Shown here one piece after another: positions 1 to 64,000 of a stretch of DNA of 64,000 nt (positions within the stretch are counted from its first letter, which is position 1; the number at the start of each line of letters is the position of its first letter). Source of the stretch: Zoogloea ramigera (GTDB lineage Bacteria > Pseudomonadota > Gammaproteobacteria > Burkholderiales > Rhodocyclaceae); the NCBI RefSeq assembly GCF_006539865.1, contig NZ_BJNV01000007.1:1-64000 (forward strand). The letters run 5' to 3'. Made by a program: the position numbers and the translations under genes. The notes beneath the pieces were generated by a model, which saw only the letters and a program-made list of their open reading frames with translations, was not told the DNA's origin and searched no databases.

Positions 1-63
1 CGACGGGTGAATCGCGCAGCCCCCGGGGAATTTCCCGGGCGCTGTCGGTTTTTTTTACACAGG

Positions 64-83
64 CTTTGCTTTTTTTAGCAAAG
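64..83. repeat. Perfect inverted repeat upstream of the PEP-CTERM gene
   Basis: CTTTGCT and AGCAAAG flank a run of six T, giving a perfect 7-bp dyad. It lies about 53-72 bases before the start site predicted from the -24/-12 promoter. It could be an activator site for a sigma-54 enhancer-binding protein or part of the end of an upstream transcript. The sequence alone does not decide between them. Confidence 0.4.
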
Positions 84-109
84 TTGTTGAATTGATTGAA
101 AAGTTTTTC

Positions 110-126
110 TGGCATCAGAATTGCAT
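110..126 (+). promoter_or_regulatory. Sigma-54 (-24/-12) promoter for the PEP-CTERM gene
   Basis: TGGCA at 110-114 and TTGCA at 121-125 give the invariant GG-N10-GC spacing of RpoN promoters. Transcription would begin near 136, leaving a leader of about 20 bases with a CGGAG ribosome site before the ATG at 157. PEP-CTERM genes in EPS-forming Rhodocyclales are known to be controlled by RpoN with the PrsK/PrsR pair, so the match is biologically sensible. No enhancer-binding protein is encoded in this window. Confidence 0.7.
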
Positions 127-156
127 ATGTGTCGGAAAATCTCATCGGAGTCAGTC

Positions 157-747
157 ATGTCTTCAAAGCTCGTTTCTTCCATCGCCCTGGCGGCGTGCCT
201 GCTGGCCAGCGGCGGTGCCTTTGCCGAAGTGCTCTACCAGCAGGCGCCCACTGCAGATGCGACCGGCGAAAGCGCCAACAATCCCGTCGTCACCGGCGAG
301 CCGCTGCTGTTCCAGAGCATTCCGTCGCTGGGCAACGTCACCCTTGAGAAGATCGTCTGGTGGGGCTACCGTAACCCGGCCTATGACCCCAACCCCTACC
401 CGGGCACTGTAGAGAGCTTCGAGGTTTACCTCGACGGCTCCGTGGTGGCCGGCAATCTGACCCTCGACTTCGGCAGCAATCTTCCCAACACCAGCCGGCC
501 GCTCGTCAGATACACCCTTGACGTTGCCGACGCCCCTCTGACCGCCACCGAGATCGCGCTTGCCAACATGAATGATGATGTCAGCTGGTTCTGGCAGGGG
601 GCGGGCCTTGATGCGGCCGGCGCGCCGCTGCTGGCCTTCAGCCTCGAAGGCACCCGCAACGGCGGCGTGGTGCCCGAGCCCGGCACGCTGGCCCTGCTTG
701 GCCTCGCAGGCCTGGCCGCGCGAGCCGCCTCGCGCAAACGCGGCTGA
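157..747 (+). CDS. PEP-CTERM sorting domain protein
   Basis: A 196-residue exported protein. It has an N-terminal signal peptide (MSSKLVSSIALAACLLASGGAFA) and a C-terminal sorting signal: VPEPGTLALLGLAGLAA followed by the basic tail RAASRKRG. Such proteins are cut by exosortase and retained at or released from the surface, often linked to exopolysaccharide and floc formation. The body is not a domain I recognise. The ATG at 157 is chosen because CGGAG sits six bases before it and because upstream in-frame starts (121, 127) lie before the predicted sigma-54 transcription start. A terminator follows, so it appears monocistronic although type I secretion genes come next. Confidence 0.85.
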   Translation: MSSKLVSSIALAACLLASGGAFAEVLYQQAPTADATGESANNPVVTGEPLLFQSIPSLGNVTLEKIVWWGYRNPAYDPNPYPGTVESFEVYLDGSVVAGNLTLDFGSNLPNTSRPLVRYTLDVADAPLTATEIALANMNDDVSWFWQGAGLDAAGAPLLAFSLEGTRNGGVVPEPGTLALLGLAGLAARAASRKRG

Positions 748-766
748 GCCTCAGACAGCCCACCAA

Positions 767-797
767 AAGAGCCGGCCGCGTCCGGCTCTTGTTTTTT
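767..797 (+). terminator. Rho-independent terminator after the PEP-CTERM gene
   Basis: AAGAGCCGG and CCGGCTCTT form a 9-bp stem with a short loop, followed by G and seven T. It separates the PEP-CTERM transcript from the secretion operon, which starts 16 bases later. Confidence 0.85.
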
Positions 798-813
798 TGA
801 TCGAGGAATCATC

Positions 814-2541
814 GTGTCATTTCTCGGACTCGAACGGCCCCGCATCGACACGCCGATGGGGCAGGCGCTCGAATGTGCCCTGGGGCTCTTGAAGCGGGTC
901 GGCTTTTTCAGCCTGTTCATCAACCTGCTGACGCTGACGTCGTCCATCTACATGATGCAGGTGTACGACCGGGTGCTGGCCTCGCGCAGCGGGCCGACGC
1001 TGCTCTACCTCACGCTCTTTGCCGCGGCCTGTCTGGCCACGCTGGCGGCCCTCGAGGTTGTGCGCTCGCGGCTGCTGGTGCGCCTCGGGGCGCGCTTCGA
1101 CGCGCAGCTCTCGGGCCTCGTGTTCATCCGCACCCTCAGCGGCGGGCGCAGTGCCCAGGCCCTGCGCGACCTCGACCAGCTGCGCGGCTTTCTCACCGGC
1201 GCGCAGATCCTCAGCCTGCTCGACGCGCCGTGGATGCCGATCTACATCGGCCTCGTCTATCTGCTCCACCCGTGGCTCGGCCACGTGGCGCTGGTGGGTG
1301 GCGTGCTGCTCTTCCTGCTGGCGCTGTGGAACGAGCGCTCGACCCGCGAACCCCTGGGAGAGGCGGGCAAGCAGATGGCCGCCGGCACCCAGTTTGCCGA
1401 GGTGTCGGCGCGCAACGCCGAGGCGATCCGCGCGATGGGCATGCTGCCCGGCCTCACCGCCCTGTGGCGCAAGCGGCACGACCTGGGTATCGGCCTGCAG
1501 GGTGTGGCCAGCGACCGGGCGGCCAACGTGGCGGCGGTGGCCAAGGCGCTGCGCTTCTTCCTGCAGATCGCGATCCTCGGCGTCGGCGCCTGGCTGGTGA
1601 TCCTGCAGGAGTGCACCGGCGGCGTGATGATCGCCTCGTCCATCATCATGGGCCGCGGGCTGGCGCCGGTCGAGGCGGCGATCGGCGGCTGGCGGGCGTT
1701 CTTGATGGCCCGCGAATCCTACGGGCGGCTGCTCAAGGGCTTCGGCAACGACGCAGCCGACGCGCCGACGATGGCGCTGCCCAAGCCCGAGGGCAAGCTG
1801 GTGTTCGACGGCGTTTCCGGCGGGCCGCCCGATCTGCGCAAGTTTACGGTGAGCAACCTCAGCTTCACGCTGGAGGCGGGGCAGGTGCTCGGCATCACCG
1901 GGCCCAGCGCGGCCGGCAAGTCCACGCTGGCGCGGCTTGCGGTGGGGGTGTGGAGGCCGGGCAGCGGGGTGGTGCGCCTCGACGGCGCCAGCATCTCCGA
2001 CTGGAGCCGCGAGGACGTCGGCCCCCACATCGGCTATCTGCCCCAGGACATCGAGCTGTTCCCCGGCACGGTGGCCGAGAACATCGCCCGCTTCGGCGAG
2101 GTGGACGCCGAAAAGGTAGTCGACGCGGCCCGGCTGGCCGGCGCCCATCAGGTGATCCTCGAGCTGCCCCAGGGCTACGACACGCCGATCGGGCCGGCGG
2201 GGGTCAATCTGTCGGGCGGCCAGCGCCAGCGCATCGGCCTGGCGCGGGCCTTCTACGGCCGGCCGCCGCTGATCGTGCTTGACGAGCCCACCTCCAACCT
2301 CGACGCCGAGGGCGAGGCGGCGGTGCGCCAGGCCATGGAGGCCCTGCGCGGCCAGGCCACGGTGATCGTGATCGCCCACCGCCCGGCGGTGCTCGGCGGC
2401 ACCGATCAGCTGATGGTGGTGCTGAAGGGGCAGATCGTCAATTTCGGGCCGACCTCCGAGGTGATGCCGCAGATCACGCGCCGCGTGGTGGCGCGGCCGG
2501 AGGGGCTGCCCCAGGAAGCCGGAGGTGCTGCCCATGTCTGA
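814..2541 (+). CDS. Type I secretion system permease/ATPase (PrtD family)
   Basis: A 575-residue ABC exporter of the PrtD/AprD type, which energises one-step export of a C-terminally signalled protein across both membranes. The N-terminal half carries about six membrane segments (residues about 28-290). The ATPase half has Walker A GPSAAGKST (about 363-371), signature LSGGQ (about 466), Walker B LIVLDEP and an H-loop IAHRP. There is no N-terminal C39 peptidase domain. Start is GTG at 814 with GAGGA upstream. The next gene, its membrane fusion partner, overlaps the 3' end by 8 bases. No TolC partner or RTX substrate is adjacent, so the cargo is unknown. Confidence 0.93.
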   Translation: MSFLGLERPRIDTPMGQALECALGLLKRVGFFSLFINLLTLTSSIYMMQVYDRVLASRSGPTLLYLTLFAAACLATLAALEVVRSRLLVRLGARFDAQLSGLVFIRTLSGGRSAQALRDLDQLRGFLTGAQILSLLDAPWMPIYIGLVYLLHPWLGHVALVGGVLLFLLALWNERSTREPLGEAGKQMAAGTQFAEVSARNAEAIRAMGMLPGLTALWRKRHDLGIGLQGVASDRAANVAAVAKALRFFLQIAILGVGAWLVILQECTGGVMIASSIIMGRGLAPVEAAIGGWRAFLMARESYGRLLKGFGNDAADAPTMALPKPEGKLVFDGVSGGPPDLRKFTVSNLSFTLEAGQVLGITGPSAAGKSTLARLAVGVWRPGSGVVRLDGASISDWSREDVGPHIGYLPQDIELFPGTVAENIARFGEVDAEKVVDAARLAGAHQVILELPQGYDTPIGPAGVNLSGGQRQRIGLARAFYGRPPLIVLDEPTSNLDAEGEAAVRQAMEALRGQATVIVIAHRPAVLGGTDQLMVVLKGQIVNFGPTSEVMPQITRRVVARPEGLPQEAGGAAHV

Positions 2542-3874
2542 ACTTGCCCGTGAATTCGAGGCCGCCCTGGTGGTGGGCGAAGAGAAGGCCGTCGCCGAGG
2601 CGAAGCGCTGGAACCGCATCGGCTACGCAGTGCTGGCCGGCACCTTCGGGGTGGCGCTGCTGTGGTCGTCGCTGGCGCCGCTGTCGTCGGCGGTGGTGGC
2701 CCAGGGGGCGGTCAAGGTGGACAGCAGCCGTAAAAAAATCCAGCACCCCGAGGGCGGGGTGGTGAAGGAGATCCTGGTCAGGGACGGCAGCCTGGTCAAG
2801 GCCGGCGACGTGCTGGTGCGGCTCGATGAGACCAAGGCCGGCGCCGCCTACGGCGTGGTGCGCGGCGGCCGCGAGGTGGCCCTGGCGACCCAGGCGCGGC
2901 TGGAGGCCGAGCGCGACGAGAAGCCCGGCATCGTGTTCCCCAAGGCGCTCGCGGCGCGGGCCGGTGAGCCGCAGATCGCCGAGATCCTGCGCTCCCAGGA
3001 GTCGCTCTTCAACGCCCGGCGCTCGTCGCGGGTGGGCGAGGTGGGCATTCTCGAGCGGCAGATCGGCGCGCTGCGCAGCGAGATCTCGGGCCTGTTGTCG
3101 CAGCAGCGCTCGAAGGAAGAGCAGGCCGCCAGCATCAAGAGCGAACTCGACGGGCTGCAGGCGCTGGCCAGTCAGGGCATGGTCGAGAAAACCAAGCTCC
3201 GCGCCACCGAGCGCGACCTGACCCGCCTGAAGGGCGAGCGCGATGAGCTGGCGTCCAAGGTGGCCTCGGCCAACACGGCGATCAGCGAGAAGGAACTCAA
3301 GAAGTTCCAGGTGAAAAAAGCCTTCCACGAGGAAGTTGTGGCCGAGCTCAAGAAGGTGCAGGCCGAGAACCTCGAGCTGATCGAGAAGGAGAGCGCGACC
3401 CGCTACACCCTCGAGCAGACCGAGCTGCGGGCGCCCGTCGATGGCACGGTGACCGACCTCAAGGTGCATACCGCCGGCGGCGTGATCGGGCCGGGCGAGG
3501 TGGTGATGGAGGTGGTGCCGAGCTCCGACCGGCTGATCGTCGAGGGCAAGGTGCTGCCGCCGGACATCGACCGGGTGGCGCTGGGGCAGGAGGTGGGCAT
3601 CAAGCTGCACGCCTTCAATTCGCGCACGACGCCCGAGCTGAAGGGCGCGTTGCAGTACGTGTCGGCCGACGCGGTGGTCGACCCGCGCACCGAGATGAGC
3701 TACTTCATCGTCAAGGCCTCGGTGCCGCCGGACGAGCTGAAGCGCCTCGGTGAGCAGAAGGTGCAGCCGGGCATGCAGACCGACATGTTCATCATCACCG
3801 GCGAGCGGACCTTCCTCGGCTACCTGTTCCAGCCGCTGGCCGACAGTTTCAACCGCGCCTGGCGGGAGCGCTGA
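2534..3874 (+). CDS. Type I secretion periplasmic adaptor (HlyD/PrtE family)
   Basis: A 446-residue membrane fusion protein that bridges the ABC exporter to a TolC-type outer membrane channel. One transmembrane segment near residues 32-52 is followed by a biotinyl-lipoyl-like half (VDSSRKKIQHPEGGVVKEIL), a long coiled-coil hairpin (about residues 140-290) and the second lipoyl and beta-barrel part (LRAPVDGTVTDLKVHTAGGV). The ATG at 2534 has GGAGG eight bases upstream; an in-frame GTG at 2525 is less likely. It overlaps the upstream ATPase gene, so the two are translated together. No third component follows; the next gene is on the other strand. Confidence 0.92.
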   Translation: MSELAREFEAALVVGEEKAVAEAKRWNRIGYAVLAGTFGVALLWSSLAPLSSAVVAQGAVKVDSSRKKIQHPEGGVVKEILVRDGSLVKAGDVLVRLDETKAGAAYGVVRGGREVALATQARLEAERDEKPGIVFPKALAARAGEPQIAEILRSQESLFNARRSSRVGEVGILERQIGALRSEISGLLSQQRSKEEQAASIKSELDGLQALASQGMVEKTKLRATERDLTRLKGERDELASKVASANTAISEKELKKFQVKKAFHEEVVAELKKVQAENLELIEKESATRYTLEQTELRAPVDGTVTDLKVHTAGGVIGPGEVVMEVVPSSDRLIVEGKVLPPDIDRVALGQEVGIKLHAFNSRTTPELKGALQYVSADAVVDPRTEMSYFIVKASVPPDELKRLGEQKVQPGMQTDMFIITGERTFLGYLFQPLADSFNRAWRER

Positions 3875-3889
3875 GCCGCGGCCGGCAGG

Positions 3890-4789
3890 TCAGCGCTGCG
3901 GCTGGGCGAGCACTTCCTCGCACACCCGCAGCCAGGCTCGGGCGGCGTGGGACATGTAGTGGCCGGGCTTCCAGATCAGGGCCACGTGCCAGTCCAGGGC
4001 CGGCTCGGCGAGCGGGCGCACCGCCAGTTCCGGCCCGATGTTGAGCCGCGTCAGCAGCGGCGCCGGCATCAGCGTGCTGCCCAGGCCGGCGGCGGCCATC
4101 GCCACCAGAAAATCCCACTGCCCGCTGCGGGCGGCGACGCGCGGCTCGAAGTGGGCGTCGCCGAAGGCCTCGCGGATCCGCCGGGTCAGCGAGAAGTCAT
4201 CCTCCAGCAGGATCAGCGCCTCGTCGCGCAGCGCGGCCAGGCTCACCGGGCCGCTTGCCCGCGCCCAGGCGGCGTGGCGCGGGCCGACGACCTGCAGCGG
4301 GTAGCGGCCGAAGCTGCGCGTGGCGAGCCCGAGCGCCGGGGCCACCGGGAGCAGGGTGGCGCCCACCTCCAGCTCGCCGGCCGCCACCCGCTGTTCGATG
4401 CGCTGCCCGCCGGCCTCCTCGAGGGTCAGGCGGATCGCCGGGTGGCGCTCGCAGAAGCGCTTCACCACCGGCGGAAAGAGCAGGTTGACCATCGGCGGCA
4501 TGCCCACCGTGAGCTCGCCGCGGCTGAGCTCGGTGAGATCGGCCACCTCCCGCGTCAGCCGGCGCATGCCCTCGACGGCGTCCTGGCCGCGCGCGAACAC
4601 CACCTTGCCCACGTCGGTGAGGCGCAGCTGGCGCCCGTCGCGGATCAGTAGCGGCTGGCCGATTTCGTCCTCGAGCTGGCGGACCATCTTGCTGACCGTC
4701 GACTGGGTGACGTGGAGCGCCTCGGCAGCCAGCGTGAAGCTGTTGTGGCGGACGGTCTCGATGAAATAGCGGAGGGCGCGCAGGTCCAT
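3890..4789 (-). CDS. LysR-family transcriptional regulator
   Basis: A 299-residue protein with an N-terminal winged helix-turn-helix (RALRYFIETVRHNSFTLAAE, then ALHVTQSTVSKMVRQLEDEIG) and a C-terminal periplasmic-binding-like effector domain. LysR proteins commonly regulate the divergently transcribed neighbour, here the CoA-transferase gene beginning at 4929, in response to a small acid or thioester metabolite. The 139-bp shared intergenic region would hold the operator. It is convergent with the secretion operon, ending 15 bases from the adaptor gene. The effector cannot be read from the sequence. Confidence 0.9.
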   Translation of the reverse strand: MDLRALRYFIETVRHNSFTLAAEALHVTQSTVSKMVRQLEDEIGQPLLIRDGRQLRLTDVGKVVFARGQDAVEGMRRLTREVADLTELSRGELTVGMPPMVNLLFPPVVKRFCERHPAIRLTLEEAGGQRIEQRVAAGELEVGATLLPVAPALGLATRSFGRYPLQVVGPRHAAWARASGPVSLAALRDEALILLEDDFSLTRRIREAFGDAHFEPRVAARSGQWDFLVAMAAAGLGSTLMPAPLLTRLNIGPELAVRPLAEPALDWHVALIWKPGHYMSHAARAWLRVCEEVLAQPQR

Positions 4790-4928
4790 TCCGGGCTCCG
4801 TAATCCATGAAAAAAACGACTGAATGGCAGGATTTTAAGTCATAAAGTGCATTGCCTGCCGCGCGTATAGTCGCGCCGATGCGCCCGCCGAAGCGCGCGA
4901 CACAACATACAGGAACGGAGAAAAAGCC
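4790..4928. promoter_or_regulatory. Divergent promoter region, LysR gene and CoA-transferase gene
   Basis: The region is more AT-rich than its flanks. It holds an imperfect dyad with TTTA and TAAA arms around AGTCA (4833-4846) that would suit a LysR-type site, and a -10-like TATAGT at 4866-4871 reading toward the CoA-transferase gene. There is no good -35 box, as expected for an activator-dependent promoter. AACGGAG precedes the ATG at 4929. Confidence 0.35.
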
Positions 4929-6449
4929 ATGCCCATCGATCGAATTCGCCTGCCCCGCCTGCGGGACCGCATCATGTCGCCGGAGGCCGCCGCCGCGCTG
5001 TTCGCCGACGGCATGACCGTCGGGATGAGCGGCTTCACGCGGGCCGGCGACTGCAAGGCGGTGCCCTTCGCGCTGGCCGAGCGAGCGGCCCGGGAGCCGC
5101 TGTCGATCACCCTGATGACCGGCGCGTCGCTGGGCAACGACATCGACAAGGTGCTGACCGACGCCAACGTGATCAGCCGCCGCATCCCGTTCCAGTCCGA
5201 CCCGACCCTGCGCCGCAAGATCAACGCCGGCGAGGTGATGTTCATCGATCAGCATTTGTCCGAGACCGTCGAGCAGTTGCGCGCCGGCCAGATCGCGCCG
5301 GTGGACATCGCGGTGGTCGAGGCTACCGCGATCACCGAGAACGGCGGCATCGTGCCGACCACCTCGGTGGGCAACTCGGCGAGCTTCGCGGTGCTGGCCA
5401 AGAAGATCATCGTCGAGATCAACCTCACCATGCCGCTGGGCCTCGAAGGGCTCCACGACATCTACATCCCCACCTACCGCCCGCACCGCCTGCCGATCCC
5501 GCTGATCTCGCCGGCGCAGCGCATCGGCCTGCCTTACATTCCGGTGGACCCGGAAAAGATCGTCGCCATCGTCGTCACCCAGAAGGCCGACAGCCCGTCC
5601 AACGTGCTGCCGCCCGACGCCGAGACGCGGGCCATCGCCGGCCACCTGAACGACTTCCTGGCCCACGAGGTCAAGGCCGGCCGCCTGTCGCCGGCGCTGC
5701 AGCCGCTGCAGGCCGGCATCGGCACCATCGCCAACGCGGTGCTCCACGGCATGCTCGACTCGCCCTTCCGCGACCTCAAGATGTACTCGGAGGTGCTGCA
5801 GGACAGCACCATCGAGCTCCTCGACGCCGGCCGCCTGAGCTTCGCCTCGGCCTCGTCGATCACCCTCTCGAAGGACACCTACGAGCGCGTGCTGGGCGAC
5901 ATCGAGCGCTACAAGAGCCGTCTGGTGCTGCGCCCGCAGGAGATCAGCAACCACCCGGAGGTGATCCGCCGCCTCGGCCTGATCACCATCAACACCGCGC
6001 TGGAGTGCGACATCTACGGCAACGTGAACTCCACCCACGTGGGCGGCACGCACATGATGAACGGCATCGGCGGCTCGGGCGACTTCGCCCGCAACGCGCA
6101 CCTGTCGGTGTTCGTCACCAAGGCCGTGGCCAAGCACGGGGCGATCTCGAGCATCGTGCCGATGGTCTCGCATGTGGACCACACCGAGCACGACACCGAC
6201 ATCATCGTCACCGAGCACGGCCTCGCCGAGCTGCGCGGCCTGGCCCCGCGGGAGCGGGCGCGGCAGATCATCTACAACTGCGCCGACCCGCTCTACCGCG
6301 ACCTGCTGTGGGATTACTTTGCCCGCGCCAGCCGCCGCGGCGGCCACACGCCGCACCTGCTGCAGGAGGCCTTTGCCTGGCACCTGCGCTTCGAGGGCAC
6401 GGGCTCGATGCTTGAGCAGCAGCGCCAGCCCGAGGCCGTGCCGGCCTGA
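4929..6449 (+). CDS. Acetyl-CoA hydrolase/transferase family; likely succinyl-CoA:acetate CoA-transferase
   Basis: A 506-residue class I CoA-transferase with two related halves. Residues near 20-60 (DGMTVGMSGFTRAGDCKAVP) and the glycine-rich GIGGSGDFARNAHLSVFV near 379-396 match the AarC/YgfH/Cat1 group. The likely catalytic glutamate is E288 in the segment LKMYSEVLQD. The enzyme moves CoA between succinate, acetate or propionate in the cytoplasm, recycling acetate or completing a bypassed TCA cycle. Its divergent LysR neighbour suggests substrate induction. Members of this family were long annotated as acetyl-CoA hydrolases, so exact substrates remain uncertain. Confidence 0.88.
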   Translation: MPIDRIRLPRLRDRIMSPEAAAALFADGMTVGMSGFTRAGDCKAVPFALAERAAREPLSITLMTGASLGNDIDKVLTDANVISRRIPFQSDPTLRRKINAGEVMFIDQHLSETVEQLRAGQIAPVDIAVVEATAITENGGIVPTTSVGNSASFAVLAKKIIVEINLTMPLGLEGLHDIYIPTYRPHRLPIPLISPAQRIGLPYIPVDPEKIVAIVVTQKADSPSNVLPPDAETRAIAGHLNDFLAHEVKAGRLSPALQPLQAGIGTIANAVLHGMLDSPFRDLKMYSEVLQDSTIELLDAGRLSFASASSITLSKDTYERVLGDIERYKSRLVLRPQEISNHPEVIRRLGLITINTALECDIYGNVNSTHVGGTHMMNGIGGSGDFARNAHLSVFVTKAVAKHGAISSIVPMVSHVDHTEHDTDIIVTEHGLAELRGLAPRERARQIIYNCADPLYRDLLWDYFARASRRGGHTPHLLQEAFAWHLRFEGTGSMLEQQRQPEAVPA

Positions 6450-6619
6450 TCCTGCCGTTCTGATTTACCTCTAACCGGAGCGCGCGCAGGCCGCGCTCCC
6501 GGCCGCTCCGGCCTTGAAAGTGCCCTTCGAGCCGGAGCCCGCTTCAATGCCTGCACCTTGCCGGCCAAGCCGCCGCGTTCCGTGCTTCTCCCCCGCGGAA
6601 CGCGGCGCCGGGCCCACGC

Positions 6620-7669
6620 TCAGGCGCTCACATGCACCTTCGGCAGGCCGGCTTCCATGCGGCCGATCACCGTGGCGTCCGTGAAGCCGCCCTGGCGGAA
6701 CACTTCCAGCACCTCGTCCGCCGAGGCCGGGTCGCAGGCCACCATCAGGCCGCCGCTGGTCTGGGCGTCGGCCATCACGCTGCGCTGCCACTCCTCGACA
6801 CCTTCTTCGAAGTTCACCGACAGCCCGTAGCTGGCCAGGTTGCGCCCGATGGCGCCGGGGCCTATGCCCTGTTTCGCAAAGCCCACCGCCGCCGGCATCA
6901 CCGGCAGCCGCGCGGCCGACACCTTGGCCGCCAGCCCGGCGCCGCGGCAGATCTCGAGCAGATGGCCGAGCAGGCCGAAGCCGGTGACGTCGGTGAGGGC
7001 ATGCACGCCCGGCAGCACCGCCAGCGCCGGCCCGACCTTGTTGAGGCGGGTCGTGGCGGCGAGCATCTGGGCGTAGCCGTCGGCATCCAGCACGCCCTTC
7101 TTCATCGCCGAGCCGAGGATGCCGACGCCGAGCGGCTTGCCGAGGATCAGCACGTCGCCATCCTTGGCGTCGCGGTTGCGCTTGATCACGTCGGGGTGGG
7201 CGAGGCCCAGCGCCACCAGGCCGTAGATCGGCTCGGGCGAGTCGATGCTGTGGCCGCCGGCCACCGGAATGCCGGCCTCGGCGCACACGCTGGCGCCGCC
7301 CTCGAGGATGCGCCCGATGGCCGACAGCGGCAGCTTGCCCACCGGCATCCCGACGATGGCCAGCGCCATGATCGGCGTGCCGCCCATCGCGTAGACGTCG
7401 GAGAGGGCGTTGGTGGCGGCGATGCGCCCGAAGTCGAAGGGGTCGTCGACGATGGGCATGAAGAAGTCGGTGGTGGCGATCAGGGCCTGCTGGTCGTTGA
7501 GCTTCCAGACGGCGGCGTCGTCGGCGGTTTCGGTGCCCACCAGCAGGTTGGCGAAGGGCTGGGCCGCGGGCATGTGGGCGAGCATCTCGGCCAGCGCGGC
7601 GGGGGCGATTTTGCAGCCGCATCCGCCGCCGTGAGACAATTCGGTGAGTCGCAGAGGTGCTTCGGTCAT
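6620..7669 (-). CDS. selD: Selenide, water dikinase (selenophosphate synthetase)
   Basis: A 349-residue enzyme making monoselenophosphate from selenide and ATP. The N-terminal motif SHGGGCGCK places the catalytic Cys at residue 17 and Lys at 20, as in the E. coli protein; the codon is a true Cys codon, not a UGA for selenocysteine. It is followed by the AIRS-type ATP-binding core. It is divergent from mnmH with only 34 bases between the two starts, so a shared promoter region is likely. The selenium is therefore at least used for 2-selenouridine in tRNA; no selA or selB is present here. Confidence 0.95.
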   Translation of the reverse strand: MTEAPLRLTELSHGGGCGCKIAPAALAEMLAHMPAAQPFANLLVGTETADDAAVWKLNDQQALIATTDFFMPIVDDPFDFGRIAATNALSDVYAMGGTPIMALAIVGMPVGKLPLSAIGRILEGGASVCAEAGIPVAGGHSIDSPEPIYGLVALGLAHPDVIKRNRDAKDGDVLILGKPLGVGILGSAMKKGVLDADGYAQMLAATTRLNKVGPALAVLPGVHALTDVTGFGLLGHLLEICRGAGLAAKVSAARLPVMPAAVGFAKQGIGPGAIGRNLASYGLSVNFEEGVEEWQRSVMADAQTSGGLMVACDPASADEVLEVFRQGGFTDATVIGRMEAGLPKVHVSA

Positions 7670-7703
7670 CTCAAGTTTTCCAGTTCAATCAATCGGTTCA
7701 AAC

Positions 7704-8762
7704 GTGTCCGCCCATCCCGCTCCCTTTTCCGTCGGCTTCGACCGGCTCGACGAGTTCGATACCATCATCGACGTCCGCTCGCCGGCAGAGTTTGCCGAAG
7801 ACCATATCCCCGGGGCGATCAACTGCCCGGTGCTCGACGACGAGGAGCGCATCCGGGTGGGCACCCTCTACAAGCAGGTGTCGCCCTTCGAGGCAAAGAA
7901 GGTGGGGGCGGCGCTGGTGTCGCGCAACATCGCGCGGCACATCGAGACGCATTTTCTCAGTAAGCCGAGGGGCTGGAAACCACTGATTTACTGCTGGCGC
8001 GGCGGCCAGCGCAGCGGCGCGATGACCGTGGTGCTGGGCCAGATCGGCTGGCCGGCGCGGCGCCTCGACGGGGGCTACAAGGCTTTCCGCCAGCGGGTGC
8101 TCGAAGAGCTCGACACGCTGCCGCCGGCCCTGCGTTTCAACATCCTGTGCGGGCCCACCGGCAGCGCCAAGACGGCGCTGCTCGACGCGCTGGCGGCCGC
8201 GGGCGCCCAGGTGCTCGACCTCGAGGGGCTGGCCTGCCATCGGGGCTCGGTGCTGGGGGGCGCGCCCAATACCAGCCAGCCCGGCCAGAAGGCCTTCGAG
8301 ACGCAGCTGTGGTCGGCCCTGCGCGGCTTCGACCCGGCCCGCCCGGTGTGGGCCGAGTCCGAGAGCCGGCGCGTCGGGCGCCTGCATGTGCCCGGCGTGC
8401 TCTTCGAGTGCCTGCGGGACGGCGAGTGCACCCTGGTGCAGGCGCCGCTGGAGGCGCGGGTGGATCACCTGCTGGAGCGCTACGCCGACCTCATCGCCGA
8501 TCCGGCCGCCTTTAACGAAAAACTGGCGCGGCTGGTGCCCCAGCACGGCCACGAGCGGGTCGGCGGCTGGCAGGCGCTGGTCGAGGCCGGCACCTGGCGC
8601 CAGCTGGCGGAAGAGCTGGTGAGCATGCACTACGACCCGGCCTACAAGCGCGGCGGCGAGGGGCTTTACCGCCGGCTGGAGGCGGCGCACCTGCTGCCGC
8701 TGGCGTCCCTCGACGCGCCGGCCCTGGCTGCCGCGGCGCAGGGGCTCGCGGCGGCGGGCTGA
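7704..8762 (+). CDS. mnmH: tRNA 2-selenouridine synthase
   Basis: A 352-residue protein that replaces sulfur by selenium at the wobble 2-thiouridine of some tRNAs, using selenophosphate from SelD. An N-terminal rhodanese domain carries the active Cys in IYCWRGGQRSG; a P-loop GPTGSAKTALL lies near residues 150-160. Starting at the GTG at 7704 puts this Cys at residue 97, the same number as in E. coli MnmH (YbbB), which supports this start. A longer frame from 7644 would overlap selD and is rejected. It is divergent from selD, the supplier of its substrate. Confidence 0.93.
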   Translation: MSAHPAPFSVGFDRLDEFDTIIDVRSPAEFAEDHIPGAINCPVLDDEERIRVGTLYKQVSPFEAKKVGAALVSRNIARHIETHFLSKPRGWKPLIYCWRGGQRSGAMTVVLGQIGWPARRLDGGYKAFRQRVLEELDTLPPALRFNILCGPTGSAKTALLDALAAAGAQVLDLEGLACHRGSVLGGAPNTSQPGQKAFETQLWSALRGFDPARPVWAESESRRVGRLHVPGVLFECLRDGECTLVQAPLEARVDHLLERYADLIADPAAFNEKLARLVPQHGHERVGGWQALVEAGTWRQLAEELVSMHYDPAYKRGGEGLYRRLEAAHLLPLASLDAPALAAAAQGLAAAG

Positions 8763-8777
8763 CGGTTCGGGTTTCGC

Positions 8778-12941
<4,164 letters not shown>

Positions 12942-13130
12942 CGGCGTGGTCTCCTGCAGCCGGTCTTGCCCGGCCCGTGTGTCTTGGGTGTTGTGGTGAT
13001 CGCCTCGGAAGCAATGCTGGCTGGCGCTACCGAGGATTGACGGCAGTGGGGCGGGAATCTTGACCCGGAGGGCCTGCCCTTGCCGATCCGGTGGCGGGCT
13101 ACCGGAGGCAAGGGCATTGATGGGTGACGC

Positions 13131-14549
13131 TCAAAGCACCTCGGCGGCGTGGTCGGCGAGGCGCGAACGCTCGCCCCGCTGGAGCGTGATGTGGCCCGAG
13201 TGCGGCCAGCCCTTGAAGCGGTCCACCACGTAGGTGAGGCCCGACGAGCCCTCGGTGAGGTAGGGCGTGTCGATCTGCGCGATGTTGCCCAGGCACACCA
13301 CCTTGGTGCCGGGGCCGGCACGGGTGATGAGGGTCTTCATCTGCTTGGGGGTGAGGTTCTGGGCCTCGTCGATGATGAGGAACTTGTTGATGAAGGTGCG
13401 CCCGCGCATGAAGTTGAGCGACTTCACCTTGATGCGGCTCCGGATCAGGTCGCGGGTGGCGGCGCGGCCCCACTCGCCGCCCTCGCCGGTGGTGCCGTTG
13501 AGCACGTCGAGGTTGTCCTCGAGGGCGCCCATCCAGGGGGCCATCTTTTCTTCTTCGGTGCCGGGCAGAAAGCCGATGTCCTCGCCCACCGGCACGGTGA
13601 CGCGGGTCATGATGATCTCGGAGTAGCGCTTGGTCTCGAGCACCTGGGTGAGGCTGGAAGCCAGCGTGAGCAGGGTCTTGCCGGTGCCGGCCTGGCCGAG
13701 AAGGGTGACGAAGTCGATCTCCGGGTTCATCAGCAGGTTGAGGGCGAAGTTCTGCTCCCGGTTACGGGCGGTGATGCCCCACACGTTGTTCTTCTGGTGG
13801 GAGTAGTCGGTGAGGGTCTCGAGGGTGACGCTGCGGCCGGCCTTCTCCTTCACCCAGGCCTGCAGGGGCGGTTCGCTATCCTGGTAAACGAACTCGTTGA
13901 TCAGCATGTCGGCCGTTGCGGGGCCCTTCAGCTTGTAGTAGGTGCGGCTCTCCTGCTTCCAGGATTCCATATCCTTGCCGTTGGCTTCCCAGAAGGCGCT
14001 GTCGATCTCCTGGGTGCCGGTGTACAGCAGGTCGGTGTCCTCGAGCACCTTGTCGTTGAAGTAGTCCTGCGCGGCGAGGCCCAGCGCGCGGGCCTTGATG
14101 CGCATGTTGATGTCCTTCGAGACGAGGATCACCTGGCGCTTGCGCTCGAACTTTTCAAACAGGTACATCACCACCGCGAGGATCTGGTTGTCGCCCTTGA
14201 CGGTGGGAAGCGCGGCGGGGAGCTTGATGTCGATCAGCTCGGTCTGCAAAAACAAGCGTCCGCTGGCCAGCTCGGACGAGGGGCCGGCGAGGTTGATGCC
14301 GGCGTCGATGTCTTCCGGGCAGGTGTTGACGATCTCGTCGAGCGTGCGGCTGGCCTGGCGGGCGTTGCGGGCGACTTCCGACATGCCCTTTTTGTTCGAG
14401 TCGAGCTCTTCGAGGGTCATCATCGGCACGTAGATGTCGTGCTCCTCGAAGCGGAACAGGCTGGTGGGGTCGTGCATCAGCACGTTGGTGTCGAGGACGA
14501 ACAGCTTGGTGGCGGGGGTCTTGGACTTCGCGGTGCGTCGGGTGGCCAT
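13131..14549 (-). CDS. PhoH family ATPase with N-terminal PIN domain
   Basis: A 472-residue protein fusing a PIN ribonuclease-like domain (LFVLDTNVLMHDP with acidic active-site residues, about residues 15-150) to a PhoH ATPase (Walker A GQAGTGKT, Walker B FLIIDEAQN). PhoH2-type proteins of this layout unwind and cleave RNA. It starts at the ATG at 14549, 41 bases downstream of the bcp stop on the same strand, so bcp and this gene probably form an operon, an arrangement I recall from other betaproteobacteria. In vivo targets are unknown. Confidence 0.93.
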   Translation of the reverse strand: MATRRTAKSKTPATKLFVLDTNVLMHDPTSLFRFEEHDIYVPMMTLEELDSNKKGMSEVARNARQASRTLDEIVNTCPEDIDAGINLAGPSSELASGRLFLQTELIDIKLPAALPTVKGDNQILAVVMYLFEKFERKRQVILVSKDINMRIKARALGLAAQDYFNDKVLEDTDLLYTGTQEIDSAFWEANGKDMESWKQESRTYYKLKGPATADMLINEFVYQDSEPPLQAWVKEKAGRSVTLETLTDYSHQKNNVWGITARNREQNFALNLLMNPEIDFVTLLGQAGTGKTLLTLASSLTQVLETKRYSEIIMTRVTVPVGEDIGFLPGTEEEKMAPWMGALEDNLDVLNGTTGEGGEWGRAATRDLIRSRIKVKSLNFMRGRTFINKFLIIDEAQNLTPKQMKTLITRAGPGTKVVCLGNIAQIDTPYLTEGSSGLTYVVDRFKGWPHSGHITLQRGERSRLADHAAEVL

Positions 14550-14590
14550 GGTGGTCTCGCGGCTGTCGTGGGGGAGGCGTGCGGGGCGGG

Positions 14591-15046
14591 TCAGAGGGCT
14601 TTCACGTAGTCGAGCACTTCCTGGGCGTGGCCGGGCACCTTAACGCCACGCCATTCGCGGCGCAGCACGCCGGCGGCGTCGATGACGAAGGTGCTGCGCT
14701 CGATGCCCCGCACCTGCTTGCCGTACATGTTTTTGAGCTTCATGACGCCGTAAAGGTTGCAGGCGGTCTCGTCGGGGTCGGACACCAGGCTGAAGGGCAG
14801 GGCCTGCTTGGCACAGAAGTTTTCGTGGGACTTGATGCTGTCGCGGGAGATGCCCAGCACCACCGCGCCGGCGGCCACGAAGGCGTCGTGGAGGTCGCGG
14901 AAGTTCTGGCTCTCGGTGGTGCAGCCGGGCGTGCTGTCCTTGGGGTAGAAGTACAGCACGACCTTCTGGCCCTGCAGGGAGGAGAGGGTGAAGCTGGGGT
15001 TGCCGGTGGCGGGCAGGGTGAAGTCGGGCGCGGCCTTGTCGAGCAT
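14591..15046 (-). CDS. bcp: Thioredoxin-dependent peroxiredoxin (Bcp/PrxQ)
   Basis: A 151-residue peroxiredoxin that reduces hydroperoxides with electrons from thioredoxin. The peroxidatic Cys is C42 in DSTPGCTTES. The Cys five residues later that E. coli Bcp uses is absent; instead C78 in ENFCAKQALPF is placed like the resolving Cys of the other BCP subtype. It lies upstream of the PhoH gene on the same strand. Length is typical for the family. Confidence 0.95.
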   Translation of the reverse strand: MLDKAAPDFTLPATGNPSFTLSSLQGQKVVLYFYPKDSTPGCTTESQNFRDLHDAFVAAGAVVLGISRDSIKSHENFCAKQALPFSLVSDPDETACNLYGVMKLKNMYGKQVRGIERSTFVIDAAGVLRREWRGVKVPGHAQEVLDYVKAL

Positions 15047-15145
15047 GATGTCTCCGTGGGGTTGGGAAGCTGCCCTCGGAGCCTAACCTCACGCTGCCCG
15101 ACTGGCAATCGGGTGCGCGCCCGACACGGCGCCGAAAGCCCGCGC

Positions 15146-15523
15146 TCAGGCCGGGTCGAAGACGAGGGCGGCGGCTACGTTGCGGTGCTCGGCGACCAGG
15201 ATGTTATAGGTGCGGCAGGCGGAGCCGAGGTCCATCACCTCGAGGCCGATGCGGGCCTCGATCAGGGCCCGCATGAGCTTGGGCTGGGGGAAGCGCTGGC
15301 GCATCCCGGTGCCGAGGATCAGGATCTCGCAGCCCAGGCCTGCCAGGTGGGTGAAGGCGGCCTCGTCCAGGGTGTCGAAGCCGCCCGTGTGCCAGCCGGT
15401 GTCGATGCGCTCGGGCATCACGATCAGCGGGTGCTCGTGGCGGGTGTTGCCGACCTGCACGTGGTGGGCGTCGTAGCGGGTGATGGTGTTGTACTGCTCG
15501 CTCTTGTCGAGGTGGAGTTTCAT
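15146..15523 (-). CDS. Mth938-like domain protein (DUF498/NDUFAF3 family)
   Basis: A 125-residue cytoplasmic protein of the Mth938/DUF498 family. Visible family features are PERIDTGW, then LILGTGMRQRFP, and the C-terminal NILVAEHRNVAAALV. The eukaryotic relative NDUFAF3 helps complex I assembly; the bacterial role is not established. It reads in the same direction as bcp with a 99-base gap, and could be first in a three-gene transcript with bcp and the PhoH gene. It is divergent from alaA. Start is the ATG at 15523. Confidence 0.85.
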   Translation of the reverse strand: MKLHLDKSEQYNTITRYDAHHVQVGNTRHEHPLIVMPERIDTGWHTGGFDTLDEAAFTHLAGLGCEILILGTGMRQRFPQPKLMRALIEARIGLEVMDLGSACRTYNILVAEHRNVAAALVFDPA

Positions 15524-15742
15524 CGTGACGACTCTCTGAGGCTGGCGGGGGCGGGGGCCCGGCCCGGCTGATTTGCCGGGCTCGGGTGGCTTCGGTACCA
15601 TTATAGCTTTGCGTCGTCGTGGGTTCGCTCCGGGCCCGCCCCGCGCGCGCCCAAAGCCATGAGCCGCCACGCCAGACCGCGTGCCCCTTCGAAGCCCGTG
15701 CCGCCAACGCCGGCGCCCACCAGCCAGGAAACGGAAAGTACC

Positions 15743-16969
15743 GTGGAACCAATCCGCAAGTCCGACAAACTCGCCAACGTCTGTTACGACATCCGCGGCC
15801 CCGTGCTGCAGAAGGCGAAGCAGATGGAGGACGAGGGTCACAAGATCATCAAGCTGAACATCGGCAACCTTGCCCCGTTCGGCTTCGACGCGCCGGAAGA
15901 AATCCAGCTCGACATGATCCGCAACCTGCCCAACGCCGCCGGCTATTCGGATTCCAAGGGTATCTTCTCTGCCCGCAAGGCCATCATGCATTACACCCAG
16001 CAGAAGCACATCAAGGGTGTGACGCTGGAAGACATCTACGTGGGCAACGGCGTCTCCGAGCTCATCGTGATGGCCATGAACGCGCTGCTCAACACCGGCG
16101 ACGAGGTGCTGGTGCCGGCGCCCGACTACCCGCTGTGGACGGCCGCGGTGAGCCTCTCGGGCGGCACCCCGCGCCACTACATCTGCGACGAAGCCAACGA
16201 CTGGCAGCCCGATCTCGACGACATCCGCGCCAAGATCACCCCGCGCACCCGGGCCATCGTCATCATCAACCCGAACAACCCCACCGGCGCGGTGTACCCC
16301 GACGAGACCCTGAAGGCCATCGTCGCCATCGCCCGCGAGCACGGCCTCATCATCTACGCCGACGAGGTCTACGACAAGGTGCTCTACGACGGCGTCAAGC
16401 ACACCTCCATCGCCTCGCTGTCCGAGGACGTGCTCACGCTCACCTTCAACGGCCTCTCCAAAAATTACCGCTCCTGCGGCTACCGGGCCGGCTGGGTGGT
16501 GGTGTCGGGTGACAAGCGGCCGGCGGCCGACTACATCGAAGGCCTCAACATGCTGGCCTCGATGCGTCTGTGCGCCAACGTGCCCGGCCAGTTCGCCATC
16601 CAGACGGCGCTGGGCGGCTACCAGAGCATCGACGATCTCGTCGCCCCCGGCGGCCGCATGCGCCGCCAGCGCGACCTGGCCCACGAGTTGATCACCGCGA
16701 TCCCCGGCGTCACCTGCGTGAAGCCCAAGGCCACGCTCTACATGTTCCCGCGGCTCGACCCGCAGATGTACCCCATCGAGGACGACCAGCAGTTCATCGC
16801 CGAGCTCCTCGAGGCCGAGCGCGTGCTGCTGGTGCAGGGCACCGGCTTCAACTGGCCCCACCCCGACCACTTCCGGCTGGTCTTCCTGCCCCACGAGGAC
16901 GACCTGCGTGATGCCATCGCCCGCATCGCCCGCTTCCTGGCCGGCTACCGCAAGCGTCATGGGCAGTGA
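15743..16969 (+). CDS. alaA: Glutamate-pyruvate aminotransferase AlaA
   Basis: A 408-residue PLP-dependent class I/II aminotransferase making alanine from pyruvate and glutamate. The N-terminus from the GTG at 15743 (VEPIRKSDKLANVCYDIRGP) aligns end to end with E. coli AlaA, so I prefer it over an ATG at 15659 that adds 28 proline-rich residues. The PLP lysine is in NGLSKNYRSCGYRAGW, and the cofactor-binding INPNNPTGAVY is present. It lies upstream of hom, as in the alaA-hom-thrC block of many betaproteobacteria. Confidence 0.92.
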   Translation: MEPIRKSDKLANVCYDIRGPVLQKAKQMEDEGHKIIKLNIGNLAPFGFDAPEEIQLDMIRNLPNAAGYSDSKGIFSARKAIMHYTQQKHIKGVTLEDIYVGNGVSELIVMAMNALLNTGDEVLVPAPDYPLWTAAVSLSGGTPRHYICDEANDWQPDLDDIRAKITPRTRAIVIINPNNPTGAVYPDETLKAIVAIAREHGLIIYADEVYDKVLYDGVKHTSIASLSEDVLTLTFNGLSKNYRSCGYRAGWVVVSGDKRPAADYIEGLNMLASMRLCANVPGQFAIQTALGGYQSIDDLVAPGGRMRRQRDLAHELITAIPGVTCVKPKATLYMFPRLDPQMYPIEDDQQFIAELLEAERVLLVQGTGFNWPHPDHFRLVFLPHEDDLRDAIARIARFLAGYRKRHGQ

Positions 16970-16971
16970 GG

Positions 16972-17055
16972 CGGCAGGAGTGAGGTGTGAGGAGTACGCT
17001 CCCGCCCGCTCCGCCCCCTTGCGCTTACTCCTAACCCCTAACTCCTTACTCCTGA
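16972..17055. repeat. Degenerate heptamer tract in inverted arrangement between alaA and hom
   Basis: A purine block (about 16974-16996, units GGAGTGA, GGTGTGA, GGAGTAC) faces a pyrimidine block (17024-17052, units TTACTCC, TAACCCC, TAACTCC, TTACTCC). Both are seven-base units with a GGAGT core on one strand, so the two blocks can pair. The same core recurs four times in the tract at 21634. It ends about ten bases before the hom start, so hom lacks a conventional ribosome site. Confidence 0.6.
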
Positions 17056-17062
17056 CCGCACA

Positions 17063-18370
17063 ATGAAACCCATCAATGTTGGCCTCCTGGGCATCGGTAC
17101 CGTCGGCGGTGGCACCTTTACCGTCCTCAAGCGCAACGAAGAAGAGATCACCCGCCGCGCAGGCCGGCCGATCCGCATCACCACGGTGGCCGACAAGAAC
17201 CTCGAGCTCGCCAGGAGCGTGGCCGGTGAAGGCGTCAAGCTCACCGACGACGCCTTCTCGGTGGTCACCGACCCCGAGATCGACATCGTTGTCGAGCTGA
17301 TCGGTGGCTACGGCGTGGCCCGAGAGCTGGTGATGAAGGCCATCGAGAACGGCAAGCACGTGGTCACCGCCAACAAGGCGCTGCTCGCCGTGCATGGCAA
17401 CGAGATCTTCGCCGCCGCCCAGAAGAAGGGCGTGATGGTGGCCTTCGAGGCCGCCGTCGCCGGTGGCATCCCCATCATCAAGGCGCTGCGCGAAGGCCTG
17501 TCGGCCAACCGCATCCAGTGGCTGGCCGGCATCATCAACGGCACCACCAACTTCATCCTGTCCGAGATGCGCGACAAGGGCCTGCCCTTTGCCGAGGTGC
17601 TGAAAGAGGCCCAGGCCCTCGGCTACGCCGAAGCCGACCCGACCTTCGACATCGAAGGCGTCGATGCCGCCCACAAGGCCACCCTGATGGCCTCGATCGC
17701 CTTCGGCGTGCCGGTGCAGTTCGACAAGACCTACGTCGAAGGCATCACCAAGCTCGAAGCCGCCGACATCAAGTATGCCGAGCAGCTGGGCTACCGTATC
17801 AAGCTGCTGGGCATCGCCCGCCGCCGCGAGCAGGGCATCGAGCTGCGTGTGCACCCCACCCTGATCCCGGCCAAGCGCCTGATCGCCAACGTCGAAGGCG
17901 CAATGAACGCCGTGCTGGTGCAGGGCGACGCCGTCGGCGCCACCCTTTACTACGGCAAGGGCGCCGGCGCCGAGCCGACCGCCAGCGCGGTGATCGCCGA
18001 CCTGGTCGACGTCACCCGCCTGCACACCGCCGACCCCGAGCACCGCGTGCCCCACCTGGCCTTCCAGCCCGACCAGATCTCCGAGCTGCCGGTGCTGCCC
18101 ATCGACGAAGTCGAGACCAGCTACTACCTGCGTCTGCACGTGGAAGACAAGCCCGGCGTGCTCGCCGACGTCACCCGCATCCTGGCCGACCAGTCGATCT
18201 CCATCGACGCCATGCTGCAGCGCGAGCCGGAAGAGGGCGAGGCCCAGACCGACATCATCATCCTCACCCACCTCACCATCGAGAAGAACATGAACGCGGC
18301 CATCGCCAAGATCGAGAGCCTCGACGCGGTGACCGGCAAGGTGGTGCGCCTGCGCCTCGAGAACCTGTAA
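17063..18370 (+). CDS. hom: Homoserine dehydrogenase
   Basis: A 435-residue enzyme reducing aspartate semialdehyde to homoserine, the branch point to threonine and methionine. The N-terminal Rossmann motif GLLGIGTVGGGTF, the catalytic domain with AGIINGTTNFIL, and a C-terminal ACT domain (YYLRLHVEDKPGVLADVT) that gives threonine feedback are all present. It follows alaA by 93 bases, most of which is a heptamer repeat tract. A strong terminator follows, and thrC, usually adjacent in relatives, lies 4.5 kb further on. Confidence 0.96.
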   Translation: MKPINVGLLGIGTVGGGTFTVLKRNEEEITRRAGRPIRITTVADKNLELARSVAGEGVKLTDDAFSVVTDPEIDIVVELIGGYGVARELVMKAIENGKHVVTANKALLAVHGNEIFAAAQKKGVMVAFEAAVAGGIPIIKALREGLSANRIQWLAGIINGTTNFILSEMRDKGLPFAEVLKEAQALGYAEADPTFDIEGVDAAHKATLMASIAFGVPVQFDKTYVEGITKLEAADIKYAEQLGYRIKLLGIARRREQGIELRVHPTLIPAKRLIANVEGAMNAVLVQGDAVGATLYYGKGAGAEPTASAVIADLVDVTRLHTADPEHRVPHLAFQPDQISELPVLPIDEVETSYYLRLHVEDKPGVLADVTRILADQSISIDAMLQREPEEGEAQTDIIILTHLTIEKNMNAAIAKIESLDAVTGKVVRLRLENL

Positions 18371-18390
18371 GGTTCAGCTCCTGCCCCAGA

Positions 18391-18420
18391 AAAAAAGCCG
18401 CGCGTGTCGCGGCTTTTTTC
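18391..18420 (+). terminator. Rho-independent terminator after hom
   Basis: AAAAAAGCCGCG and CGCGGCTTTTTT form a 12-bp stem around CGTGT, ending in a T run. It can work on both strands. It uncouples hom from everything downstream, including thrC. Confidence 0.92.
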
Positions 18421-18548
18421 ATTGATGGGGCTGGTGGACGGGCGTTCGTGGGTTTGTGTCAGCGCGACATTCACGGGGCGGAGATCGGCTGGTGTGTGCA
18501 ATAATCAAATAAAAAAGGCAGTCCACCAAAACAAACGCACGACATACC

Positions 18549-19967
18549 GTGACTCAACAACGCTTCTGCCGTGGCTGCTTCAAGCTGCAAATATTCTCGG
18601 CCGTGGCCTTGCTGATCGTCATCTACGAAGGGCTGGTCGAGCGGGTGCTCGACGAACTGCCCGCCCACTGGGCCTTTCACACGATCGCGATCACCCTGAG
18701 CGCAGCTGCTGCGGCCTTTGCGGCCCAGCACCTCCGCGACGGGGCCATGCGGCGTGCGCGACGCGCGGCCGAGGCCGTGGAGATGCGCGCTTCCTCTTTC
18801 CAGAAGACGCTCCTCGACGCGATGCCGGTGGCCGTGTTCTACAAGGACAGGGAGGGCCGCTATCTGGGCTGCAACGAGCTGTTCGCCGAGGTCATGGGTG
18901 TCAGCAGTGAACAGATCAAGGGCCGGACGGTGGCGGAGCTGTGGCCCAGCGAACACGCCGACATCTACCACCAGAAAGACCTGGCCTTGATGGCCAATCC
19001 GGTTACCCAGCAGTACGAGTTCCAGATCAAGGACAAGCACGGCCAGATCCGCGATGTGATCTACGGCAAGGGCGCCTTCTTCGACGAACACGGCCAGGTG
19101 GCGGGGATCATCGGCGCGTTCTTCGACATCACCGACAAGAAACGCCTGGAGCAGGAACTGCTGTGCCACCGCACCCAGCTCGAGGCAATGGTCGAGCAGA
19201 AGACCGCCGAGCTGCGACAGCGCAACCTCGAGCTTGGCAACGCGCGGGATGCGGCCGACGCCGCCACGCGGGCCAAGGACGCTTTCCTGCAGACCATGAG
19301 CCATGAGCTGCGCACGCCGCTGAACGGCGTCCTGGGCGCGGCCCACATACTCAGGCTGCGTCTGGACGACCCGGGGCAGCTCCGCTTTGTGGACATGGTC
19401 ATCGCCAGCGGCCGCAGTCTGTTGCAGGTCATCGAGCGCATCCTCGTGTTCTCGAAACTGAGCGCCGAGACCGGGGGCGGGCTGGCGGCGATCGAGCTCG
19501 CCACCTTCCTGCCGGGGCTGATCGAGCCGCTGTGCCCGGTGGCCGAGGCTCGAGGGGGCGCGCTGGCGGTCTCGGTCGACGAGGCGCTGCCGGCTTGCAT
19601 CTACGAAGATCACGCCCGACTGGGGGTGATCCTTCGGCATTTCCTCGATAACGGCCTCAAGTTTTCCGGGCGCGGTACCGTCCGCCTGTCTGCCCGCCCG
19701 GACACGCTCCCGGGGGGTGAAGCCGTGATCCGCTTCGAGGTGGCGGATCAGGGGATCGGAATCGAGGCCGACAAGCTGGGCATGATCTTCGAAGCCTTCA
19801 GCCAGGCCGACGGCTCACTCACGCGGCAGCATGGTGGCATCGGTCTGGGGCTCGCCGAGTGCCGGCAGCTCGCCAGGTTGATGGGGGGGGAGGTGGGTGT
19901 GAGCAGCACGCCGGGCGAGGGCAGCGCGTTTTTCCTGACCCTGCCCCTGCGCGGCGTGCCTGCCTGA
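18549..19967 (+). CDS. PAS-containing sensor histidine kinase
   Basis: A 472-residue kinase. Two hydrophobic N-terminal segments (about residues 13-30 and 42-62) are followed by a PAS domain (about 80-200), a coiled coil, HisKA with MSHELRTPLNG (His near 254) and HATPase with HFLDNGLKFSG and GIGLGLAECRQLARLMGGEV. There is no receiver domain and no response regulator next to it, so the partner is elsewhere. Start is a GTG at 18549 without a clear ribosome site; the upstream 60 bases are AT-rich for this genome. It is the first gene of the block that separates hom from thrC. Confidence 0.85.
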   Translation: MTQQRFCRGCFKLQIFSAVALLIVIYEGLVERVLDELPAHWAFHTIAITLSAAAAAFAAQHLRDGAMRRARRAAEAVEMRASSFQKTLLDAMPVAVFYKDREGRYLGCNELFAEVMGVSSEQIKGRTVAELWPSEHADIYHQKDLALMANPVTQQYEFQIKDKHGQIRDVIYGKGAFFDEHGQVAGIIGAFFDITDKKRLEQELLCHRTQLEAMVEQKTAELRQRNLELGNARDAADAATRAKDAFLQTMSHELRTPLNGVLGAAHILRLRLDDPGQLRFVDMVIASGRSLLQVIERILVFSKLSAETGGGLAAIELATFLPGLIEPLCPVAEARGGALAVSVDEALPACIYEDHARLGVILRHFLDNGLKFSGRGTVRLSARPDTLPGGEAVIRFEVADQGIGIEADKLGMIFEAFSQADGSLTRQHGGIGLGLAECRQLARLMGGEVGVSSTPGEGSAFFLTLPLRGVPA

Positions 19968-19990
19968 GCGCCGGAGGGCTCGGCCCGAAC

Positions 19991-20004
19991 CCGATCCAGA
20001 TCAA
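19991..20004 (+). promoter_or_regulatory. Possible weak FNR/Dnr-type site
   Basis: CCGATCCAGATCAA matches the FNR-family consensus TTGAT-N4-ATCAA at eight of ten fixed positions, missing only the first two. It lies 82 bases before the DUF2249 start. DUF2249 genes are often under anaerobic control in denitrifiers. The match is imperfect, so this is suggestive only. Confidence 0.3.
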
Positions 20005-20085
20005 GGAAAGCGGCCCCCGCAGGCGGCACACTGACGATACCCGACCAATTCAGTCGGCTTTACCGATCCTCAGGAGCCCCTCAGC

Positions 20086-20352
20086 ATGCAAACCATCCAC
20101 GTCTGCAACCACACCACGCCCGAAGCCATCTACCCCTTCGACGCCCGCGGCATCGCCAAGCGTTTTCGCCACGCGGCGATCTTCGGCGCGCTGGATGCGC
20201 TGATGCCCGGCGAGACGATGCGTTTCTGCAACGACCACGATCCGCTGCCGCTCCTCGGCCAGCTCCAGCAGCGCTACGGCGAGAAGGTGACGATCACCTA
20301 TCAGCAGCGCGAGCCGGGCGCCATCGTCATCGACTTCGCCCGGGTGGGTTGA
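20086..20352 (+). CDS. DUF2249 domain protein
   Basis: An 88-residue cytoplasmic protein with the DUF2249 pattern: FDARGIAKRFRHAAIFGALDAL, then PGETMRFCNDHDPLPLLGQL. The NDHDPLPLL block is the family hallmark. Members are found singly or fused to hemerythrin or other small domains, and often sit near nitric-oxide or denitrification genes; no biochemical role is firmly known. It is convergent with the HPP gene and close to an oxidase/NnrS-like gene, which supports a nitrogen-oxide link. CAGGAG precedes the ATG. Confidence 0.82.
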   Translation: MQTIHVCNHTTPEAIYPFDARGIAKRFRHAAIFGALDALMPGETMRFCNDHDPLPLLGQLQQRYGEKVTITYQQREPGAIVIDFARVG

Positions 20353-20389
20353 GCGCAGACGCGCGGGGGAGGGCGCCAGGCCCTTCCCC

Positions 20390-21571
20390 TCACGCCGTTA
20401 CATCGCCTCGTATGTGCCCCAGGGCTTCGTGGTGGAACAGCACCGCATTGAGCCCCGCCGCGCCAAGCATGCCCACCAGGCGCCCGCTCTCATCCACCAC
20501 CGGCAGCGCGGCCTGGCCGCCCTGGCCCAGCACCTCGGCGGCGACGGCGATGCTGTCGTCGCTGCGGGCAAGCTGCAGCCCGTGCTGCGGCGTCAGCATG
20601 ATCTGGCCGACCACCTCCGGCTTGTCCGCATGGCTGCCCGGCGTCGGGCGCAGCAGATGGCGGACCCGCTCGCCGACCCGCGAGCCCTTGTCTGCCTCCA
20701 CATGACGCAGAAAATCCTCCAGCCCCAGCAGCCCGATTACCCGCCCGCCGCGGTCCACCACCGGCAGCGCCTGGCGGGCGTGGCGGCGCATCAGATCCCA
20801 GGCTTCGTTGAGGCTGGTGGCGAACTCCAGGCTCGGCAGCGCCGGCTCCATCACCTCGCCGCAGGTCAGCAGCACGTGGCGCCGGAAGGCGTGGTGGGCG
20901 GCCCGCCGGAAGAGGTGCGACAGGTCGTCGGCGCTGATGTCGAGGTATGCGTCTATCTCGGCGAGGGCGGCGGCCAGGTCGGGCTCCTGCACGCCCACCG
21001 GGCTTTGCCGCGCCCGTTGCGGCGTGGCGGGCGAGGGCGGCGAACACAGCGGGTAGCGCCGCCCGGGGATGAGGTTATTCACCGCCATCGCGGCGACCAG
21101 GATCGCGACGGTGTTCCAGCCCACCGCCGCCAGGCTGATGCCCGGCGCGACGCCCTGGCCGGCGGCGACGGCCATCACCAGCGCCATCGCTCCGCCGGGC
21201 GGGTGGATGCAGCGCAGCCAGCCCATGACCCAGATCGACACCGCCACCGCGACAGCCGGCGCGAGCCAGCCCGCAGGCAGCCAGCTGCCGCAAGCAAGGC
21301 CCACCAGCGCCGGCAGCAGCAGCCCGCCGATTACCGACCAAGGCTGGGCGAGGGGGCTGTGGGGCAGCGTGAACACGATCACCGAGGTGGCACCCAGCGG
21401 GGCCAGCAGGCGGTGGGCTTCCGGCGACACCGGCACGACAAAGAGCACGCCCTCGAAGATCAGCAACCCCAGCAGCGCGGCGGCCGCGCTGCGCCAGCGC
21501 TCGGCGGAGGAGAGGGGGGCTGCGTCGGCAAGAAGGTAGCGCCGCGCAAAACGGGTCAAAATAGTCATCAT
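20390..21571 (-). CDS. HPP family membrane protein with tandem CBS domains
   Basis: A 393-residue protein. The N-terminal half (about residues 25-170) has four or five membrane segments and the hallmark LRCIHPPGGAMAL. The cytoplasmic C-terminal half carries two CBS domains (about 235-300 and 315-385) that usually sense adenine nucleotides. Plant HPP proteins have been reported as plastid nitrite transporters; the bacterial substrate is unproven. It starts with two successive ATG codons at 21571, divergent from the NnrS/oxidase-like gene, in a small cluster suggestive of nitrogen-oxide metabolism. Confidence 0.85.
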   Translation of the reverse strand: MMTILTRFARRYLLADAAPLSSAERWRSAAAALLGLLIFEGVLFVVPVSPEAHRLLAPLGATSVIVFTLPHSPLAQPWSVIGGLLLPALVGLACGSWLPAGWLAPAVAVAVSIWVMGWLRCIHPPGGAMALVMAVAAGQGVAPGISLAAVGWNTVAILVAAMAVNNLIPGRRYPLCSPPSPATPQRARQSPVGVQEPDLAAALAEIDAYLDISADDLSHLFRRAAHHAFRRHVLLTCGEVMEPALPSLEFATSLNEAWDLMRRHARQALPVVDRGGRVIGLLGLEDFLRHVEADKGSRVGERVRHLLRPTPGSHADKPEVVGQIMLTPQHGLQLARSDDSIAVAAEVLGQGGQAALPVVDESGRLVGMLGAAGLNAVLFHHEALGHIRGDVTA

Positions 21572-21633
21572 GCGAGCTTAACGAGGCAGCAGCCCCCAGC
21601 TCCTTGACCCGGGCAAAGCCCACCCCAAAATCC

Positions 21634-21666
21634 CACTCCCCACTCCCCACTCCCCACTCCCCACCC
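21634..21666. repeat. Four tandem CACTCCC heptamers abutting a start codon
   Basis: The unit CACTCCC is repeated exactly four times (21634-21661), then CACCC, and the ATG of the next gene begins at 21668. On the minus strand this is a series of G-runs of three or four bases, capable of a G-quadruplex. It replaces any Shine-Dalgarno sequence for the downstream gene. The unit shares the GGAGT core with the degenerate heptamers between alaA and hom. Confidence 0.85.
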
Positions 21667-21667
21667 G

Positions 21668-22792
21668 ATGATTCTGATCTACCTGGGTTGTACCGCAATC
21701 GCCGCCTTCGCCCTGGCTCTCGTGCTGGGCCTGACCGGCGCCGCGCCGGCGGCCGTCGCCCATGCGGCTTTTGCCATCGGCGCGCTGCCCCTGATCTTTG
21801 CGGCGATGAGCCACTTCGTGCCGGTGCTCACCCGCAGCGGCGGGGCCGAGCCGGGCGTCCATCGGCTGCCCCTCGTGCTGCAGGCGGCGGGGGTGGTGGC
21901 GGTGGCGGTGTTAGCCGGGTGGGGGCCGGGGTGGCTGCTGCACGGGGCCTTGGTGGCCGGGCTGGGGGCGACCGGGGCCTTTCTGGCCTGGGCGATCCGG
22001 CGCGGGCGGGCCAGTCTCGGCAAACCCCACCCGGGCCTCGCCTGGTATCTGGCCGCGCTGGGCTGCCTGGGCCTGGCGCTGGTGGCGATCTTTGCCGGCC
22101 TGCTGTGGCCGGCCGGCTATGGGGCGTTGCGTCTCGTCCATCTGCACCTCAATACCCTGGGCTTCATCGGCCTCACCGCCATCGGCACCCTGCATGTGCT
22201 GATGCCCACCGTGCTCGGCAAGCCCGACCCCCAGGCGGCGCCACGCCTGCGCCGCCAGCTGCCCTGGGCGCTGGGCGGGGTGGCCAGCGCCGCGCTGGCG
22301 GGCGTGCTGCCGTGGCTGAGCGTGCCGGCGGTGCTCATCATCGGCGGGGTGCTCGTCCATACGCTGTGGTGCTGGTGGCGCAGCTGGGGGGCGGCGACGC
22401 TCTTCGGCGACGGGGCCTCGGCATCCCTGTTCGGCGCGGGGCTGGGCCTGCTGGCGGTGGTGCTGGCGGGCGGCGCCCATGGACTGGGCTGGCTGCCGGG
22501 GCGGCCGGCGGTGGGCGGCTTCTTCATGCTCTTCCTGCTGCCGCTGGTCAGCGGGGCGCTGGCGCAGCTGCTGCCGGTGTGGCGTTTCCCGGGGCCGATG
22601 AGCCCGGCGCGGGCGGCGATGCGGGCGCGGCTGGTGCGTTTCGGGGCGCTGCGGGCGGTGCTGTTCCTCGCCGGGGGCGGGCTGACGATGGCGGGCTTCG
22701 AGGCCGCACTGGCGCTGCCGGCGGCGGGGGTGCTGATGTTCGGCGTGGCGCTGGTGGTGGCCCTCGCCGGCGGGGGTGCCGGGCGGGCCTGA
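21668..22792 (+). CDS. Polytopic membrane protein related to NnrS/heme-copper oxidase subunit I
   Basis: A 374-residue, very hydrophobic protein with about twelve predicted membrane segments and several conserved-looking histidines: SHFVPVLTRSG near residues 40-52 and VHLHLNTLGFIGL near 156-168. This HxHxN pattern occurs in oxidase-I-like and NnrS-like proteins of denitrifiers that may bind heme; I cannot assign a reaction. The ATG at 21668 directly follows a heptamer repeat, with no recognisable ribosome site. Neighbouring DUF2249 and HPP genes support a role in nitrogen-oxide or respiratory stress. Confidence 0.7.
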   Translation: MILIYLGCTAIAAFALALVLGLTGAAPAAVAHAAFAIGALPLIFAAMSHFVPVLTRSGGAEPGVHRLPLVLQAAGVVAVAVLAGWGPGWLLHGALVAGLGATGAFLAWAIRRGRASLGKPHPGLAWYLAALGCLGLALVAIFAGLLWPAGYGALRLVHLHLNTLGFIGLTAIGTLHVLMPTVLGKPDPQAAPRLRRQLPWALGGVASAALAGVLPWLSVPAVLIIGGVLVHTLWCWWRSWGAATLFGDGASASLFGAGLGLLAVVLAGGAHGLGWLPGRPAVGGFFMLFLLPLVSGALAQLLPVWRFPGPMSPARAAMRARLVRFGALRAVLFLAGGGLTMAGFEAALALPAAGVLMFGVALVVALAGGGAGRA

Positions 22793-22847
22793 AGGGCGCC
22801 GGGCTGTGCTATCTTCCAGGGTTTTCGTTTTCAACTCGGCGAGAACC

Positions 22848-24287
22848 ATGCGCTACATCTCCACCCGCGGCCAGTCTGCCCCCCAATCCTTCTGTGACAT
22901 CCTGCTCGGTGGCCTGGCGCCCGATGGCGGCCTTTACCTGCCGGAGAGCTATCCGCAGGTCAGCCGCGCCGACCTCGATGCCTGGCGCAAGCTCTCGTAT
23001 GCCGAGCTGGCCTTCGCGATTTTGTCGCGCTTCATCGACGACATCCCCGCCGCCGACCTCAAGGCGATCTGCGACAAGACCTACACCGCCGACGTTTACG
23101 GCTACGTGCGCGACGGCGCCAAGGCTTCCGACATCACCCCGGTGCATTGGCTGGAGCCGGGCAAGCTCGGCCTGCTGGAGCTGTCCAACGGCCCGACCCT
23201 GGCCTTCAAGGACATGGCGATGCAGCTGCTGGGCAACCTGTTCGAGTACGTGCTCGACAAGCGCGGCGAAGAGATCAACATTCTCGGCGCCACCTCGGGC
23301 GACACCGGCTCGGCGGCCGAATACGCGATGCGCGGCAAGCACGGCGTGCGCGTCTTCATGCTGTCGCCCCACGGTCGCATGAGCGCCTTCCAGCGCGCCC
23401 AGATGTATTCGCTGCAGGACGCCAACATCTACAACATCGCCGTGCGCGGCATGTTCGACGACGCCCAGGACGTGGTGAAGGCGGTCTCCAACGACCACGC
23501 CTACAAGGCCAAGTACAAGATCGGCGCGGTCAACTCGATCAACTGGGGCCGCGTGGCTGCCCAGGTCGTGTATTACTTCAAGGGCTATTTTGCCGCCACC
23601 GAGAGCAACGACCAGCAGGTTTCCTTCGTGGTGCCGTCGGGCAACTTCGGCAACATCTGCGCTGGCCACATCGCGCGCATGATGGGGCTGCCGGTGGCCA
23701 AGCTCATCCTCGCCACCAACGAGAACGACGTGCTCGACGAGTTCTTCCGCAGCGGCGTCTATCGCCCGCGTAACACCGCCGAGACCCACGCCACCTCCAG
23801 CCCGTCGATGGACATCTCGAAGGCCTCCAACTTCGAGCGCTTCGTGTTCGACCTGGTCGGCCGCAATGGCAACGCCGTGCGCGAACTGTGGAGCAAGGTG
23901 GATGCCGGCGGCGCCTTCGATCTGTCGGCCACGCCGGAATTCGCCGCCATCGGCCAGTACGGCTTTGCCTCCGGCAGCAGCAACCACGCCGCCCGCCTGG
24001 CAACCATCCGCCTGGCCGACGAAAAATACGCCACCGTGATCGACACCCACACCGCCGACGGCCTCAAGGTGGCCCTCGAGCTGCGCGACCCGGCGGTGCC
24101 GACCCTGGTGCTCGAAACCGCCCAGCCGGCAAAGTTCGAGGAGACCATCGTCGAAGCCCTCGGCCGCAAGCCCACCCGCCCGGCCGGCCTCGACAACATC
24201 GAGGCGCTGCCCCAGCGCGTCGAGGTGATGGACGTGGACGCCGAAGCCATCAAGGCCCTCATCGCCCGCACGGTTGAGGCCGGCTGA
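22848..24287 (+). CDS. thrC: Threonine synthase
   Basis: A 479-residue PLP enzyme converting O-phosphohomoserine to threonine. The N-terminus MRYISTRGQSAPQSFCDILL is typical of the long proteobacterial form. The PLP lysine is in LSNGPTLAFKDMAMQ and the phosphate-binding loop in ATSGDTGSAAEYA. The ATG at 22848 gives the usual family start; longer in-frame extension from 22776 is not family-like. It should share a pathway transcript with hom but here is separated from it by 4.5 kb including genes on both strands, so it needs its own promoter in the 55 bases after the preceding gene. Confidence 0.95.
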   Translation: MRYISTRGQSAPQSFCDILLGGLAPDGGLYLPESYPQVSRADLDAWRKLSYAELAFAILSRFIDDIPAADLKAICDKTYTADVYGYVRDGAKASDITPVHWLEPGKLGLLELSNGPTLAFKDMAMQLLGNLFEYVLDKRGEEINILGATSGDTGSAAEYAMRGKHGVRVFMLSPHGRMSAFQRAQMYSLQDANIYNIAVRGMFDDAQDVVKAVSNDHAYKAKYKIGAVNSINWGRVAAQVVYYFKGYFAATESNDQQVSFVVPSGNFGNICAGHIARMMGLPVAKLILATNENDVLDEFFRSGVYRPRNTAETHATSSPSMDISKASNFERFVFDLVGRNGNAVRELWSKVDAGGAFDLSATPEFAAIGQYGFASGSSNHAARLATIRLADEKYATVIDTHTADGLKVALELRDPAVPTLVLETAQPAKFEETIVEALGRKPTRPAGLDNIEALPQRVEVMDVDAEAIKALIARTVEAG

Positions 24288-24316
24288 GCGCCCATCCCGG
24301 TCGCTGCGCCAAAGCA

Positions 24317-24344
24317 AAAGCCCCGCGATCGCGGGGCTTTTGTC
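24317..24344. terminator. Bidirectional terminator between thrC and the iron-binding protein gene
   Basis: AAAGCCCCGCG and CGCGGGGCTTT form a perfect dyad around AT, flanked by A-rich and T-rich sides. It serves thrC on the plus strand and the convergent gene on the minus strand. Confidence 0.88.
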
Positions 24345-24362
24345 GTTTCAGCGGGCTGCTTT

Positions 24363-25379
24363 TCAGCGGAAACCGGCGCGGTCGAAGATCTTCTGCGCCT
24401 CGACCACCGTGTCGGCGAGCTTGCCCACCGGCAGCTTGTCGGCCTTGAAGTTGCCCAGGGTGTCGAGGCCGCGGTTGGAGATCTTCACCCCGGCCACCAC
24501 CGGCCACTCGTTGTTGCCGTTGGCGAAGTAGTTCTGCGCCTCGGGCGAGGCAAGGTATTCGAGGAACTTCACCGCGGCTTCCTTGTGGGGTGCGTATCTC
24601 AGCATGCCGCCGCCCGACACGTTGATGTGGGCGCCGTAGCTCGCCTGGTTGGGCCACACCACGCCGATGCGCTCGACGGCCTTGCGGTCGTCGGGCTTGT
24701 CGGACTTGAACATGCGCGCCAGGTAATAGGTGTTCACCAGCGCCACGCCGCACTCGCCGGCGCCGACGGCCTTGATCTGGTCGGTGTCGCCGCCCTTGGG
24801 CGCGCGGGCGAAGTTGGCCACCAGGCCGCGGGCCCATTCCTCGGTCTTGGCGGCGCCGATGTGCTGGATCAGCGCGGCGCCCAGGGACAGGTTGTAGGGG
24901 TGGCTGCCGGAGCGGGTGCACACCTTGCCCTTCAGCGCCGGGTTGGCCAGGTCTTCGTAGTTGCGCACCTGGTCGGGCGTTACGCTGAGCTTGTTGTAAA
25001 CGATGACCCGGGCGCGGGTCGAGAACGAGAACCAGCGTTCGGTGTGCAGATGGTCGGGGATCGCTGCCTTGAGGGTTTCGGACTTCACCGGCGCGAACAC
25101 GCCGGCGGCGTCGGCCACTGCCAGGCGGGCCGCGTCGACGGTGATGAACACGTCGGCGGGGCTGTTGGCGCCCTCGTTGCGGATGCGCTCGAGGAGCTCG
25201 TCTTCCTTGCCCTCGATGCGGTTGATCTTGATGCCCGTTTTGGCGGTGAAATTGCTGTAGAGGGCCTCGTCGGTCTGGTAGTGGCGGGCCGAGTACAGGT
25301 TGAGTTCGGTGTCGGCCGCGCCGGCGTGGAAGGCGGCGGCGCCGAGGAGCAGGGCGGCGAGGGGTTTTAGCAGGGTCAT
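24363..25379 (-). CDS. Fe(3+) ABC transporter substrate-binding protein (FbpA/FutA type)
   Basis: A 338-residue periplasmic binding protein with a signal peptide (MTLLKPLAALLLGAAAFHAGA). The mature start ELNLYSARHYQTDEALY is characteristic of the ferric-iron FbpA/FutA group; tyrosines in VNTYYLARMF probably coordinate Fe3+. No permease or ATPase partner is adjacent; the upstream permease remnant belongs to a different family. A Fur-like region lies 30-75 bases upstream of the ATG at 25379, consistent with iron repression. The frame extends further upstream but only the ATG at 25379 gives a normal signal peptide. Confidence 0.9.
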   Translation of the reverse strand: MTLLKPLAALLLGAAAFHAGAADTELNLYSARHYQTDEALYSNFTAKTGIKINRIEGKEDELLERIRNEGANSPADVFITVDAARLAVADAAGVFAPVKSETLKAAIPDHLHTERWFSFSTRARVIVYNKLSVTPDQVRNYEDLANPALKGKVCTRSGSHPYNLSLGAALIQHIGAAKTEEWARGLVANFARAPKGGDTDQIKAVGAGECGVALVNTYYLARMFKSDKPDDRKAVERIGVVWPNQASYGAHINVSGGGMLRYAPHKEAAVKFLEYLASPEAQNYFANGNNEWPVVAGVKISNRGLDTLGNFKADKLPVGKLADTVVEAQKIFDRAGFR

Positions 25380-25404
25380 CGTCGGAGTCCGGAAAACGGA
25401 AGGC

Positions 25405-25452
25405 GATGTAATGCTAACGATAGTGATTCGTAAATGCAAATAGTTTGCATTT
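25405..25452 (-). promoter_or_regulatory. Fur-like operator region
   Basis: AAATGCAAA (25432-25440), TAG and TTTGCATTT (25444-25452) form a perfect 9-3-9 inverted repeat. It adjoins GATAGTGATTCGTAAATGC, which matches about half of the Fur consensus. This AT-rich patch is 26-73 bases before the start of a ferric-iron binding protein, the expected place for Fur control. Confidence 0.55.
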
Positions 25453-25582
25453 GAGTTGTGGCCCGGGTGCCTCCGCAACCGCGCAGCGCAGCGGGCCGGC
25501 GACGCCGCCAGATAAGCAATCCACTTTTTGTTAGTTCGTTTTTGCGGTGCTGTTTGCAAGACTCGCACGCTCCTCGAGTCCC

Positions 25583-25891
25583 ATGAAAAAGCCGCCGATG
25601 AACGCCGAAACCGACCGCATCGCCCACTGGTTCGTCAGCGGGCTCGAGCTGGACGCCACCGTTTTCCATGTCGGGCAATACTGCGGCCCCTGGCGCGCCT
25701 CGACCGCCGGGCGGGAGCGGGCCAGCTTCCACCACGTGCTACGCGGCCATTGGTGGCTGCACCTCGATGGCCAGGCGCCGATCCGCCTCGGCGAGCGCGA
25801 GGGCGTCTTCCTGCTGCGCGACATTCCGCACCGGCTCAGCCCCGAGGCCGACGACACCGATTGCCGCCCCTGTTCCAGTTTGTGCGGATGA
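25583..25891 (+). pseudogene. Truncated AraC-type regulator (N-terminal cupin half only)
   Basis: About 100 residues of the AraC-ligand-binding cupin (FHHVLRGHWWLHLDGQAP, then LGEREGVFLLRDIPHRLSP) from an ATG at 25583 or 25598. The frame then runs into unrelated sequence (CRPCSSLCG) and stops at 25889-25891. The C-terminal DNA-binding domain, about 180 residues, is missing. The junction, near 25860-25890, leads straight into a permease fragment, so a deletion probably fused two former genes. Confidence 0.75.
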
Positions 25892-26323
25892 TCTCGCGCT
25901 GTCGTGGATGCCGATCGCGGTGATGGTGCTGGGGGACGCGCCGGCGTACTTCCTGCTCGCGTTTGCGGCGGTGTGGCCGATCCTGCTCAACACCGCGGCC
26001 GGGGTGTCCCAGCTCGACGCCAACTGGCTGCTGCTCGCCCGCAGCCGCTCCGCCACCTGCATCCAGACGCTGCTGCGGGTGCTGCTGCCGGGCATCTGGC
26101 GTACATCCTCACCGGCGTTCGGCTCGCCATCGGGATCATCTGGATCGTGCGGGTGCCCGCCGAGATGCTCGGGGTTTCGGAGGGGCTGGGCTATTTCAGC
26201 CTCGATGCCCGCGACCGGCTGGCTGACTCCGACCTGATGGCGGCGATCCTGGTGATCGGCTTCCTCGGCTACCTGCTCGACCACGCCGCCCGCAGCCTGC
26301 ACCGGCGCTGGCTACATACCTGA
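25892..26323 (+). pseudogene. Remnant of ABC permease (SsuC/NrtB/TauC family), 5' truncated and frameshifted
   Basis: Two frames together encode the C-terminal part of a nitrate/sulfonate-type permease. Frame one, from about 25895, gives APAYFLLAFAAVWPILLNT up to LLPGIWR. Frame two continues with AYILTGVRLAIGIIWIV, PAEMLGVSEGLGYFSLDARD and GFLGYLLDHAARS to the stop at 26323. Restoring one missing base at 26100/26101 rejoins them (GIWR-YILTG). The first half of the gene is absent. The original transporter and its partner genes are not in the window. Confidence 0.8.
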
Positions 26324-26525
26324 CGGGCGTGGCCAGCGGGCGAGCGAGCCACTGCGATGTGCATGGCCTCAGCCCGGTGGTGCGGCACGGGGCTGCGATG
26401 TCGCCCGACCTTGGGCGGCATCGCTGCTTATCTGTGAAGTAGATAATTGTTAGAGAAATTATTTAATTTTTAGAAGAGCAGGGGATGTTTAACATCACCG
26501 TTTTTCAACGTATCAGGCACTCATC

Positions 26526-27302
26526 ATGGCCGCCTTCAACAAAGAAACCGTGCTCTCCGTCCATCACTGGAACGACAGCTTGTTCACCTTCCGCACGACC
26601 CGCGATGCGGGCTTGCGCTTCATCAATGGCCAGTTCGTGATGATCGGGCTGGAGGTCAACGGCCGCCCCCTGATGCGTGCCTACAGCATCGCCAGCGCCA
26701 ACTACGAGGAGCACCTGGAGTTCTTCAGCATCAAGGTCCAGGACGGCCCGCTGACATCGCGCCTGCAACACCTCAAGCCCGGCGACGAGCTGCTGGTCAG
26801 CAGGAAGCCCACCGGCACCCTCGTGCTGCGGGATCTGAAGCCCGGCAAGCGCCTGTTCATGTTTGCCACCGGCACCGGCCTCGCGCCCTTCATGAGCCTG
26901 ATCCACGATCCGGAAACCTACGAGCGCTTCGACAAGATCATCCTTATCCACGGCGTGCGCTGGACCAATGAGCTCGCCTACCACGACTACATCGAGGAAG
27001 ACCTGAAGGAGCACGAATACCTGGGCGAGATGATCCGCGAGAAGCTCGTCTATTACCCCACCGTCACCCGCGAGCCCTTCCGCAACGAGGGCCGGCAGAC
27101 CGATCTGATCCTGTCCGGGAAGCTCTTCGCCGACCTGGGCGAGCCGCCCCTCGACCCGGCCACCGACCGCGGCATGATCTGCGGCAGCCCGGCGATGCTC
27201 AAGGAAATCTCCGCCATGCTCGACGACTTCGGCTTCAAGATTTCGCCCCACATCGGCGAGGCGGGCGACTACGTGATCGAGCGGGCCTTCGTCGAACAGT
27301 AG
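26526..27302 (+). CDS. fpr: Ferredoxin/flavodoxin--NADP+ reductase
   Basis: A 258-residue FAD enzyme exchanging electrons between NADPH and ferredoxin or flavodoxin. FAD-binding RAYSIASANYEE (about residues 50-61) and NADP-binding ATGTGLAPFMSLI (about 118-130) are present. Length matches the bacterial subclass I Fpr. The 100 bases upstream are markedly AT-rich (26434-26477) and presumably hold the promoter. A 33-base hairpin follows the stop. The seven-iron ferredoxin at 51751 is a possible partner. Confidence 0.95.
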   Translation: MAAFNKETVLSVHHWNDSLFTFRTTRDAGLRFINGQFVMIGLEVNGRPLMRAYSIASANYEEHLEFFSIKVQDGPLTSRLQHLKPGDELLVSRKPTGTLVLRDLKPGKRLFMFATGTGLAPFMSLIHDPETYERFDKIILIHGVRWTNELAYHDYIEEDLKEHEYLGEMIREKLVYYPTVTREPFRNEGRQTDLILSGKLFADLGEPPLDPATDRGMICGSPAMLKEISAMLDDFGFKISPHIGEAGDYVIERAFVEQ

Positions 27303-27343
27303 ACGCTGGCGCAGGAGGGCGTCGCCGGGCCCTCGCGCCTGCG

Positions 27344-27376
27344 CGCCATCCCCAGGCTCCGCCTGGGGGGATGGCG
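27344..27376. terminator. Strong hairpin after fpr, no T tract
   Basis: CGCCATCCCCAGGC and GCCTGGGGGGATGGCG pair over 14 bp with one extra base and a TCC loop. It lies 41 bases after the fpr stop. There is no T run, so it may slow RNA decay or act with Rho rather than terminate alone. Confidence 0.45.
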
Positions 27377-27514
27377 GTGTCCTCAGAGCCCTTGGGCGAG
27401 GGGCGCCCGGGCAGGAAACCCGCAAGTGGTTTCAGGAAGCGGTTCGCTCTACGCGCCCGGCGAGAAGCCGGCGCGGATTCTTGCGGTGGCTCGAACGCCC
27501 ACCCCGGGGCGGGC

Positions 27515-27844
27515 TCAGGAAATGGCGCTCAGCGGCGGCAGGCCGTGGTGGGCGCGGGCCTTCAGGCACTGGCTGTCGCCGGCCTGCACTTCCCGGCAGG
27601 GCTCGGGCCGTTGCAGGTAAACCCGGCAGCCGACGTCGATGCCCAGCGTGCCGTCCAGCGCCACGCAGCGGGGGGCGCGGCGGTTGGTGCCGGCCATGCA
27701 GCTGAACCACGGGTTGAGCTGTTCGGTCAGTTCGGCCGGGAGCCCGCGGGCCTCCCCGTCGGCCCAGTAGAAGGACACGCGAAAGCTCGCGCAGCAGGCT
27801 CCACAGGCCTGGCAGGGGTTGGTGGCGGGGGCGCTGCTGGGCAT
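27515..27844 (-). CDS. YkgJ family cysteine cluster protein
   Basis: A 109-residue protein with a clustered-cysteine N-terminus PCQACGACCASFRVSFYW and later Cys residues (FSCMAG, PRCVAL, VGCRVY, PEPCREV). This is the YkgJ/UPF0153 zinc- or iron-chelating pattern. Function is not established for the family. It lies downstream of the efflux operon on the same strand but 162 bases beyond it, so co-transcription is uncertain. Confidence 0.85.
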   Translation of the reverse strand: MPSSAPATNPCQACGACCASFRVSFYWADGEARGLPAELTEQLNPWFSCMAGTNRRAPRCVALDGTLGIDVGCRVYLQRPEPCREVQAGDSQCLKARAHHGLPPLSAIS

Positions 27845-28006
27845 CCGGGTGACAAGACCTTGTTCGGCGGGGCGCCGATTTTGGCACGGGTCTGCCCGTT
27901 TGCGGCAGGGGGTGGGCCTATTACGCTGGCTGGCGGTTCTGCGCCGGCGGAGGCGCTGTACGCACCCCTCGACGCGTGTCCGGGGGGCGGCCTCGGGCGG
28001 GCTTTC

Positions 28007-29317
28007 TCAGGGGTGGTCGTGGTCGCCGTCGGCGCCGTCGTCCATGTCGAGCGGCCACAGTTGGTGGGCGTCGAGCAGCAGACGGTAGCGCGATTCGCTG
28101 GCGTCGAGCCGGGCCAGGCGGGCCGCCAGGCGAGCCTCGTGGGCCAGGCGGCGGGCGTTGAGGGTTTCGGCGAGGCTGCCTTCGCCCAGCTGCCAGGCGC
28201 GCTCGCTGAGTTCGGCGCTGCGGGTGAGGGCGTCGGCGGCGCTCTGCTGGCTTTGCCAGCCGGCGTGGGCGGCGCGGGCGCGGCGGTGCAGGGCGGCGGC
28301 TTCGGCCTCGACCCGGCGCTGCACGCCGGCCTCCCGGTGGGCGCTCACCTGCACCGCGGCGAGGGCGGCGTCGGCGTCGGCGCGGCGGCCGGCACCGGGG
28401 AGCGGGATGCTCAGGCTCACGCCGAGGACGCGCTCCTCGCCGTCTCGCTCGCGCATCATGTTCACGCCAAGGCTGGGGTCGGGCCGGCGCTCGGCGTCGG
28501 CGCGGCTGGCACCAACGCGGGCGCGGGCGCTTTCGGCGCGGGCGACGCCGAGTTCGTGGTTGTGTTCGAGGATCGCCTGGATCCAGCGGGCGGCGTCGGC
28601 ATCGACAAGGTCGGGGGCGGTCTCGGGCACGCCGGACGGCAGGGCGAGGGCCGGGTAGAGGCGGCGCAGGCTCTCGGCGGCCACCTGGCTGCGGCCGAGG
28701 GCCTGGGCCAGCTGGGCTTCGGCCTGGGCGAGGGCGGCGTCGGCCTGCAGGGCTTCGAGGCGGGGCGCGTCACCCAGCTCGACCCGGCGTTTCACGACGC
28801 TGGCCTGGCGGGCGAGGATGTCGCGCTGACGGCGCCACTGGTCGGCGGCGGCCTCCTCGCGCAGCCAGTCGAACCAGCCGGCCAGCAGGCCGCGGCTGGC
28901 CTCGTGGAGGGCGTCGCCGCGGCTGATTTTTGCGCTGGCGATGCCGGCCGCGCCGAGCTGGCGGTCGAGCTCGGCCTTACCGGGCAGGCGCAGGGCGCGT
29001 TCAAGGCCCATGCCCCACTCGTTGTAGCGCTCGCCGGGGGCCGGGCGCACGCGGCGCTGCTGGTCCGAGAGGCGCACCGTCCATTCGTGGGGGCCGGCCT
29101 CGAGGCGCCGGCTGCGGGCTTCTTCGACCTCGATCTGGGCACCGGCGGCGCGCACCATCGGGCTGCTCGACAGGGCTTCGATCACCTGGGCCTGGGGCGG
29201 CAGATCCGGCGCGTCGGCCGGGCCGGCGGAGTGGCCGGACAGGGGCAGGGTGGCGAGCAGGAGGGCGGCCAGCACAGTGGCCGGGCGGGGGCAGTTCTTC
29301 AGGCGTGGGGTGGTCAT
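28007..29317 (-). CDS. TolC-family outer membrane efflux protein (CzcC-like)
   Basis: A 436-residue protein with a signal peptide (CPRPATVLAALLLATLPLSGHSA) and the long alpha-helical repeats of TolC-family channels. It supplies the outer-membrane exit for the RND pump encoded upstream. Its ATG overlaps the DUF3240 stop by four bases, so the two are translationally coupled. The extreme C-terminus is rich in Asp and His (DMDDGADGDHDHP), which could bind metal. Confidence 0.9.
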   Translation of the reverse strand: MTTPRLKNCPRPATVLAALLLATLPLSGHSAGPADAPDLPPQAQVIEALSSSPMVRAAGAQIEVEEARSRRLEAGPHEWTVRLSDQQRRVRPAPGERYNEWGMGLERALRLPGKAELDRQLGAAGIASAKISRGDALHEASRGLLAGWFDWLREEAAADQWRRQRDILARQASVVKRRVELGDAPRLEALQADAALAQAEAQLAQALGRSQVAAESLRRLYPALALPSGVPETAPDLVDADAARWIQAILEHNHELGVARAESARARVGASRADAERRPDPSLGVNMMRERDGEERVLGVSLSIPLPGAGRRADADAALAAVQVSAHREAGVQRRVEAEAAALHRRARAAHAGWQSQQSAADALTRSAELSERAWQLGEGSLAETLNARRLAHEARLAARLARLDASESRYRLLLDAHQLWPLDMDDGADGDHDHP

Positions 29318-29631
29318 GCGAGCCTCCCGCTGGCGATGGCCGGCACCATCCAGAAGAACATCCGGCTGGTGGCGAAGCGCTCGCGCAGGAGGGCGAGCAG
29401 GGTGTCGGCATCGGCGCGGGGGACCACCAGCTGCACCCGACAGTAGGCCGCGCGCCCGCGCACGTGCTCGGCTGTGCCGATGAAGCTGACCCGCTGGCCG
29501 TGGCCTTCGACCGGCTGGGAGGTGAAGCCGGGGGCGAGGTCGGGGTGCTCGAGCAGGGTTTCGACGAGGGCGTCTTCCACGTCCACGGGCATTACCAGGG
29601 TCAGGACGACGGATGCGGATTCGAGACTCAT
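29314..29631 (-). CDS. DUF3240 family protein (PII-like, metal-efflux associated)
   Basis: A 105-residue protein of the DUF3240 family, small alpha/beta proteins commonly placed inside Czc/Cus-type operons. It overlaps the pump gene upstream and the TolC-like gene downstream by four bases each, a tightly coupled arrangement. A regulatory or metal-sensing role is inferred from fold resemblance to PII/CutA proteins and from context; the mechanism is not known. Confidence 0.82.
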   Translation of the reverse strand: MSLESASVVLTLVMPVDVEDALVETLLEHPDLAPGFTSQPVEGHGQRVSFIGTAEHVRGRAAYCRVQLVVPRADADTLLALLRERFATSRMFFWMVPAIASGRLA

Positions 29632-32600
29632 CGGGGTGTTTCCGGGTTGGCGACGGTGGCCGGGGTGAGGCCGAAGCGCCGGTAAAGAAGGGGCAGCAGG
29701 AGCAGCGTGAGGGCGGTGGCGCTGACCAGCCCGCCGATCACCACGATGGCCAGCGGGCGCTGGACCTCCGAGCCCGGGCCGCTGGCGAACAGCAGCGGCA
29801 CGAGGCCCAGGGCGGCGATGCTGGCGGTCATCATCACCGGGCGCAGACGGCGCCGGGCGCCTTCCACCACCACCTCGCCGATGGGCATGCCGCGGGCCTG
29901 GAGCTGGTTGAAGTAGCTCACCATCACGACCCCGTTGAGCACCGCGATGCCCAGCAGCGCGATGAAGCCCACCGAGGCCGGCACCGACAGATATTCGCCC
30001 GACGCGGCCAGCGCGAACACGCCGCCGACCATCGCGAAGGGCACCATCGCCAGCACCAGCAGGGCCTGGCGCACCGAGCCGAAGGTGGAGAACAGCAGCA
30101 CGAAGATCAGCCCCAGGGCGATCGGCACCACCACGCCGAGGCGCGCAGCGGCGCGCTGCTGGTTCTCGAACTGGCCGCCCCAGGCGATGCGGTAGCCGGC
30201 TGGCAGCGGCACCTTGGCAGCGACCGCGGCGCGGGCTTCCTCGACGAAGCCGACGAGGTCGCGGTCGCGCACGTTGGACTGGATCACCGAATAGCGCTGG
30301 GCGTTCTCGCGGTCGACCTTGACCGGGCCGTCCACCCGCTCGATCTTGGCGACGCTGGAGAGCGGCAGGCTGCTGCCGTCCGGCGTGGTGATGCGCAGCG
30401 CGGCGAAGGCGGCCGGGTCGCGCTGGAGGTCGGCCGGGCCGCGGATGAGCAGCGGCACGCGGCGGGTCGATTCGATCACGGTGCCCGCCACCTGGCCTTC
30501 GAGCAGGCTCTTGAGGGCGTGCTGCACGTCCTCCACGTTGAGCCCGAAGCGCCCGGCGGCCAGGCGGTCCACCTGGATGCGCAGGTATTGCACGCCCTCG
30601 TTACGGATTGTGATGGTGTCCTCGGCGCCGGGCACGGCCTTCACCACCGCCTCGATCTCGCCGGCCAGCCGGTTGAGGGTGGGCAGGTCGGGGCCGTAGA
30701 GCTTGATCGCCAGGTCGCCGCGCACGCCGGTGAGCATCTCGGAGACGCGCATGTCGATGGGCTGGGTGAAGGTGAGCGCGACGCCGGGGAAGTTGTCCAT
30801 CACGGCGCGCAGCTGGTCGGCGAGCCAGTCTTTATTGGGCTGGCGCCACTCGTCGCGGGGCTTGAGGACGAGGAAGGTGTCGGTCTGGTTGAGGCCCATC
30901 GGGTCGAGGCCGAGCTCGTCGGAGCCGGAGCGGGCGACGATGGTCTTCACCTCGGGCACGGCCCTCAACACCGCCTGTTGCACGGCGAGGTCGGTGGCGA
31001 TGGTCTGGGCGAGGCTGATCGAGGGCAGCTTCTCGAGCTGCATGATGATGTCGCCTTCGTCCATCGTCGGCATGAAGGCCTTGCCCAGCATCAGGTAGGC
31101 GCCGGCGGCGGCCACCAGCGAGGCGCCGGCGATGGCCACCATCAGCCGCCCGCGGGCGAGGGCGAAGGTGAGCAGCGGCATGTAGCCGGCCTGCAGCTTG
31201 CGCACCAGCCAGGGCTCGTGGGCGCGGCCGCGCTTCAGCAGGAACGAGGCCAGCACCGGCACCACGGTGAGCGACAGCAGCAGCGAGGCCGACAGGGCGA
31301 ACACGATGGTCAGCGCCACCGGGCCGAACATCTTGCCCTCCAGGCCTTCGAGGGTCAGCAGCGGCAGGAACACGATGACGATGATCAGGATGCCCGAGGC
31401 CACCGGCGCGGCCACCTCGCGGGTGGCGCGGAACACCAGGTGCAGCAGCGGCTGGCGGGCCGCGGCGCCGCCTTCGGCGAGCTGGGTCTCGACGTTCTCG
31501 ACCACCACCACCGCGGCATCCACCAGCATGCCGATGGCGATGGCGAGGCCGCCCAGGCTCATCAGGTTGGCCGACAGGCCCACCGCGCCCATCGCGATGA
31601 AGGTGGCCAGCGCCGCCAGCGGCAGCATCAGCGCCACCACCAGCGCTGCGCGCAGGTTGCCCAGGAAGGCCAGCAGCAGCACCAGCACCAGCACGATGGC
31701 CTCGAGGAGAGCCTTGGAGACGGTATGCACGGCCCGCCCGACCAGCTCGCTGCGGTCGTAGAAGGGCTCCACCGACACGCCCGGCGGGAGCATCGGCGCC
31801 AGCTCGGCGAGGCGCTCTTTGACGCCCTCGACCACCTTGCCGGCATTGGCGCCGCGCAGGCCCAGCACCAGGCCCTCGACGGCCTCGGCCTCGCCGTTGC
31901 GGGTGACCGCGCCGTAGCGGGTGAGGGCGCCGATGCGCACCTCGGCTACGTCGCCGACCCGCACGATGCTGCCGGGGCTGGCCTTGAGCACGATGGCGCG
32001 CACGTCGTCGAGGGTCTGGATGGCGCCCTCGGCGCGCACCAGCAGGGTCTCCTCGCCTTCGCTCAGGCGGCCGGCGCCGTCGTTGCGGTTGTTGGCCTCG
32101 AGGGCGGCCTGCAGGGTGGTGAGGGTGAGGCCGCGGGCCGCCAGGGCGGCCGGGTCGGGGCTGATCTCGAAGCTGCGTACCTCGCCGCCCAGGCTGTTCA
32201 CGTCGGCCACGCCGGGCACGGTGCGCAGCTGGGGGCGGATCGTCCAGTCGAGCAGGGTGCGCTTCTCCTGCAGCGAAACCGGCCCTTCGATGGTGAACAT
32301 GAACATCTCGCCCAGCGGCGTGGTGATCGGGGCGAGGCCGCCGGTGGCGCCGGTGGGCAGGTTGCCCATCACGCCGGCGAGGCGCTCGCCGACCTGCTGG
32401 CGGGCCCAGTAGATGTCGGTGCCGTCCTCGAAGTCGAGCGTGACGTCGGCCAGCGCGTATTTTGAGGTGGAGCGCAGGATGCGCTGGTGCGGGATGCCCA
32501 GCATCTCCTGCTCGATGGGCACCGTGATGCGCGACTCGACCTCTTCCGGGGTCATGCCGGGAGCCTTGATGATCAGCTTGACCTGGGTGGTCGACACATC

Positions 32601-32720
32601 GGGGAAGGCGTCGATGGGCAGGTTGTTCCAGGCCCGCAGCCCGGCGCCCACCAGCAGCAGGGTGACCACCAGCACCAGCAGGCGCTGGGTGAGGGAGAAC
32701 TCGACGAGGCGCGACAGCAT
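29628..32720 (-). CDS. Heavy-metal RND efflux pump (CzcA/CusA family)
   Basis: A 1030-residue proton-driven inner-membrane pump with twelve membrane segments and two large periplasmic loops. The N-terminus SLTQRLLVLVVTLLLVGAG, then AFPDVSTTQV, is typical of CzcA/CusA proteins. The fourth membrane helix carries AIAIGMLVDAAVVVVEN rather than the DFG form of Zn/Co/Cd pumps, resembling the Cu/Ag type, while TFTQPIDMRVSEMLTGV looks Czc-like; the metal is therefore undecided. The start is one base after the adaptor stop. Confidence 0.93.
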   Translation of the reverse strand: MLSRLVEFSLTQRLLVLVVTLLLVGAGLRAWNNLPIDAFPDVSTTQVKLIIKAPGMTPEEVESRITVPIEQEMLGIPHQRILRSTSKYALADVTLDFEDGTDIYWARQQVGERLAGVMGNLPTGATGGLAPITTPLGEMFMFTIEGPVSLQEKRTLLDWTIRPQLRTVPGVADVNSLGGEVRSFEISPDPAALAARGLTLTTLQAALEANNRNDGAGRLSEGEETLLVRAEGAIQTLDDVRAIVLKASPGSIVRVGDVAEVRIGALTRYGAVTRNGEAEAVEGLVLGLRGANAGKVVEGVKERLAELAPMLPPGVSVEPFYDRSELVGRAVHTVSKALLEAIVLVLVLLLAFLGNLRAALVVALMLPLAALATFIAMGAVGLSANLMSLGGLAIAIGMLVDAAVVVVENVETQLAEGGAAARQPLLHLVFRATREVAAPVASGILIIVIVFLPLLTLEGLEGKMFGPVALTIVFALSASLLLSLTVVPVLASFLLKRGRAHEPWLVRKLQAGYMPLLTFALARGRLMVAIAGASLVAAAGAYLMLGKAFMPTMDEGDIIMQLEKLPSISLAQTIATDLAVQQAVLRAVPEVKTIVARSGSDELGLDPMGLNQTDTFLVLKPRDEWRQPNKDWLADQLRAVMDNFPGVALTFTQPIDMRVSEMLTGVRGDLAIKLYGPDLPTLNRLAGEIEAVVKAVPGAEDTITIRNEGVQYLRIQVDRLAAGRFGLNVEDVQHALKSLLEGQVAGTVIESTRRVPLLIRGPADLQRDPAAFAALRITTPDGSSLPLSSVAKIERVDGPVKVDRENAQRYSVIQSNVRDRDLVGFVEEARAAVAAKVPLPAGYRIAWGGQFENQQRAAARLGVVVPIALGLIFVLLFSTFGSVRQALLVLAMVPFAMVGGVFALAASGEYLSVPASVGFIALLGIAVLNGVVMVSYFNQLQARGMPIGEVVVEGARRRLRPVMMTASIAALGLVPLLFASGPGSEVQRPLAIVVIGGLVSATALTLLLLPLLYRRFGLTPATVANPETPR

Positions 32721-32721
32721 G

Positions 32722-33813
32722 TCAGCGCCCCATGCCGAGCAGATTGGCCTTGAGCGCGGCGATGCCGGCGGTGGCGATGGTGGCCTCGGCCGGGAGCCCG
32801 CTCACCAGAATGTTGTCACCGACGCGACCGGCAGGCTGGACCGGCGTTGCGCGATAGCCGCTGGCCTTGCCCTCGGTGGCGGCCACGAAGACCCACTGCT
32901 TGCCCTCGTGGTGGAGCACCGCGCCTGCCGGCACCTGCACCGCCGCGTCGCCGGCCGCCTTACCGACGTCGAGGTCGACGGTGGTGGCCTGGCCCGGGCG
33001 CAGGCTGTCGGCTCCGCGGGTGACGAGGCCGCGCACCAGCACGCTCTGGCTGGCCGGGTCGACGGCGCGGCCGACGGCGATCACCTCGCCGCTGGCGCCG
33101 GTGGCGGGGATGCGCAGCCCGGCGCCCACCCGCAGCTGGCTTGCCACCGCCAGCGGGGCCTGGATGTCCACCGACAGCGGGTCGAGGCGGGCGATGCGGT
33201 AGAGCGGCGCGGATTGCTCGACCCGCTGCCCCACGCTGACCTGTTGTTCGAGCACGCTGCCGGCGATCGGCGCGACGAGGGACAAGGTCTGCCCGCGGCT
33301 GTGCTGGGCGAGGCGGAGCTCCTGGGCCCGCTCGGCGGCCTGGGCGGCGCTCTGGGCGGCGTTGGCGCGGCTGGCCTGCAGGCGCGATTCGGCGATCAGG
33401 CCTTCGCGGAAGAGCTGCTCGTCCCGCTTGAGGCTCTGCCGCGCGAGGCCGGCCTGGGCGTCGGCCTGGATGCGGTCGCGCTGCAGTTCGAGGGCCTGCG
33501 GGCTGGACAGGCGCACCAGCACCTGGCCCTTGGTGACGCTGAGGCCGGGCGCGGTCTCGAGGCTTTCGACGACGCCCGCCAGCGGCGCGGCGATCACCCG
33601 CACCTGGCTGTTGGGGATGCTGACGGTGGCGGGCAGGCCGGCGGCCGCTGCCTTGCTGCCGGCACCGACGCGCTGGGTCTGGATGCCGAGGGCTTGCGCC
33701 TGGGCCGCCGTCACCGGCACAAAGCGTGCATCAGCGGCCTGCACGGAGCCGGCAACGAGCAGCGCGCCGAGCAGAACAGGCGTGAGGAAACGGAGGGGAG
33801 CTTGCGGCGACAT
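32722..33813 (-). CDS. RND efflux periplasmic adaptor (CzcB/CusB-like)
   Basis: A 363-residue membrane fusion protein linking the pump to the TolC-like channel. The signal peptide is MSPQAPLRFLTPVLLGALLV followed by AGSVQA. Lipoyl and hairpin regions follow (IAAPLAGVVESLETAPGLSV, then LVRLSSPQALELQ). The ATG at 33813 gives the best signal peptide; an ATG at 33843 would add ten residues. It is the first gene of the operon adaptor-pump-DUF3240-channel. Confidence 0.9.
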   Translation of the reverse strand: MSPQAPLRFLTPVLLGALLVAGSVQAADARFVPVTAAQAQALGIQTQRVGAGSKAAAAGLPATVSIPNSQVRVIAAPLAGVVESLETAPGLSVTKGQVLVRLSSPQALELQRDRIQADAQAGLARQSLKRDEQLFREGLIAESRLQASRANAAQSAAQAAERAQELRLAQHSRGQTLSLVAPIAGSVLEQQVSVGQRVEQSAPLYRIARLDPLSVDIQAPLAVASQLRVGAGLRIPATGASGEVIAVGRAVDPASQSVLVRGLVTRGADSLRPGQATTVDLDVGKAAGDAAVQVPAGAVLHHEGKQWVFVAATEGKASGYRATPVQPAGRVGDNILVSGLPAEATIATAGIAALKANLLGMGR

Positions 33814-34154
33814 GGCGGCTCGAACAAAAGGCGAAGCGACCATTATGAGGTATTGAGTATTAAAGAAAGCTTAAGCTGCCGCCGCGCGCCGAGGCGTGCG
33901 CCTGTGGGCCGGACCCCGCGGGCTCGACCCATTATGGGGATATCGAGGCGTGCGGCCTGAGCTCCTTGACTATCATCACTTACCTGGTCGAAACCCAGTT
34001 TGACAGTGAATTTGCGTGGCGCGGGTGGGTTTTGAAGCGCGTTCAGGCAAGCTGCACGGGGCTTTGATCCGGTTTTCACGCTTGCCGCCCTGGGCTCTGC
34101 AGAGGGTGGCAGCATTGTCGCCCGCGCAACATCCTTCCCTGGAGATCTTCCGTC
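33814..34154. other. Intergenic region between efflux operon and secreted-protein gene
   Basis: 341 bases between divergent genes. The efflux side (33840-33880) is AT-rich with an imperfect direct repeat (GGTATT, GAGTATT), likely the efflux promoter. A TTGACA at 34001-34006 could be a -35 box for the gene at 34155, but no matching -10 box is seen. No RNA gene or small frame is recognisable. Confidence 0.4.
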
Positions 34155-34733
34155 ATGAATTTTCGCGTTGCCACCCAAGTTGCCATCCCCCTCTGCCTGG
34201 CCCTGGTTTCCGGTGTCGCCGGTGCCGCGTGCACGCCGGTCGCCGGTACCGTCAGGCTGGCGCCCGACGCGCTCTGCAAGGTCGCGGGCGAGAGCCCGGT
34301 GAAGGTCGGTTTCACCGGTCAGTGCTATAGCGTGCAGCTGCGGCTGGCGGGCTTTCCGGCGGCGACGGGGCATGCCGGCCTCACCAGCGAGCCGGTCGTC
34401 AGCATGATCCCGGACGGGGGCGCCGCCGCGACGCCGGCCTTCGTGCCCCAGGCCGGTACCCAGGCCGTACCGCGCCAGGTGATCCAGACCGCGCGCACGG
34501 TGGTGACCCTCGGCCAGCGCGGGCGCGCCACGACGCTGTACACCGACGACGTGATCGTGATGCAGATGGTGCCGACCGCCGCCGGCCTGGTGCCGGGCGC
34601 CGTGACCGAGCAGATCGTGATCCGCGACACCGACAAGAAGGGCGCCTACGCCAACGTCACCGGCCACCTGACGGTGCTGGGCAACAGCATCGACCAGAAC
34701 GCCCCGGTCGTGGGCCAGATCTGCAGCCGCTGA
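34155..34733 (+). CDS. Secreted protein of unknown function
   Basis: A 192-residue protein with a clear signal peptide (MNFRVATQVAIPLCLALVSG, cleavage probably after GAA or AGA) and four Cys in the mature part (ACTPV, LCKVA, GQCYS, QICSR), suggesting two disulfides in the periplasm or outside. The composition is rich in Val, Thr and Ala, consistent with a beta-rich fold. I recognise no family. A terminator follows. It stands alone between the efflux operon and the TIR-WD40 gene. Confidence 0.7.
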   Translation: MNFRVATQVAIPLCLALVSGVAGAACTPVAGTVRLAPDALCKVAGESPVKVGFTGQCYSVQLRLAGFPAATGHAGLTSEPVVSMIPDGGAAATPAFVPQAGTQAVPRQVIQTARTVVTLGQRGRATTLYTDDVIVMQMVPTAAGLVPGAVTEQIVIRDTDKKGAYANVTGHLTVLGNSIDQNAPVVGQICSR

Positions 34734-34781
34734 GCGGCCTGGCGGGCAGCTGCTGCCCGCGCGTCCGTTGTGGTGCCACCA

Positions 34782-34806
34782 ACGCCCTGCAAGGGGCGTT
34801 TTGCTT
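34782..34806 (+). terminator. Terminator after the secreted-protein gene
   Basis: AACGCCC and GGGCGTT form a 7-bp stem around TGCAAG, followed by TTGCTTTG. Confidence 0.6.
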
Positions 34807-34894
34807 TGTCGCCCTGCCGGGGTCCGTAAGGTGCGGCGCCTTTGCGGGCGGGTCGCGGAGCCAGGTCGTCGCAGACAATGCCTGGCGGCGAGGC

Positions 34895-37744
34895 TCAGTC
34901 CGGCGCCTCGGGCAGCTTGCTGCACTGTTTGATGTAAGGGATGTCCGGCGAGACCCATCGGCGCCACTGGCTGGTGCTCATGTTGCGGGTGAGCTTGGCG
35001 CACAGCATGTCGGGCCAGCGGGGTGGGGCGGCCCACAGGTGTAGCGCGCCGTTGCGGTCCACCGACTGGAGGTGCTGGCCGCCCGGGCGGAAGTTGAGTT
35101 TCTGGATCTGGCTGGCGTGGCCCTCCAGGGCCGGGCCGATCGGGACGCCGCTGTCGGCCTGCCACAAGCGCAGCTTGTGGTCCCAGCTGCCGGAGGCGAT
35201 GTGGCGGCCGTCCGCGCTGAAGGCCACGGAGCTCACCCACAGGCGGTGGCCGTACATGGCCTCGCCGATCGGGTTGCCGCTGGCCGGGTCCCAGCGGCGC
35301 AGGTTGCCGTCGGCGCTGCCCGACACGATCTGCCGGCCGTCGGGGCTCCAGGCGGCGGCGAGCACCCAGTTGCGATGGCCGGCGAGGGCCGGGCCAGCCG
35401 GCTGGCCGGTGGCGACGATCCACTGGCGCAGGTCGCGGTCGGCGCTGGCCGACACGATGCGGCGGCCGTCGGGGCTCCAGGCCAGCGCTGCGATCCAGGC
35501 GCTGTGGCCTTCGAGGGGCGGGCCGAGGGGGGCGCCGGTGGCGGCGTCCCAGAGGCGCACGGTGCTGTCCCAGCCGCCGGTGGCGAGGCGGCCGCCGTCG
35601 GGGCTCCAGGCGAGGGCCGAGACGGGGCCGGGATGGGCGGCGATGGCCTCGCCGATCGGCGTGCCGCTGCGCCCGTCCCAGCGCCGCAGGCTGCCGTCCA
35701 TGCTGCCGGCGGCGAGACGGCCGCCGTCGGGGCTGAATTCGAGAGCGAGGACGGGCTGGGGCGCGGTGGGCAGCGGAGTTTCGTCGGGGCCGTCGGCGTC
35801 GCGGCCGGAGGCGACCCGCCACAGGCGCAGCTGCAGGGTTTCGTCGGCGGCGGCGAGGCGTTTGCCGTCGGGGCTCACCGCGAGGCTGACGAAGCGGCGG
35901 GCCTTGCCCGTGCCGAGCGCTTCGCCGACGGGCGAGGTGCTGCGTGGGTTCCACAGGCGCAGGCTGCCGTCGAAGCCGGCCGAGACGATGCGCGAGCCGT
36001 CGGTCTGGGTGAAGGCGGCCGCAGCGACCGAGTCGCCATGGCCGAGCAGCGCGTCGCCGACGGCAGCGCCGCTGGCCGCGTCCCAAAGCCGCACGCTGCC
36101 GTCGTCGCCTGCCGAGACGATGTGCCGGCCATCGCTGCTGAAGGCCACGCTGCGCACCAGCCCGTCGTGGCCGAGGAGGGGCTGGCCAATGCGCCGGCCG
36201 CGGGCCACGTCCCACTGGATCAGGTGCCCGTCCCAGGCGCCGGAGACGAGGCGCGTGCCGTCGGGGCTGAAGGCGACGCTGCGCACGGAGTCTTCGTGGC
36301 CCAGCAGCGGCGCGCCGAGGGGTTTGCCGTCGCGCACCCGCCACAGGCGCAGGCTGCTGTCGTTGCTGGCGGTGGCGAGCAGGCGCCCGTCGGGGCTGAA
36401 GGCGAGGCCGGTGACCGCTTCCGCGTGGCCGACCAGGGCCTGGCCGAGGGGCTGGCTGGTGGCCACGTCCCAGATCTGGGCGGTGTTGTCGTCGCTGCCC
36501 GAGGCGGCCAGCCGTCCGTCGGGGCTGAAGGCGACGGCCCGCACGGCGTCGGCGTGGCCGGTGAGGGGGAAGGCCAGGTCGGGCTGGATGCCGCCGTCGG
36601 TGACGGCCCACAGGCGCAGGGTGGTGTCGTCGCTGCCGGTGACGAGGCGCCGCCCGTCGGGGCTGATGGCGAGGCTGCGGATGTCCTCGGGGTGGGCTTC
36701 GAGGGGCTCGCCGAGGCGGGCGCCGGTGCGGGCGTTCCACAGCTGGAGCCGGCGCGCGTCGTCGGCGGTGACGAGGCGCTCGCCGCCGGGGCTGACCACC
36801 AGGCCGACCAGCGCGGTCGGGGTGGCAATGAGGCGGACCAGATTCTTCTCGCGGCGCAGGGCCTCCAGCAGCCCGCCTTCGGCTTCGGCGTCGGCCTGGC
36901 GCGCAGCGCCCGCCAGGCGCAGGGCCGCGAGGAGCTGCTGCATGGCGCGCTCGTCCGGCTCGGGCCGCAGGCCGGCGAACATGGCCGCCGCCTCGGCGCG
37001 CAGGCGCAGCCCGACGGAGTTGCGCAGCTCGGCGCGGGCATGTTCCTCGGCGGCCCGGGCGCGCTGGGCTTCGGCTTCGGCCCGGCTGGCGTTCTGGTGG
37101 GCGAGGTAGGCGCTCCAGCCGGTGGAGGCGGCCAGCCCGAGCAGGCTGAGGGTGACGCCGGCCACCGTCACGCGCCACCACTGGGCGGTGCGCAGCTGGC
37201 GGGGAGAGAGGCTCAGGCGGTCCACCACCGCGGCGGTGGCGACGCCACGGGCGATGGCCTCCTCGGTGTCGTCGAGCCAGATCTGGTCGTGCACGTCGAG
37301 CCACGGGCGCACCGCCTCGGTGAGAGCCGCGTCCTGCATCGCGCCGCCGATGTTGATCGGGATGATCGGCCGGCCCGGGTGGTGCTTGCGGAAGGTCTCG
37401 ACTTCGGTGCGCACCCAGCGCGGGGCTTCCAGCGTGCCCCGGTTGGCGATCACGACCAGGATGCTCGAACGCAGCAGCGCACGCAGCAGGGTGTCGTCGA
37501 GATCCTCGCCCGGGGCGGCTTCGTCTTCGCTGTAAAAAACCGAGAAGTCCCGCTCCCGCAGCTGCCGGGCGAGGTCGGAGGCGTAGGACTGGGTGCCGCG
37601 CCCGGAGAAACCGAGGGCGAAGGAGATGAAGATGTCGTAGCCGAAGAGCGTCGAGGCGAAGGCGCGACGCCGGCGGGGCGGCCGTTGCCGGTGGCTGGGC
37701 GGAGGCGCTGCCGTCTGCGCGGCGGCTGTGGGCTGCTCGGACAT
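34895..37744 (-). CDS. Membrane-anchored TIR domain protein with 14 WD40 repeats
   Basis: A 949-residue protein. Proline/arginine-rich start, TIR domain (about residues 35-170, YDIFISFALGF to PIIPINIGG), a transmembrane segment (about 191-215), a short coiled coil (217-250), then 14 WD40 blades (about 300-900), i.e. two seven-bladed propellers. W110-xxx-E114 in PRWVRTEVETF sits where NADase TIR domains keep the catalytic Glu. The C-terminal tail (LCAKLTRNMSTSQWRRWV) is usual for bacterial WD40 conflict or signalling proteins. The ATG at 37744 follows GAGG; a longer frame to 37912 lacks support. No effector or defence partner is adjacent. Role unknown: sensing scaffold, abortive infection and signalling are all possible. 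Confidence 0.85.
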   Translation of the reverse strand: MSEQPTAAAQTAAPPPSHRQRPPRRRRAFASTLFGYDIFISFALGFSGRGTQSYASDLARQLRERDFSVFYSEDEAAPGEDLDDTLLRALLRSSILVVIANRGTLEAPRWVRTEVETFRKHHPGRPIIPINIGGAMQDAALTEAVRPWLDVHDQIWLDDTEEAIARGVATAAVVDRLSLSPRQLRTAQWWRVTVAGVTLSLLGLAASTGWSAYLAHQNASRAEAEAQRARAAEEHARAELRNSVGLRLRAEAAAMFAGLRPEPDERAMQQLLAALRLAGAARQADAEAEGGLLEALRREKNLVRLIATPTALVGLVVSPGGERLVTADDARRLQLWNARTGARLGEPLEAHPEDIRSLAISPDGRRLVTGSDDTTLRLWAVTDGGIQPDLAFPLTGHADAVRAVAFSPDGRLAASGSDDNTAQIWDVATSQPLGQALVGHAEAVTGLAFSPDGRLLATASNDSSLRLWRVRDGKPLGAPLLGHEDSVRSVAFSPDGTRLVSGAWDGHLIQWDVARGRRIGQPLLGHDGLVRSVAFSSDGRHIVSAGDDGSVRLWDAASGAAVGDALLGHGDSVAAAAFTQTDGSRIVSAGFDGSLRLWNPRSTSPVGEALGTGKARRFVSLAVSPDGKRLAAADETLQLRLWRVASGRDADGPDETPLPTAPQPVLALEFSPDGGRLAAGSMDGSLRRWDGRSGTPIGEAIAAHPGPVSALAWSPDGGRLATGGWDSTVRLWDAATGAPLGPPLEGHSAWIAALAWSPDGRRIVSASADRDLRQWIVATGQPAGPALAGHRNWVLAAAWSPDGRQIVSGSADGNLRRWDPASGNPIGEAMYGHRLWVSSVAFSADGRHIASGSWDHKLRLWQADSGVPIGPALEGHASQIQKLNFRPGGQHLQSVDRNGALHLWAAPPRWPDMLCAKLTRNMSTSQWRRWVSPDIPYIKQCSKLPEAPD

Positions 37745-37932
37745 GGGGGCCTCGGGGGTGGAGCCGGAGGAAGCGGAACGGTCTGGGTGAGGGGGAACCC
37801 TCTGAAAGTGTAGTCCGCCCTTGCCGGGCCTGCCGGCCGATGAACGGTGCGGGTGCACCGACAGGCGGGCGACCTGCGGCATCGCGCGAGCGTCATCTGC
37901 GCAGGATGTCACATGGAATTCACGCGAGGCGT

Positions 37933-37960
37933 TTGGCTTTTAGAAACAAGCTGCTACACT
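37933..37960 (+). promoter_or_regulatory. Promoter of the riboswitch-pilin transcript
   Basis: TTGGCT (37933-37938), 16 bases, then TACACT (37955-37960) preceded by TGC as an extended -10. The predicted start near 37966 would place the transcript 5' end at the beginning of the aptamer (GCACATAGG). Confidence 0.5.
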
Positions 37961-37961
37961 G

Positions 37962-38042
37962 CAAAGCACATAGGCAAACTGCAGGCAACTGCAGGACGCA
38001 AAGCCACGGGTCCTCCGCGTTGAGGATAGCCGGGTTGCCCGA
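37962..38042 (+). promoter_or_regulatory. Cyclic di-GMP-I (GEMM-I) riboswitch aptamer
   Basis: The conserved GEMM-I blocks appear in order: GCACATAGGCAAACTGC, a CTGCAG stem closed by a GCAA tetraloop (37985-37994 region), the invariant GGACGCAAAGCCACGGG, a variable helix CCTCCGCG/TTGAGG, and AGCCGGGTTGCCC. The layout follows the Vibrio Vc2 aptamer. It precedes the minor pilin operon, linking c-di-GMP level to pilus assembly. Downstream GCTTTGCGT (38070-38078) is exactly complementary to ACGCAAAGC (37996-38004) of the core, and can instead join a hairpin CCAAGCG/CGTTGG (38064-38081). This is the probable expression platform. Direction of control is not decided by sequence. Confidence 0.93.
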
Positions 38043-38121
38043 CACGCTCCTCGTGCCGGTTCTCCAAGCGCTTTGCGTTGGCCTTTGTAATTAGCCCCAC
38101 GACTAATACAAGGGATCGACG

Positions 38122-38436
38122 ATGAAGCGCTTATCTACCGTTCGCATGGCTGCTCCACGCGCAACGGCTCTGGTTTCCCGCTGCTCCGCCCAGGCTCACG
38201 CCCAGCCCCGTTCCCGGGACGCTTCGGTGTGCCTCGCCCACATCGCCACCTCGCGCCCATTCAGCCACGTGCGTTGCGTCCGGCGCGTTTCTGCCCGGCC
38301 TGCAGGCCGGATAGGCATCCAGCGTCAATCCCCCGTCAAGGTCGTTTCAAATTTGTCGTTACTGCTTACTGCATGCAGCGGCAATGGTTTTCATCAGGCG
38401 GTCCGGCAGTGCCCCCAATACCTCGGGCAACGTTGA
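38122..38436 (+). CDS. Possible small leader protein after the riboswitch
   Basis: A 104-codon frame from ATG 38122, with AAGGGA seven bases upstream, is the first translatable frame after the aptamer. Its product is Arg/Ser/Ala-rich with eight Cys and matches nothing I know; codon choice looks less regular than in the pilin genes. It may be a real small protein, a decayed gene or chance. The rest of the 470-base leader up to fimT shows no other feature. Confidence 0.25.
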   Translation: MKRLSTVRMAAPRATALVSRCSAQAHAQPRSRDASVCLAHIATSRPFSHVRCVRRVSARPAGRIGIQRQSPVKVVSNLSLLLTACSGNGFHQAVRQCPQYLGQR

Positions 38437-38510
38437 ATCGTCGGGATGGCCGGGTGCGTGCAGACACTGGTTTGCGGCCCCGCAGAGCAAGGCAGGATCG
38501 GAGGCGCACT

Positions 38511-39095
38511 ATGCACAAAAAGACACTTCAGGGATTCACCCTCGTGGAGCTCATCGTTACGCTGGCCGTAGCGGCGATCCTCATGGGCACGGCGGTTCCC
38601 TCATTCACGTCGCTCGTGAATTCCAACCGGCTCGCCACCCAGGCCAACGACCTGCTGGGGGCGATGATGATTGCGCGCAGCGAGGCCATCCGCCTGAACC
38701 GCCGCGTGATCCTGTGCAGCAGCAGCGACGGGGCCACCTGCTCCAGCGACGCGGGGCGCTGGAACGGCTGGATTGTGTTTGCGGACAACAACCGCAATGA
38801 CTCCCCCGACAGCGGCGAGGTGCTGCGCGTCGGCACGATCTCGCCGACCGATGTAGTGGTGCAGGGCAGCCAGCGGATCGTCGATCAGGGCAACCGCATC
38901 CGGATGGGGGCCGACGGCCTGGTTCGCGCCGCGACGGGCTCTTCGGCAGTGCTGCTGCAGGCCAAGCTGTCGGTGTGCATCGCCACCACTTCGGTGCCCC
39001 AGAACACCCGCGAGATCCGGATCGGGGCGGGTGGGCAGGGGCTGATCGTCCCCGTCAATAACGATGGCACCTGCCCCGTGCCGTCGAACGCCTGA
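38511..39095 (+). CDS. fimT: Minor pilin FimT/GspH family
   Basis: A 194-residue type IV pilus minor pilin. Prepilin leader MHKKTLQG is followed by the N-methylation site and hydrophobic helix FTLVELIVTLAVAAILMG; PilD would cut after G8. The globular part has Cys pairs (LCSSSDGATC, VCIATT, GTCPV). It primes pilus assembly with PilV, PilW, PilX and PilE. GGAGG precedes the ATG at 38511; in-frame sequence further upstream would bury the leader and is rejected. First gene of the pilin operon behind the c-di-GMP riboswitch. Confidence 0.9.
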   Translation: MHKKTLQGFTLVELIVTLAVAAILMGTAVPSFTSLVNSNRLATQANDLLGAMMIARSEAIRLNRRVILCSSSDGATCSSDAGRWNGWIVFADNNRNDSPDSGEVLRVGTISPTDVVVQGSQRIVDQGNRIRMGADGLVRAATGSSAVLLQAKLSVCIATTSVPQNTREIRIGAGGQGLIVPVNNDGTCPVPSNA

Positions 39096-39121
39096 TCCAT
39101 CCACCGGAACATCGGCAGATC

Positions 39122-39565
39122 ATGAAAAAAATCTCCTCCCTCAAGACGCAGAAGGGCGTCGGGCTCATCGAAGTGCTGGTTTCCATGCTGATCCTGTCGA
39201 TCTGCCTGCTCGGGATGGCGGCGCTCCAGACCGTGGCCCTGCGCAATGGCCAGAGCGCCCAGTCCCGCTCGATGGCGGGCATCATGAGCAACTCGATCAC
39301 CGACGCGATGCGCGCAAACGTCACTGAGGCGCGTAATGGCGCCTACAACGGCAGCACCTGCGATGTGAGTGGCGAGCCGGGTGGCTCCCTCGCCGACTCG
39401 GACATCACCGCCTGGGTGAGCTCCCTCAAGCGTGCCATCGGCCAGAGCGCCTGCGGCACGGTGCTGTGCCAGGCCGGCCAGTGCGACATCACGGTTCAGT
39501 GGGATGACTCGCGGGCGAGTGCCGGCTCGAGCACCCACCTCGTCACGACTCGGGTCCAGCTATGA
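39122..39565 (+). CDS. pilV: Type IV pilus modification protein PilV
   Basis: A 147-residue minor pilin. Leader MKKISSLKTQKG, cleavage before VGLIEVLVSMLILSICLLGM, with the conserved Glu at position 5 of the mature protein. The C-terminal part has Cys residues (STCDVS, SACGTVLCQAGQC) likely forming disulfides. The stop overlaps the start of pilW by four bases. Confidence 0.9.
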   Translation: MKKISSLKTQKGVGLIEVLVSMLILSICLLGMAALQTVALRNGQSAQSRSMAGIMSNSITDAMRANVTEARNGAYNGSTCDVSGEPGGSLADSDITAWVSSLKRAIGQSACGTVLCQAGQCDITVQWDDSRASAGSSTHLVTTRVQL

Positions 39566-40596
39566 CGCATCGCAGCAGCCCCCTCATGATGCCCTCGCCC
39601 CATCAGCGGGGGCATACGCTCATCGAGCTGATGATCGCGCTCGTCCTCGGGCTGGTGCTGGTGGGCAGTGTCTTCGTGGTGTTCATGGGCAGCCGGATGT
39701 CGTTCAACACCTCCGACAACCTGTCCCGGATGCAGGATTCGGCGCGCATCGTGTTTGCCCTGATGAGCCGTGAGATCCGCGAGGCGAGCGGCACGGGCTG
39801 CGGCAATGGCGGACGGGCCGACAACGACATCGCCCGGCGGAACCGCAGCGTGCTGAACGCGGCCCAGTCGGCCACGCCTTCCTGGTGGAGCCTGATGGGA
39901 ACCGGCATCCAGGGTTTCGACGCCAGCCAGGTCACGCCGGCCGTCGCCATCGGCACGGCCGTGGGGCAGCGGCGGAGCAACACCGACGCGCTGCATCTGG
40001 CCGGAGCCTACGGGGCCGGCTTCAGCGTCGAACTGCATAGCGGCACGACGAACCAGTTCAAGCTCAACACCACCCAGTCCGGGCTCGCCGCCAATGACGT
40101 GCTGATCGTCTGCGACTACCGGCAATCGACGGTCTTCAACGCGTCGAGCGTCTCGGGCGACCGGGTGGCTTACGCGGTGGGTGCGGGCGGGCGCAAGAAC
40201 TGCGGCACCGCCCTGGCCTACGATACGGGGGTGGCCTGCCCGACAGGCAGCTATTTCTACGACCCGCTGATCTCCCGCCTGAGCCGCTTCGGTGCGTCGG
40301 CGTGGTACATCGGCAACGGCTCCAGCGGCCGGCCGTCCCTTTTCCGGGTGTTCCTGGACGGGGGGCCGGAGGAGATCGCGGCCGGCGTCACCGACATGCA
40401 GATCACCTATCTCGCCGACGGCAGCACCGCCTACGTGGACGCCAGCGCGGTGACGGACTGGGCCAGCGTCTCCTCGGTGCGCCTCACGCTGAGCTTCGAG
40501 AGCGCGGACGCCGCCGTGTCCACCGCGACCACCGGAGACCGTCGCCTGACGACCGCGACGACCAGCACCATCGCCCTCAGAAACCGAATGCCATGA
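39562..40596 (+). CDS. pilW: Minor pilin assembly protein PilW
   Basis: A 344-residue minor pilin. Leader ends QRG before HTLIELMIALVLGLVLVGS. The length and C-terminal region match the PilW family, the largest of the priming minor pilins. The stop overlaps the pilX ATG (ATGA), indicating coupled translation. Confidence 0.9.
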   Translation: MTHRSSPLMMPSPHQRGHTLIELMIALVLGLVLVGSVFVVFMGSRMSFNTSDNLSRMQDSARIVFALMSREIREASGTGCGNGGRADNDIARRNRSVLNAAQSATPSWWSLMGTGIQGFDASQVTPAVAIGTAVGQRRSNTDALHLAGAYGAGFSVELHSGTTNQFKLNTTQSGLAANDVLIVCDYRQSTVFNASSVSGDRVAYAVGAGGRKNCGTALAYDTGVACPTGSYFYDPLISRLSRFGASAWYIGNGSSGRPSLFRVFLDGGPEEIAAGVTDMQITYLADGSTAYVDASAVTDWASVSSVRLTLSFESADAAVSTATTGDRRLTTATTSTIALRNRMP

Positions 40597-41096
40597 AACG
40601 CCCTGCAACCCACCAGCGCGGTGTCGCGCTGATCGCGTCGATGCTCATCCTGATCATCATCACGCTGCTCGGGCTGTCGACGATGCGCAGCGCCGGGCTG
40701 CAGGAGCGCATGAGCGGCAACCAGTACGACCGCAACGTGGTGCTCGAGGCCGCAGAGGCGGCGCTCCGCCAGGGCGAGGCGATCGCCGCGGCGCCCCTCA
40801 CCATCCCCGCCACATGCACCAACGGCGTGTGCCCCAAGCCCGTTGCGGGCATGGCCGATCGCTGGACGGATTCGGGCTTCACGGGCTGGCAGGCGGCCAC
40901 CAGCACGCGCCCGGCGCTCGTCACCAGCCAGTTCATCATCGAGGACATGGGCCCCCAGCCTGCCGACGGCACCTGCCATCTGCAGATCCCGGTCGAGCCC
41001 ACCTGCCTCGTCCCGCTATACCGCGTCACGGCCCAGGCCCGGGCGACCAATAGTCGCGGCACCATCGTGACGCTGCAATCCAACATCCGCCAATAA
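40593..41096 (+). CDS. pilX: Minor pilin assembly protein PilX
   Basis: A 167-residue minor pilin. Leader MKRPATHQRG, then VALIASMLILIIITLLGLST, lacking the Glu5 of most pilins as is usual for PilX. The motif GNQYDRNVVLEAAEAALRQGE is typical of PilX N-termini. It works with PilY1 at the pilus tip. It is followed 12 bases later by pilY1. Confidence 0.9.
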   Translation: MKRPATHQRGVALIASMLILIIITLLGLSTMRSAGLQERMSGNQYDRNVVLEAAEAALRQGEAIAAAPLTIPATCTNGVCPKPVAGMADRWTDSGFTGWQAATSTRPALVTSQFIIEDMGPQPADGTCHLQIPVEPTCLVPLYRVTAQARATNSRGTIVTLQSNIRQ

Positions 41097-41108
41097 TCGG
41101 AGTCCGTC

Positions 41109-44100
41109 ATGAGAACTCTGTCTTGTCGCTCGGCTGGCCAGCGATCGAAGCTGGCCACGCTTCCGGTGGCCGTGGCCCTCGCACTGGCGAGCTCGCCTGG
41201 CCACGGCGTCGTCGACCTCCCCACGGCGCCGCTGCAGTCAGCGGCGGCGATCCCCTCGAACATCCTGTTCCTGCTCGACGACTCGGGCAGCATGCAGTTC
41301 GAGATGATGCCCGAGGACCTGATCATCTTTTCTGATGCAAAGTACTTTTATCCTGTGGGTCGGCCCGTTATCGTTTATCTTTTTCCACCCCCCAATAACC
41401 AGTACAACGGCCTCAATTACTCGGCAGCCATCCCGGCCTTCGACGACCAGAGCTACCACAATTTTTTCCGGCGCTCATCGGCTAACAACAATATCTTCTA
41501 TGATCCGACGATCACCTATACCCCATGGGTCAGGCACGACGGGTCGTCCTACGGAAACGCCTCGGCGACGGCCGCCTACTACAACCCCGCCAATACGGGG
41601 GCGGGCACCCTCAACCTGACTACCGAGAAGACCAACGTCAACAGCACCCTGTGGATCAAGGGGACCACCCCGGGCGATTATTCCCTGTGCTCCACCTACG
41701 CCTGCCAGTCCTACTGGCCGATCACCTTCTACATGTACAAGGGCACGGGCGATCGGGCCCTCGCCAGCAGCTACGTCAAGTACCAGATCCAGGGTGCGAC
41801 CGGCTACAGGACGGACCTCAACGGCGGCACGCCGAGCGCCGTGAGCAGCTTCAACTGGGGTTCGGTGACGCGCACCGTGGCGGAGGAAACCCAGAACTTC
41901 GCCAACTGGTTCAGCTACTACCGCTCCCGCGCCCACGCCGCCAAGGCCGGTGCCAGCATCGCCTTTGCCAAGCTCGGCACCAATTATCGGGTGGGTTTCA
42001 GTACCATCAACACCGCGAGCCTCGGCAACGTCATCCCGACCTCCGGCACCTTCGACGGCACCAACCGCCAGAACTGGTTCAATGCGCTGCTCGGTGCGCC
42101 CATCCCGCCCCAGGGGACGCCCCTCAAGGAGTCCCTCAGCCGGGCCGGCGATTACTTCAGCCGCACCGACGACAGCGGGCCTTACGGCCCGGCGCCGCAG
42201 TTGTCGTGCCGCCGCAACTTCACCATCCTGACCACCGACGGCTACTACAACGAGCCGGCGGTACCCCTCAGCTTCGGCAATGAAGACAACACCGCCGGCT
42301 CCACGATCACCGGGCCGGGCTCCCAGAGTTATCAATACGTGCCGTCCCGGCCCTACCAGGACAGCTACACCGGCAGCCTGGCCGACATCGCGATGTATTA
42401 CTGGAGGCGGGATCTGCGCACCGATCTCACCAACAACATCCGCACCACCAGCACCAACCCATCGTTCTGGCAGAACATGAGCACCTTCACCCTGTCCCTG
42501 GGGCCCCAGGGCACGCTCACCCCGCCGCCCAAAACACCCAACGATCTGGCCGCCCTGACCAGCGGGAGCAAGGTCTGGCCCGACCCCGCCACCGGCGAAG
42601 CCAAGAAGATCGACGACCTCTGGCACGCCTCGGTGAACGGCCGCGGCACTTTCGTTGCCGCCAAGAATCCCACCGAGTTCGCCGAGGGCCTGGTGTCGGC
42701 TCTCAACACCATCGGCGAGTCGGGTGGCGCGTGGAACGTCGCCCTCACGTCCAGCACGGTCGAGACCGACGGCCGGGTGTTCGTTGCCCGCTACGACGGC
42801 AGCTGGGGCGGTGACCTGTGGGCCGTGGCCTACAACGCCACGGGCAACATGAACACCACCGCCGACGGCACGCCGATCCCGGTCTGGAAGGCATCCACGC
42901 AACTGCCGGCCGCGGCTGATCGCAAGATCTTCACCTGGAAGGACAACGGTGGTGGTGGCATCGCGTTCACTTACAACAACCTCAGCAATGCCAAGCAGAC
43001 CGCGATCGGCAGCAGCGACGTGGTCGATTTCGTGCGCGGCGTCACCAGCAAGTCGGTGGCCAGCGGCGGCACCCTGCGCAACCGCAGCTCCCTGCTGGGC
43101 GACATCGCCAACCCCGCGCCGGTGTATGTGAAGGCCTCGAATACCGTTTTTGCGCCGGCCAACGACGGCATGCTCCACGCGTTCAATGCCGCCACCGGCG
43201 CCGAAGTGTTTGCCTACATCCCGGGTGGGGTCAATTTTGCCGACCTGAAAGCCTTCTCCAGCCCGACCTATTCGCACAAGTTCATCAACGACGGCGAGAT
43301 CGCGGTGTCCGACCTGGCTGCCACCGGCAAGAACATCCTCGTCGGCTCCCTCGGCCGCGGCGGCAAGACGGTGTATGCCCTCGATGTCACCAACCCGGCG
43401 AGCTTCGGCACCAACAACGTGATGTGGGAGTTCACCGACACCGATCTGGGCCAGGCCCTCGGCAAGCCGGTCATCGTCAAGCTGAACACCGGCGACTGGG
43501 CGGTGCTGATCGGTAACGGCTACAACAGCAGTACCGAGAAGGCCTTCCTGTTCGTCATCAACCTCAACACTGGCGCGCTCATCAAGAAGATCGCCACCGG
43601 GGTGGGGTCTTCGACCAGCAGCAACGGGCTGGCGACGCCGGTGGGTTTCGACCAGAACGGCGACGGCAAGCTCGACCTGGCCTATGCGGGCGACCTCCTG
43701 GGTAACTTCTGGAAGTTCGACCTGACCGGTGCCAGCTCCGCCTGGACCGCCACCTCGATGTTCGTCGCCAAGGATGCCAGCAACAACGTCCAGCCGATCA
43801 CCGGCGGCCTCTCCATCGCCATCGACCCCAAGACCAACAAGCGCTGGATCTTTGGCGGAACCGGTCGCTACCTGTCGAACTCCGACGTCTCCAGCACCGC
43901 GGTCCAGAGCTGGTACGGCCTGATCGACGATGGCACCGTGATCAGCTCCCGCGCCTCGCTCACCCAGCGTACCCTCAGCGCCGCCTCGGCCCAGGGCAGC
44001 TACCTCACGCGGACCTTCTCGGTCGCCAGCGCCAACGACATGGTCGGCAAGAAGGGCTGGTACGCAGACCTCACCCCCGCCAGCGTGGCGAGCGGCGAGC

Positions 44101-44486
44101 GGATCGTCTCGCGCAGCCAGTACTCGGCGGGCGTGCTGTACGTGAGCAGCATCGTCCCGAGCTCAGACGTGTGCGCCTCGGGGGGCAGCGGCTTCGTGAA
44201 TGCGGTGGACGCCTTCAGCGGCGCCAGCCTCACCAAGCCCTTCTTCGACATCAACAACGACAAGCTCTTCACCGACGCCGACAAGAAGCTCGAAGGCGGC
44301 CGGCTGCTCCCGGCCGGCTCGATCCGCACCACCGGGATGATCGGTGAGATCAACGTCAAGAAGATCAGCGGTGACCAATCCACCGCCCAGAGCTGCGACA
44401 CCACCGGCGCCTGCAAGGCGCTGCCCAACCTCAACCTGCGTGCGCTCAGCGGGCGCATCTCGTGGCGCGAGATCGTCACCGAGTAA
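41109..44486 (+). CDS. pilY1: Type IV pilus tip adhesin/assembly protein PilY1
   Basis: A 1125-residue exported protein. Signal sequence (about residues 15-32), von Willebrand A-like region with MIDAS motif DDSGSM (57-62), and a C-terminal PilY1 beta-propeller holding a calcium loop DQNGDGKLD (848-856) like the one controlling pilus extension and retraction in Pseudomonas. PilY1 sits at the pilus tip, promotes adhesion and can feed surface signals into c-di-GMP pathways, which is notable given the riboswitch upstream. CGGAG precedes the ATG. Confidence 0.94.
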   Translation: MRTLSCRSAGQRSKLATLPVAVALALASSPGHGVVDLPTAPLQSAAAIPSNILFLLDDSGSMQFEMMPEDLIIFSDAKYFYPVGRPVIVYLFPPPNNQYNGLNYSAAIPAFDDQSYHNFFRRSSANNNIFYDPTITYTPWVRHDGSSYGNASATAAYYNPANTGAGTLNLTTEKTNVNSTLWIKGTTPGDYSLCSTYACQSYWPITFYMYKGTGDRALASSYVKYQIQGATGYRTDLNGGTPSAVSSFNWGSVTRTVAEETQNFANWFSYYRSRAHAAKAGASIAFAKLGTNYRVGFSTINTASLGNVIPTSGTFDGTNRQNWFNALLGAPIPPQGTPLKESLSRAGDYFSRTDDSGPYGPAPQLSCRRNFTILTTDGYYNEPAVPLSFGNEDNTAGSTITGPGSQSYQYVPSRPYQDSYTGSLADIAMYYWRRDLRTDLTNNIRTTSTNPSFWQNMSTFTLSLGPQGTLTPPPKTPNDLAALTSGSKVWPDPATGEAKKIDDLWHASVNGRGTFVAAKNPTEFAEGLVSALNTIGESGGAWNVALTSSTVETDGRVFVARYDGSWGGDLWAVAYNATGNMNTTADGTPIPVWKASTQLPAAADRKIFTWKDNGGGGIAFTYNNLSNAKQTAIGSSDVVDFVRGVTSKSVASGGTLRNRSSLLGDIANPAPVYVKASNTVFAPANDGMLHAFNAATGAEVFAYIPGGVNFADLKAFSSPTYSHKFINDGEIAVSDLAATGKNILVGSLGRGGKTVYALDVTNPASFGTNNVMWEFTDTDLGQALGKPVIVKLNTGDWAVLIGNGYNSSTEKAFLFVINLNTGALIKKIATGVGSSTSSNGLATPVGFDQNGDGKLDLAYAGDLLGNFWKFDLTGASSAWTATSMFVAKDASNNVQPITGGLSIAIDPKTNKRWIFGGTGRYLSNSDVSSTAVQSWYGLIDDGTVISSRASLTQRTLSAASAQGSYLTRTFSVASANDMVGKKGWYADLTPASVASGERIVSRSQYSAGVLYVSSIVPSSDVCASGGSGFVNAVDAFSGASLTKPFFDINNDKLFTDADKKLEGGRLLPAGSIRTTGMIGEINVKKISGDQSTAQSCDTTGACKALPNLNLRALSGRISWREIVTE

Positions 44487-44517
44487 GCACGCTCGAGCCC
44501 GAGCGAAGGAGACCACC

Positions 44518-44970
44518 GTGCGCAACACACCACCGTCCCCACAGCGGCCGCTCCGGCGGCAAGGGGGCATGACGCTCATCGAGCTGATGATCGCGGTCGT
44601 CATCGTCGGCATCCTCACGATGATCGCCTATCCCAACTACACCAGCCATGTCGTCAAGAGCCGGCGCGGCCAGGCCACCGCCTGCCTTCAGGAGGCCAGC
44701 CAGTTCATGGAGCGCTTCTACACCACCAACCTGCGCTACGACCAGACCACCGGCGGCGCAGCGGTCAGCCTGCCCACCACGTCGTGCATCCAGGACATGA
44801 GCGGCCGCTACGTGATCTCGATCGGCAGCGTGAACGCCAACAGCTTCGTCCTCCGGGCAACGCCCCAGGGCGCCCAGGCCAGCTCCGACACCCAGTGCGG
44901 CACCTTGAGCCTCAGCCAGAACGGGACGAAGGCGGTGTCGGGCACGGCGGCGGTGGCTAGCTGCTGGTGA
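44518..44970 (+). CDS. pilE: Type IV minor pilin PilE
   Basis: A 150-residue pilin. Leader MRNTPPSPQRPLRRQGG, then MTLIELMIAVVIVGILTMIA with Glu5. The C-terminal region has two Cys pairs (TACLQEA, TSCIQDM, TQCGTL, ASCW). Order and size match P. aeruginosa pilE, last of fimU-pilV-W-X-Y1-pilE. Start is GTG at 44518 with GAAGGAG upstream; an ATG at the mature N-terminus cannot be the start because the leader is required. Confidence 0.9.
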   Translation: MRNTPPSPQRPLRRQGGMTLIELMIAVVIVGILTMIAYPNYTSHVVKSRRGQATACLQEASQFMERFYTTNLRYDQTTGGAAVSLPTTSCIQDMSGRYVISIGSVNANSFVLRATPQGAQASSDTQCGTLSLSQNGTKAVSGTAAVASCW

Positions 44971-45050
44971 GCGCTGCAGGCCACGAACGGGATTGCCCAC
45001 TTTTTGGGAGGAGTTGCCCCCGATATGTTGGTTGATATCGCTCGAGTGGT

Positions 45051-45659
45051 TTACCGGCTTGATGGAATGTCGGTGGGAGCCGGGGCGGGTTCAAAGCGGT
45101 ACCACCACAAGCGGCTCTCCCGGTAAGGAAGAAGGAAGGCGAACAGGCCATATTCCTTGGCCTCGTATCGAATGATGAGTGACCCGTCCGAGGCTTTGCC
45201 GATCTCATTGTGGGCGAAGCGGGTGGCCACCCGGATGTGGCTCGACCCGCTGGAGCTCAAATCCATCCGTAGATACTTGGGCGTGCAACTGAAGGACTCG
45301 CCCTTCTTCAGAACTGTTCGATAGATCAGCTTGCCCTTTTCAAGCAGGCTGACTTCGAGGTCCGAGCGCCTGGTCATCTGAAGCACGACTTGGTCGGCCC
45401 ACTTGGGGTCGATGCCTTCGCTCATCAGTTTGCCGAATGAAAGCAGCTCCATGCCCAGATGGCTGGAGGACATGCTCTTCGAGTCGTTTTCACCCAGCAT
45501 GAGATCGCCGGTGTTCTTGTAGGCCCCATCCAGGTCGGGGCAGGCCGCACCGGGTTTGCCATCCGATACCGGCGGCCAGAAAGAGGGGTAATCGACGGCC
45601 TGGCATGCAGCCGCCGCCAGAAGCAGCGGCGCCATCAAGTATCGGATGACCTCTGGCAT
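45051..45659 (-). CDS. Putative lipoprotein of unknown function
   Basis: A 202-residue protein whose start (MPEVIRYLMAPLLLAAAACQA) reads as a lipoprotein signal with Cys at 19. I recognise no domain in the mature part. The ATG at 45659 is chosen for this signal; the frame extends to 45737. It is convergent with the pilin operon and has no evident partner. Local GC is lower than in neighbours, which may indicate recent arrival. Confidence 0.65.
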   Translation of the reverse strand: MPEVIRYLMAPLLLAAAACQAVDYPSFWPPVSDGKPGAACPDLDGAYKNTGDLMLGENDSKSMSSSHLGMELLSFGKLMSEGIDPKWADQVVLQMTRRSDLEVSLLEKGKLIYRTVLKKGESFSCTPKYLRMDLSSSGSSHIRVATRFAHNEIGKASDGSLIIRYEAKEYGLFAFLLPYRESRLWWYRFEPAPAPTDIPSSR

Positions 45660-45779
45660 GTCGGCTGTCGTTTTCTCAAAGCCCGTTCGCCATCGTATCC
45701 CGGCGCGAGATCCGGATGGAGGATCTGCACGGACCACGGTTTCGCAATGAGGTCCGTCGATCGGCCCGCGCCCACTTAC

Positions 45780-47354
<1,575 letters not shown>

Positions 47355-47530
47355 GGGCGGAGCGGAAAGCGGGAAAGGCCGCGATTATACAAGGCCTTGC
47401 AGCCTCGCCGCAGCCCGCCGACAGCCCGGCCAGGCGTGGTGGGGGCCCGCTCTCGAGTCGGGGCTGAGCCAAGGCGGCCGTCGAGGCTTGCCCCGCTGCG
47501 CGGCGTTGCCCTCTCAAGCGTCGCGCGAGC

Positions 47531-48196
47531 TCACGGGGCGGCGGCCAGCCCGGGGCGCTGCAGCAGCCCCAGGGCCTGCAGGCGGTCCAGGCTCCAGCCC
47601 GGGCCGAGCAGGAGCAGGCGGGTGTTCAGGTCGTCGCGCAGGGCGGCGGCCGGCTCTGCGCCCAGATAGTGCATGCGCCGCTTGCGCAGCGCGACGTAGC
47701 CGAGCCGGAAACGGCGCCCCAGGGCGAGCCACAGGGCGTGGGCGCCGGCGGACTGGCGCGCACCGCTGACCAGGCAGAAGCCTTGCTGCAGGCCCCATTC
47801 GTACACCGCCGTGGCGATGCCGCGCCGCTGGTAGGCTGGCGCGTACCTGGAATGCGGGGCCCGCACATGGGGGTCGGTGCGGCGGTCGACTTCGATCAGG
47901 CGGTTGAACACGGTGTAGCCGGCGAGGCAGCAGCGGACGGTGTCCTCGACATAGACGTAGTGCTCGCCGTCGGCCTCCCGGTGGCGCCACACCAGCCCGG
48001 GGGATTGGCTGGGCAGCGTGGTGCAGGCGCCCAGCGGGTCGGCTGCGGTGTGGAGGCGTCGGTGGAGGGTGTCGAGCTCGCTTTCGATGGTCTCATCGGG
48101 GCGCTGCACGTCAATGCGCAATTCCATCCGCGGGCACAGGCCCTTGAAGAGGCCGGACAGGCCGTGCGGTAGGGGCGGAAGGGGTAGGGTGGCCAT
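47531..48196 (-). CDS. GNAT-fold acetyltransferase-like protein
   Basis: A 221-residue protein with a GNAT-type acetyl-CoA region in the middle: YAPAYQRRGIATAVYEWGL (residues about 117-135), then SAGAHALWLALGRRF. The substrate is unknown. It begins four bases after the stop of the beta-helix gene upstream, so the two are co-transcribed. An acetyltransferase paired with a repeat protein may modify it or a shared partner; that is inference. Confidence 0.7.
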   Translation of the reverse strand: MATLPLPPLPHGLSGLFKGLCPRMELRIDVQRPDETIESELDTLHRRLHTAADPLGACTTLPSQSPGLVWRHREADGEHYVYVEDTVRCCLAGYTVFNRLIEVDRRTDPHVRAPHSRYAPAYQRRGIATAVYEWGLQQGFCLVSGARQSAGAHALWLALGRRFRLGYVALRKRRMHYLGAEPAAALRDDLNTRLLLLGPGWSLDRLQALGLLQRPGLAAAP

Positions 48197-48199
48197 GGC

Positions 48200-49072
48200 T
48201 CAAACCACACCGGGGCCGGCCCACCAGCCGCTCATCAGGCCTTCGGGCTTTTCCGGTGCGCTGACGCGGGCACTGCTTTCCCAGGCTTCAACCTGTACGT
48301 CGAGCCCGGCGAACACGCCATAGCCCTGTCCGGCGCGGATGCCTTCGCCGGCCCACAGGCTCTCGCCCGCCCGGATGGCCCCGTCCGCATGGATGACCCC
48401 GCCCGCCTTGATCCCCCACCCGGCCTCCAGGTGCATGGCGCCGTGGATCGAACCGCCGGCGGCGATGCCCTGGGCCACCCGCAACTGGGCCTGGGCCGTG
48501 AGGTCGCCGCCCACGTGCAGCCCCTTGGCACAGCGTAGGTCGCCCTCGCTGCAGAGGTCGATGCCGACGAAGGCGCTGCCCTCCAGGCGCAGTCGGCCGG
48601 CGCAGTGGAGGTTCCAGCCGGCGCGCAGCTCTCCGCCGCAGCGCAGGTCGCCGGCCGACTCCACGCCCCAGCCGGCCCGCAGGTCACCATCGACCGCCAC
48701 GCGGCCGCCAGCCCGCACCTGGCCTTCGACCCGCAGGTTTCCCCCGACGATCAGGTCGCCGCTGGTGCGCAGGCCGCCCTCTACCCGCAGATCGCCGCCG
48801 ACGTGCAGCTTGCCTTCGACGTCCACGTTGCCTCGCACCTGCAGCGTGCCTGTGAACACGAGCGCGTCCGCCTCGATTTCATCGACGACCCGTACTTCGC
48901 CGGTCGGCCCGAACTGTTCGAGCAGCCAGCATGCGTCGCCGACCCGGCCGGCTGCGACCATCGTGTCGAGCAGCTCCTGGTAATTGCCGCCTTCGTCGAA
49001 CTGGCGGACGAACCAGCGGAATCCATCGGTGCACGGGCGCTTGGCCCGGACGAAACTTCTTGTGAGAACCAT
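48200..49072 (-). CDS. Repetitive beta-helix (bactofilin-like) protein
   Basis: A 290-residue protein in two parts. Residues about 1-55 form a compact domain (RPCTDGFRWFVRQFDEGGNY, then LLDTMVAAGRVGDACWLLEQ) I cannot name. Residues about 65-270 are short Gly-rich repeats of about six residues such as GGDLRV, GGNLRV, AGWGVE and AGGSIH, as expected for a right-handed beta-helix of the polymer-forming bactofilin kind. The ATG at 49072 has GAGGGG upstream. No membrane segment is present. It probably assembles as a scaffold; the role is unknown. Confidence 0.7.
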   Translation of the reverse strand: MVLTRSFVRAKRPCTDGFRWFVRQFDEGGNYQELLDTMVAAGRVGDACWLLEQFGPTGEVRVVDEIEADALVFTGTLQVRGNVDVEGKLHVGGDLRVEGGLRTSGDLIVGGNLRVEGQVRAGGRVAVDGDLRAGWGVESAGDLRCGGELRAGWNLHCAGRLRLEGSAFVGIDLCSEGDLRCAKGLHVGGDLTAQAQLRVAQGIAAGGSIHGAMHLEAGWGIKAGGVIHADGAIRAGESLWAGEGIRAGQGYGVFAGLDVQVEAWESSARVSAPEKPEGLMSGWWAGPGVV

Positions 49073-49558
49073 TACATCACCCCTCGGCAAACGGGCTGCC
49101 GCGCATGGCGCGGCACTCAGCAGCCCGGGCGGGGGCGTTGCACAGGAAGGGTTTTTCGCGGCCCGGAAAGGCCCGGGGCATGGCCGCTGTCACGGCCGTG
49201 GGTGCGAAAAGGAGGGCGCCTGGCTTCCCGCTCTGGCTGCACGTTGAACAAGGCACAGAAAGCTGTGCCCTGGGCAAGGTGCCGTGCGGGGTGGCCTGGG
49301 ATCAGTCCCGGTTCCGGCCCCGCACGGCCTGGGAAAGCACGGCCGGGGACCCTGTAACCTTGAAGGCCAGCGCCAGCCCGATACCGAGGTGGCCTGACGG
49401 AGTCTGCAGTCTGCCGGGCACCCGACGGCCCGCGTCGTGAAACGCGCAGGCGTAAGCGTCGAAGTGCATGGAAGGCATCACGGGCAGACCCGATGGAGAG
49501 GGAACCCGATTATAGGCCAGGCGCAGGCCCCCGGGTGAGCGCCGGGGCCGTGAACGAC
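49073..49558. other. Gene-free stretch with two strong hairpins
   Basis: No convincing reading frame. Hairpin one is GGCACAG/CTGTGCC (49252-49269) with loop AAAG. Hairpin two is a perfect 11-bp stem, GCCGTGCGGGG (49281-49291) and CCCCGCACGGC (49318-49328), enclosing an inner GGGA/TCCC hairpin. Together they make an 80-base structured element. It could be a small RNA or a repeat-type element. The promoter of the beta-helix gene should also lie here. Confidence 0.45.
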
Positions 49559-49580
49559 AAAGGGCGGCCCTCAGCCGCCC
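49559..49580 (-). terminator. Terminator of rho
   Basis: Read on the minus strand, GGGCGGC and GCCGCCC form a 7-bp stem followed by TTTGTCGTT, 21 bases beyond the rho stop. Confidence 0.7.
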
Positions 49581-49600
49581 CTCGTGATGCGCGGGCTTTA

Positions 49601-50860
<1,260 letters not shown>

Positions 50861-51077
50861 GGCAGGCAGGCGTGGGGGAAGAAGGGAAGAGTGCGGTGGG
50901 GAAGGGTGTCTGGGGCTGGCGCGGATTCGCTACAGCGGATACAGCAGCAAAAGTGCTCGGACTGTATGGGTTTTACCCTGACTCGCCGCCCGGCGTGGGG
51001 CCGGGCTGGCGCTGCGGCAGGGAGGTATGGGTTGCGGGGCTTGCGGGCGGCCGGCCGTGAAGCCGGCCCGCCGGGTG

Positions 51078-51404
51078 TTACAGGTGGCTGTCGATGAAGG
51101 CCGCCAGTTGCGACTTGGACAGGGCGCCGACCTTGGTGGCTTCGATGTTGCCGCCCTTGAACAGCATCAGGGTCGGGATGCCACGGATGCCGTACTTGGC
51201 CGGGGTCTCCTGGTTTTCATCGATGTTGAGCTTGGCCACCTTGAGCTTGCCGTTGTAGTCCTTGGCCACTTCGTCGAGGATCGGCGCGATCATCTTGCAG
51301 GGACCGCACCACTCGGCCCAGTAATCGACCAGCACGGGGCTCGAGGACTGCAGAACCTCTGCTTCGAAGTTCGCATCGGTGACGTAATGGATATGTTCGC
51401 TCAT
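51078..51404 (-). CDS. trxA: Thioredoxin 1
   Basis: A 108-residue thioredoxin with the active site [10 protein letters not shown] and the cis-Pro loop RGIPTLMLF. It supplies electrons to enzymes such as the Bcp peroxiredoxin encoded at 14591-15046. Located upstream of rho as in many proteobacteria. Divergent from fdxA across a 346-base region. Confidence 0.97.
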
Positions 51405-51750
51405 GATTCCTCGCGGTCAGGGAGTATTTGGATTTGTTGTCGGGGAGAGGGGCTTCCGGAGGGGCCGGAAAGAAGGCAGCCCGTGCAACGAGATACGGAT
51501 GTCTGGATGCTATCGAATATTCTCCGGCAAGAAAAGCGCTTTTCTTGCCGCAAGCTCGCCACGCATCACGATCTGTGGTAGCCCGGGCACAGTCGCCGGG
51601 CGCTGCCAAGCGGGCACTGTGGCGGCGTCGACGCCGGGCGGATGCGGTATATTCGGCGCCACATCTGCTACATACGGTAGTGTGTTTCATCCCGGATTCC
51701 ACCCCGCGGCCGGCTTCCCGCCCGGCCGCCCCCACAGACAGGAGCGCCCC
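51405..51750. other. Divergent intergenic region trxA/fdxA with a 24-base palindrome
   Basis: 346 bases without a gene. The main feature is a perfect palindrome at 51526-51549 (GGCAAGAAAAGC and its complement, 12 + 12, no loop). It has no T run on either side, so it is more like a binding site for a dimeric protein than a terminator. A -10-like TATATT lies at 51648-51653 toward fdxA. Confidence 0.55.
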
Positions 51751-52074
51751 ATGACCTATGTCGTCACCGAAAACTGCATTCGCTGCAAATACACCGACTG
51801 CGTCGATGTGTGCCCGGTGGATTGCTTCCGCGAGGGGCCGAACTTCCTGGTGATCGACCCGGAAGAGTGCATCGACTGCACTCTCTGCGTGGCCGAATGC
51901 CCGGCCGAGGCGATCTTCGCCGAAGATGACGTGCCCGCCGGCCAGGAGGCCTTCATCGCCCTCAACGCCGAGCTGTCCGCCAACTGGAAGCCCATCGTCG
52001 AGCGCAAGGACCCGCCGGCCGACGCCGACGACTGGCGTGGTGTGAAGGACAAGCTGAAGTTCCTCGAGCGCTGA
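51751..52074 (+). CDS. fdxA: Seven-iron ferredoxin FdxA
   Basis: A 107-residue ferredoxin with one [3Fe-4S] and one [4Fe-4S] cluster. Cys pattern: C9, C17, C21 and a neighbour in [17 protein letters not shown], and C40, C43, C46, C50 in [12 protein letters not shown]. The long C-terminal tail ([15 protein letters not shown]) is typical of the Azotobacter FdI family. AGGAG precedes the ATG. A strong terminator follows, so it is monocistronic. Confidence 0.95.
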
Positions 52075-52126
52075 GCCCGCAGCGGGCCACGGCCCGTCGC
52101 CACGGCCAACCGAGCCGCCGACCTTG

Positions 52127-52155
52127 ATCGCCCCCCGCCCGGGGGCGATTTTTTT
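52127..52155 (+). terminator. Terminator after fdxA
   Basis: ATCGCCCCC and GGGGGCGAT form a GC-rich stem with seven T following. Confidence 0.92.
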
Positions 52156-52447
52156 GCGCCGGCCATCTGTGCGCGGCAGCACCCGCCCCTGCGGCCCGTC
52201 GTCGGCCGGCTTGGTCGTGCCCGGGCGTCTGCCGGCCGACGGCCACCCGCATTGCGAGCGCCACCGGGAGGCGGTCGAGACCCGGTGGTCGGGGCGGCCG
52301 GTGTGTCGTGCCTTGCCGCCTGTCAGTGGAGAACCGTGCAGACTGGGGTAAATCCCTATCTCCGGCCGCTTCTCGCCACGCTGGCAATCGAATAACATGG
52401 TTGCTGATATTGTTTCGGGCGCTCGACGCCACCCAAAGGACTCCAAA
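52156..52447. other. Intergenic region before the CBS gene
   Basis: 292 bases. I see no RNA gene or frame of note. AAAGGA at 52435-52440 is the ribosome site for the ATG at 52448; the promoter presumably lies in the AT-richer part around 52390-52430. Confidence 0.4.
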
Positions 52448-52897
52448 ATGCTGGTTAGTGAAATTCTGGCGATCAAGGGCAAGGTGCTGTTCACGGTCTC
52501 GTCCAACCGGACCCTCTCCGAGGCCGTGGCGGTCATGACGGAGCAGGACGTCGGTTCCCTGGTGGTTTTCGACAAGGGTCGCATGGTCGGCCTCCTGACC
52601 TTCCGCGAAGTGCTCGTCGCCACCCAGAAGGCCGGCGCCGACTGGCAGGCACTGCCGGTGGCAGAGGCCATGCTCAAGGATCCCGTGGCGGCCGGCGTCA
52701 ACATGCAGATGGACGAGCTCCGCCGCCTGATGGTCGAGAACCACCAGCGCTACCTGCCGGTGATGGACGACACGACCCTGATGGGCGTGGTGTCCTTCCA
52801 CGACGTGGCCCGGGCAGTGCTCGAAGAGCAGAGCTTCGAGAACCGCATGCTCAAGAATTACATCCGCAACTGGCCGGCCGAGGAAGACGCGGTCTGA
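52448..52897 (+). CDS. CBS domain pair protein
   Basis: A 149-residue protein made almost only of two CBS motifs (about residues 8-65 and 75-135): [20 protein letters not shown] and [19 protein letters not shown]. Such stand-alone Bateman modules bind adenine nucleotides and regulate partners. The partner is unknown; neighbours are fdxA and fadD in the same direction but separated by over 200 bases. Confidence 0.88.
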
Positions 52898-53129
52898 GCG
52901 CCGCCGGGCTTCGGCCCGGATCGATTCAAAGGTAGCAAACAGGCCGCTCCGCGCAGGGGGCGGGCGGCCTGAGAACAAGGCGCAACAAGCGCCGGTCGAA
53001 TACGTTGGAAGCTGGTGCCGCAGGGCGCCGGGCCGCCTGGGGAGGGCGGGTCCCCGATTCCGGCGGGTTGCTGCACTGCAGCGCCCGGCGGGTCGTCATG
53101 GACTCATCACCAACGATAAAGGAGACGCA

Positions 53130-54806
53130 ATGAACAAGATCTGGCTGAAAAGCTATCCCCCTGGCGTGCCCGCCGAAATCGACGTGGGCGAGTTCTCCTC
53201 GCTCGCCGATCTCTTCGACAAGGGTGTTCGCAAGTATGCCGAGCACACGGCTTACATCAACATGGGCAAGACCATCAGCTACCGCGAGCTGGAGGTGCTG
53301 TCCGGGCAGTTTGCCGCTTATCTGCAGGGTGAGCTGAAGCTCGCCCCGGGTGCCCGCGTCGCGCTGATGATGCCCAACTGCCTGCAGTACCCGATCGCCA
53401 TGTTCGGGGTGCTGCGTGCCGGCTACACGGTGGTCAATGTCAACCCGCTCTACACCGCCCGCGAGCTCGAGCACCAGCTGTGCGATGCTGGTTGCGAGGC
53501 GATCGTCATCGTCGAGAACTTTGCCCACACCCTCCAGGAAGTCGCCAGCCAGGTGACGTCCCTGCGCCATGTGGTGGTGACCGGGCTCGGCGACATGCTG
53601 GGCTTCCCGAAATCGCTGCTGGTGAACTTCGTCGTCCGCCACGTCAAGAAGATGGTGCCGCCCTGGAGCCTGCCCCAGGCGGTGACGTTTCGCGAGGCGC
53701 TGCGCCAGGGCGCGGCCCATCCGCTGAAGCCGGTCCCGATCACCCACGACGACCTCGCCTACCTGCAATATACGGGCGGCACCACCGGCGTCGCGAAGGG
53801 CGCCATGCTGACCCACGGCAACATCATCGCCAACCTGCAGCAGGCTCATGCGTGGATCAGCCCCTACGTGAAGGAGGGCGAGGAGCTGATCGTCACCGCC
53901 TTGCCGCTCTATCACATCTTTTCGCTGACCGCGAACTGCCTGACTTTCTTCAAGATCGGTGCCAGCAATCTGTTGATCACCAACCCCCGGGACATCCCCG
54001 GCTTCGTGGCCGAGATGGGCAAGTATCCGTTCACGGTGATCACCGGCGTGAACACGCTCTTCAACGCGCTGCTCCACAACCCGGATTTCGAGAAGCTGGA
54101 TTTTTCGACGCTGAAAGTCTCCCTCGGGGGCGGGATGGCGGTGCAGCAGGCCGTGGCCGAGCGCTGGAAGAAGCTCACCGGCAAGACCCTGGCCGAGGCC
54201 TACGGGCTGACCGAAACCTCGCCGGCGGTGTGCATCAACCCGCTGGATCTGCCCGAGTTCAACCACTCGATCGGCCTGCCGATTTCGTCCACCGACATCA
54301 GCCTGCGCGACGACGACGGCTACGAGGTGCCGCTCGGCATGCCCGGCGAGCTATGTGTCAAAGGCCCCCAGGTGATGAAGGGCTATTACCAGCGCCCCGA
54401 GGACACCGTCCGCGCCTTCACCCATGACGGCTACCTGCGCACCGGCGATGTGGCCATCATCGACGAGGCCGGCTTCGTGCGTATCGTCGACCGCAAGAAG
54501 GACATGATCCTGGTGTCCGGCTTCAATGTTTATCCCAATGAAGTCGAGGACGTGGTGGCGTCGCACCCGGGCGTGCTCGAGGTGGCTGCGCTCGGGGTGC
54601 CCGACGAGCACTCGGGCGAGGCGGTCAAGATCTTCGTGGTCCGCAAAGACCCCAGCCTCACCGCCGAGGCGCTGATCGCCCATTGCCGGGGGGCGCTGAC
54701 GGGCTACAAGGTGCCCAGGTTCGTCGAGTTCCGCGACGAGCTGCCCAAGAGCAACGTGGGCAAGATCCTGCGCCGCGTGCTGCGTGACGCCCCCCCGGCT
54801 GCCTGA
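53130..54806 (+). CDS. fadD: Long-chain fatty acid--CoA ligase
   Basis: A 558-residue AMP-forming acyl-CoA synthetase. P-loop [13 protein letters not shown] (about residues 214-226), the [11 protein letters not shown] adenylate motif, the fatty-acid signature [20 protein letters not shown] and the C-terminal Lys in [12 protein letters not shown] are all present. It activates fatty acids for beta-oxidation or lipid synthesis at the inner membrane. AAAGGAG precedes the ATG. A branched-chain amino-acid operon follows. Confidence 0.93.
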
Positions 54807-54858
54807 AACGCCTCGTGCCGGCTCGCCCCGGCGCGGGCTGCTGCGATGCAAAAACTGC

Positions 54859-54887
54859 TTGTGTTTAAACGGTTTTGTGCTAATAAT
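54859..54887 (+). promoter_or_regulatory. Sigma-70 promoter of the ilvBN operon
   Basis: TTGTGT (54859-54864), 17 bases, then AATAAT (54882-54887), with TGC directly before TAATAAT as an extended -10. Transcription would start near 54893, about 30 bases before the leader peptide. Confidence 0.7.
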
Positions 54888-54922
54888 CCTGGAGCTGTCT
54901 TATACATGACCCAGCCGAACAC

Positions 54923-55000
54923 ATGAACCTTCACGCCGCAATCCTTCCGCTCGACGTCGTAGTTGTACGCGTAGTAAGCGTAGGTGCTCGCGCGTCGTAA
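54923..55000 (+). CDS. ivbL: Branched-chain amino acid leader peptide (IvbL/IlvL-like)
   Basis: A 25-codon frame beginning MNLHAAILPLDVVVV and continuing RVVSVGARAS. It has seven Val, three Leu and one Ile. The VVVVRVV block closely resembles what I recall of E. coli IvbL. Ribosome pausing at Val or Leu codons when these amino acids are scarce would set the RNA fold before the terminator at 55031-55062. A mini frame ATG 54906 (six codons) ends in TGA overlapping the leader ATG, which may couple the two. Too short to be found by length alone. Confidence 0.85.
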   Translation: MNLHAAILPLDVVVVRVVSVGARAS

Positions 55001-55030
55001 GGGTTGCTGGCAGTAGATCAGAGATTTCAG

Positions 55031-55062
55031 ACCCCCGCCGGCGCGCAACCGGCGGGGGTTTT
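55031..55062 (+). terminator. Attenuator terminator of ilvBN
   Basis: CCCCCGCCGG (55032-55041) and CCGGCGGGGG (55049-55058) form a 10-bp stem followed by TTTTGTCATTTT. It lies 31 bases after the leader peptide stop and 64 bases before ilvB, the expected place for transcription attenuation. Confidence 0.9.
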
Positions 55063-55125
55063 GTCATTTTATTGCGCCCCCGGCCCGGACTGCAGTACGG
55101 CTCCCAAGCCCCAAGGAGAACCTCG

Positions 55126-56790
55126 ATGATGCAAATGACTGGAGCAGACCTGATCGTCAAGCTGCTCGAACGGCAAGGAATCAGCACGATCGCCGGCGTG
55201 CCCGGCGGTGCAGCCCTGCCCATGTACGACGCGCTGTCCAAGAGCGAGACGATTCACCACGTGCTGTGCCGCCACGAGCAGGGCGCCGGTTTCATCGCCC
55301 AGGGCATGGCCCGGGTGTCCGGCCGCCCCGAGGTCTGCCTGGCCTCCAGCGGCCCCGGCGCGACCAACCTGGTCACCGCCATTGCCGACGCCAAGCTCGA
55401 CTCGATCCCCATCATCGCGCTCACCGGCCAGGTGCCCCTGTCGATGATCGGTACCGACGCCTTCCAGGAAGTCGACACCTACGGGATGACCATCCCCATC
55501 ACCAAGCACAACTTTCTGGTGCGTTCGGCGAAGGATCTGCTCGAGGTCATCCCGGCGGCTTTCCGCATCGCCATGTCGGATCGCCCCGGCCCGGTGCTGG
55601 TCGACGTGCCGAAGGACGTGCAGAACCAGATGGTGAGCTTCGACGCCTACCCCGACGTGGTGCTGCCTGACGCTGCGCCCACCTTCGACATCGCCGCCGT
55701 CGAAGAGGCCGCGAAGATGATCGAGGCTGCCGAGCGCCCGGTGCTCTACCTGGGCGGCGGCGTGATCCACTCCGGCGCCGCGGCGATGGCCGTGACCCTC
55801 GCCGAGCAGGCCTCGCTGCCCACCACCATGACCCTGATGGCCCTCGGCGCGATGCCCATGGACCACCCGCTCGCCATCGGCATGCTGGGCATGCACGGCG
55901 CCCGCTACACCAACTACGTGCTCGAAGAGGCCGACCTGCTGATCTGCGTCGGCGCCCGCTTCGACGACCGCGCCATCGGCAAGACCGCCGAATTCTGCCC
56001 GAACGCCAAGATCATCCACATCGACATCGACCGCTCCGAGCTGCACAAGGTCAAGGATGCCCACGTGGCCATCGCTGGCGATGTGGGCCAGGTGCTCGCC
56101 GAGCTGCTGCCGCGGGTCAAGCCGCAGCTGCGCAAGCGCTGGTTGTCCCACGTGGAGAGCCTCAAGGGCCGCTTCCCGCTGGCCATGCCGGGCATCGAAG
56201 ACCCGCGCACGCCCTACGGCCTGATCCACGCGGTGGCCAACTGCCTCGACGACAGCGCCATCATCACCAGCGACGTCGGCCAGCACCAGATGTGGGTGGC
56301 CCAGGCCTACCCGTTCCGGCGCTCCCGCCAGTGGCTCAACTCCGGTGGCCTCGGCACCATGGGCTTCGGCTTCCCGGCGGCCATCGGCGCGGCCCTGGCG
56401 GCGCCCGAGCGCACCGTGGTGTGCTTCTCGGGTGACGGCAGCCTGAAGATGAACATCCAGGAGATGGCCACCGCCGCCCAGGAAGGTGTCAACGTCAAGA
56501 TCATCCTGATGAACAACCAGTCCCTCGGCCTGGTGCATCAGCAGCAGAACCTGTTCTACGGCAAGCGCATCATGGCCTCCCGCTACGAGCGCCCGACCGA
56601 CTTCCTGAAGATCGCCGAAGGCTTTGGCATGCGGGCGGTCGACCTCGACCCGTCGCCCAACCCCCGCGCCACCCTGGCCGAAGCCCTGCACACGCCCGGC
56701 CCCTGCCTGATCCACGCGACGATCGACCCGAATGAGTTCGTCTACCCGATGGTGCCGCCGGGCGCCGCCAACTCCGAGATGATCGGCTGA
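55126..56790 (+). CDS. ilvB: Acetolactate synthase I large subunit
   Basis: A 554-residue thiamine-diphosphate enzyme making acetolactate or acetohydroxybutyrate, the first common step to Val, Leu and Ile. The catalytic Glu is in LCRHEQGAGFIAQGMAR; the thiamine-binding GDGS...NN motif is in FSGDGSLKMNIQEM to MNNQSLG. Start at ATG 55126 with AAGGAG seven bases upstream; an earlier in-frame start at 55072 lies within the attenuator leader. Operon: leader peptide, attenuator, ilvB, ilvN. It is AHAS I-like (with a short ilvN), an unusual companion in this order. Confidence 0.95.
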   Translation: MMQMTGADLIVKLLERQGISTIAGVPGGAALPMYDALSKSETIHHVLCRHEQGAGFIAQGMARVSGRPEVCLASSGPGATNLVTAIADAKLDSIPIIALTGQVPLSMIGTDAFQEVDTYGMTIPITKHNFLVRSAKDLLEVIPAAFRIAMSDRPGPVLVDVPKDVQNQMVSFDAYPDVVLPDAAPTFDIAAVEEAAKMIEAAERPVLYLGGGVIHSGAAAMAVTLAEQASLPTTMTLMALGAMPMDHPLAIGMLGMHGARYTNYVLEEADLLICVGARFDDRAIGKTAEFCPNAKIIHIDIDRSELHKVKDAHVAIAGDVGQVLAELLPRVKPQLRKRWLSHVESLKGRFPLAMPGIEDPRTPYGLIHAVANCLDDSAIITSDVGQHQMWVAQAYPFRRSRQWLNSGGLGTMGFGFPAAIGAALAAPERTVVCFSGDGSLKMNIQEMATAAQEGVNVKIILMNNQSLGLVHQQQNLFYGKRIMASRYERPTDFLKIAEGFGMRAVDLDPSPNPRATLAEALHTPGPCLIHATIDPNEFVYPMVPPGAANSEMIG

Positions 56791-56808
56791 GCCAGAGGAG
56801 AGAAAACG

Positions 56809-57147
56809 ATGTCCGAACAAAACGCCAAGCCGCTGTCCGAGTTCATCCCCGATGTGCCGGAAACCACTGGTTTCAACAAGGTCGTGCTGGAGCTCGGCGT
56901 GGCCAACCACCCGGGGGTGATGAGCCACATCTGCAACCTGTTTGCCCGGCGTGCCTTCAACGTCGAAGGCATCCTGTGCATGCCGGTGGGCTCCGGCGAG
57001 ACCAGCCGCATCTGGCTGCTGGTGTTCGAGGATCAGCGCCTCGAGAAGATGATCCGTCAGGTCGAGAAGCTCGAGGACGTGCGCTATGTCGAGCGTCACG
57101 CCGGTGACCACCCGGTCTTCGGCCGTCTCGACGAGTTCTTCCAGTAA
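56809..57147 (+). CDS. ilvN: Acetolactate synthase I small regulatory subunit
   Basis: A 112-residue ACT-domain subunit. HPGVMSHICNLFARRAFNVE and RIWLLVFEDQRLEKMIRQVE are close to E. coli IlvN, and it lacks the C-terminal half of IlvH. It gives valine feedback to IlvB. It starts 18 bases after ilvB with GAGGAGA upstream. Confidence 0.95.
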   Translation: MSEQNAKPLSEFIPDVPETTGFNKVVLELGVANHPGVMSHICNLFARRAFNVEGILCMPVGSGETSRIWLLVFEDQRLEKMIRQVEKLEDVRYVERHAGDHPVFGRLDEFFQ

Positions 57148-57210
57148 GCCTGCCCGTCACGCCGTCGGCCCGGGGCCGGCGGCGGTGCTAGACTGTGCTA
57201 TGTGTTTGTC

Positions 57211-57232
57211 GGCCGGCGTTGCCGGCCTTTTT
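57211..57232 (+). terminator. Terminator after ilvN
   Basis: GGCCGGC and GCCGGCC form a 7-bp stem around GTT, followed by five T. It lies 26 bases before the aroC start, so aroC probably has its own promoter within or beyond it. Confidence 0.85.
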
Positions 57233-57258
57233 CCATTTTCACCCTTCGCGAGTCCTCC

Positions 57259-58398
57259 ATGTCCGGTAACACGATCGGCAAGCTGTTCTGCGTCACCTCC
57301 TTCGGCGAATCCCACGGCCCGGCCATCGGCTGTGTGGTGGACGGCTGCCCGCCGGGGCTGGCGATTACCGAGGCGGACATCCAGGCCGAGCTCGACCGGC
57401 GCAAGCCCGGCACCTCGCGCCACGTCACCCAGCGCCGGGAGCCGGACAGCGTCGAGATCCTGTCGGGGGTGTTCGAGGGCGTCACCACCGGTACCCCGAT
57501 CGCGCTGCTGATCCGCAACCAGGACCAGCGCTCCAAGGACTACGGCAACATCGCCGAAAGCTTCCGCCCGGGCCACGCCGACTACGGCTACTGGCAGAAA
57601 TACGGCATCCGCGACTACCGCGGCGGCGGCCGCTCGTCGGCGCGGGAGACCGCGGTGCGGGTGGCGGCGGGGGCGATCGCCCGCAAGTGGCTCCTCGAGC
57701 GCTACGGCATCGTGATCCGCGGCTACATGGCCCAGCTCGGCCCCGTCGAGATCCCGTTTGCGTCGTGGGCCGACGTGCGCGGCAACGCCTTCTTTGCGCC
57801 CAACCAGGCCGTCGTGCCCCAGCTCGAGGCCTACATGGACGATCTGCGCAAGTCGGGTGATTCGGTCGGCGCGCGGATCAACGTGGTCGCCAGCGGTGTG
57901 CCCGTCGGCTGGGGCGAGCCGGTGTTCGACCGCCTCGACGCCGACATCGCCTACGCCATGATGAGCATCAACGCCGTCAAGGGCGTCGAGATCGGCGCCG
58001 GCTTTGCCAGCGTCGCCCAGCTCGGCACCCAGCACTCCGACGAGATGTCGCCCAGCGGTTTCTTGTCGAACCAGGCCGGTGGCGTGCTCGGCGGCATCTC
58101 CACCGGCCAGGACGTGGTGGTGAGCATGGCCATCAAGCCCACCTCCAGCACGCGTCTCGACCGTCAGTCGGTCAACAAGGCCGGCGAGCCGGTGGTGGTC
58201 AACACCCACGGGCGCCACGACCCCTGCGTCGGCATCCGCGCCACGCCGATCGCCGAAGCCATGCTGGCAATCGTCCTGATGGACCACGCCCTGCGCCACC
58301 GTGCCCAGAATGGCGACGTGACCACCTCGACCCCGAAGATCGCCGGCCTCGCCCCGGGGCTTGTCCAGGCCGTTCCGTCACCGCGTGCCGAGGATTGA
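57259..58398 (+). CDS. aroC: Chorismate synthase
   Basis: A 379-residue FMN-dependent enzyme, last step of the shikimate pathway. Signatures [38 protein letters not shown] and the C-terminal [18 protein letters not shown] are all intact. The ATG at 57259 gives the usual start [10 protein letters not shown]; in-frame codons back to 57202 overlap the preceding terminator. Alone between ilvN and the YdcH-like gene. Confidence 0.97.
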
Positions 58399-58484
58399 CC
58401 CCGGTCAACTTTTTGCCTGCCCCGGCGGCGTAAAGTGAATCGCATGAAAGGTTTGCAATTCATTTACGAAGTGGGAGAAGCGGC

Positions 58485-58718
58485 ATGCAGCAACATGATC
58501 TGGTCCACGAATTGCCCGAGTTCAAGGCTAAGGTGGAGGCACTGAAGGCATCCGACGGGCAGTTTTCACGTCTCGTCGATGAATACGAGGAAGTCAATCG
58601 GCATGTGGTGAGCGTCGAGTCGAACGTCGAACCGGCGACTGATTTCGCCCTCGAGGACATGAAAAAGCGCCGCCTCAAGCTGAAGGATCAACTCTACGAC
58701 ATCCTGAAGTCCGCCTGA
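58485..58718 (+). CDS. YdcH family protein (DUF465)
   Basis: A 77-residue, highly charged helical protein of the YdcH/DUF465 family; FKAKVEALKASDGQFSRLVDEYEEVN and KKRRLKLKDQLYDIL are typical. No function is established. A strong terminator follows, so it is a stand-alone gene. Confidence 0.88.
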   Translation: MQQHDLVHELPEFKAKVEALKASDGQFSRLVDEYEEVNRHVVSVESNVEPATDFALEDMKKRRLKLKDQLYDILKSA

Positions 58719-58750
58719 TTCGCCTCTGATCCCGGTGTGATCCGGGGCCG

Positions 58751-58781
58751 AAAAAAGAGCGCCTGAGAGCGCTCTTTTTTT
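58751..58781 (+). terminator. Terminator after the YdcH gene
   Basis: AAAAAAGAGCGC and GCGCTCTTTTTT form a 12-bp stem around CTGAGA with a T run. It can act on both strands. Confidence 0.92.
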
Positions 58782-58813
58782 ATCCGGCGGCAGTCTTCCC
58801 ACGAAGCTTTCCG

Positions 58814-59965
58814 ATGATTCCCTACTGGCGCCTGTCCGGCTACTACTTCTTCTACTTTGCCTTCGTCGGCGCCTTCTCGCCGTACTTCAGCCTCTACCTC
58901 CAGTCCGTCGGCAGCACCGCGGCGCAGATCGCGGTGCTGATGTCGCTGATGTCGGTGATGCGGATGCTCGCGCCCGCCCTATGGGGCGCGCTGGCCGACC
59001 GCCTGGGGGTGCGGGTGCCTATCGTGCGCCTGTCGGCGCTGCTGTCGATGCTGGGCTTCGCCGGCTTTCTGGTCAGCGATGCCTACGCCGCGCTGTTCGC
59101 GAGCATGGCTTTTCTGGCCTTTTTCTGGAGTGCCGCGCTGCCCCTCGTCGAGGCGCTCACCTTCGCCCACCTGGAGGGGCAGTCTGGCCGCTATGGCAAC
59201 ATCCGGGTGTGGGGTTCGGTGGGTTTCATCCTGGCGGTGCTGGGCCTCGGCTATCTCCTCGACGATCTGCCGATCCGCACCGTGTTGTGGGTGACCCTGG
59301 CCACCCTGGGCGGAATCCTGGCCTGCGCGCTGGTGATTCCCGAGGCGGGGCGGCCTGCGCACATGCCGCCGCATCGGCCCCTGGGCACGATCCTGCGGCG
59401 GCCGGAGGTGCGTTCGCTGCTGCTCGCCTGCTTCTTCATGTCGGCCGCCCACGGCGCGCTCTACGTTTTCTATTCGCTGCATCTTGTCGAGCATGGCTAC
59501 AGCAAGACCCTGGTCGGCTGGATGTGGACCCTCGGCGTGATCGCCGAGATTGCCGTTTTCATGGGCATGCCCCAGCTGCTGCGGGCCTTCTCGCTGCGCG
59601 GCATCCTGGTGTTCAGCTTTGCTGCGGCGATCCTGCGCTTCCTGCTGATCGGCTGGGCCGCGGATTCCCTGGCCCTGCTGCTGTTCGCCCAGGTGCTGCA
59701 CGGGGCCACCTTCGGCGCCTACCATGCGGCGGCCGTGGTGGCGGTGAATGAATGGTTCGGCAGCCAGCACCAGGCCCGCGGTCAGGCCTTGTACGGCAGC
59801 ATCTCCTTCGGGGCAGGAGGAATGATGGGTGGTGTGCTGAGCGGCTACACTTGGGACTGGATCGGATCGGCCTGGACGTATTCCCTGGGCGCCGTGTTTG
59901 CGTTGATCGGCTTGCTGGTGCTCATCGGCGGCTGGCGGGAGCCTTCCGCGGGCGAGCGGGTCTGA
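58814..59965 (+). CDS. MFS transporter (HcaT-like group)
   Basis: A 383-residue protein with about twelve membrane segments. The N-terminus WRLSGYYFFYFAFVGAFSPY and ALWGALADRLGVR fit the MFS_1-like group that includes the phenylpropionate permease HcaT. The substrate cannot be read from the sequence. It precedes the M48 protease gene by 28 bases. Confidence 0.88.
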   Translation: MIPYWRLSGYYFFYFAFVGAFSPYFSLYLQSVGSTAAQIAVLMSLMSVMRMLAPALWGALADRLGVRVPIVRLSALLSMLGFAGFLVSDAYAALFASMAFLAFFWSAALPLVEALTFAHLEGQSGRYGNIRVWGSVGFILAVLGLGYLLDDLPIRTVLWVTLATLGGILACALVIPEAGRPAHMPPHRPLGTILRRPEVRSLLLACFFMSAAHGALYVFYSLHLVEHGYSKTLVGWMWTLGVIAEIAVFMGMPQLLRAFSLRGILVFSFAAAILRFLLIGWAADSLALLLFAQVLHGATFGAYHAAAVVAVNEWFGSQHQARGQALYGSISFGAGGMMGGVLSGYTWDWIGSAWTYSLGAVFALIGLLVLIGGWREPSAGERV

Positions 59966-59993
59966 AGAGAGCGTTGTAGTTGTGGAGATCGGG

Positions 59994-60848
59994 ATGATGA
60001 AGATGCTTGTGGCGCTGGGTCGCCGGGTGGTGGGGCTGCTGCCCCTGGCGGTGCTTGCCGCTCTGGTCACGGGGTGTCAGACGGTGCAGACGACCCAGGG
60101 CGGGGTGGTGGGGGTCGAGCGGGAGCAGCGGATGATGGTGTCGGCCAACGAGATGGTTTCGGCGTCGGCGCAGAGCTATCAGAAGATCCTGCAGGAGGCC
60201 CGCCAGAAAAACGCCCTCAACCGCGACCCGGCCCAGGTGGAGCGGGTGCGTAACGTGGCCCGGCGGCTGATCCCGGCCACTGGCGCCTTCCGCCCCGATG
60301 CGCCGGCCTGGAAGTGGGAGGTTAACGTGCTGAGCTCCAACGAGCTCAACGCCTGGTGCATGGCCGGCGGCAAGATCGCCTTCTACACGGGAATCATCGA
60401 CCGCCTGCAGCTGACCGACGACGAGATCGCCGCCATCATGGGCCACGAGATCGCCCACGCCCTGCGCGAACACGCCCGCGAGCGCGCCTCCCAGACCATG
60501 ATGACCAACATCGGGGTCAGCGTGCTGGGGGCCGTGCTGGGCGCCGGCCAGATGGGCACCGACCTCATCGGTACGGTGGCCAAGGTGAGCTTCCAGCTGC
60601 CCAACAGCCGTGAACACGAGACCGAGGCCGACCGCATGGGGGTCGAGCTGGCGGCCCGCGGGGGCTACGATCCGCGGGCCGCCATCAGCCTGTGGAAGAA
60701 GATGGCGAAGGCCTCCAACGGTGGGCCGCCCCAGTGGCTGTCGACCCACCCGTCCAACGAAACCCGTCAGGGCGATCTCGCCCAGTATGCCTCCCGGGTG
60801 ATGCCCCTCTACGAGCAAGCTACTCAGCGGCCGAGGGCTGTGAAATAA
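59994..60848 (+). CDS. M48 family metalloprotease lipoprotein
   Basis: A 284-residue lipoprotein (lipobox LVTGC, Cys near residue 28) with a zinc-peptidase core: GHEIAHALREHARE (HExxH) and the downstream Glu in REHETEADRMGVELAA. This is the LoiP/YcaL-type M48 group that acts in the periplasm on outer-membrane proteins. The ATG at 59994 has GGAG six bases upstream; a GTG at 59982 is possible. The nearest gene upstream is the MFS transporter. Confidence 0.92.
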   Translation: MMKMLVALGRRVVGLLPLAVLAALVTGCQTVQTTQGGVVGVEREQRMMVSANEMVSASAQSYQKILQEARQKNALNRDPAQVERVRNVARRLIPATGAFRPDAPAWKWEVNVLSSNELNAWCMAGGKIAFYTGIIDRLQLTDDEIAAIMGHEIAHALREHARERASQTMMTNIGVSVLGAVLGAGQMGTDLIGTVAKVSFQLPNSREHETEADRMGVELAARGGYDPRAAISLWKKMAKASNGGPPQWLSTHPSNETRQGDLAQYASRVMPLYEQATQRPRAVK

Positions 60849-60885
60849 TTGAAGTTTAATTGCTCCTGACGCCCTTCATTCGCCC

Positions 60886-62295
60886 ATGCAAGCGCAAACG
60901 CTCTACGAAAAACTGTGGTCCAGCCACGTGGTGCACGTCGAAGACGACGGCACTGCGCTGATCTACATCGACCGCCACCTGGTGCACGAAGTCACCAGCC
61001 CGCAGGCCTTCGAGGGCCTCAAGCTGGCTGGGCGCAAGCCTTGGCGCGTGGACTCCATCGTCGCGACGGCCGACCACAACACGCCCACCGACCACTGGGA
61101 GAAGGGCATCCTCGACCCGGTCTCGCGTCAGCAGGTCGAGACCCTCGACAGCAACATCCGCGAGGTCGGAGCGCTGGCTTACTTTCCGTTCAAGAACGAG
61201 CGCCAGGGCATCGTGCACGTGATCGGCCCCGAGAACGGCGCCACGCTGCCGGGCATGACCGTCGTCTGCGGTGATTCCCACACCTCCACCCACGGCGCCT
61301 TCGCCTGCCTGGCTCACGGTATCGGCACCTCCGAAGTCGAGCACGTGATGGCCACCCAGTGCCTGCTCCAGAAGAAGTCCAGGACCATGCTGATCCAGGT
61401 CGACGGCGAGCTCGGCGCCGGCGTCACCGCCAAGGACATCGTCCTGGCCATCATCGGCCGCATCGGCACCGCCGGCGGTACTGGCTACGCAATCGAATTC
61501 GCCGGCAGCGCGATCCGCAGCCTGTCGATGGAAGGGCGCATGACCATCTGCAACATGGCCATCGAGGCGGGCGCCCGCGCCGGCCTGGTGGCCGTGGACG
61601 ACAAGACCGTCGACTACCTCAAGGGGCGCCCCTTCTCGCCCACCGGCGAAGCCTGGGAGCGTGCCGTGGATTACTGGCGCACCCTGCACTCCGACGAGGG
61701 CGCGCAATTCGACGCGGTGGTCGAGCTCGACGCCGCCAAGATCCTGCCGCAGGTCACCTGGGGCACCTCGCCCGAGATGGTCGCCGCCATCGATGGCATC
61801 GTCCCCGATCCGGCCCTCGAGTCCGACCCGGTGAAGCGCGAAGGCATGGAGCGGGCACTGCAGTACATGGGTCTCAAGGCGCGCACGCCGATCGCCGAGA
61901 TCCCGGTCGACAAGGTCTTCATCGGCTCTTGTACCAACTCGCGCATCGAAGACCTCCGCGCCGCCGCCGAGGTCGCCAAGGGCCGCCGCAAGGCCGACAA
62001 CGTCAAGCTGGTGCTGGTGGTGCCGGGCTCCGGCCTCGTCAAGCGTCAGGCCGAAGCCGAAGGCCTCGACAAGGTTTTCCTGGCCGCCGGTTTCGAGTGG
62101 CGCGAGCCGGGCTGCTCGATGTGCCTGGCGATGAATGCCGACCGCCTCGAGCCGGGCGAGCGCTGCGCGTCCACCTCCAACCGCAACTTCGAAGGCCGTC
62201 AGGGCGCCGGTGGGCGCACCCACTTGGTGAGCCCGGCGATGGCAGCCGCCGCGGCCGTCACCGGCCATTTTGCCGACGTTCGCACGCTGGCCTGA
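60886..62295 (+). CDS. leuC: 3-isopropylmalate dehydratase large subunit
   Basis: A 469-residue aconitase-family subunit. Cluster Cys in [14 protein letters not shown] (near 348) and [10 protein letters not shown] (near 408 and 411) bind [4Fe-4S]. It isomerises isopropylmalate in leucine biosynthesis with LeuD. First of leuC-entericidin-leuD-leuB. Confidence 0.97.
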
Positions 62296-62306
62296 GGGTG
62301 GCAACG

Positions 62307-62435
62307 ATGCGTAAACTCGCAACCATCGCCGGCCTGTTGTTCGCCATGTCGCTGCTGAGCGCCTGCAACACCGTGCAGGGGCTCGGCAAGGATCTTGAAA
62401 AGGGTGGCGAAGCCATCCAGAAGGTAGCCAAGTAA
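62307..62435 (+). CDS. Entericidin A/B family lipoprotein
   Basis: A 42-residue lipoprotein (MRKLATIAGLLFAMSLLSAC, lipobox Cys at 20) with the entericidin tail VQGLGKDLEKGGEAIQKVA. Entericidins are small bacteriolytic or stress lipoproteins. It begins 11 bases after leuC and its stop directly abuts the leuD ATG, so it is part of the leu transcript. The insertion inside a leucine operon recurs in related betaproteobacteria as I recall. It falls below usual length cut-offs and is easily missed. Confidence 0.88.
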   Translation: MRKLATIAGLLFAMSLLSACNTVQGLGKDLEKGGEAIQKVAK

Positions 62436-63074
62436 ATGAAGCCTTTCCAGAAACTCGACGGCCTCGTGGCGCCCATGGATCGCGCCAACGTGGATACCGA
62501 CGCGATCATCCCGAAGCAGTTCCTCAAGTCGATCAAGCGTAGTGGCTTCGGCCCCAACCTGTTCGACGAGTGGCGCTACATGGACGTCGGCCAGCCCGGC
62601 CAGGACAACTCCGGCCGCCCGCTCAACCCCGAGTTCGTGCTCAACCAGCCCCGCTACAAGGGCGCCGAGATCCTCCTCACCCGCGACAACTTCGGTTGCG
62701 GCTCGTCCCGCGAGCACGCTCCGTGGGCCCTCGAGGATTTCGGTTTCCGCGTGCTCATCGGGCCGAGCTTTGCCGACATCTTCTTCAATAACTGCTTCAA
62801 GAACGGCCTCCTGCCGATCAAGCTGGCGGCCGACGAGGTGGATGCCCTGTTCGCCCAATGCCACGGCAGCGAGGGCTATCGCCTCGCCGTCGATCTGCAG
62901 GCCCGGACGATCACCCGCCCCGACGGCAAGGTGCTCGCTTTCGACGTGGACCCGTTCCGCCGCGAATGCCTGCTCAACGGCTGGGACGACATCGGCCTGA
63001 CCCTGCGTCACGCCGACAAGATCCGCGACTTCGAAGCGAAGCGCCGCATCGCTCAACCCTGGTTGTTTGCCTGA
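62436..63074 (+). CDS. leuD: 3-isopropylmalate dehydratase small subunit
   Basis: A 212-residue swivel domain partner of Leu[18 protein letters not shown] and [16 protein letters not shown] are the family signatures. The ATG immediately follows the entericidin stop (TAAATG). Confidence 0.97.
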
Positions 63075-63128
63075 TAGCCTGGCGGCCCCGTGCCGCCGGC
63101 AAAACCAACGATAAAAACGGAAAACCAC

Positions 63129-64000
63129 ATGAAAATCTGCGTTCTGCCGGGTGACGGCATCGGCCCCGAAATCATCGACCAGACCCTCCGCGTCCTCGAG
63201 GCCATGCGTGGTGACGGCGTCAACTTCGAGGCCGAGTTTGCCCTGGTCGGCGGCGCTGCCGTCGACGCCACCGGCAAGCCCCTGCCCGAAGCCACCTCCA
63301 GGCTCGCCGACGAGGCCGACGCGCTGCTGCTGGGCGCCGTGGGTGGCCCGAAGTGGGACAGCTACCCCCGCGATCAACGCCCCGAGCTCGGCCTGCTGGG
63401 TATCCGCAAGCAGCTCCAGCTGTTCGCCAACCTGCGCCCGGCCATCCTCTACCCAGAGCTCGCCAACGCCTCGTCGCTGAAGCCCGAGATCGTCGCCGGC
63501 CTGGACATCCTGATCGTGCGCGAGCTCACCGGCGACATCTACTTCGGCCAGCCCCGCGGCATCCGTGAAGAGAACGGCGAGCGCGTGGGGTTCAACACGA
63601 TGATCTACTCCGAGTCCGAGATCCGCCGCATCGGCAAGGTGGCCTTCGAGGCTGCCCGCAAGCGCGGCAAGAAGCTGTGCTCCGTCGACAAGATGAACGT
63701 CCTCGAAACCACCCAGCTGTGGCGCGACGTGATGATCGAGCTCTCCGCCGACTACCCGGACGTCGAGCTCACCCACATGCTGGTCGATAACGCCGCGATG
63801 CAGCTCGTCCGCGCGCCCAAGCAGTTCGACGTGATGGTTACCGGCAACATGTTCGGCGACATTCTGTCCGACGAAGCCTCCATGCTCACTGGCTCCATCG
63901 GCATGCTGCCGTCGGCCTCCCTCAACGCCGAGGGCAAGGGCATGTACGAGCCGAGCCACGGCTCCGCCCCGGACATCGCCGGCAAGAACCTGGCCAACCC
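63129..64000 (+). CDS. leuB: 3-isopropylmalate dehydrogenase (3' end outside the window)
   Basis: 290 residues are present of a protein usually about 350 long. The N-terminus [14 protein letters not shown], the catalytic [14 protein letters not shown] and the Mg2+/NAD site [13 protein letters not shown] are intact. It oxidises isopropylmalate to the leucine precursor. It follows leuD by 54 bases. The frame is open to the window edge. Confidence 0.96.

Follow-up and report, generated by a model that had tools for sequence, protein, structure and literature searches.

Pilus assembly is primed by minor pilins together with PilY1, which in Pseudomonas also take part in surface signalling. Bordeleau and colleagues are said to have described, in 2015, a c-di-GMP-II riboswitch before the type IV pilus operon of Clostridioides difficile. 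This pilus riboswitch turns expression on. We know of no riboswitch at the fimU operon of Pseudomonas aeruginosa. That operon has an activator-bound promoter just upstream (AlgR, at sites including CCGTTTGGC, and Vfr; PMC4064291, PMC8787478). A cyclase reduced the pilY1 mRNA of another organism, Azoarcus sp. CIB, 3-3.5 fold, in a study whose scope did not include riboswitches (PMC7998248). In the part of the literature that was covered, no paper was found joining c-di-GMP riboswitches, Betaproteobacteria and type IV pili, or joining c-di-GMP-I riboswitches and Rhodocyclaceae. Zoogloea is a main floc former in activated sludge, and as a member of the Rhodocyclaceae it belongs to the Betaproteobacteria in traditional taxonomy. 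In this study, we analyzed a c-di-GMP-I (GEMM-I) riboswitch that lies before a minor-pilin/PilY1 operon in a 64-kb stretch of Zoogloea DNA, hereafter the window.

Aptamer and predicted ligand

The features of the locus are listed in Table 1. The aptamer was the sole Rfam gathering-level match in the 64 kb. The initial annotation had read a GEMM-I riboswitch here and named a covariance-model search as a check. The search gave a strong result, 68.6 bits with RF01051 against a curated cut-off of 35 bits, and together with compensatory changes it showed that the riboswitch is genuine. Among 19 Zoogloea aptamers, 13 of the 21 pairs had changes on both sides (0/500 shuffles), the covariation score was 0.506 compared to 0.189 in shuffles, and 89% of cells were paired. 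The compensatory changes were numerous in the P2 and P3 helices.

Table 1. Positions of the features of the riboswitch, its leader and the pilin operon in the window.
Feature	Position	Strand	Evidence or remark
Promoter-like region TTGGCT, 16 nt, TACACT	37933..37960	+	putative, read by eye
c-di-GMP-I (GEMM-I) aptamer	37964..38043	+	cmscan 63.1 bits, E=1.5e-12; RF01051 68.6 bits
J1/2 strand CACATAGGC, anti-SD partner in ON fold	37967..37975	+	forced-pair partition functions, three orthologues
Core strand ACGCAAAGC, binding site and anti-core partner	37996..38004	+	sequence; invariant in orthologues
Extended hairpin, AUG buried too (window)	38066..38132	+	-32.4 kcal/mol, z=-5.9, 0/200 shuffles
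Anti-core strand GCTTTGCGT	38070..38078	+	exact 9-base complement of core
Anti-SD/SD hairpin (CCTTTGTAATTAG...CTAATACAAGGG), OFF state	38082..38114	+	conserved
Shine-Dalgarno AAGGG (38110-38114) and ATG (38122-38124) of leader ORF	38110..38124	+	conserved in both sisters
Leader ORF, 104 aa, no domain	38122..38436	+	no Pfam match; 96 aa in both sisters
58-nt block, without differences among three genomes	38325..38382	+	contains CCCCGTC...TTTCAAATTTGTCGTTAC; probable promoter/activator element
fimT (GspH-type prepilin)	38511..39095	+	PF12019 1.5e-16, PF07963; own SD GGAGG
pilV-position minor prepilin	39122..39565	+	PF07963 only; named PilV from gene order
pilW	39562..40596	+	PF16074
pilX	40593..41096	+	PF14341 4e-15
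pilY1 (1125 aa)	41109..44486	+	PF05567 2.1e-39
pilE/ComP-like prepilin	44518..44970	+	PF16732 3.6e-24; uncertain start codon

All conserved blocks had also been claimed to be present. The CTGCAG/GCAA/CTGCAG hairpin at 37979-37994, with its GCAA loop, and GGACGCAAAGCCACGGG were found, but the usual tetraloop-receptor sequence of the c-di-GMP-I consensus (CUAA...AUG) is missing from P3. Docking of a GNRA loop into a P3 receptor is typical of c-di-GMP-I riboswitches and is not obligatory. It is possible that the plain helical P3 serves as tetraloop receptor. The missing canonical receptor could also weaken c-di-GMP binding, and the affinity is uncertain. Just upstream, positions 37930-37963 were 94% identical in both sister genomes. 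From the promoter-like TTGGCT/TACACT, transcription would begin close to where the aptamer starts; a strict sigma-70 scan did not return this region (37933-37960).

The best Rfam E-value for the window was that of RF03167 (GGC), and RF03168 (UAU) came first for a sister, which could point to another ligand, either 3',3'-cGAMP or that of the GGC or UAU variants. The ligand-contact bases were compared with the Rfam consensus lines, which read GGCAAA/CGCAAA/UGCC for c-di-GMP-I, CGCGAA at the second place for GGC, and UGCAAA and UGUC for UAU. AUAGGCAAAC, GACGCAAAG and GGGUUGCC aligned to these lines gave G20, A47 and C92, the canonical c-di-GMP-I set, in Vc2 numbering. The GGC variant (RF03167) requires G47 (CGCGAA), and the window reads CGCAAA despite its 63.1 bits. 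The UAU variant (RF03168) requires U20 and U92, and both the window and sister L023 have G and C. cGAMP switches (GEMM-Ib) carry A20, and the window has G20. A different ligand is therefore very improbable. The GGC top label is misleading because the contact bases are canonical. Moreover, Rfam labelled one sister GGC and the other UAU, and both have the contact bases of the window; these labels are thus not ligand calls. They reflect other subtype features, such as the plain P3 helix, and the predicted ligand of the window aptamer is c-di-GMP. We also observed that the GGC and UAU labels fall on near-identical aptamers (L023, L027, L020 and window 37964-38043) that have neither variant's contact bases.

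Anti-core strand and Shine-Dalgarno occlusion

The nine-base complement described in the initial annotation was exact: GCTTTGCGT (38070-38078) is the reverse complement of ACGCAAAGC (37996-38004). Complement runs of at least 9 bases arose in 8 of 2000 dinucleotide shuffles against the core (0.4%) and in 56 of 2000 against any part of the aptamer (2.8%), so the complement alone is only moderately surprising. The anti-core was invariant in both sister loci, where the complement is 10-11 bp long with changed flanks. A switching element can thus be read here as had been claimed, with an anti-core strand that is real and conserved in two sister genomes. A related strand (GCGTnnGCC/GCGTTTCC) was found in other TGCAG-type aptamer leaders, and these leaders have a common anti-core/anti-SD module in several gene contexts in the genus. 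Core/anti-core pairing was rejected as a general trait of the family, with at least 9 bp in 2 of 69 loci (0.2 expected), both at this operon.

An exact and conserved anti-core would also suit a terminating riboswitch, in which core/anti-core pairing, competing with a CCAAGCG/CGTTGG terminator, sets polymerase access to fimT. c-di-GMP-I riboswitches with a terminator are known, for example Bc1 (PMC11218506). However, no terminator-like site (a GC-rich hairpin and then a U run) was found in 37850-38560. The CCAAGCG/CGTTGG hairpin that had been proposed needs a bulge in the window, has no U run and is absent in both sisters. Termination near 38085, which had been expected, is not matched by an intrinsic terminator, and the platform looks like occlusion of the Shine-Dalgarno (SD) and AUG. 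We consider a terminating riboswitch to be highly unlikely.

The anti-SD/SD hairpin was kept in 9 leaders despite their differing sequence (z -1.8 to -3.1), and the energies of the extended hairpin in the sisters were -25.2 and -28.3. The ON fold (core:anti-core plus J1/2:anti-SD) was evaluated by forced-pair partition functions in three orthologues. In RNA ending at the SD, this fold had the advantage over the aptamer fold, with differences of 2.8 kcal/mol for the window, 9.0 for MAG-181 and 9.1 for MAG-273. SD accessibility in these RNAs was 0.51-0.97 in the ON fold compared to 0.00-0.06 in the aptamer fold. In the full-length window RNA, the ON fold was 11.2 kcal/mol worse than the OFF fold even without ligand. 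Since OFF is favoured in the full-length RNA, the ON state must be kinetic, reached during transcription. In these computed folds, the locus has the properties of an RBS-occluding platform, namely an SD/AUG hairpin that is mutually exclusive with the aptamer-disrupting fold.

According to the folding model, the aptamer would fold first as the RNA emerges. When c-di-GMP is bound, the aptamer would hold, the anti-SD would pair with the Shine-Dalgarno, and the first ORF would be untranslated (OFF). When no ligand is present, the aptamer core and J1/2 would be invaded by the anti-core (38070-38078) and the anti-SD (38081-38088), leaving the Shine-Dalgarno free and the first ORF translated (ON). 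The predicted direction is thus OFF with ligand. On balance, we favour a c-di-GMP-I riboswitch with a translation-type platform that occludes the RBS and is OFF with c-di-GMP, together with a separate operon promoter near 38325-38400.

Leader ORF and the pilin operon

As had been claimed, a complete fimT-pilE operon lies directly 3' of the riboswitch. Pfam gave the order fimT-pilV-pilW-pilX-pilY1-pilE on the same strand (38511-44970), with GspH/FimT, a gene in PilV position, PilW, PilX, PilY1 and ComP/PilE. The nearest named relatives of the PilY1 were from Zoogloea, with best-segment identities of 88 and 86% in two MAGs and 70-72% in two more. The betaproteobacterial setting given in the initial annotation was also right, since this is Zoogloea of the Rhodocyclaceae. 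The divergent neighbour of the riboswitch (34895-37747, minus strand) encodes 950 aa with 10 WD40 repeats by Pfam and a TIR-like N-terminus by eye; its only PADLOC matches were one to HEAT-ARM_XIII, in the repeats, and a weak one to PDC-S66. A bactofilin-like protein is encoded at 48200-49090 on the minus strand of the window.

The occluded start codon is that of the leader ORF and not that of fimT, which begins 389 nt further on and has a GGAGG of its own. Against the sisters, dN/dS was about 0.7-0.8 for the leader ORF compared to about 0.14-0.20 for fimT. Differences at the three codon positions were flat in the leader ORF (14/24/22) and 11/10/43 in fimT. A conserved leader protein was rejected, as the flat pattern has no third-position excess. 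Any effect on fimT would therefore act on the transcription that reaches fimT.

The block at 38325-38382 is probably the promoter/activator region of the operon itself. The TGTCGTTAC motif of this block, with an upstream CCCGT, was also found in related form 80-120 nt before fimT in the riboswitch-less G022, G004 and G018. One of the seven orthologues (G003) had no clear copy of this element before fimT. Because the fimT-proximal element also occurs in riboswitch-less orthologues, exclusive control of the operon by the riboswitch is doubtful. It may even be that the riboswitch serves only the leader ORF, or a lost or decayed gene, and that the pilin operon uses its own promoter at about 38325-38400. 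This would agree with a leader ORF without protein selection, with the common element before fimT, with the SD that fimT has of its own, and with the occurrence of this cassette type before a DUF4189-type gene at other Zoogloea loci. We find it rather unlikely, given that no terminator separates the riboswitch from fimT and that two further genera also have GEMM-I before pilin/PilY1 operons. In the sister comparison, promoter, aptamer and platform were 87-96% identical, whereas the leader ORF was about 72% identical, which argues that the switch is still maintained.

An effect of the switch on fimT could be polarity on the untranslated leader, adding to the promoter near 38325-38400. Rho loading on the C-rich leader was rejected, since its rut-likeness lay at the 87th percentile after allowing for scanning and was not significant; Rho polarity thus gains no positive support. 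We suggest only tentatively that, in one Zoogloea subclade, the riboswitch gates translation of the leader ORF and polarity sets readthrough into an operon with its own activator-driven promoter. If true, leader-translation gating and the operon's own promoter would amount to two-input control of pilus priming. Control of the pilus operon by the riboswitch is plausible and not established, and the closed PilY1/c-di-GMP loop is a conjecture.

Distribution in Zoogloea and Rhodocyclaceae

The genome of the window has five GEMM-I aptamers. At least one was found in 18 of 24 Zoogloea genomes and in 101 of 200 Rhodocyclaceae genomes, so a GEMM-I aptamer is ordinary in this lineage. An orthologous PilY1 was present in 7 of the 24 Zoogloea genomes, 67-89% identical to that of the window (the window itself aside), and the riboswitch was present at three of the seven orthologous operons and absent from four; in one of these four, G018, the sequence covered was the 578 bases before fimT. 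The window operon is accessory, the second PilY1 operon of its genome. The other PilY1, which is genus-wide, lies on a separate contig (G000:C9:52440-54551, L133) and is 36% identical; no GEMM was found in the 11.5 kb covered around it. A genus-model search of the other named PilY1 loci gave no aptamer at a meaningful score.

In the family, GEMM-I was found before pilE-fimT-pilV-pilW-pilX-pilY1-type operons in two genomes of one genus (G029, G140) and in one of another (G041). None of 60 further GEMM loci sampled in the family was directly followed by a minor-pilin operon. The occurrence in two other genera suggests that the linkage between GEMM-I and minor-pilin genes probably arose repeatedly, and it is uncommon in the family. 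In one Zoogloea subclade, a cassette type used before other Zoogloea genes would have come to lie upstream of the operon. Its origin by synteny with the DUF4189-type locus was rejected, as only the aptamer aligns.

Other GEMM-I loci were seen during the survey. On contig C41 of G000, aptamers of different subtypes at 35925-36004 (minus) and 36244-36328 (plus) stand back to back about 240 bp apart, each driving its own direction (loci L002, L004, L012). In three other family genomes, GEMM-I is followed after 3.3-3.6 kb by a GspG-like pseudopilin (GFTLLELLVVM.IIGLL; about 3459, 3439 and 3300 at L142, L144 and L145), which may belong to a c-di-GMP-controlled type II secretion operon. Other Zoogloea GEMM-I aptamers (L011 7135-9418, L016, L024, L014) stand before a DUF945+TPR protein by Pfam and, as read from the sequence, before a sedolisin-like protease that is secreted and a protein resembling cytochrome c peroxidase.

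Comparison with known systems

If the proposed link is true, a direct c-di-GMP RNA connection to minor-pilin/PilY1 genes would give Zoogloea a simple way of linking the signal to adhesion, in a family where GEMM-I is common and seldom stands before minor-pilin operons. The window aptamer has the core, three-helix fold, G20/A47/C92 and 5'-leader position of RF01051 c-di-GMP-I riboswitches. It differs from the usual members in that it lacks the usual P3 tetraloop-receptor sequence and gates a short non-conserved leader ORF before a minor-pilin operon. In Clostridioides difficile, a c-di-GMP riboswitch likewise stands before type IV pilus genes, but it is of another class (c-di-GMP-II) and in another organism. 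The GEMM-Ib riboswitches of Geobacter have the same aptamer scaffold, with A20 and cGAMP there and G20 in Zoogloea. The Pseudomonas aeruginosa operon fimU-pilVWXY1Y2E has the same gene set as the Zoogloea operon. The Zoogloea CCCGTTT motif resembles the AlgR site CCGTTTGGC only loosely (PMC4064291). Within the genus, the riboswitch genes of DUF4189 type (L020, L021, L022, L025) share with the window both the aptamer subtype and the anti-core/anti-SD platform. At these loci the occluded SD is that of a 200-aa coding gene of DUF4189 type, whereas in the window it is that of a short leader ORF.

What the first reader, a model, noticed from the sequence alone, without database searches (positions are those of the whole stretch)
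48200..49072. Bactofilin-like beta-helix protein coupled to a GNAT enzyme
A hexapeptide-repeat protein with an unfamiliar N-terminal domain (RPCTDGFRWFVRQ...) is followed four bases later by an acetyltransferase-like gene. The pairing suggests an assembled scaffold and an enzyme acting on it or with it.
Basis: inference. Interest (0 to 1): 0.5.

Follow-up and report, generated by a model that had tools for sequence, protein, structure and literature searches.

The report
RNA-led solenoid and acetyltransferase pair
Two neighbouring bacterial genes, one for a rod-like repeat protein and one for a probable acetyltransferase, recur together in related bacteria behind a folded RNA leader that the Rfam catalogue does not list; relatives carry a second such leader that also precedes stress-response genes, so the pair may belong to a stress response.

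Summary
Window 48200-49072 (minus strand) encodes a 290-aa protein whose confident model (pLDDT 94.6) is a bactofilin-type beta-solenoid with folded caps at both ends; a GNAT-fold protein follows 3 nt later. The pairing recurs: 42 of 80 relatives carry the GNAT homologue, nearly always directly downstream. It is not obligate. The caps argue against a bactofilin-like filament, so 'assembled scaffold' is not supported.

The main new result lies outside the given coordinates: a structured leader (49234-49370) with compensatory base changes and no Rfam match. Of 80 relatives 31 carry it (type A) and 42 another leader (type B). Where solenoid and GNAT genes lie apart, type A precedes each (Cupriavidus metallidurans; genome G031); two more genomes have it before a GNAT gene with no solenoid gene beside it. 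Type B also precedes Rnk-like and universal-stress genes, and two loci encode a GNAT-Rnk fusion after the solenoid gene. Best reading: a leader-controlled module tied, through its type B relatives, to the stress response. Shared leaders are well supported; the biochemistry is inferred.

The parts
48200..49072 (-). solenoid gene ('bacf'), 290 aa: bactofilin-type beta-solenoid with caps
48902..49072 (-). N-terminal helical cap, residues 1-57; also in E. coli YdhT and phage GF-2 ORF55
   Evidence: no Pfam match
48335..48901 (-). beta-solenoid, residues 58-246, strands every 6 residues, about 10 turns
   Evidence: Bactofilin match
48203..48334 (-). C-terminal cap, residues 247-290, strongly conserved to residue 286
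47531..48196 (-). GNAT-fold protein, 221 aa; conserved part from about 48127; motif A Q123-R-R-G126-I-A128
49234..49370 (-). type A structured leader, 161 nt before the bacf start codon
   Evidence: no Rfam family
49318..49326 (-). leader helix 2, 5' strand (pairs with 49283-49291)
49283..49291 (-). leader helix 2, 3' strand
49239..49282 (-). leader helices 4 and 5; helix 5 has changes on both sides in 5 of 6 pairs
49098..49114 (-). inverted repeat with 7-nt arms just before the bacf start; arms look compensatory in relatives (by eye, not counted)

Best explanation
The two genes form a leader-RNA-controlled accessory module linked to the general stress response of Betaproteobacteria. The solenoid protein is a capped rod that offers a binding surface rather than a filament; the GNAT is its partner enzyme. 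Both stand behind a cis-acting structured leader (type A here). Their relatives elsewhere stand behind another leader (type B) that also precedes rnk-like genes (GreA relatives) and usp (universal stress protein) genes. Shown: gene and fold models, recurring adjacency, the same leader on separated copies, leader-rnk(-usp)-solenoid gene orders, GNAT-Rnk fusions. Inferred: that the blocks act as RNA in cis, that expression is stress-induced, that the GNAT is catalytically active, and that its target is the solenoid, Rnk or RNA polymerase.
For: Adjacency: 42 of 80 loci carry the GNAT homologue (one partial); of the 41 found at E 1e-20, 39 lie directly downstream on the same strand, -31 to 187 nt from the stop to the conserved part, one follows a second tandem solenoid gene (L065), one is on the other strand (L119). 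Family sample of 101 genomes: 8 both, 3 solenoid only, 1 GNAT only, 89 neither, after dropping 17 genomes with only weak partial solenoid matches and 2 with weak partial GNAT matches (Fisher p 7e-9, relatedness ignored). Leader A: 31 of 80 loci plus the window; 150 family genomes give 15 hits, 13 before the solenoid gene (the window's own included) and 2 before a GNAT gene without one beside it; 399 order genomes add two, one before each gene; C. metallidurans has it before both distant genes (23.2 and 43.2 bits). The model was trained on solenoid leaders only, so the four GNAT-side hits are independent of it. Pairing: 97.6% of cells paired, 31 compensatory cells against 7.9 in shuffles. Leader B: 42 of 80 loci, 10 of them before rnk(-usp)-solenoid; 300 order genomes give 9 hits, 7 before rnk-like genes, 1 before a GNAT; two usp genes in Variovorax. 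GNAT-Rnk fusion after the solenoid gene in L102 and L131.
Against: 38 of 80 loci lack the GNAT homologue (a few contigs are short) and 3 of 11 family genomes have the solenoid alone. None of the 31 type A loci has an rnk-like or usp gene within 4 kb by my profiles, and the window genome's own rnk gene lies on another contig without either leader, so for type A the stress link is only by analogy. Three Burkholderia GNAT homologues have neither leader, solenoid gene nor usp in 5.5 kb. One type B hit precedes an unrelated 71-aa ORF; one weak type A hit (L089 9779-9898, 23.2 bits) is not before either gene. The leader structure was derived from the same sequences on which pairs were counted, and shuffles ignore relatedness (caveat). 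No expression data were seen.
Confidence: 0.55

Rival explanations
1. The solenoid polymerises like a bactofilin and the GNAT acetylates or is tethered to that filament.
For: Pfam Bactofilin above cut-off in the window protein; recurring pairing.
Against: Folded, strongly conserved caps at both ends; 16 of 60 relatives match Bactofilin at E 0.01 while 52 match FapA; 38 of 80 loci have no GNAT homologue.
Confidence: 0.12
2. The conserved upstream block is a DNA element (promoter or operator complex), not an RNA; compensatory changes reflect palindromic protein-binding sites.
For: Palindromes can covary too; no transcript was seen; no terminator-like site was found; most pairs of helices 1, 2 and 4 hardly vary.
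Against: Helices are nested with conserved internal loops; sliding the partner by 1-3 columns lowers pairing from 97.6% to 28-53%; five single sequences fold 2.95 to 5.59 sd better than shuffles. Leaders before rnk have been predicted in other bacteria (PMC2965389, passages read).
Confidence: 0.2
3. Leader, solenoid and GNAT genes are a small mobile cargo that travels together with no joint function.
For: Patchy distribution (11 of 101 family genomes), differing flanks, presence on Cupriavidus megaplasmids.
Against: Separated solenoid and GNAT genes keep the same leader; each is also found without the other; I recognised no transposase among the recurring neighbour clusters, by eye only.
Confidence: 0.13

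Closest known systems
Bactofilins (PF04519)
   Same: beta-solenoid with about 18 residues per turn; Pfam match above cut-off in the window protein
   Different: about 10 turns, folded helical N-terminal cap and conserved C-terminal cap instead of disordered tails (bactofilin details recalled); more relatives match FapA (52 of 60) than Bactofilin (16 of 60)
E. coli YdhT (NF007410)
   Same: N-terminal cap (profile of residues 1-57 hits YdhT at 21.7 bits; 36 of 60 relatives hit NF007410 at E 0.01)
   Different: another repeat in the body; far below the family cut-off (17.6 against 300 bits); FNR-activated ydhYVWXUT operon (PMC3688515, passages read)
Edwardsiella phage GF-2 ORF55
   Same: same N-terminal cap (59.1 bits)
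   Different: collagen-like repeats, encoded next to the phage N gene
GNAT acetyltransferases (RimL, AAC(2'), SpeG, Rv0998)
   Same: fold and motif A Q-x-x-G-x-A
   Different: below the Pfam cut-off; substrate unknown
rnk-leaders of Enterobacteria, Pseudomonas and Yersinia (Naville and Gautheret 2010, PMC2965389)
   Same: structured block upstream of rnk-like genes (type B here)
   Different: no Rfam match at gathering score; shared with usp, solenoid and GNAT genes; the window's own leader is type A and not before rnk

Membership tests
Bactofilin | Pfam PF04519 above cut-off | tested here: met
   31.7 against 27.9 bits for the window protein; 16 of 60 relatives at E 0.01
Bactofilin | right-handed solenoid of about 18-residue turns | tested here: met
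   strands every 6 residues; 3.4 A to 3p4g, 11-12 A to LpxD/GlmU (handedness of these recalled, so an indirect test on a predicted model)
Bactofilin | short solenoid core with disordered, uncapped ends (recalled) | tested here: not met
   ten-residue blocks of the caps have mean pLDDT 78-93 (N) and 82-96 (C); no segment under 50
Bactofilin | forms filaments | not testable with these tools
   needs purified protein
GNAT superfamily | GNAT fold | tested here: met
   Foldseek E 3e-4, probability 1.00; RimL Z 8.4, 3.2 A over 115
GNAT superfamily | motif A Q/R-x-x-G-x-G/A (recalled) | tested here: met
   G126 invariant, Q123 and A128 at least 90% in 42 sequences
GNAT superfamily | Pfam cut-off | tested here: not met
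   15.0 against 20.7 bits; 17 of 42 relatives hit Acetyltransf_1 at E 0.1
GNAT superfamily | acetyl-CoA-dependent activity | not testable with these tools
   no assay
YdhT (NF007410) | equivalog cut-off 300 bits | tested here: not met
   17.6 bits; only the N-terminal cap is shared
Any Rfam 15 family | match at gathering score on the leader | tested here: not met
   type A: window at E up to 10 and 10 loci, only sub-threshold matches; type B: 10 loci, 1 stretch, 10 loci, best sub-threshold bxd_1 22.5 of 75 bits
Riboswitch | ligand-dependent structural switch | not testable with these tools
   type B allows two exclusive pairings of one strand, only suggestive

The most novel reading that the evidence does not exclude
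Types A and B are two forms of one uncatalogued, two-state leader RNA that senses a stress-linked signal and co-ordinates Rnk, universal stress proteins, the capped solenoid and the GNAT; the GNAT, brought to RNA polymerase by Rnk (as the natural GNAT-Rnk fusion suggests) or held by the solenoid, acetylates the transcription machinery during growth arrest.
Probability: 0.2. Interest if true: 0.85.

Novelty: new variant of a known kind. Interest (0 to 1): 0.6.

Why it matters
It gives an anonymous repeat protein and an anonymous acetyltransferase a shared control element, and offers two alignable leaders without a match in Rfam 15 that connect stress genes across Betaproteobacteria. It makes testable whether one RNA controls genes that lie apart, and whether an acetyltransferase is directed to RNA polymerase through Rnk. 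The N-terminal cap also gives a handle on E. coli YdhT and on phage proteins with the same domain.

Tried and rejected
FNR boxes upstream of the solenoid gene: no site with fewer than 2 mismatches and no clear excess (23 of 81 upstream regions at 2-3 mismatches, 17.7 expected from shuffles at those two levels), so the YdhT/FNR parallel was dropped. Sigma-70-like promoters and terminators around the window genes: none by consensus scan. Anti-phage defence: PADLOC gave only BrxB at E 0.057. PHROGs gave weak solenoid-type matches, best E 0.0012; PDB sequences gave nothing better than E 0.16 (solenoid) and 0.3 (GNAT).

Phage origin of the pair: ten viral contigs encode relatives of the solenoid protein, some nearly full length, but no GNAT homologue was found in those loci or in the phage collection, and no type A leader in 13 such sources. 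A leader ORF in type A loci: none consistent. A remnant GNAT before the fusion in L102, suspected by eye, was not supported. Foldseek against PDB gave no match at E 0.001 for the solenoid model; against viral models 7, best an uncultured phage protein at 5e-7. Solved bactofilins were absent from the 50 entries shown by VIA, which shows nothing. Common origin of types A and B: only hints (the type A model scores 15.9, 16.4 and 11.9 bits on type B places in L099, L101, L178). Recurring neighbours that I did not pursue: LysR genes in 15 loci, a PAS-GGDEF cluster in 10, a MASE1 kinase cluster in 9, and a gene after the GNAT shared by G100 and G033 (72% identity).

Rows dropped: 31 of 64 rows (weak or minus-strand) besides the 33 strong ones; three weak minus-strand rows. 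The neighbour profiles for rnk and usp were built from the same loci and include the fusion proteins; Pfam was run on representatives only.

Literature: 9 searches (terms YdhT+FNR; rnk leader; bactofilin+acetyltransferase+operon; Rnk+universal stress protein+Betaproteobacteria; structured RNA, riboswitch candidate, Betaproteobacteria, rnk; regulator of nucleoside diphosphate and others; ydhYVWXUT; polymer-forming cytoskeletal protein+Thauera; Rnk+acetyltransferase+RNA polymerase secondary channel). I recognised no paper on this pair or these leaders in the listings; passages were read in PMC2965389 and PMC3688515, and PMC5688073 holds none of the three terms looked for. The library lacks most subscription journals.

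Full report
WHAT IS THERE. On the minus strand the window holds a 290-aa gene (48200-49072, called bacf here) followed 3 nt later by a 221-aa gene (47531-48196, called gnat). Upstream lies a 528-nt gap before a Rho-like gene (49601-50860) and downstream a PrfC-like gene (45780-47354); these two names are recalled from their sequences and were not searched. The closest named relative is a Zoogloea MAG (96% identity), so the host is probably Zoogloea (inference).

THE SOLENOID PROTEIN. An alignment of 60 of the 81 sequences in hand gave a confident model: four helices (residues 5-54), about 30 short strands every six residues (60-246) and a C-terminal cap (pLDDT 94.6, pTM 0.90). The ends are better conserved than the middle: top residue in at least 90% of sequences in 30 of 57 N-cap positions, 17 of 46 of the last turns and 19 of 40 C-cap positions, against 15 of 73 and 7 of 70 in the rest of the solenoid. 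The model fits 3p4g at 3.4 A over 214 residues but LpxD and GlmU only at 11-12 A, which I read as a right-handed helix; the handedness of those entries is recalled. Pfam gives Bactofilin for 16 and FapA for 52 of 60 relatives at E 0.01. The N-terminal cap has no Pfam match but is shared with E. coli YdhT, Edwardsiella phage GF-2 ORF55 and a gut phage contig.

THE GNAT PROTEIN. 42 sequences gave a model (pLDDT 89.1) that matches GNAT structures. Motif A is kept. Pfam support is weak: 17 of 42 members hit Acetyltransf_1 at E 0.1. About the first 23 residues of the window protein are neither conserved nor confidently modelled, so translation may start near 48127.

THE PAIRING. In 101 sampled family genomes, 28 have some solenoid match; 11 are full-length bacf, and 17 weak partial matches were dropped. 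Eleven have some GNAT match; 9 are full, 2 weak ones were dropped. Eight genomes have both and in 7 they are adjacent. Of ten other window ORFs tried, only thioredoxin found a match, at 23% identity, in the 12 neighbourhoods of about 19 kb; two of those loci share flanks with each other (L040 and L043). Of 80 kept bacf loci out of 133 found, 42 hold a gnat homologue (L079 is partial). Of the 41 at E 1e-20, 39 are directly downstream on the same strand, -31 to 187 nt from the bacf stop to the conserved part of gnat; L065 has it behind a second, tandem bacf; L119 has it on the other strand. So the pairing recurs across many betaproteobacterial genera but is not obligate.

THE LEADER, TYPE A. Upstream of bacf a 137-nt block is conserved: 28 sequences, mean column identity 81%. 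With the structure tested, 97.6% of cells are paired, 6 pairs change on both sides against 2.2 in shuffles, and there are 31 compensatory cells against 7.9; slid partners fall to 28-53% paired. Helix 5 carries most of this (5 of its 6 pairs change on both sides); helices 1, 2 and 4 hardly vary. The structure came from the same sequences, and shuffles ignore relatedness. Five single sequences fold 2.95 to 5.59 sd below shuffles. Rfam gave only sub-threshold matches for the window region and none on the leaders of 10 loci. A covariance model finds it in 31 of 80 bacf loci and the window (L065 holds two copies, one before each tandem bacf). In 150 family genomes it gives 15 hits: 13 before bacf, the window's own included, and 2 before a gnat with no bacf beside it (G033; and G031, which has a second copy before its bacf on another contig). 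In 399 order genomes it gives the window plus two hits, one before bacf (L182) and one before gnat (L183, 29.9 bits); whether that last genome has a bacf elsewhere was not checked. In Cupriavidus metallidurans CH34, where the genes lie some 366 kb apart on the megaplasmid, it precedes both (23.2 bits for bacf, 43.2 for gnat). Some sampled genomes are the same assemblies as training loci, so the bacf hits are not independent; the four gnat-side hits are, because the model was made from bacf leaders only.

THE LEADER, TYPE B. Many other loci carry a different block. Model R2 finds it in 42 of 80 loci: 32 directly before bacf, and 10 before gene orders in which rnk-like genes, with or without usp, precede bacf (L106 and L120 look like copies; GreA_GreB and Usp confirmed by Pfam for one locus each). 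Seven loci have neither leader; six of these have usp or rnk-like genes within 4 kb (Pfam for five of the six), L080 has none. None of the 31 type A loci has either gene within 4 kb. In 300 order genomes R2 gives 9 hits in 7 genomes: 7 before rnk-like genes, 1 before a gnat, 1 before an unrelated 71-aa ORF. In Variovorax RA8 two copies precede two usp genes that flank a gnat. In type B one strand can pair with either of two partners: the downstream one has 13 compensatory cells against 4.8 in shuffles (whole structure), the upstream one 7 against 1.2, but its count of doubly changed pairs is reached by 126 of 500 shuffles. In 27 of 32 direct type B loci a pattern search found a short ORF behind a purine-rich start signal; 23 of the 27 end exactly 10 nt inside or 5 nt before the bacf start. 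This hints at translational coupling, but there was no chance control and the conserved bacf start codons may themselves fix some of these ends. In L092 the ORF is visibly a shortened rnk start (by eye), so bacf may have inherited an rnk leader by loss of the genes between. I found no consistent ORF in type A.

A FUSION. In L102 (Thiobacillus) and L131 (Propionivibrio), where the usual gnat was not found, the gene after bacf encodes a GNAT domain (Acetyltransf_3) fused to Rnk_N and GreA_GreB. A different GNAT joined to Rnk in the same place strengthens the GNAT-Rnk-solenoid link; it is 2 of 80 loci.

HOW IT PROBABLY WORKS. Shown by sequence: shared leaders, gene orders, adjacency, fusion, modelled folds. 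Inferred: the leader sets expression in cis; the module is used under stress, because Rnk-like and Usp genes keep company with its type B relatives; the solenoid is a capped binding rod; the GNAT modifies the solenoid or a shared partner, possibly RNA polymerase through Rnk. Attenuating leaders before rnk have been predicted in Enterobacteria, Pseudomonas and Yersinia (PMC2965389, passages read), so leader control of this gene class has precedent; I recognised nothing on a leader shared with usp, solenoid and GNAT genes in the search listings given under Tried and rejected.

AGAINST. 38 of 80 loci lack gnat; three Burkholderia gnat homologues have no leader, bacf or usp in 5.5 kb; type A is tied to stress genes only by analogy with type B, since no type A locus has rnk or usp nearby and the window genome's own rnk shows neither leader. 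There is no expression, structure-probing or biochemical evidence.

Noticed in passing
L047:6001-7047 (Edwardsiella phage GF-2): Collagen-like phage protein beside the N gene carries the same N-terminal cap as the window protein and E. coli YdhT.
   Followed up: partly
L102:7074-8003 and L131:6849-7832: GNAT-Rnk_N-GreA_GreB fusion genes after the solenoid gene.
   Followed up: partly
L065:5980-9354: Two tandem solenoid genes, each with its own type A leader; the GNAT gene follows the second.
   Followed up: partly
L089:9779-9898: Weak type A hit (23.2 bits) not in front of the solenoid gene; unexplained.
   Followed up: no
L106 and L120: Apparently identical neighbourhoods filed under Hydrogenophaga and Azonexus MAGs: probable misbinning in one.
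   Followed up: no
L054: Contig filed as Novosphingobium carries a solenoid gene and leader of Zoogloea/Thauera type: probable misbinning.
   Followed up: no
L150:1212-1424: A type B hit before a 71-aa ORF without Pfam match: a possible further target gene or a chance hit.
   Followed up: no
L126:4319-4377; L088:1889-1983; L069:5304-5477: Rfam hits away from the leaders: SECIS_3, glycine riboswitch, manganese riboswitch.
   Followed up: no
window 41109-44970: ORFs that look like PilY1 and a type IV pilin (recognised by eye, not searched).
   Followed up: no
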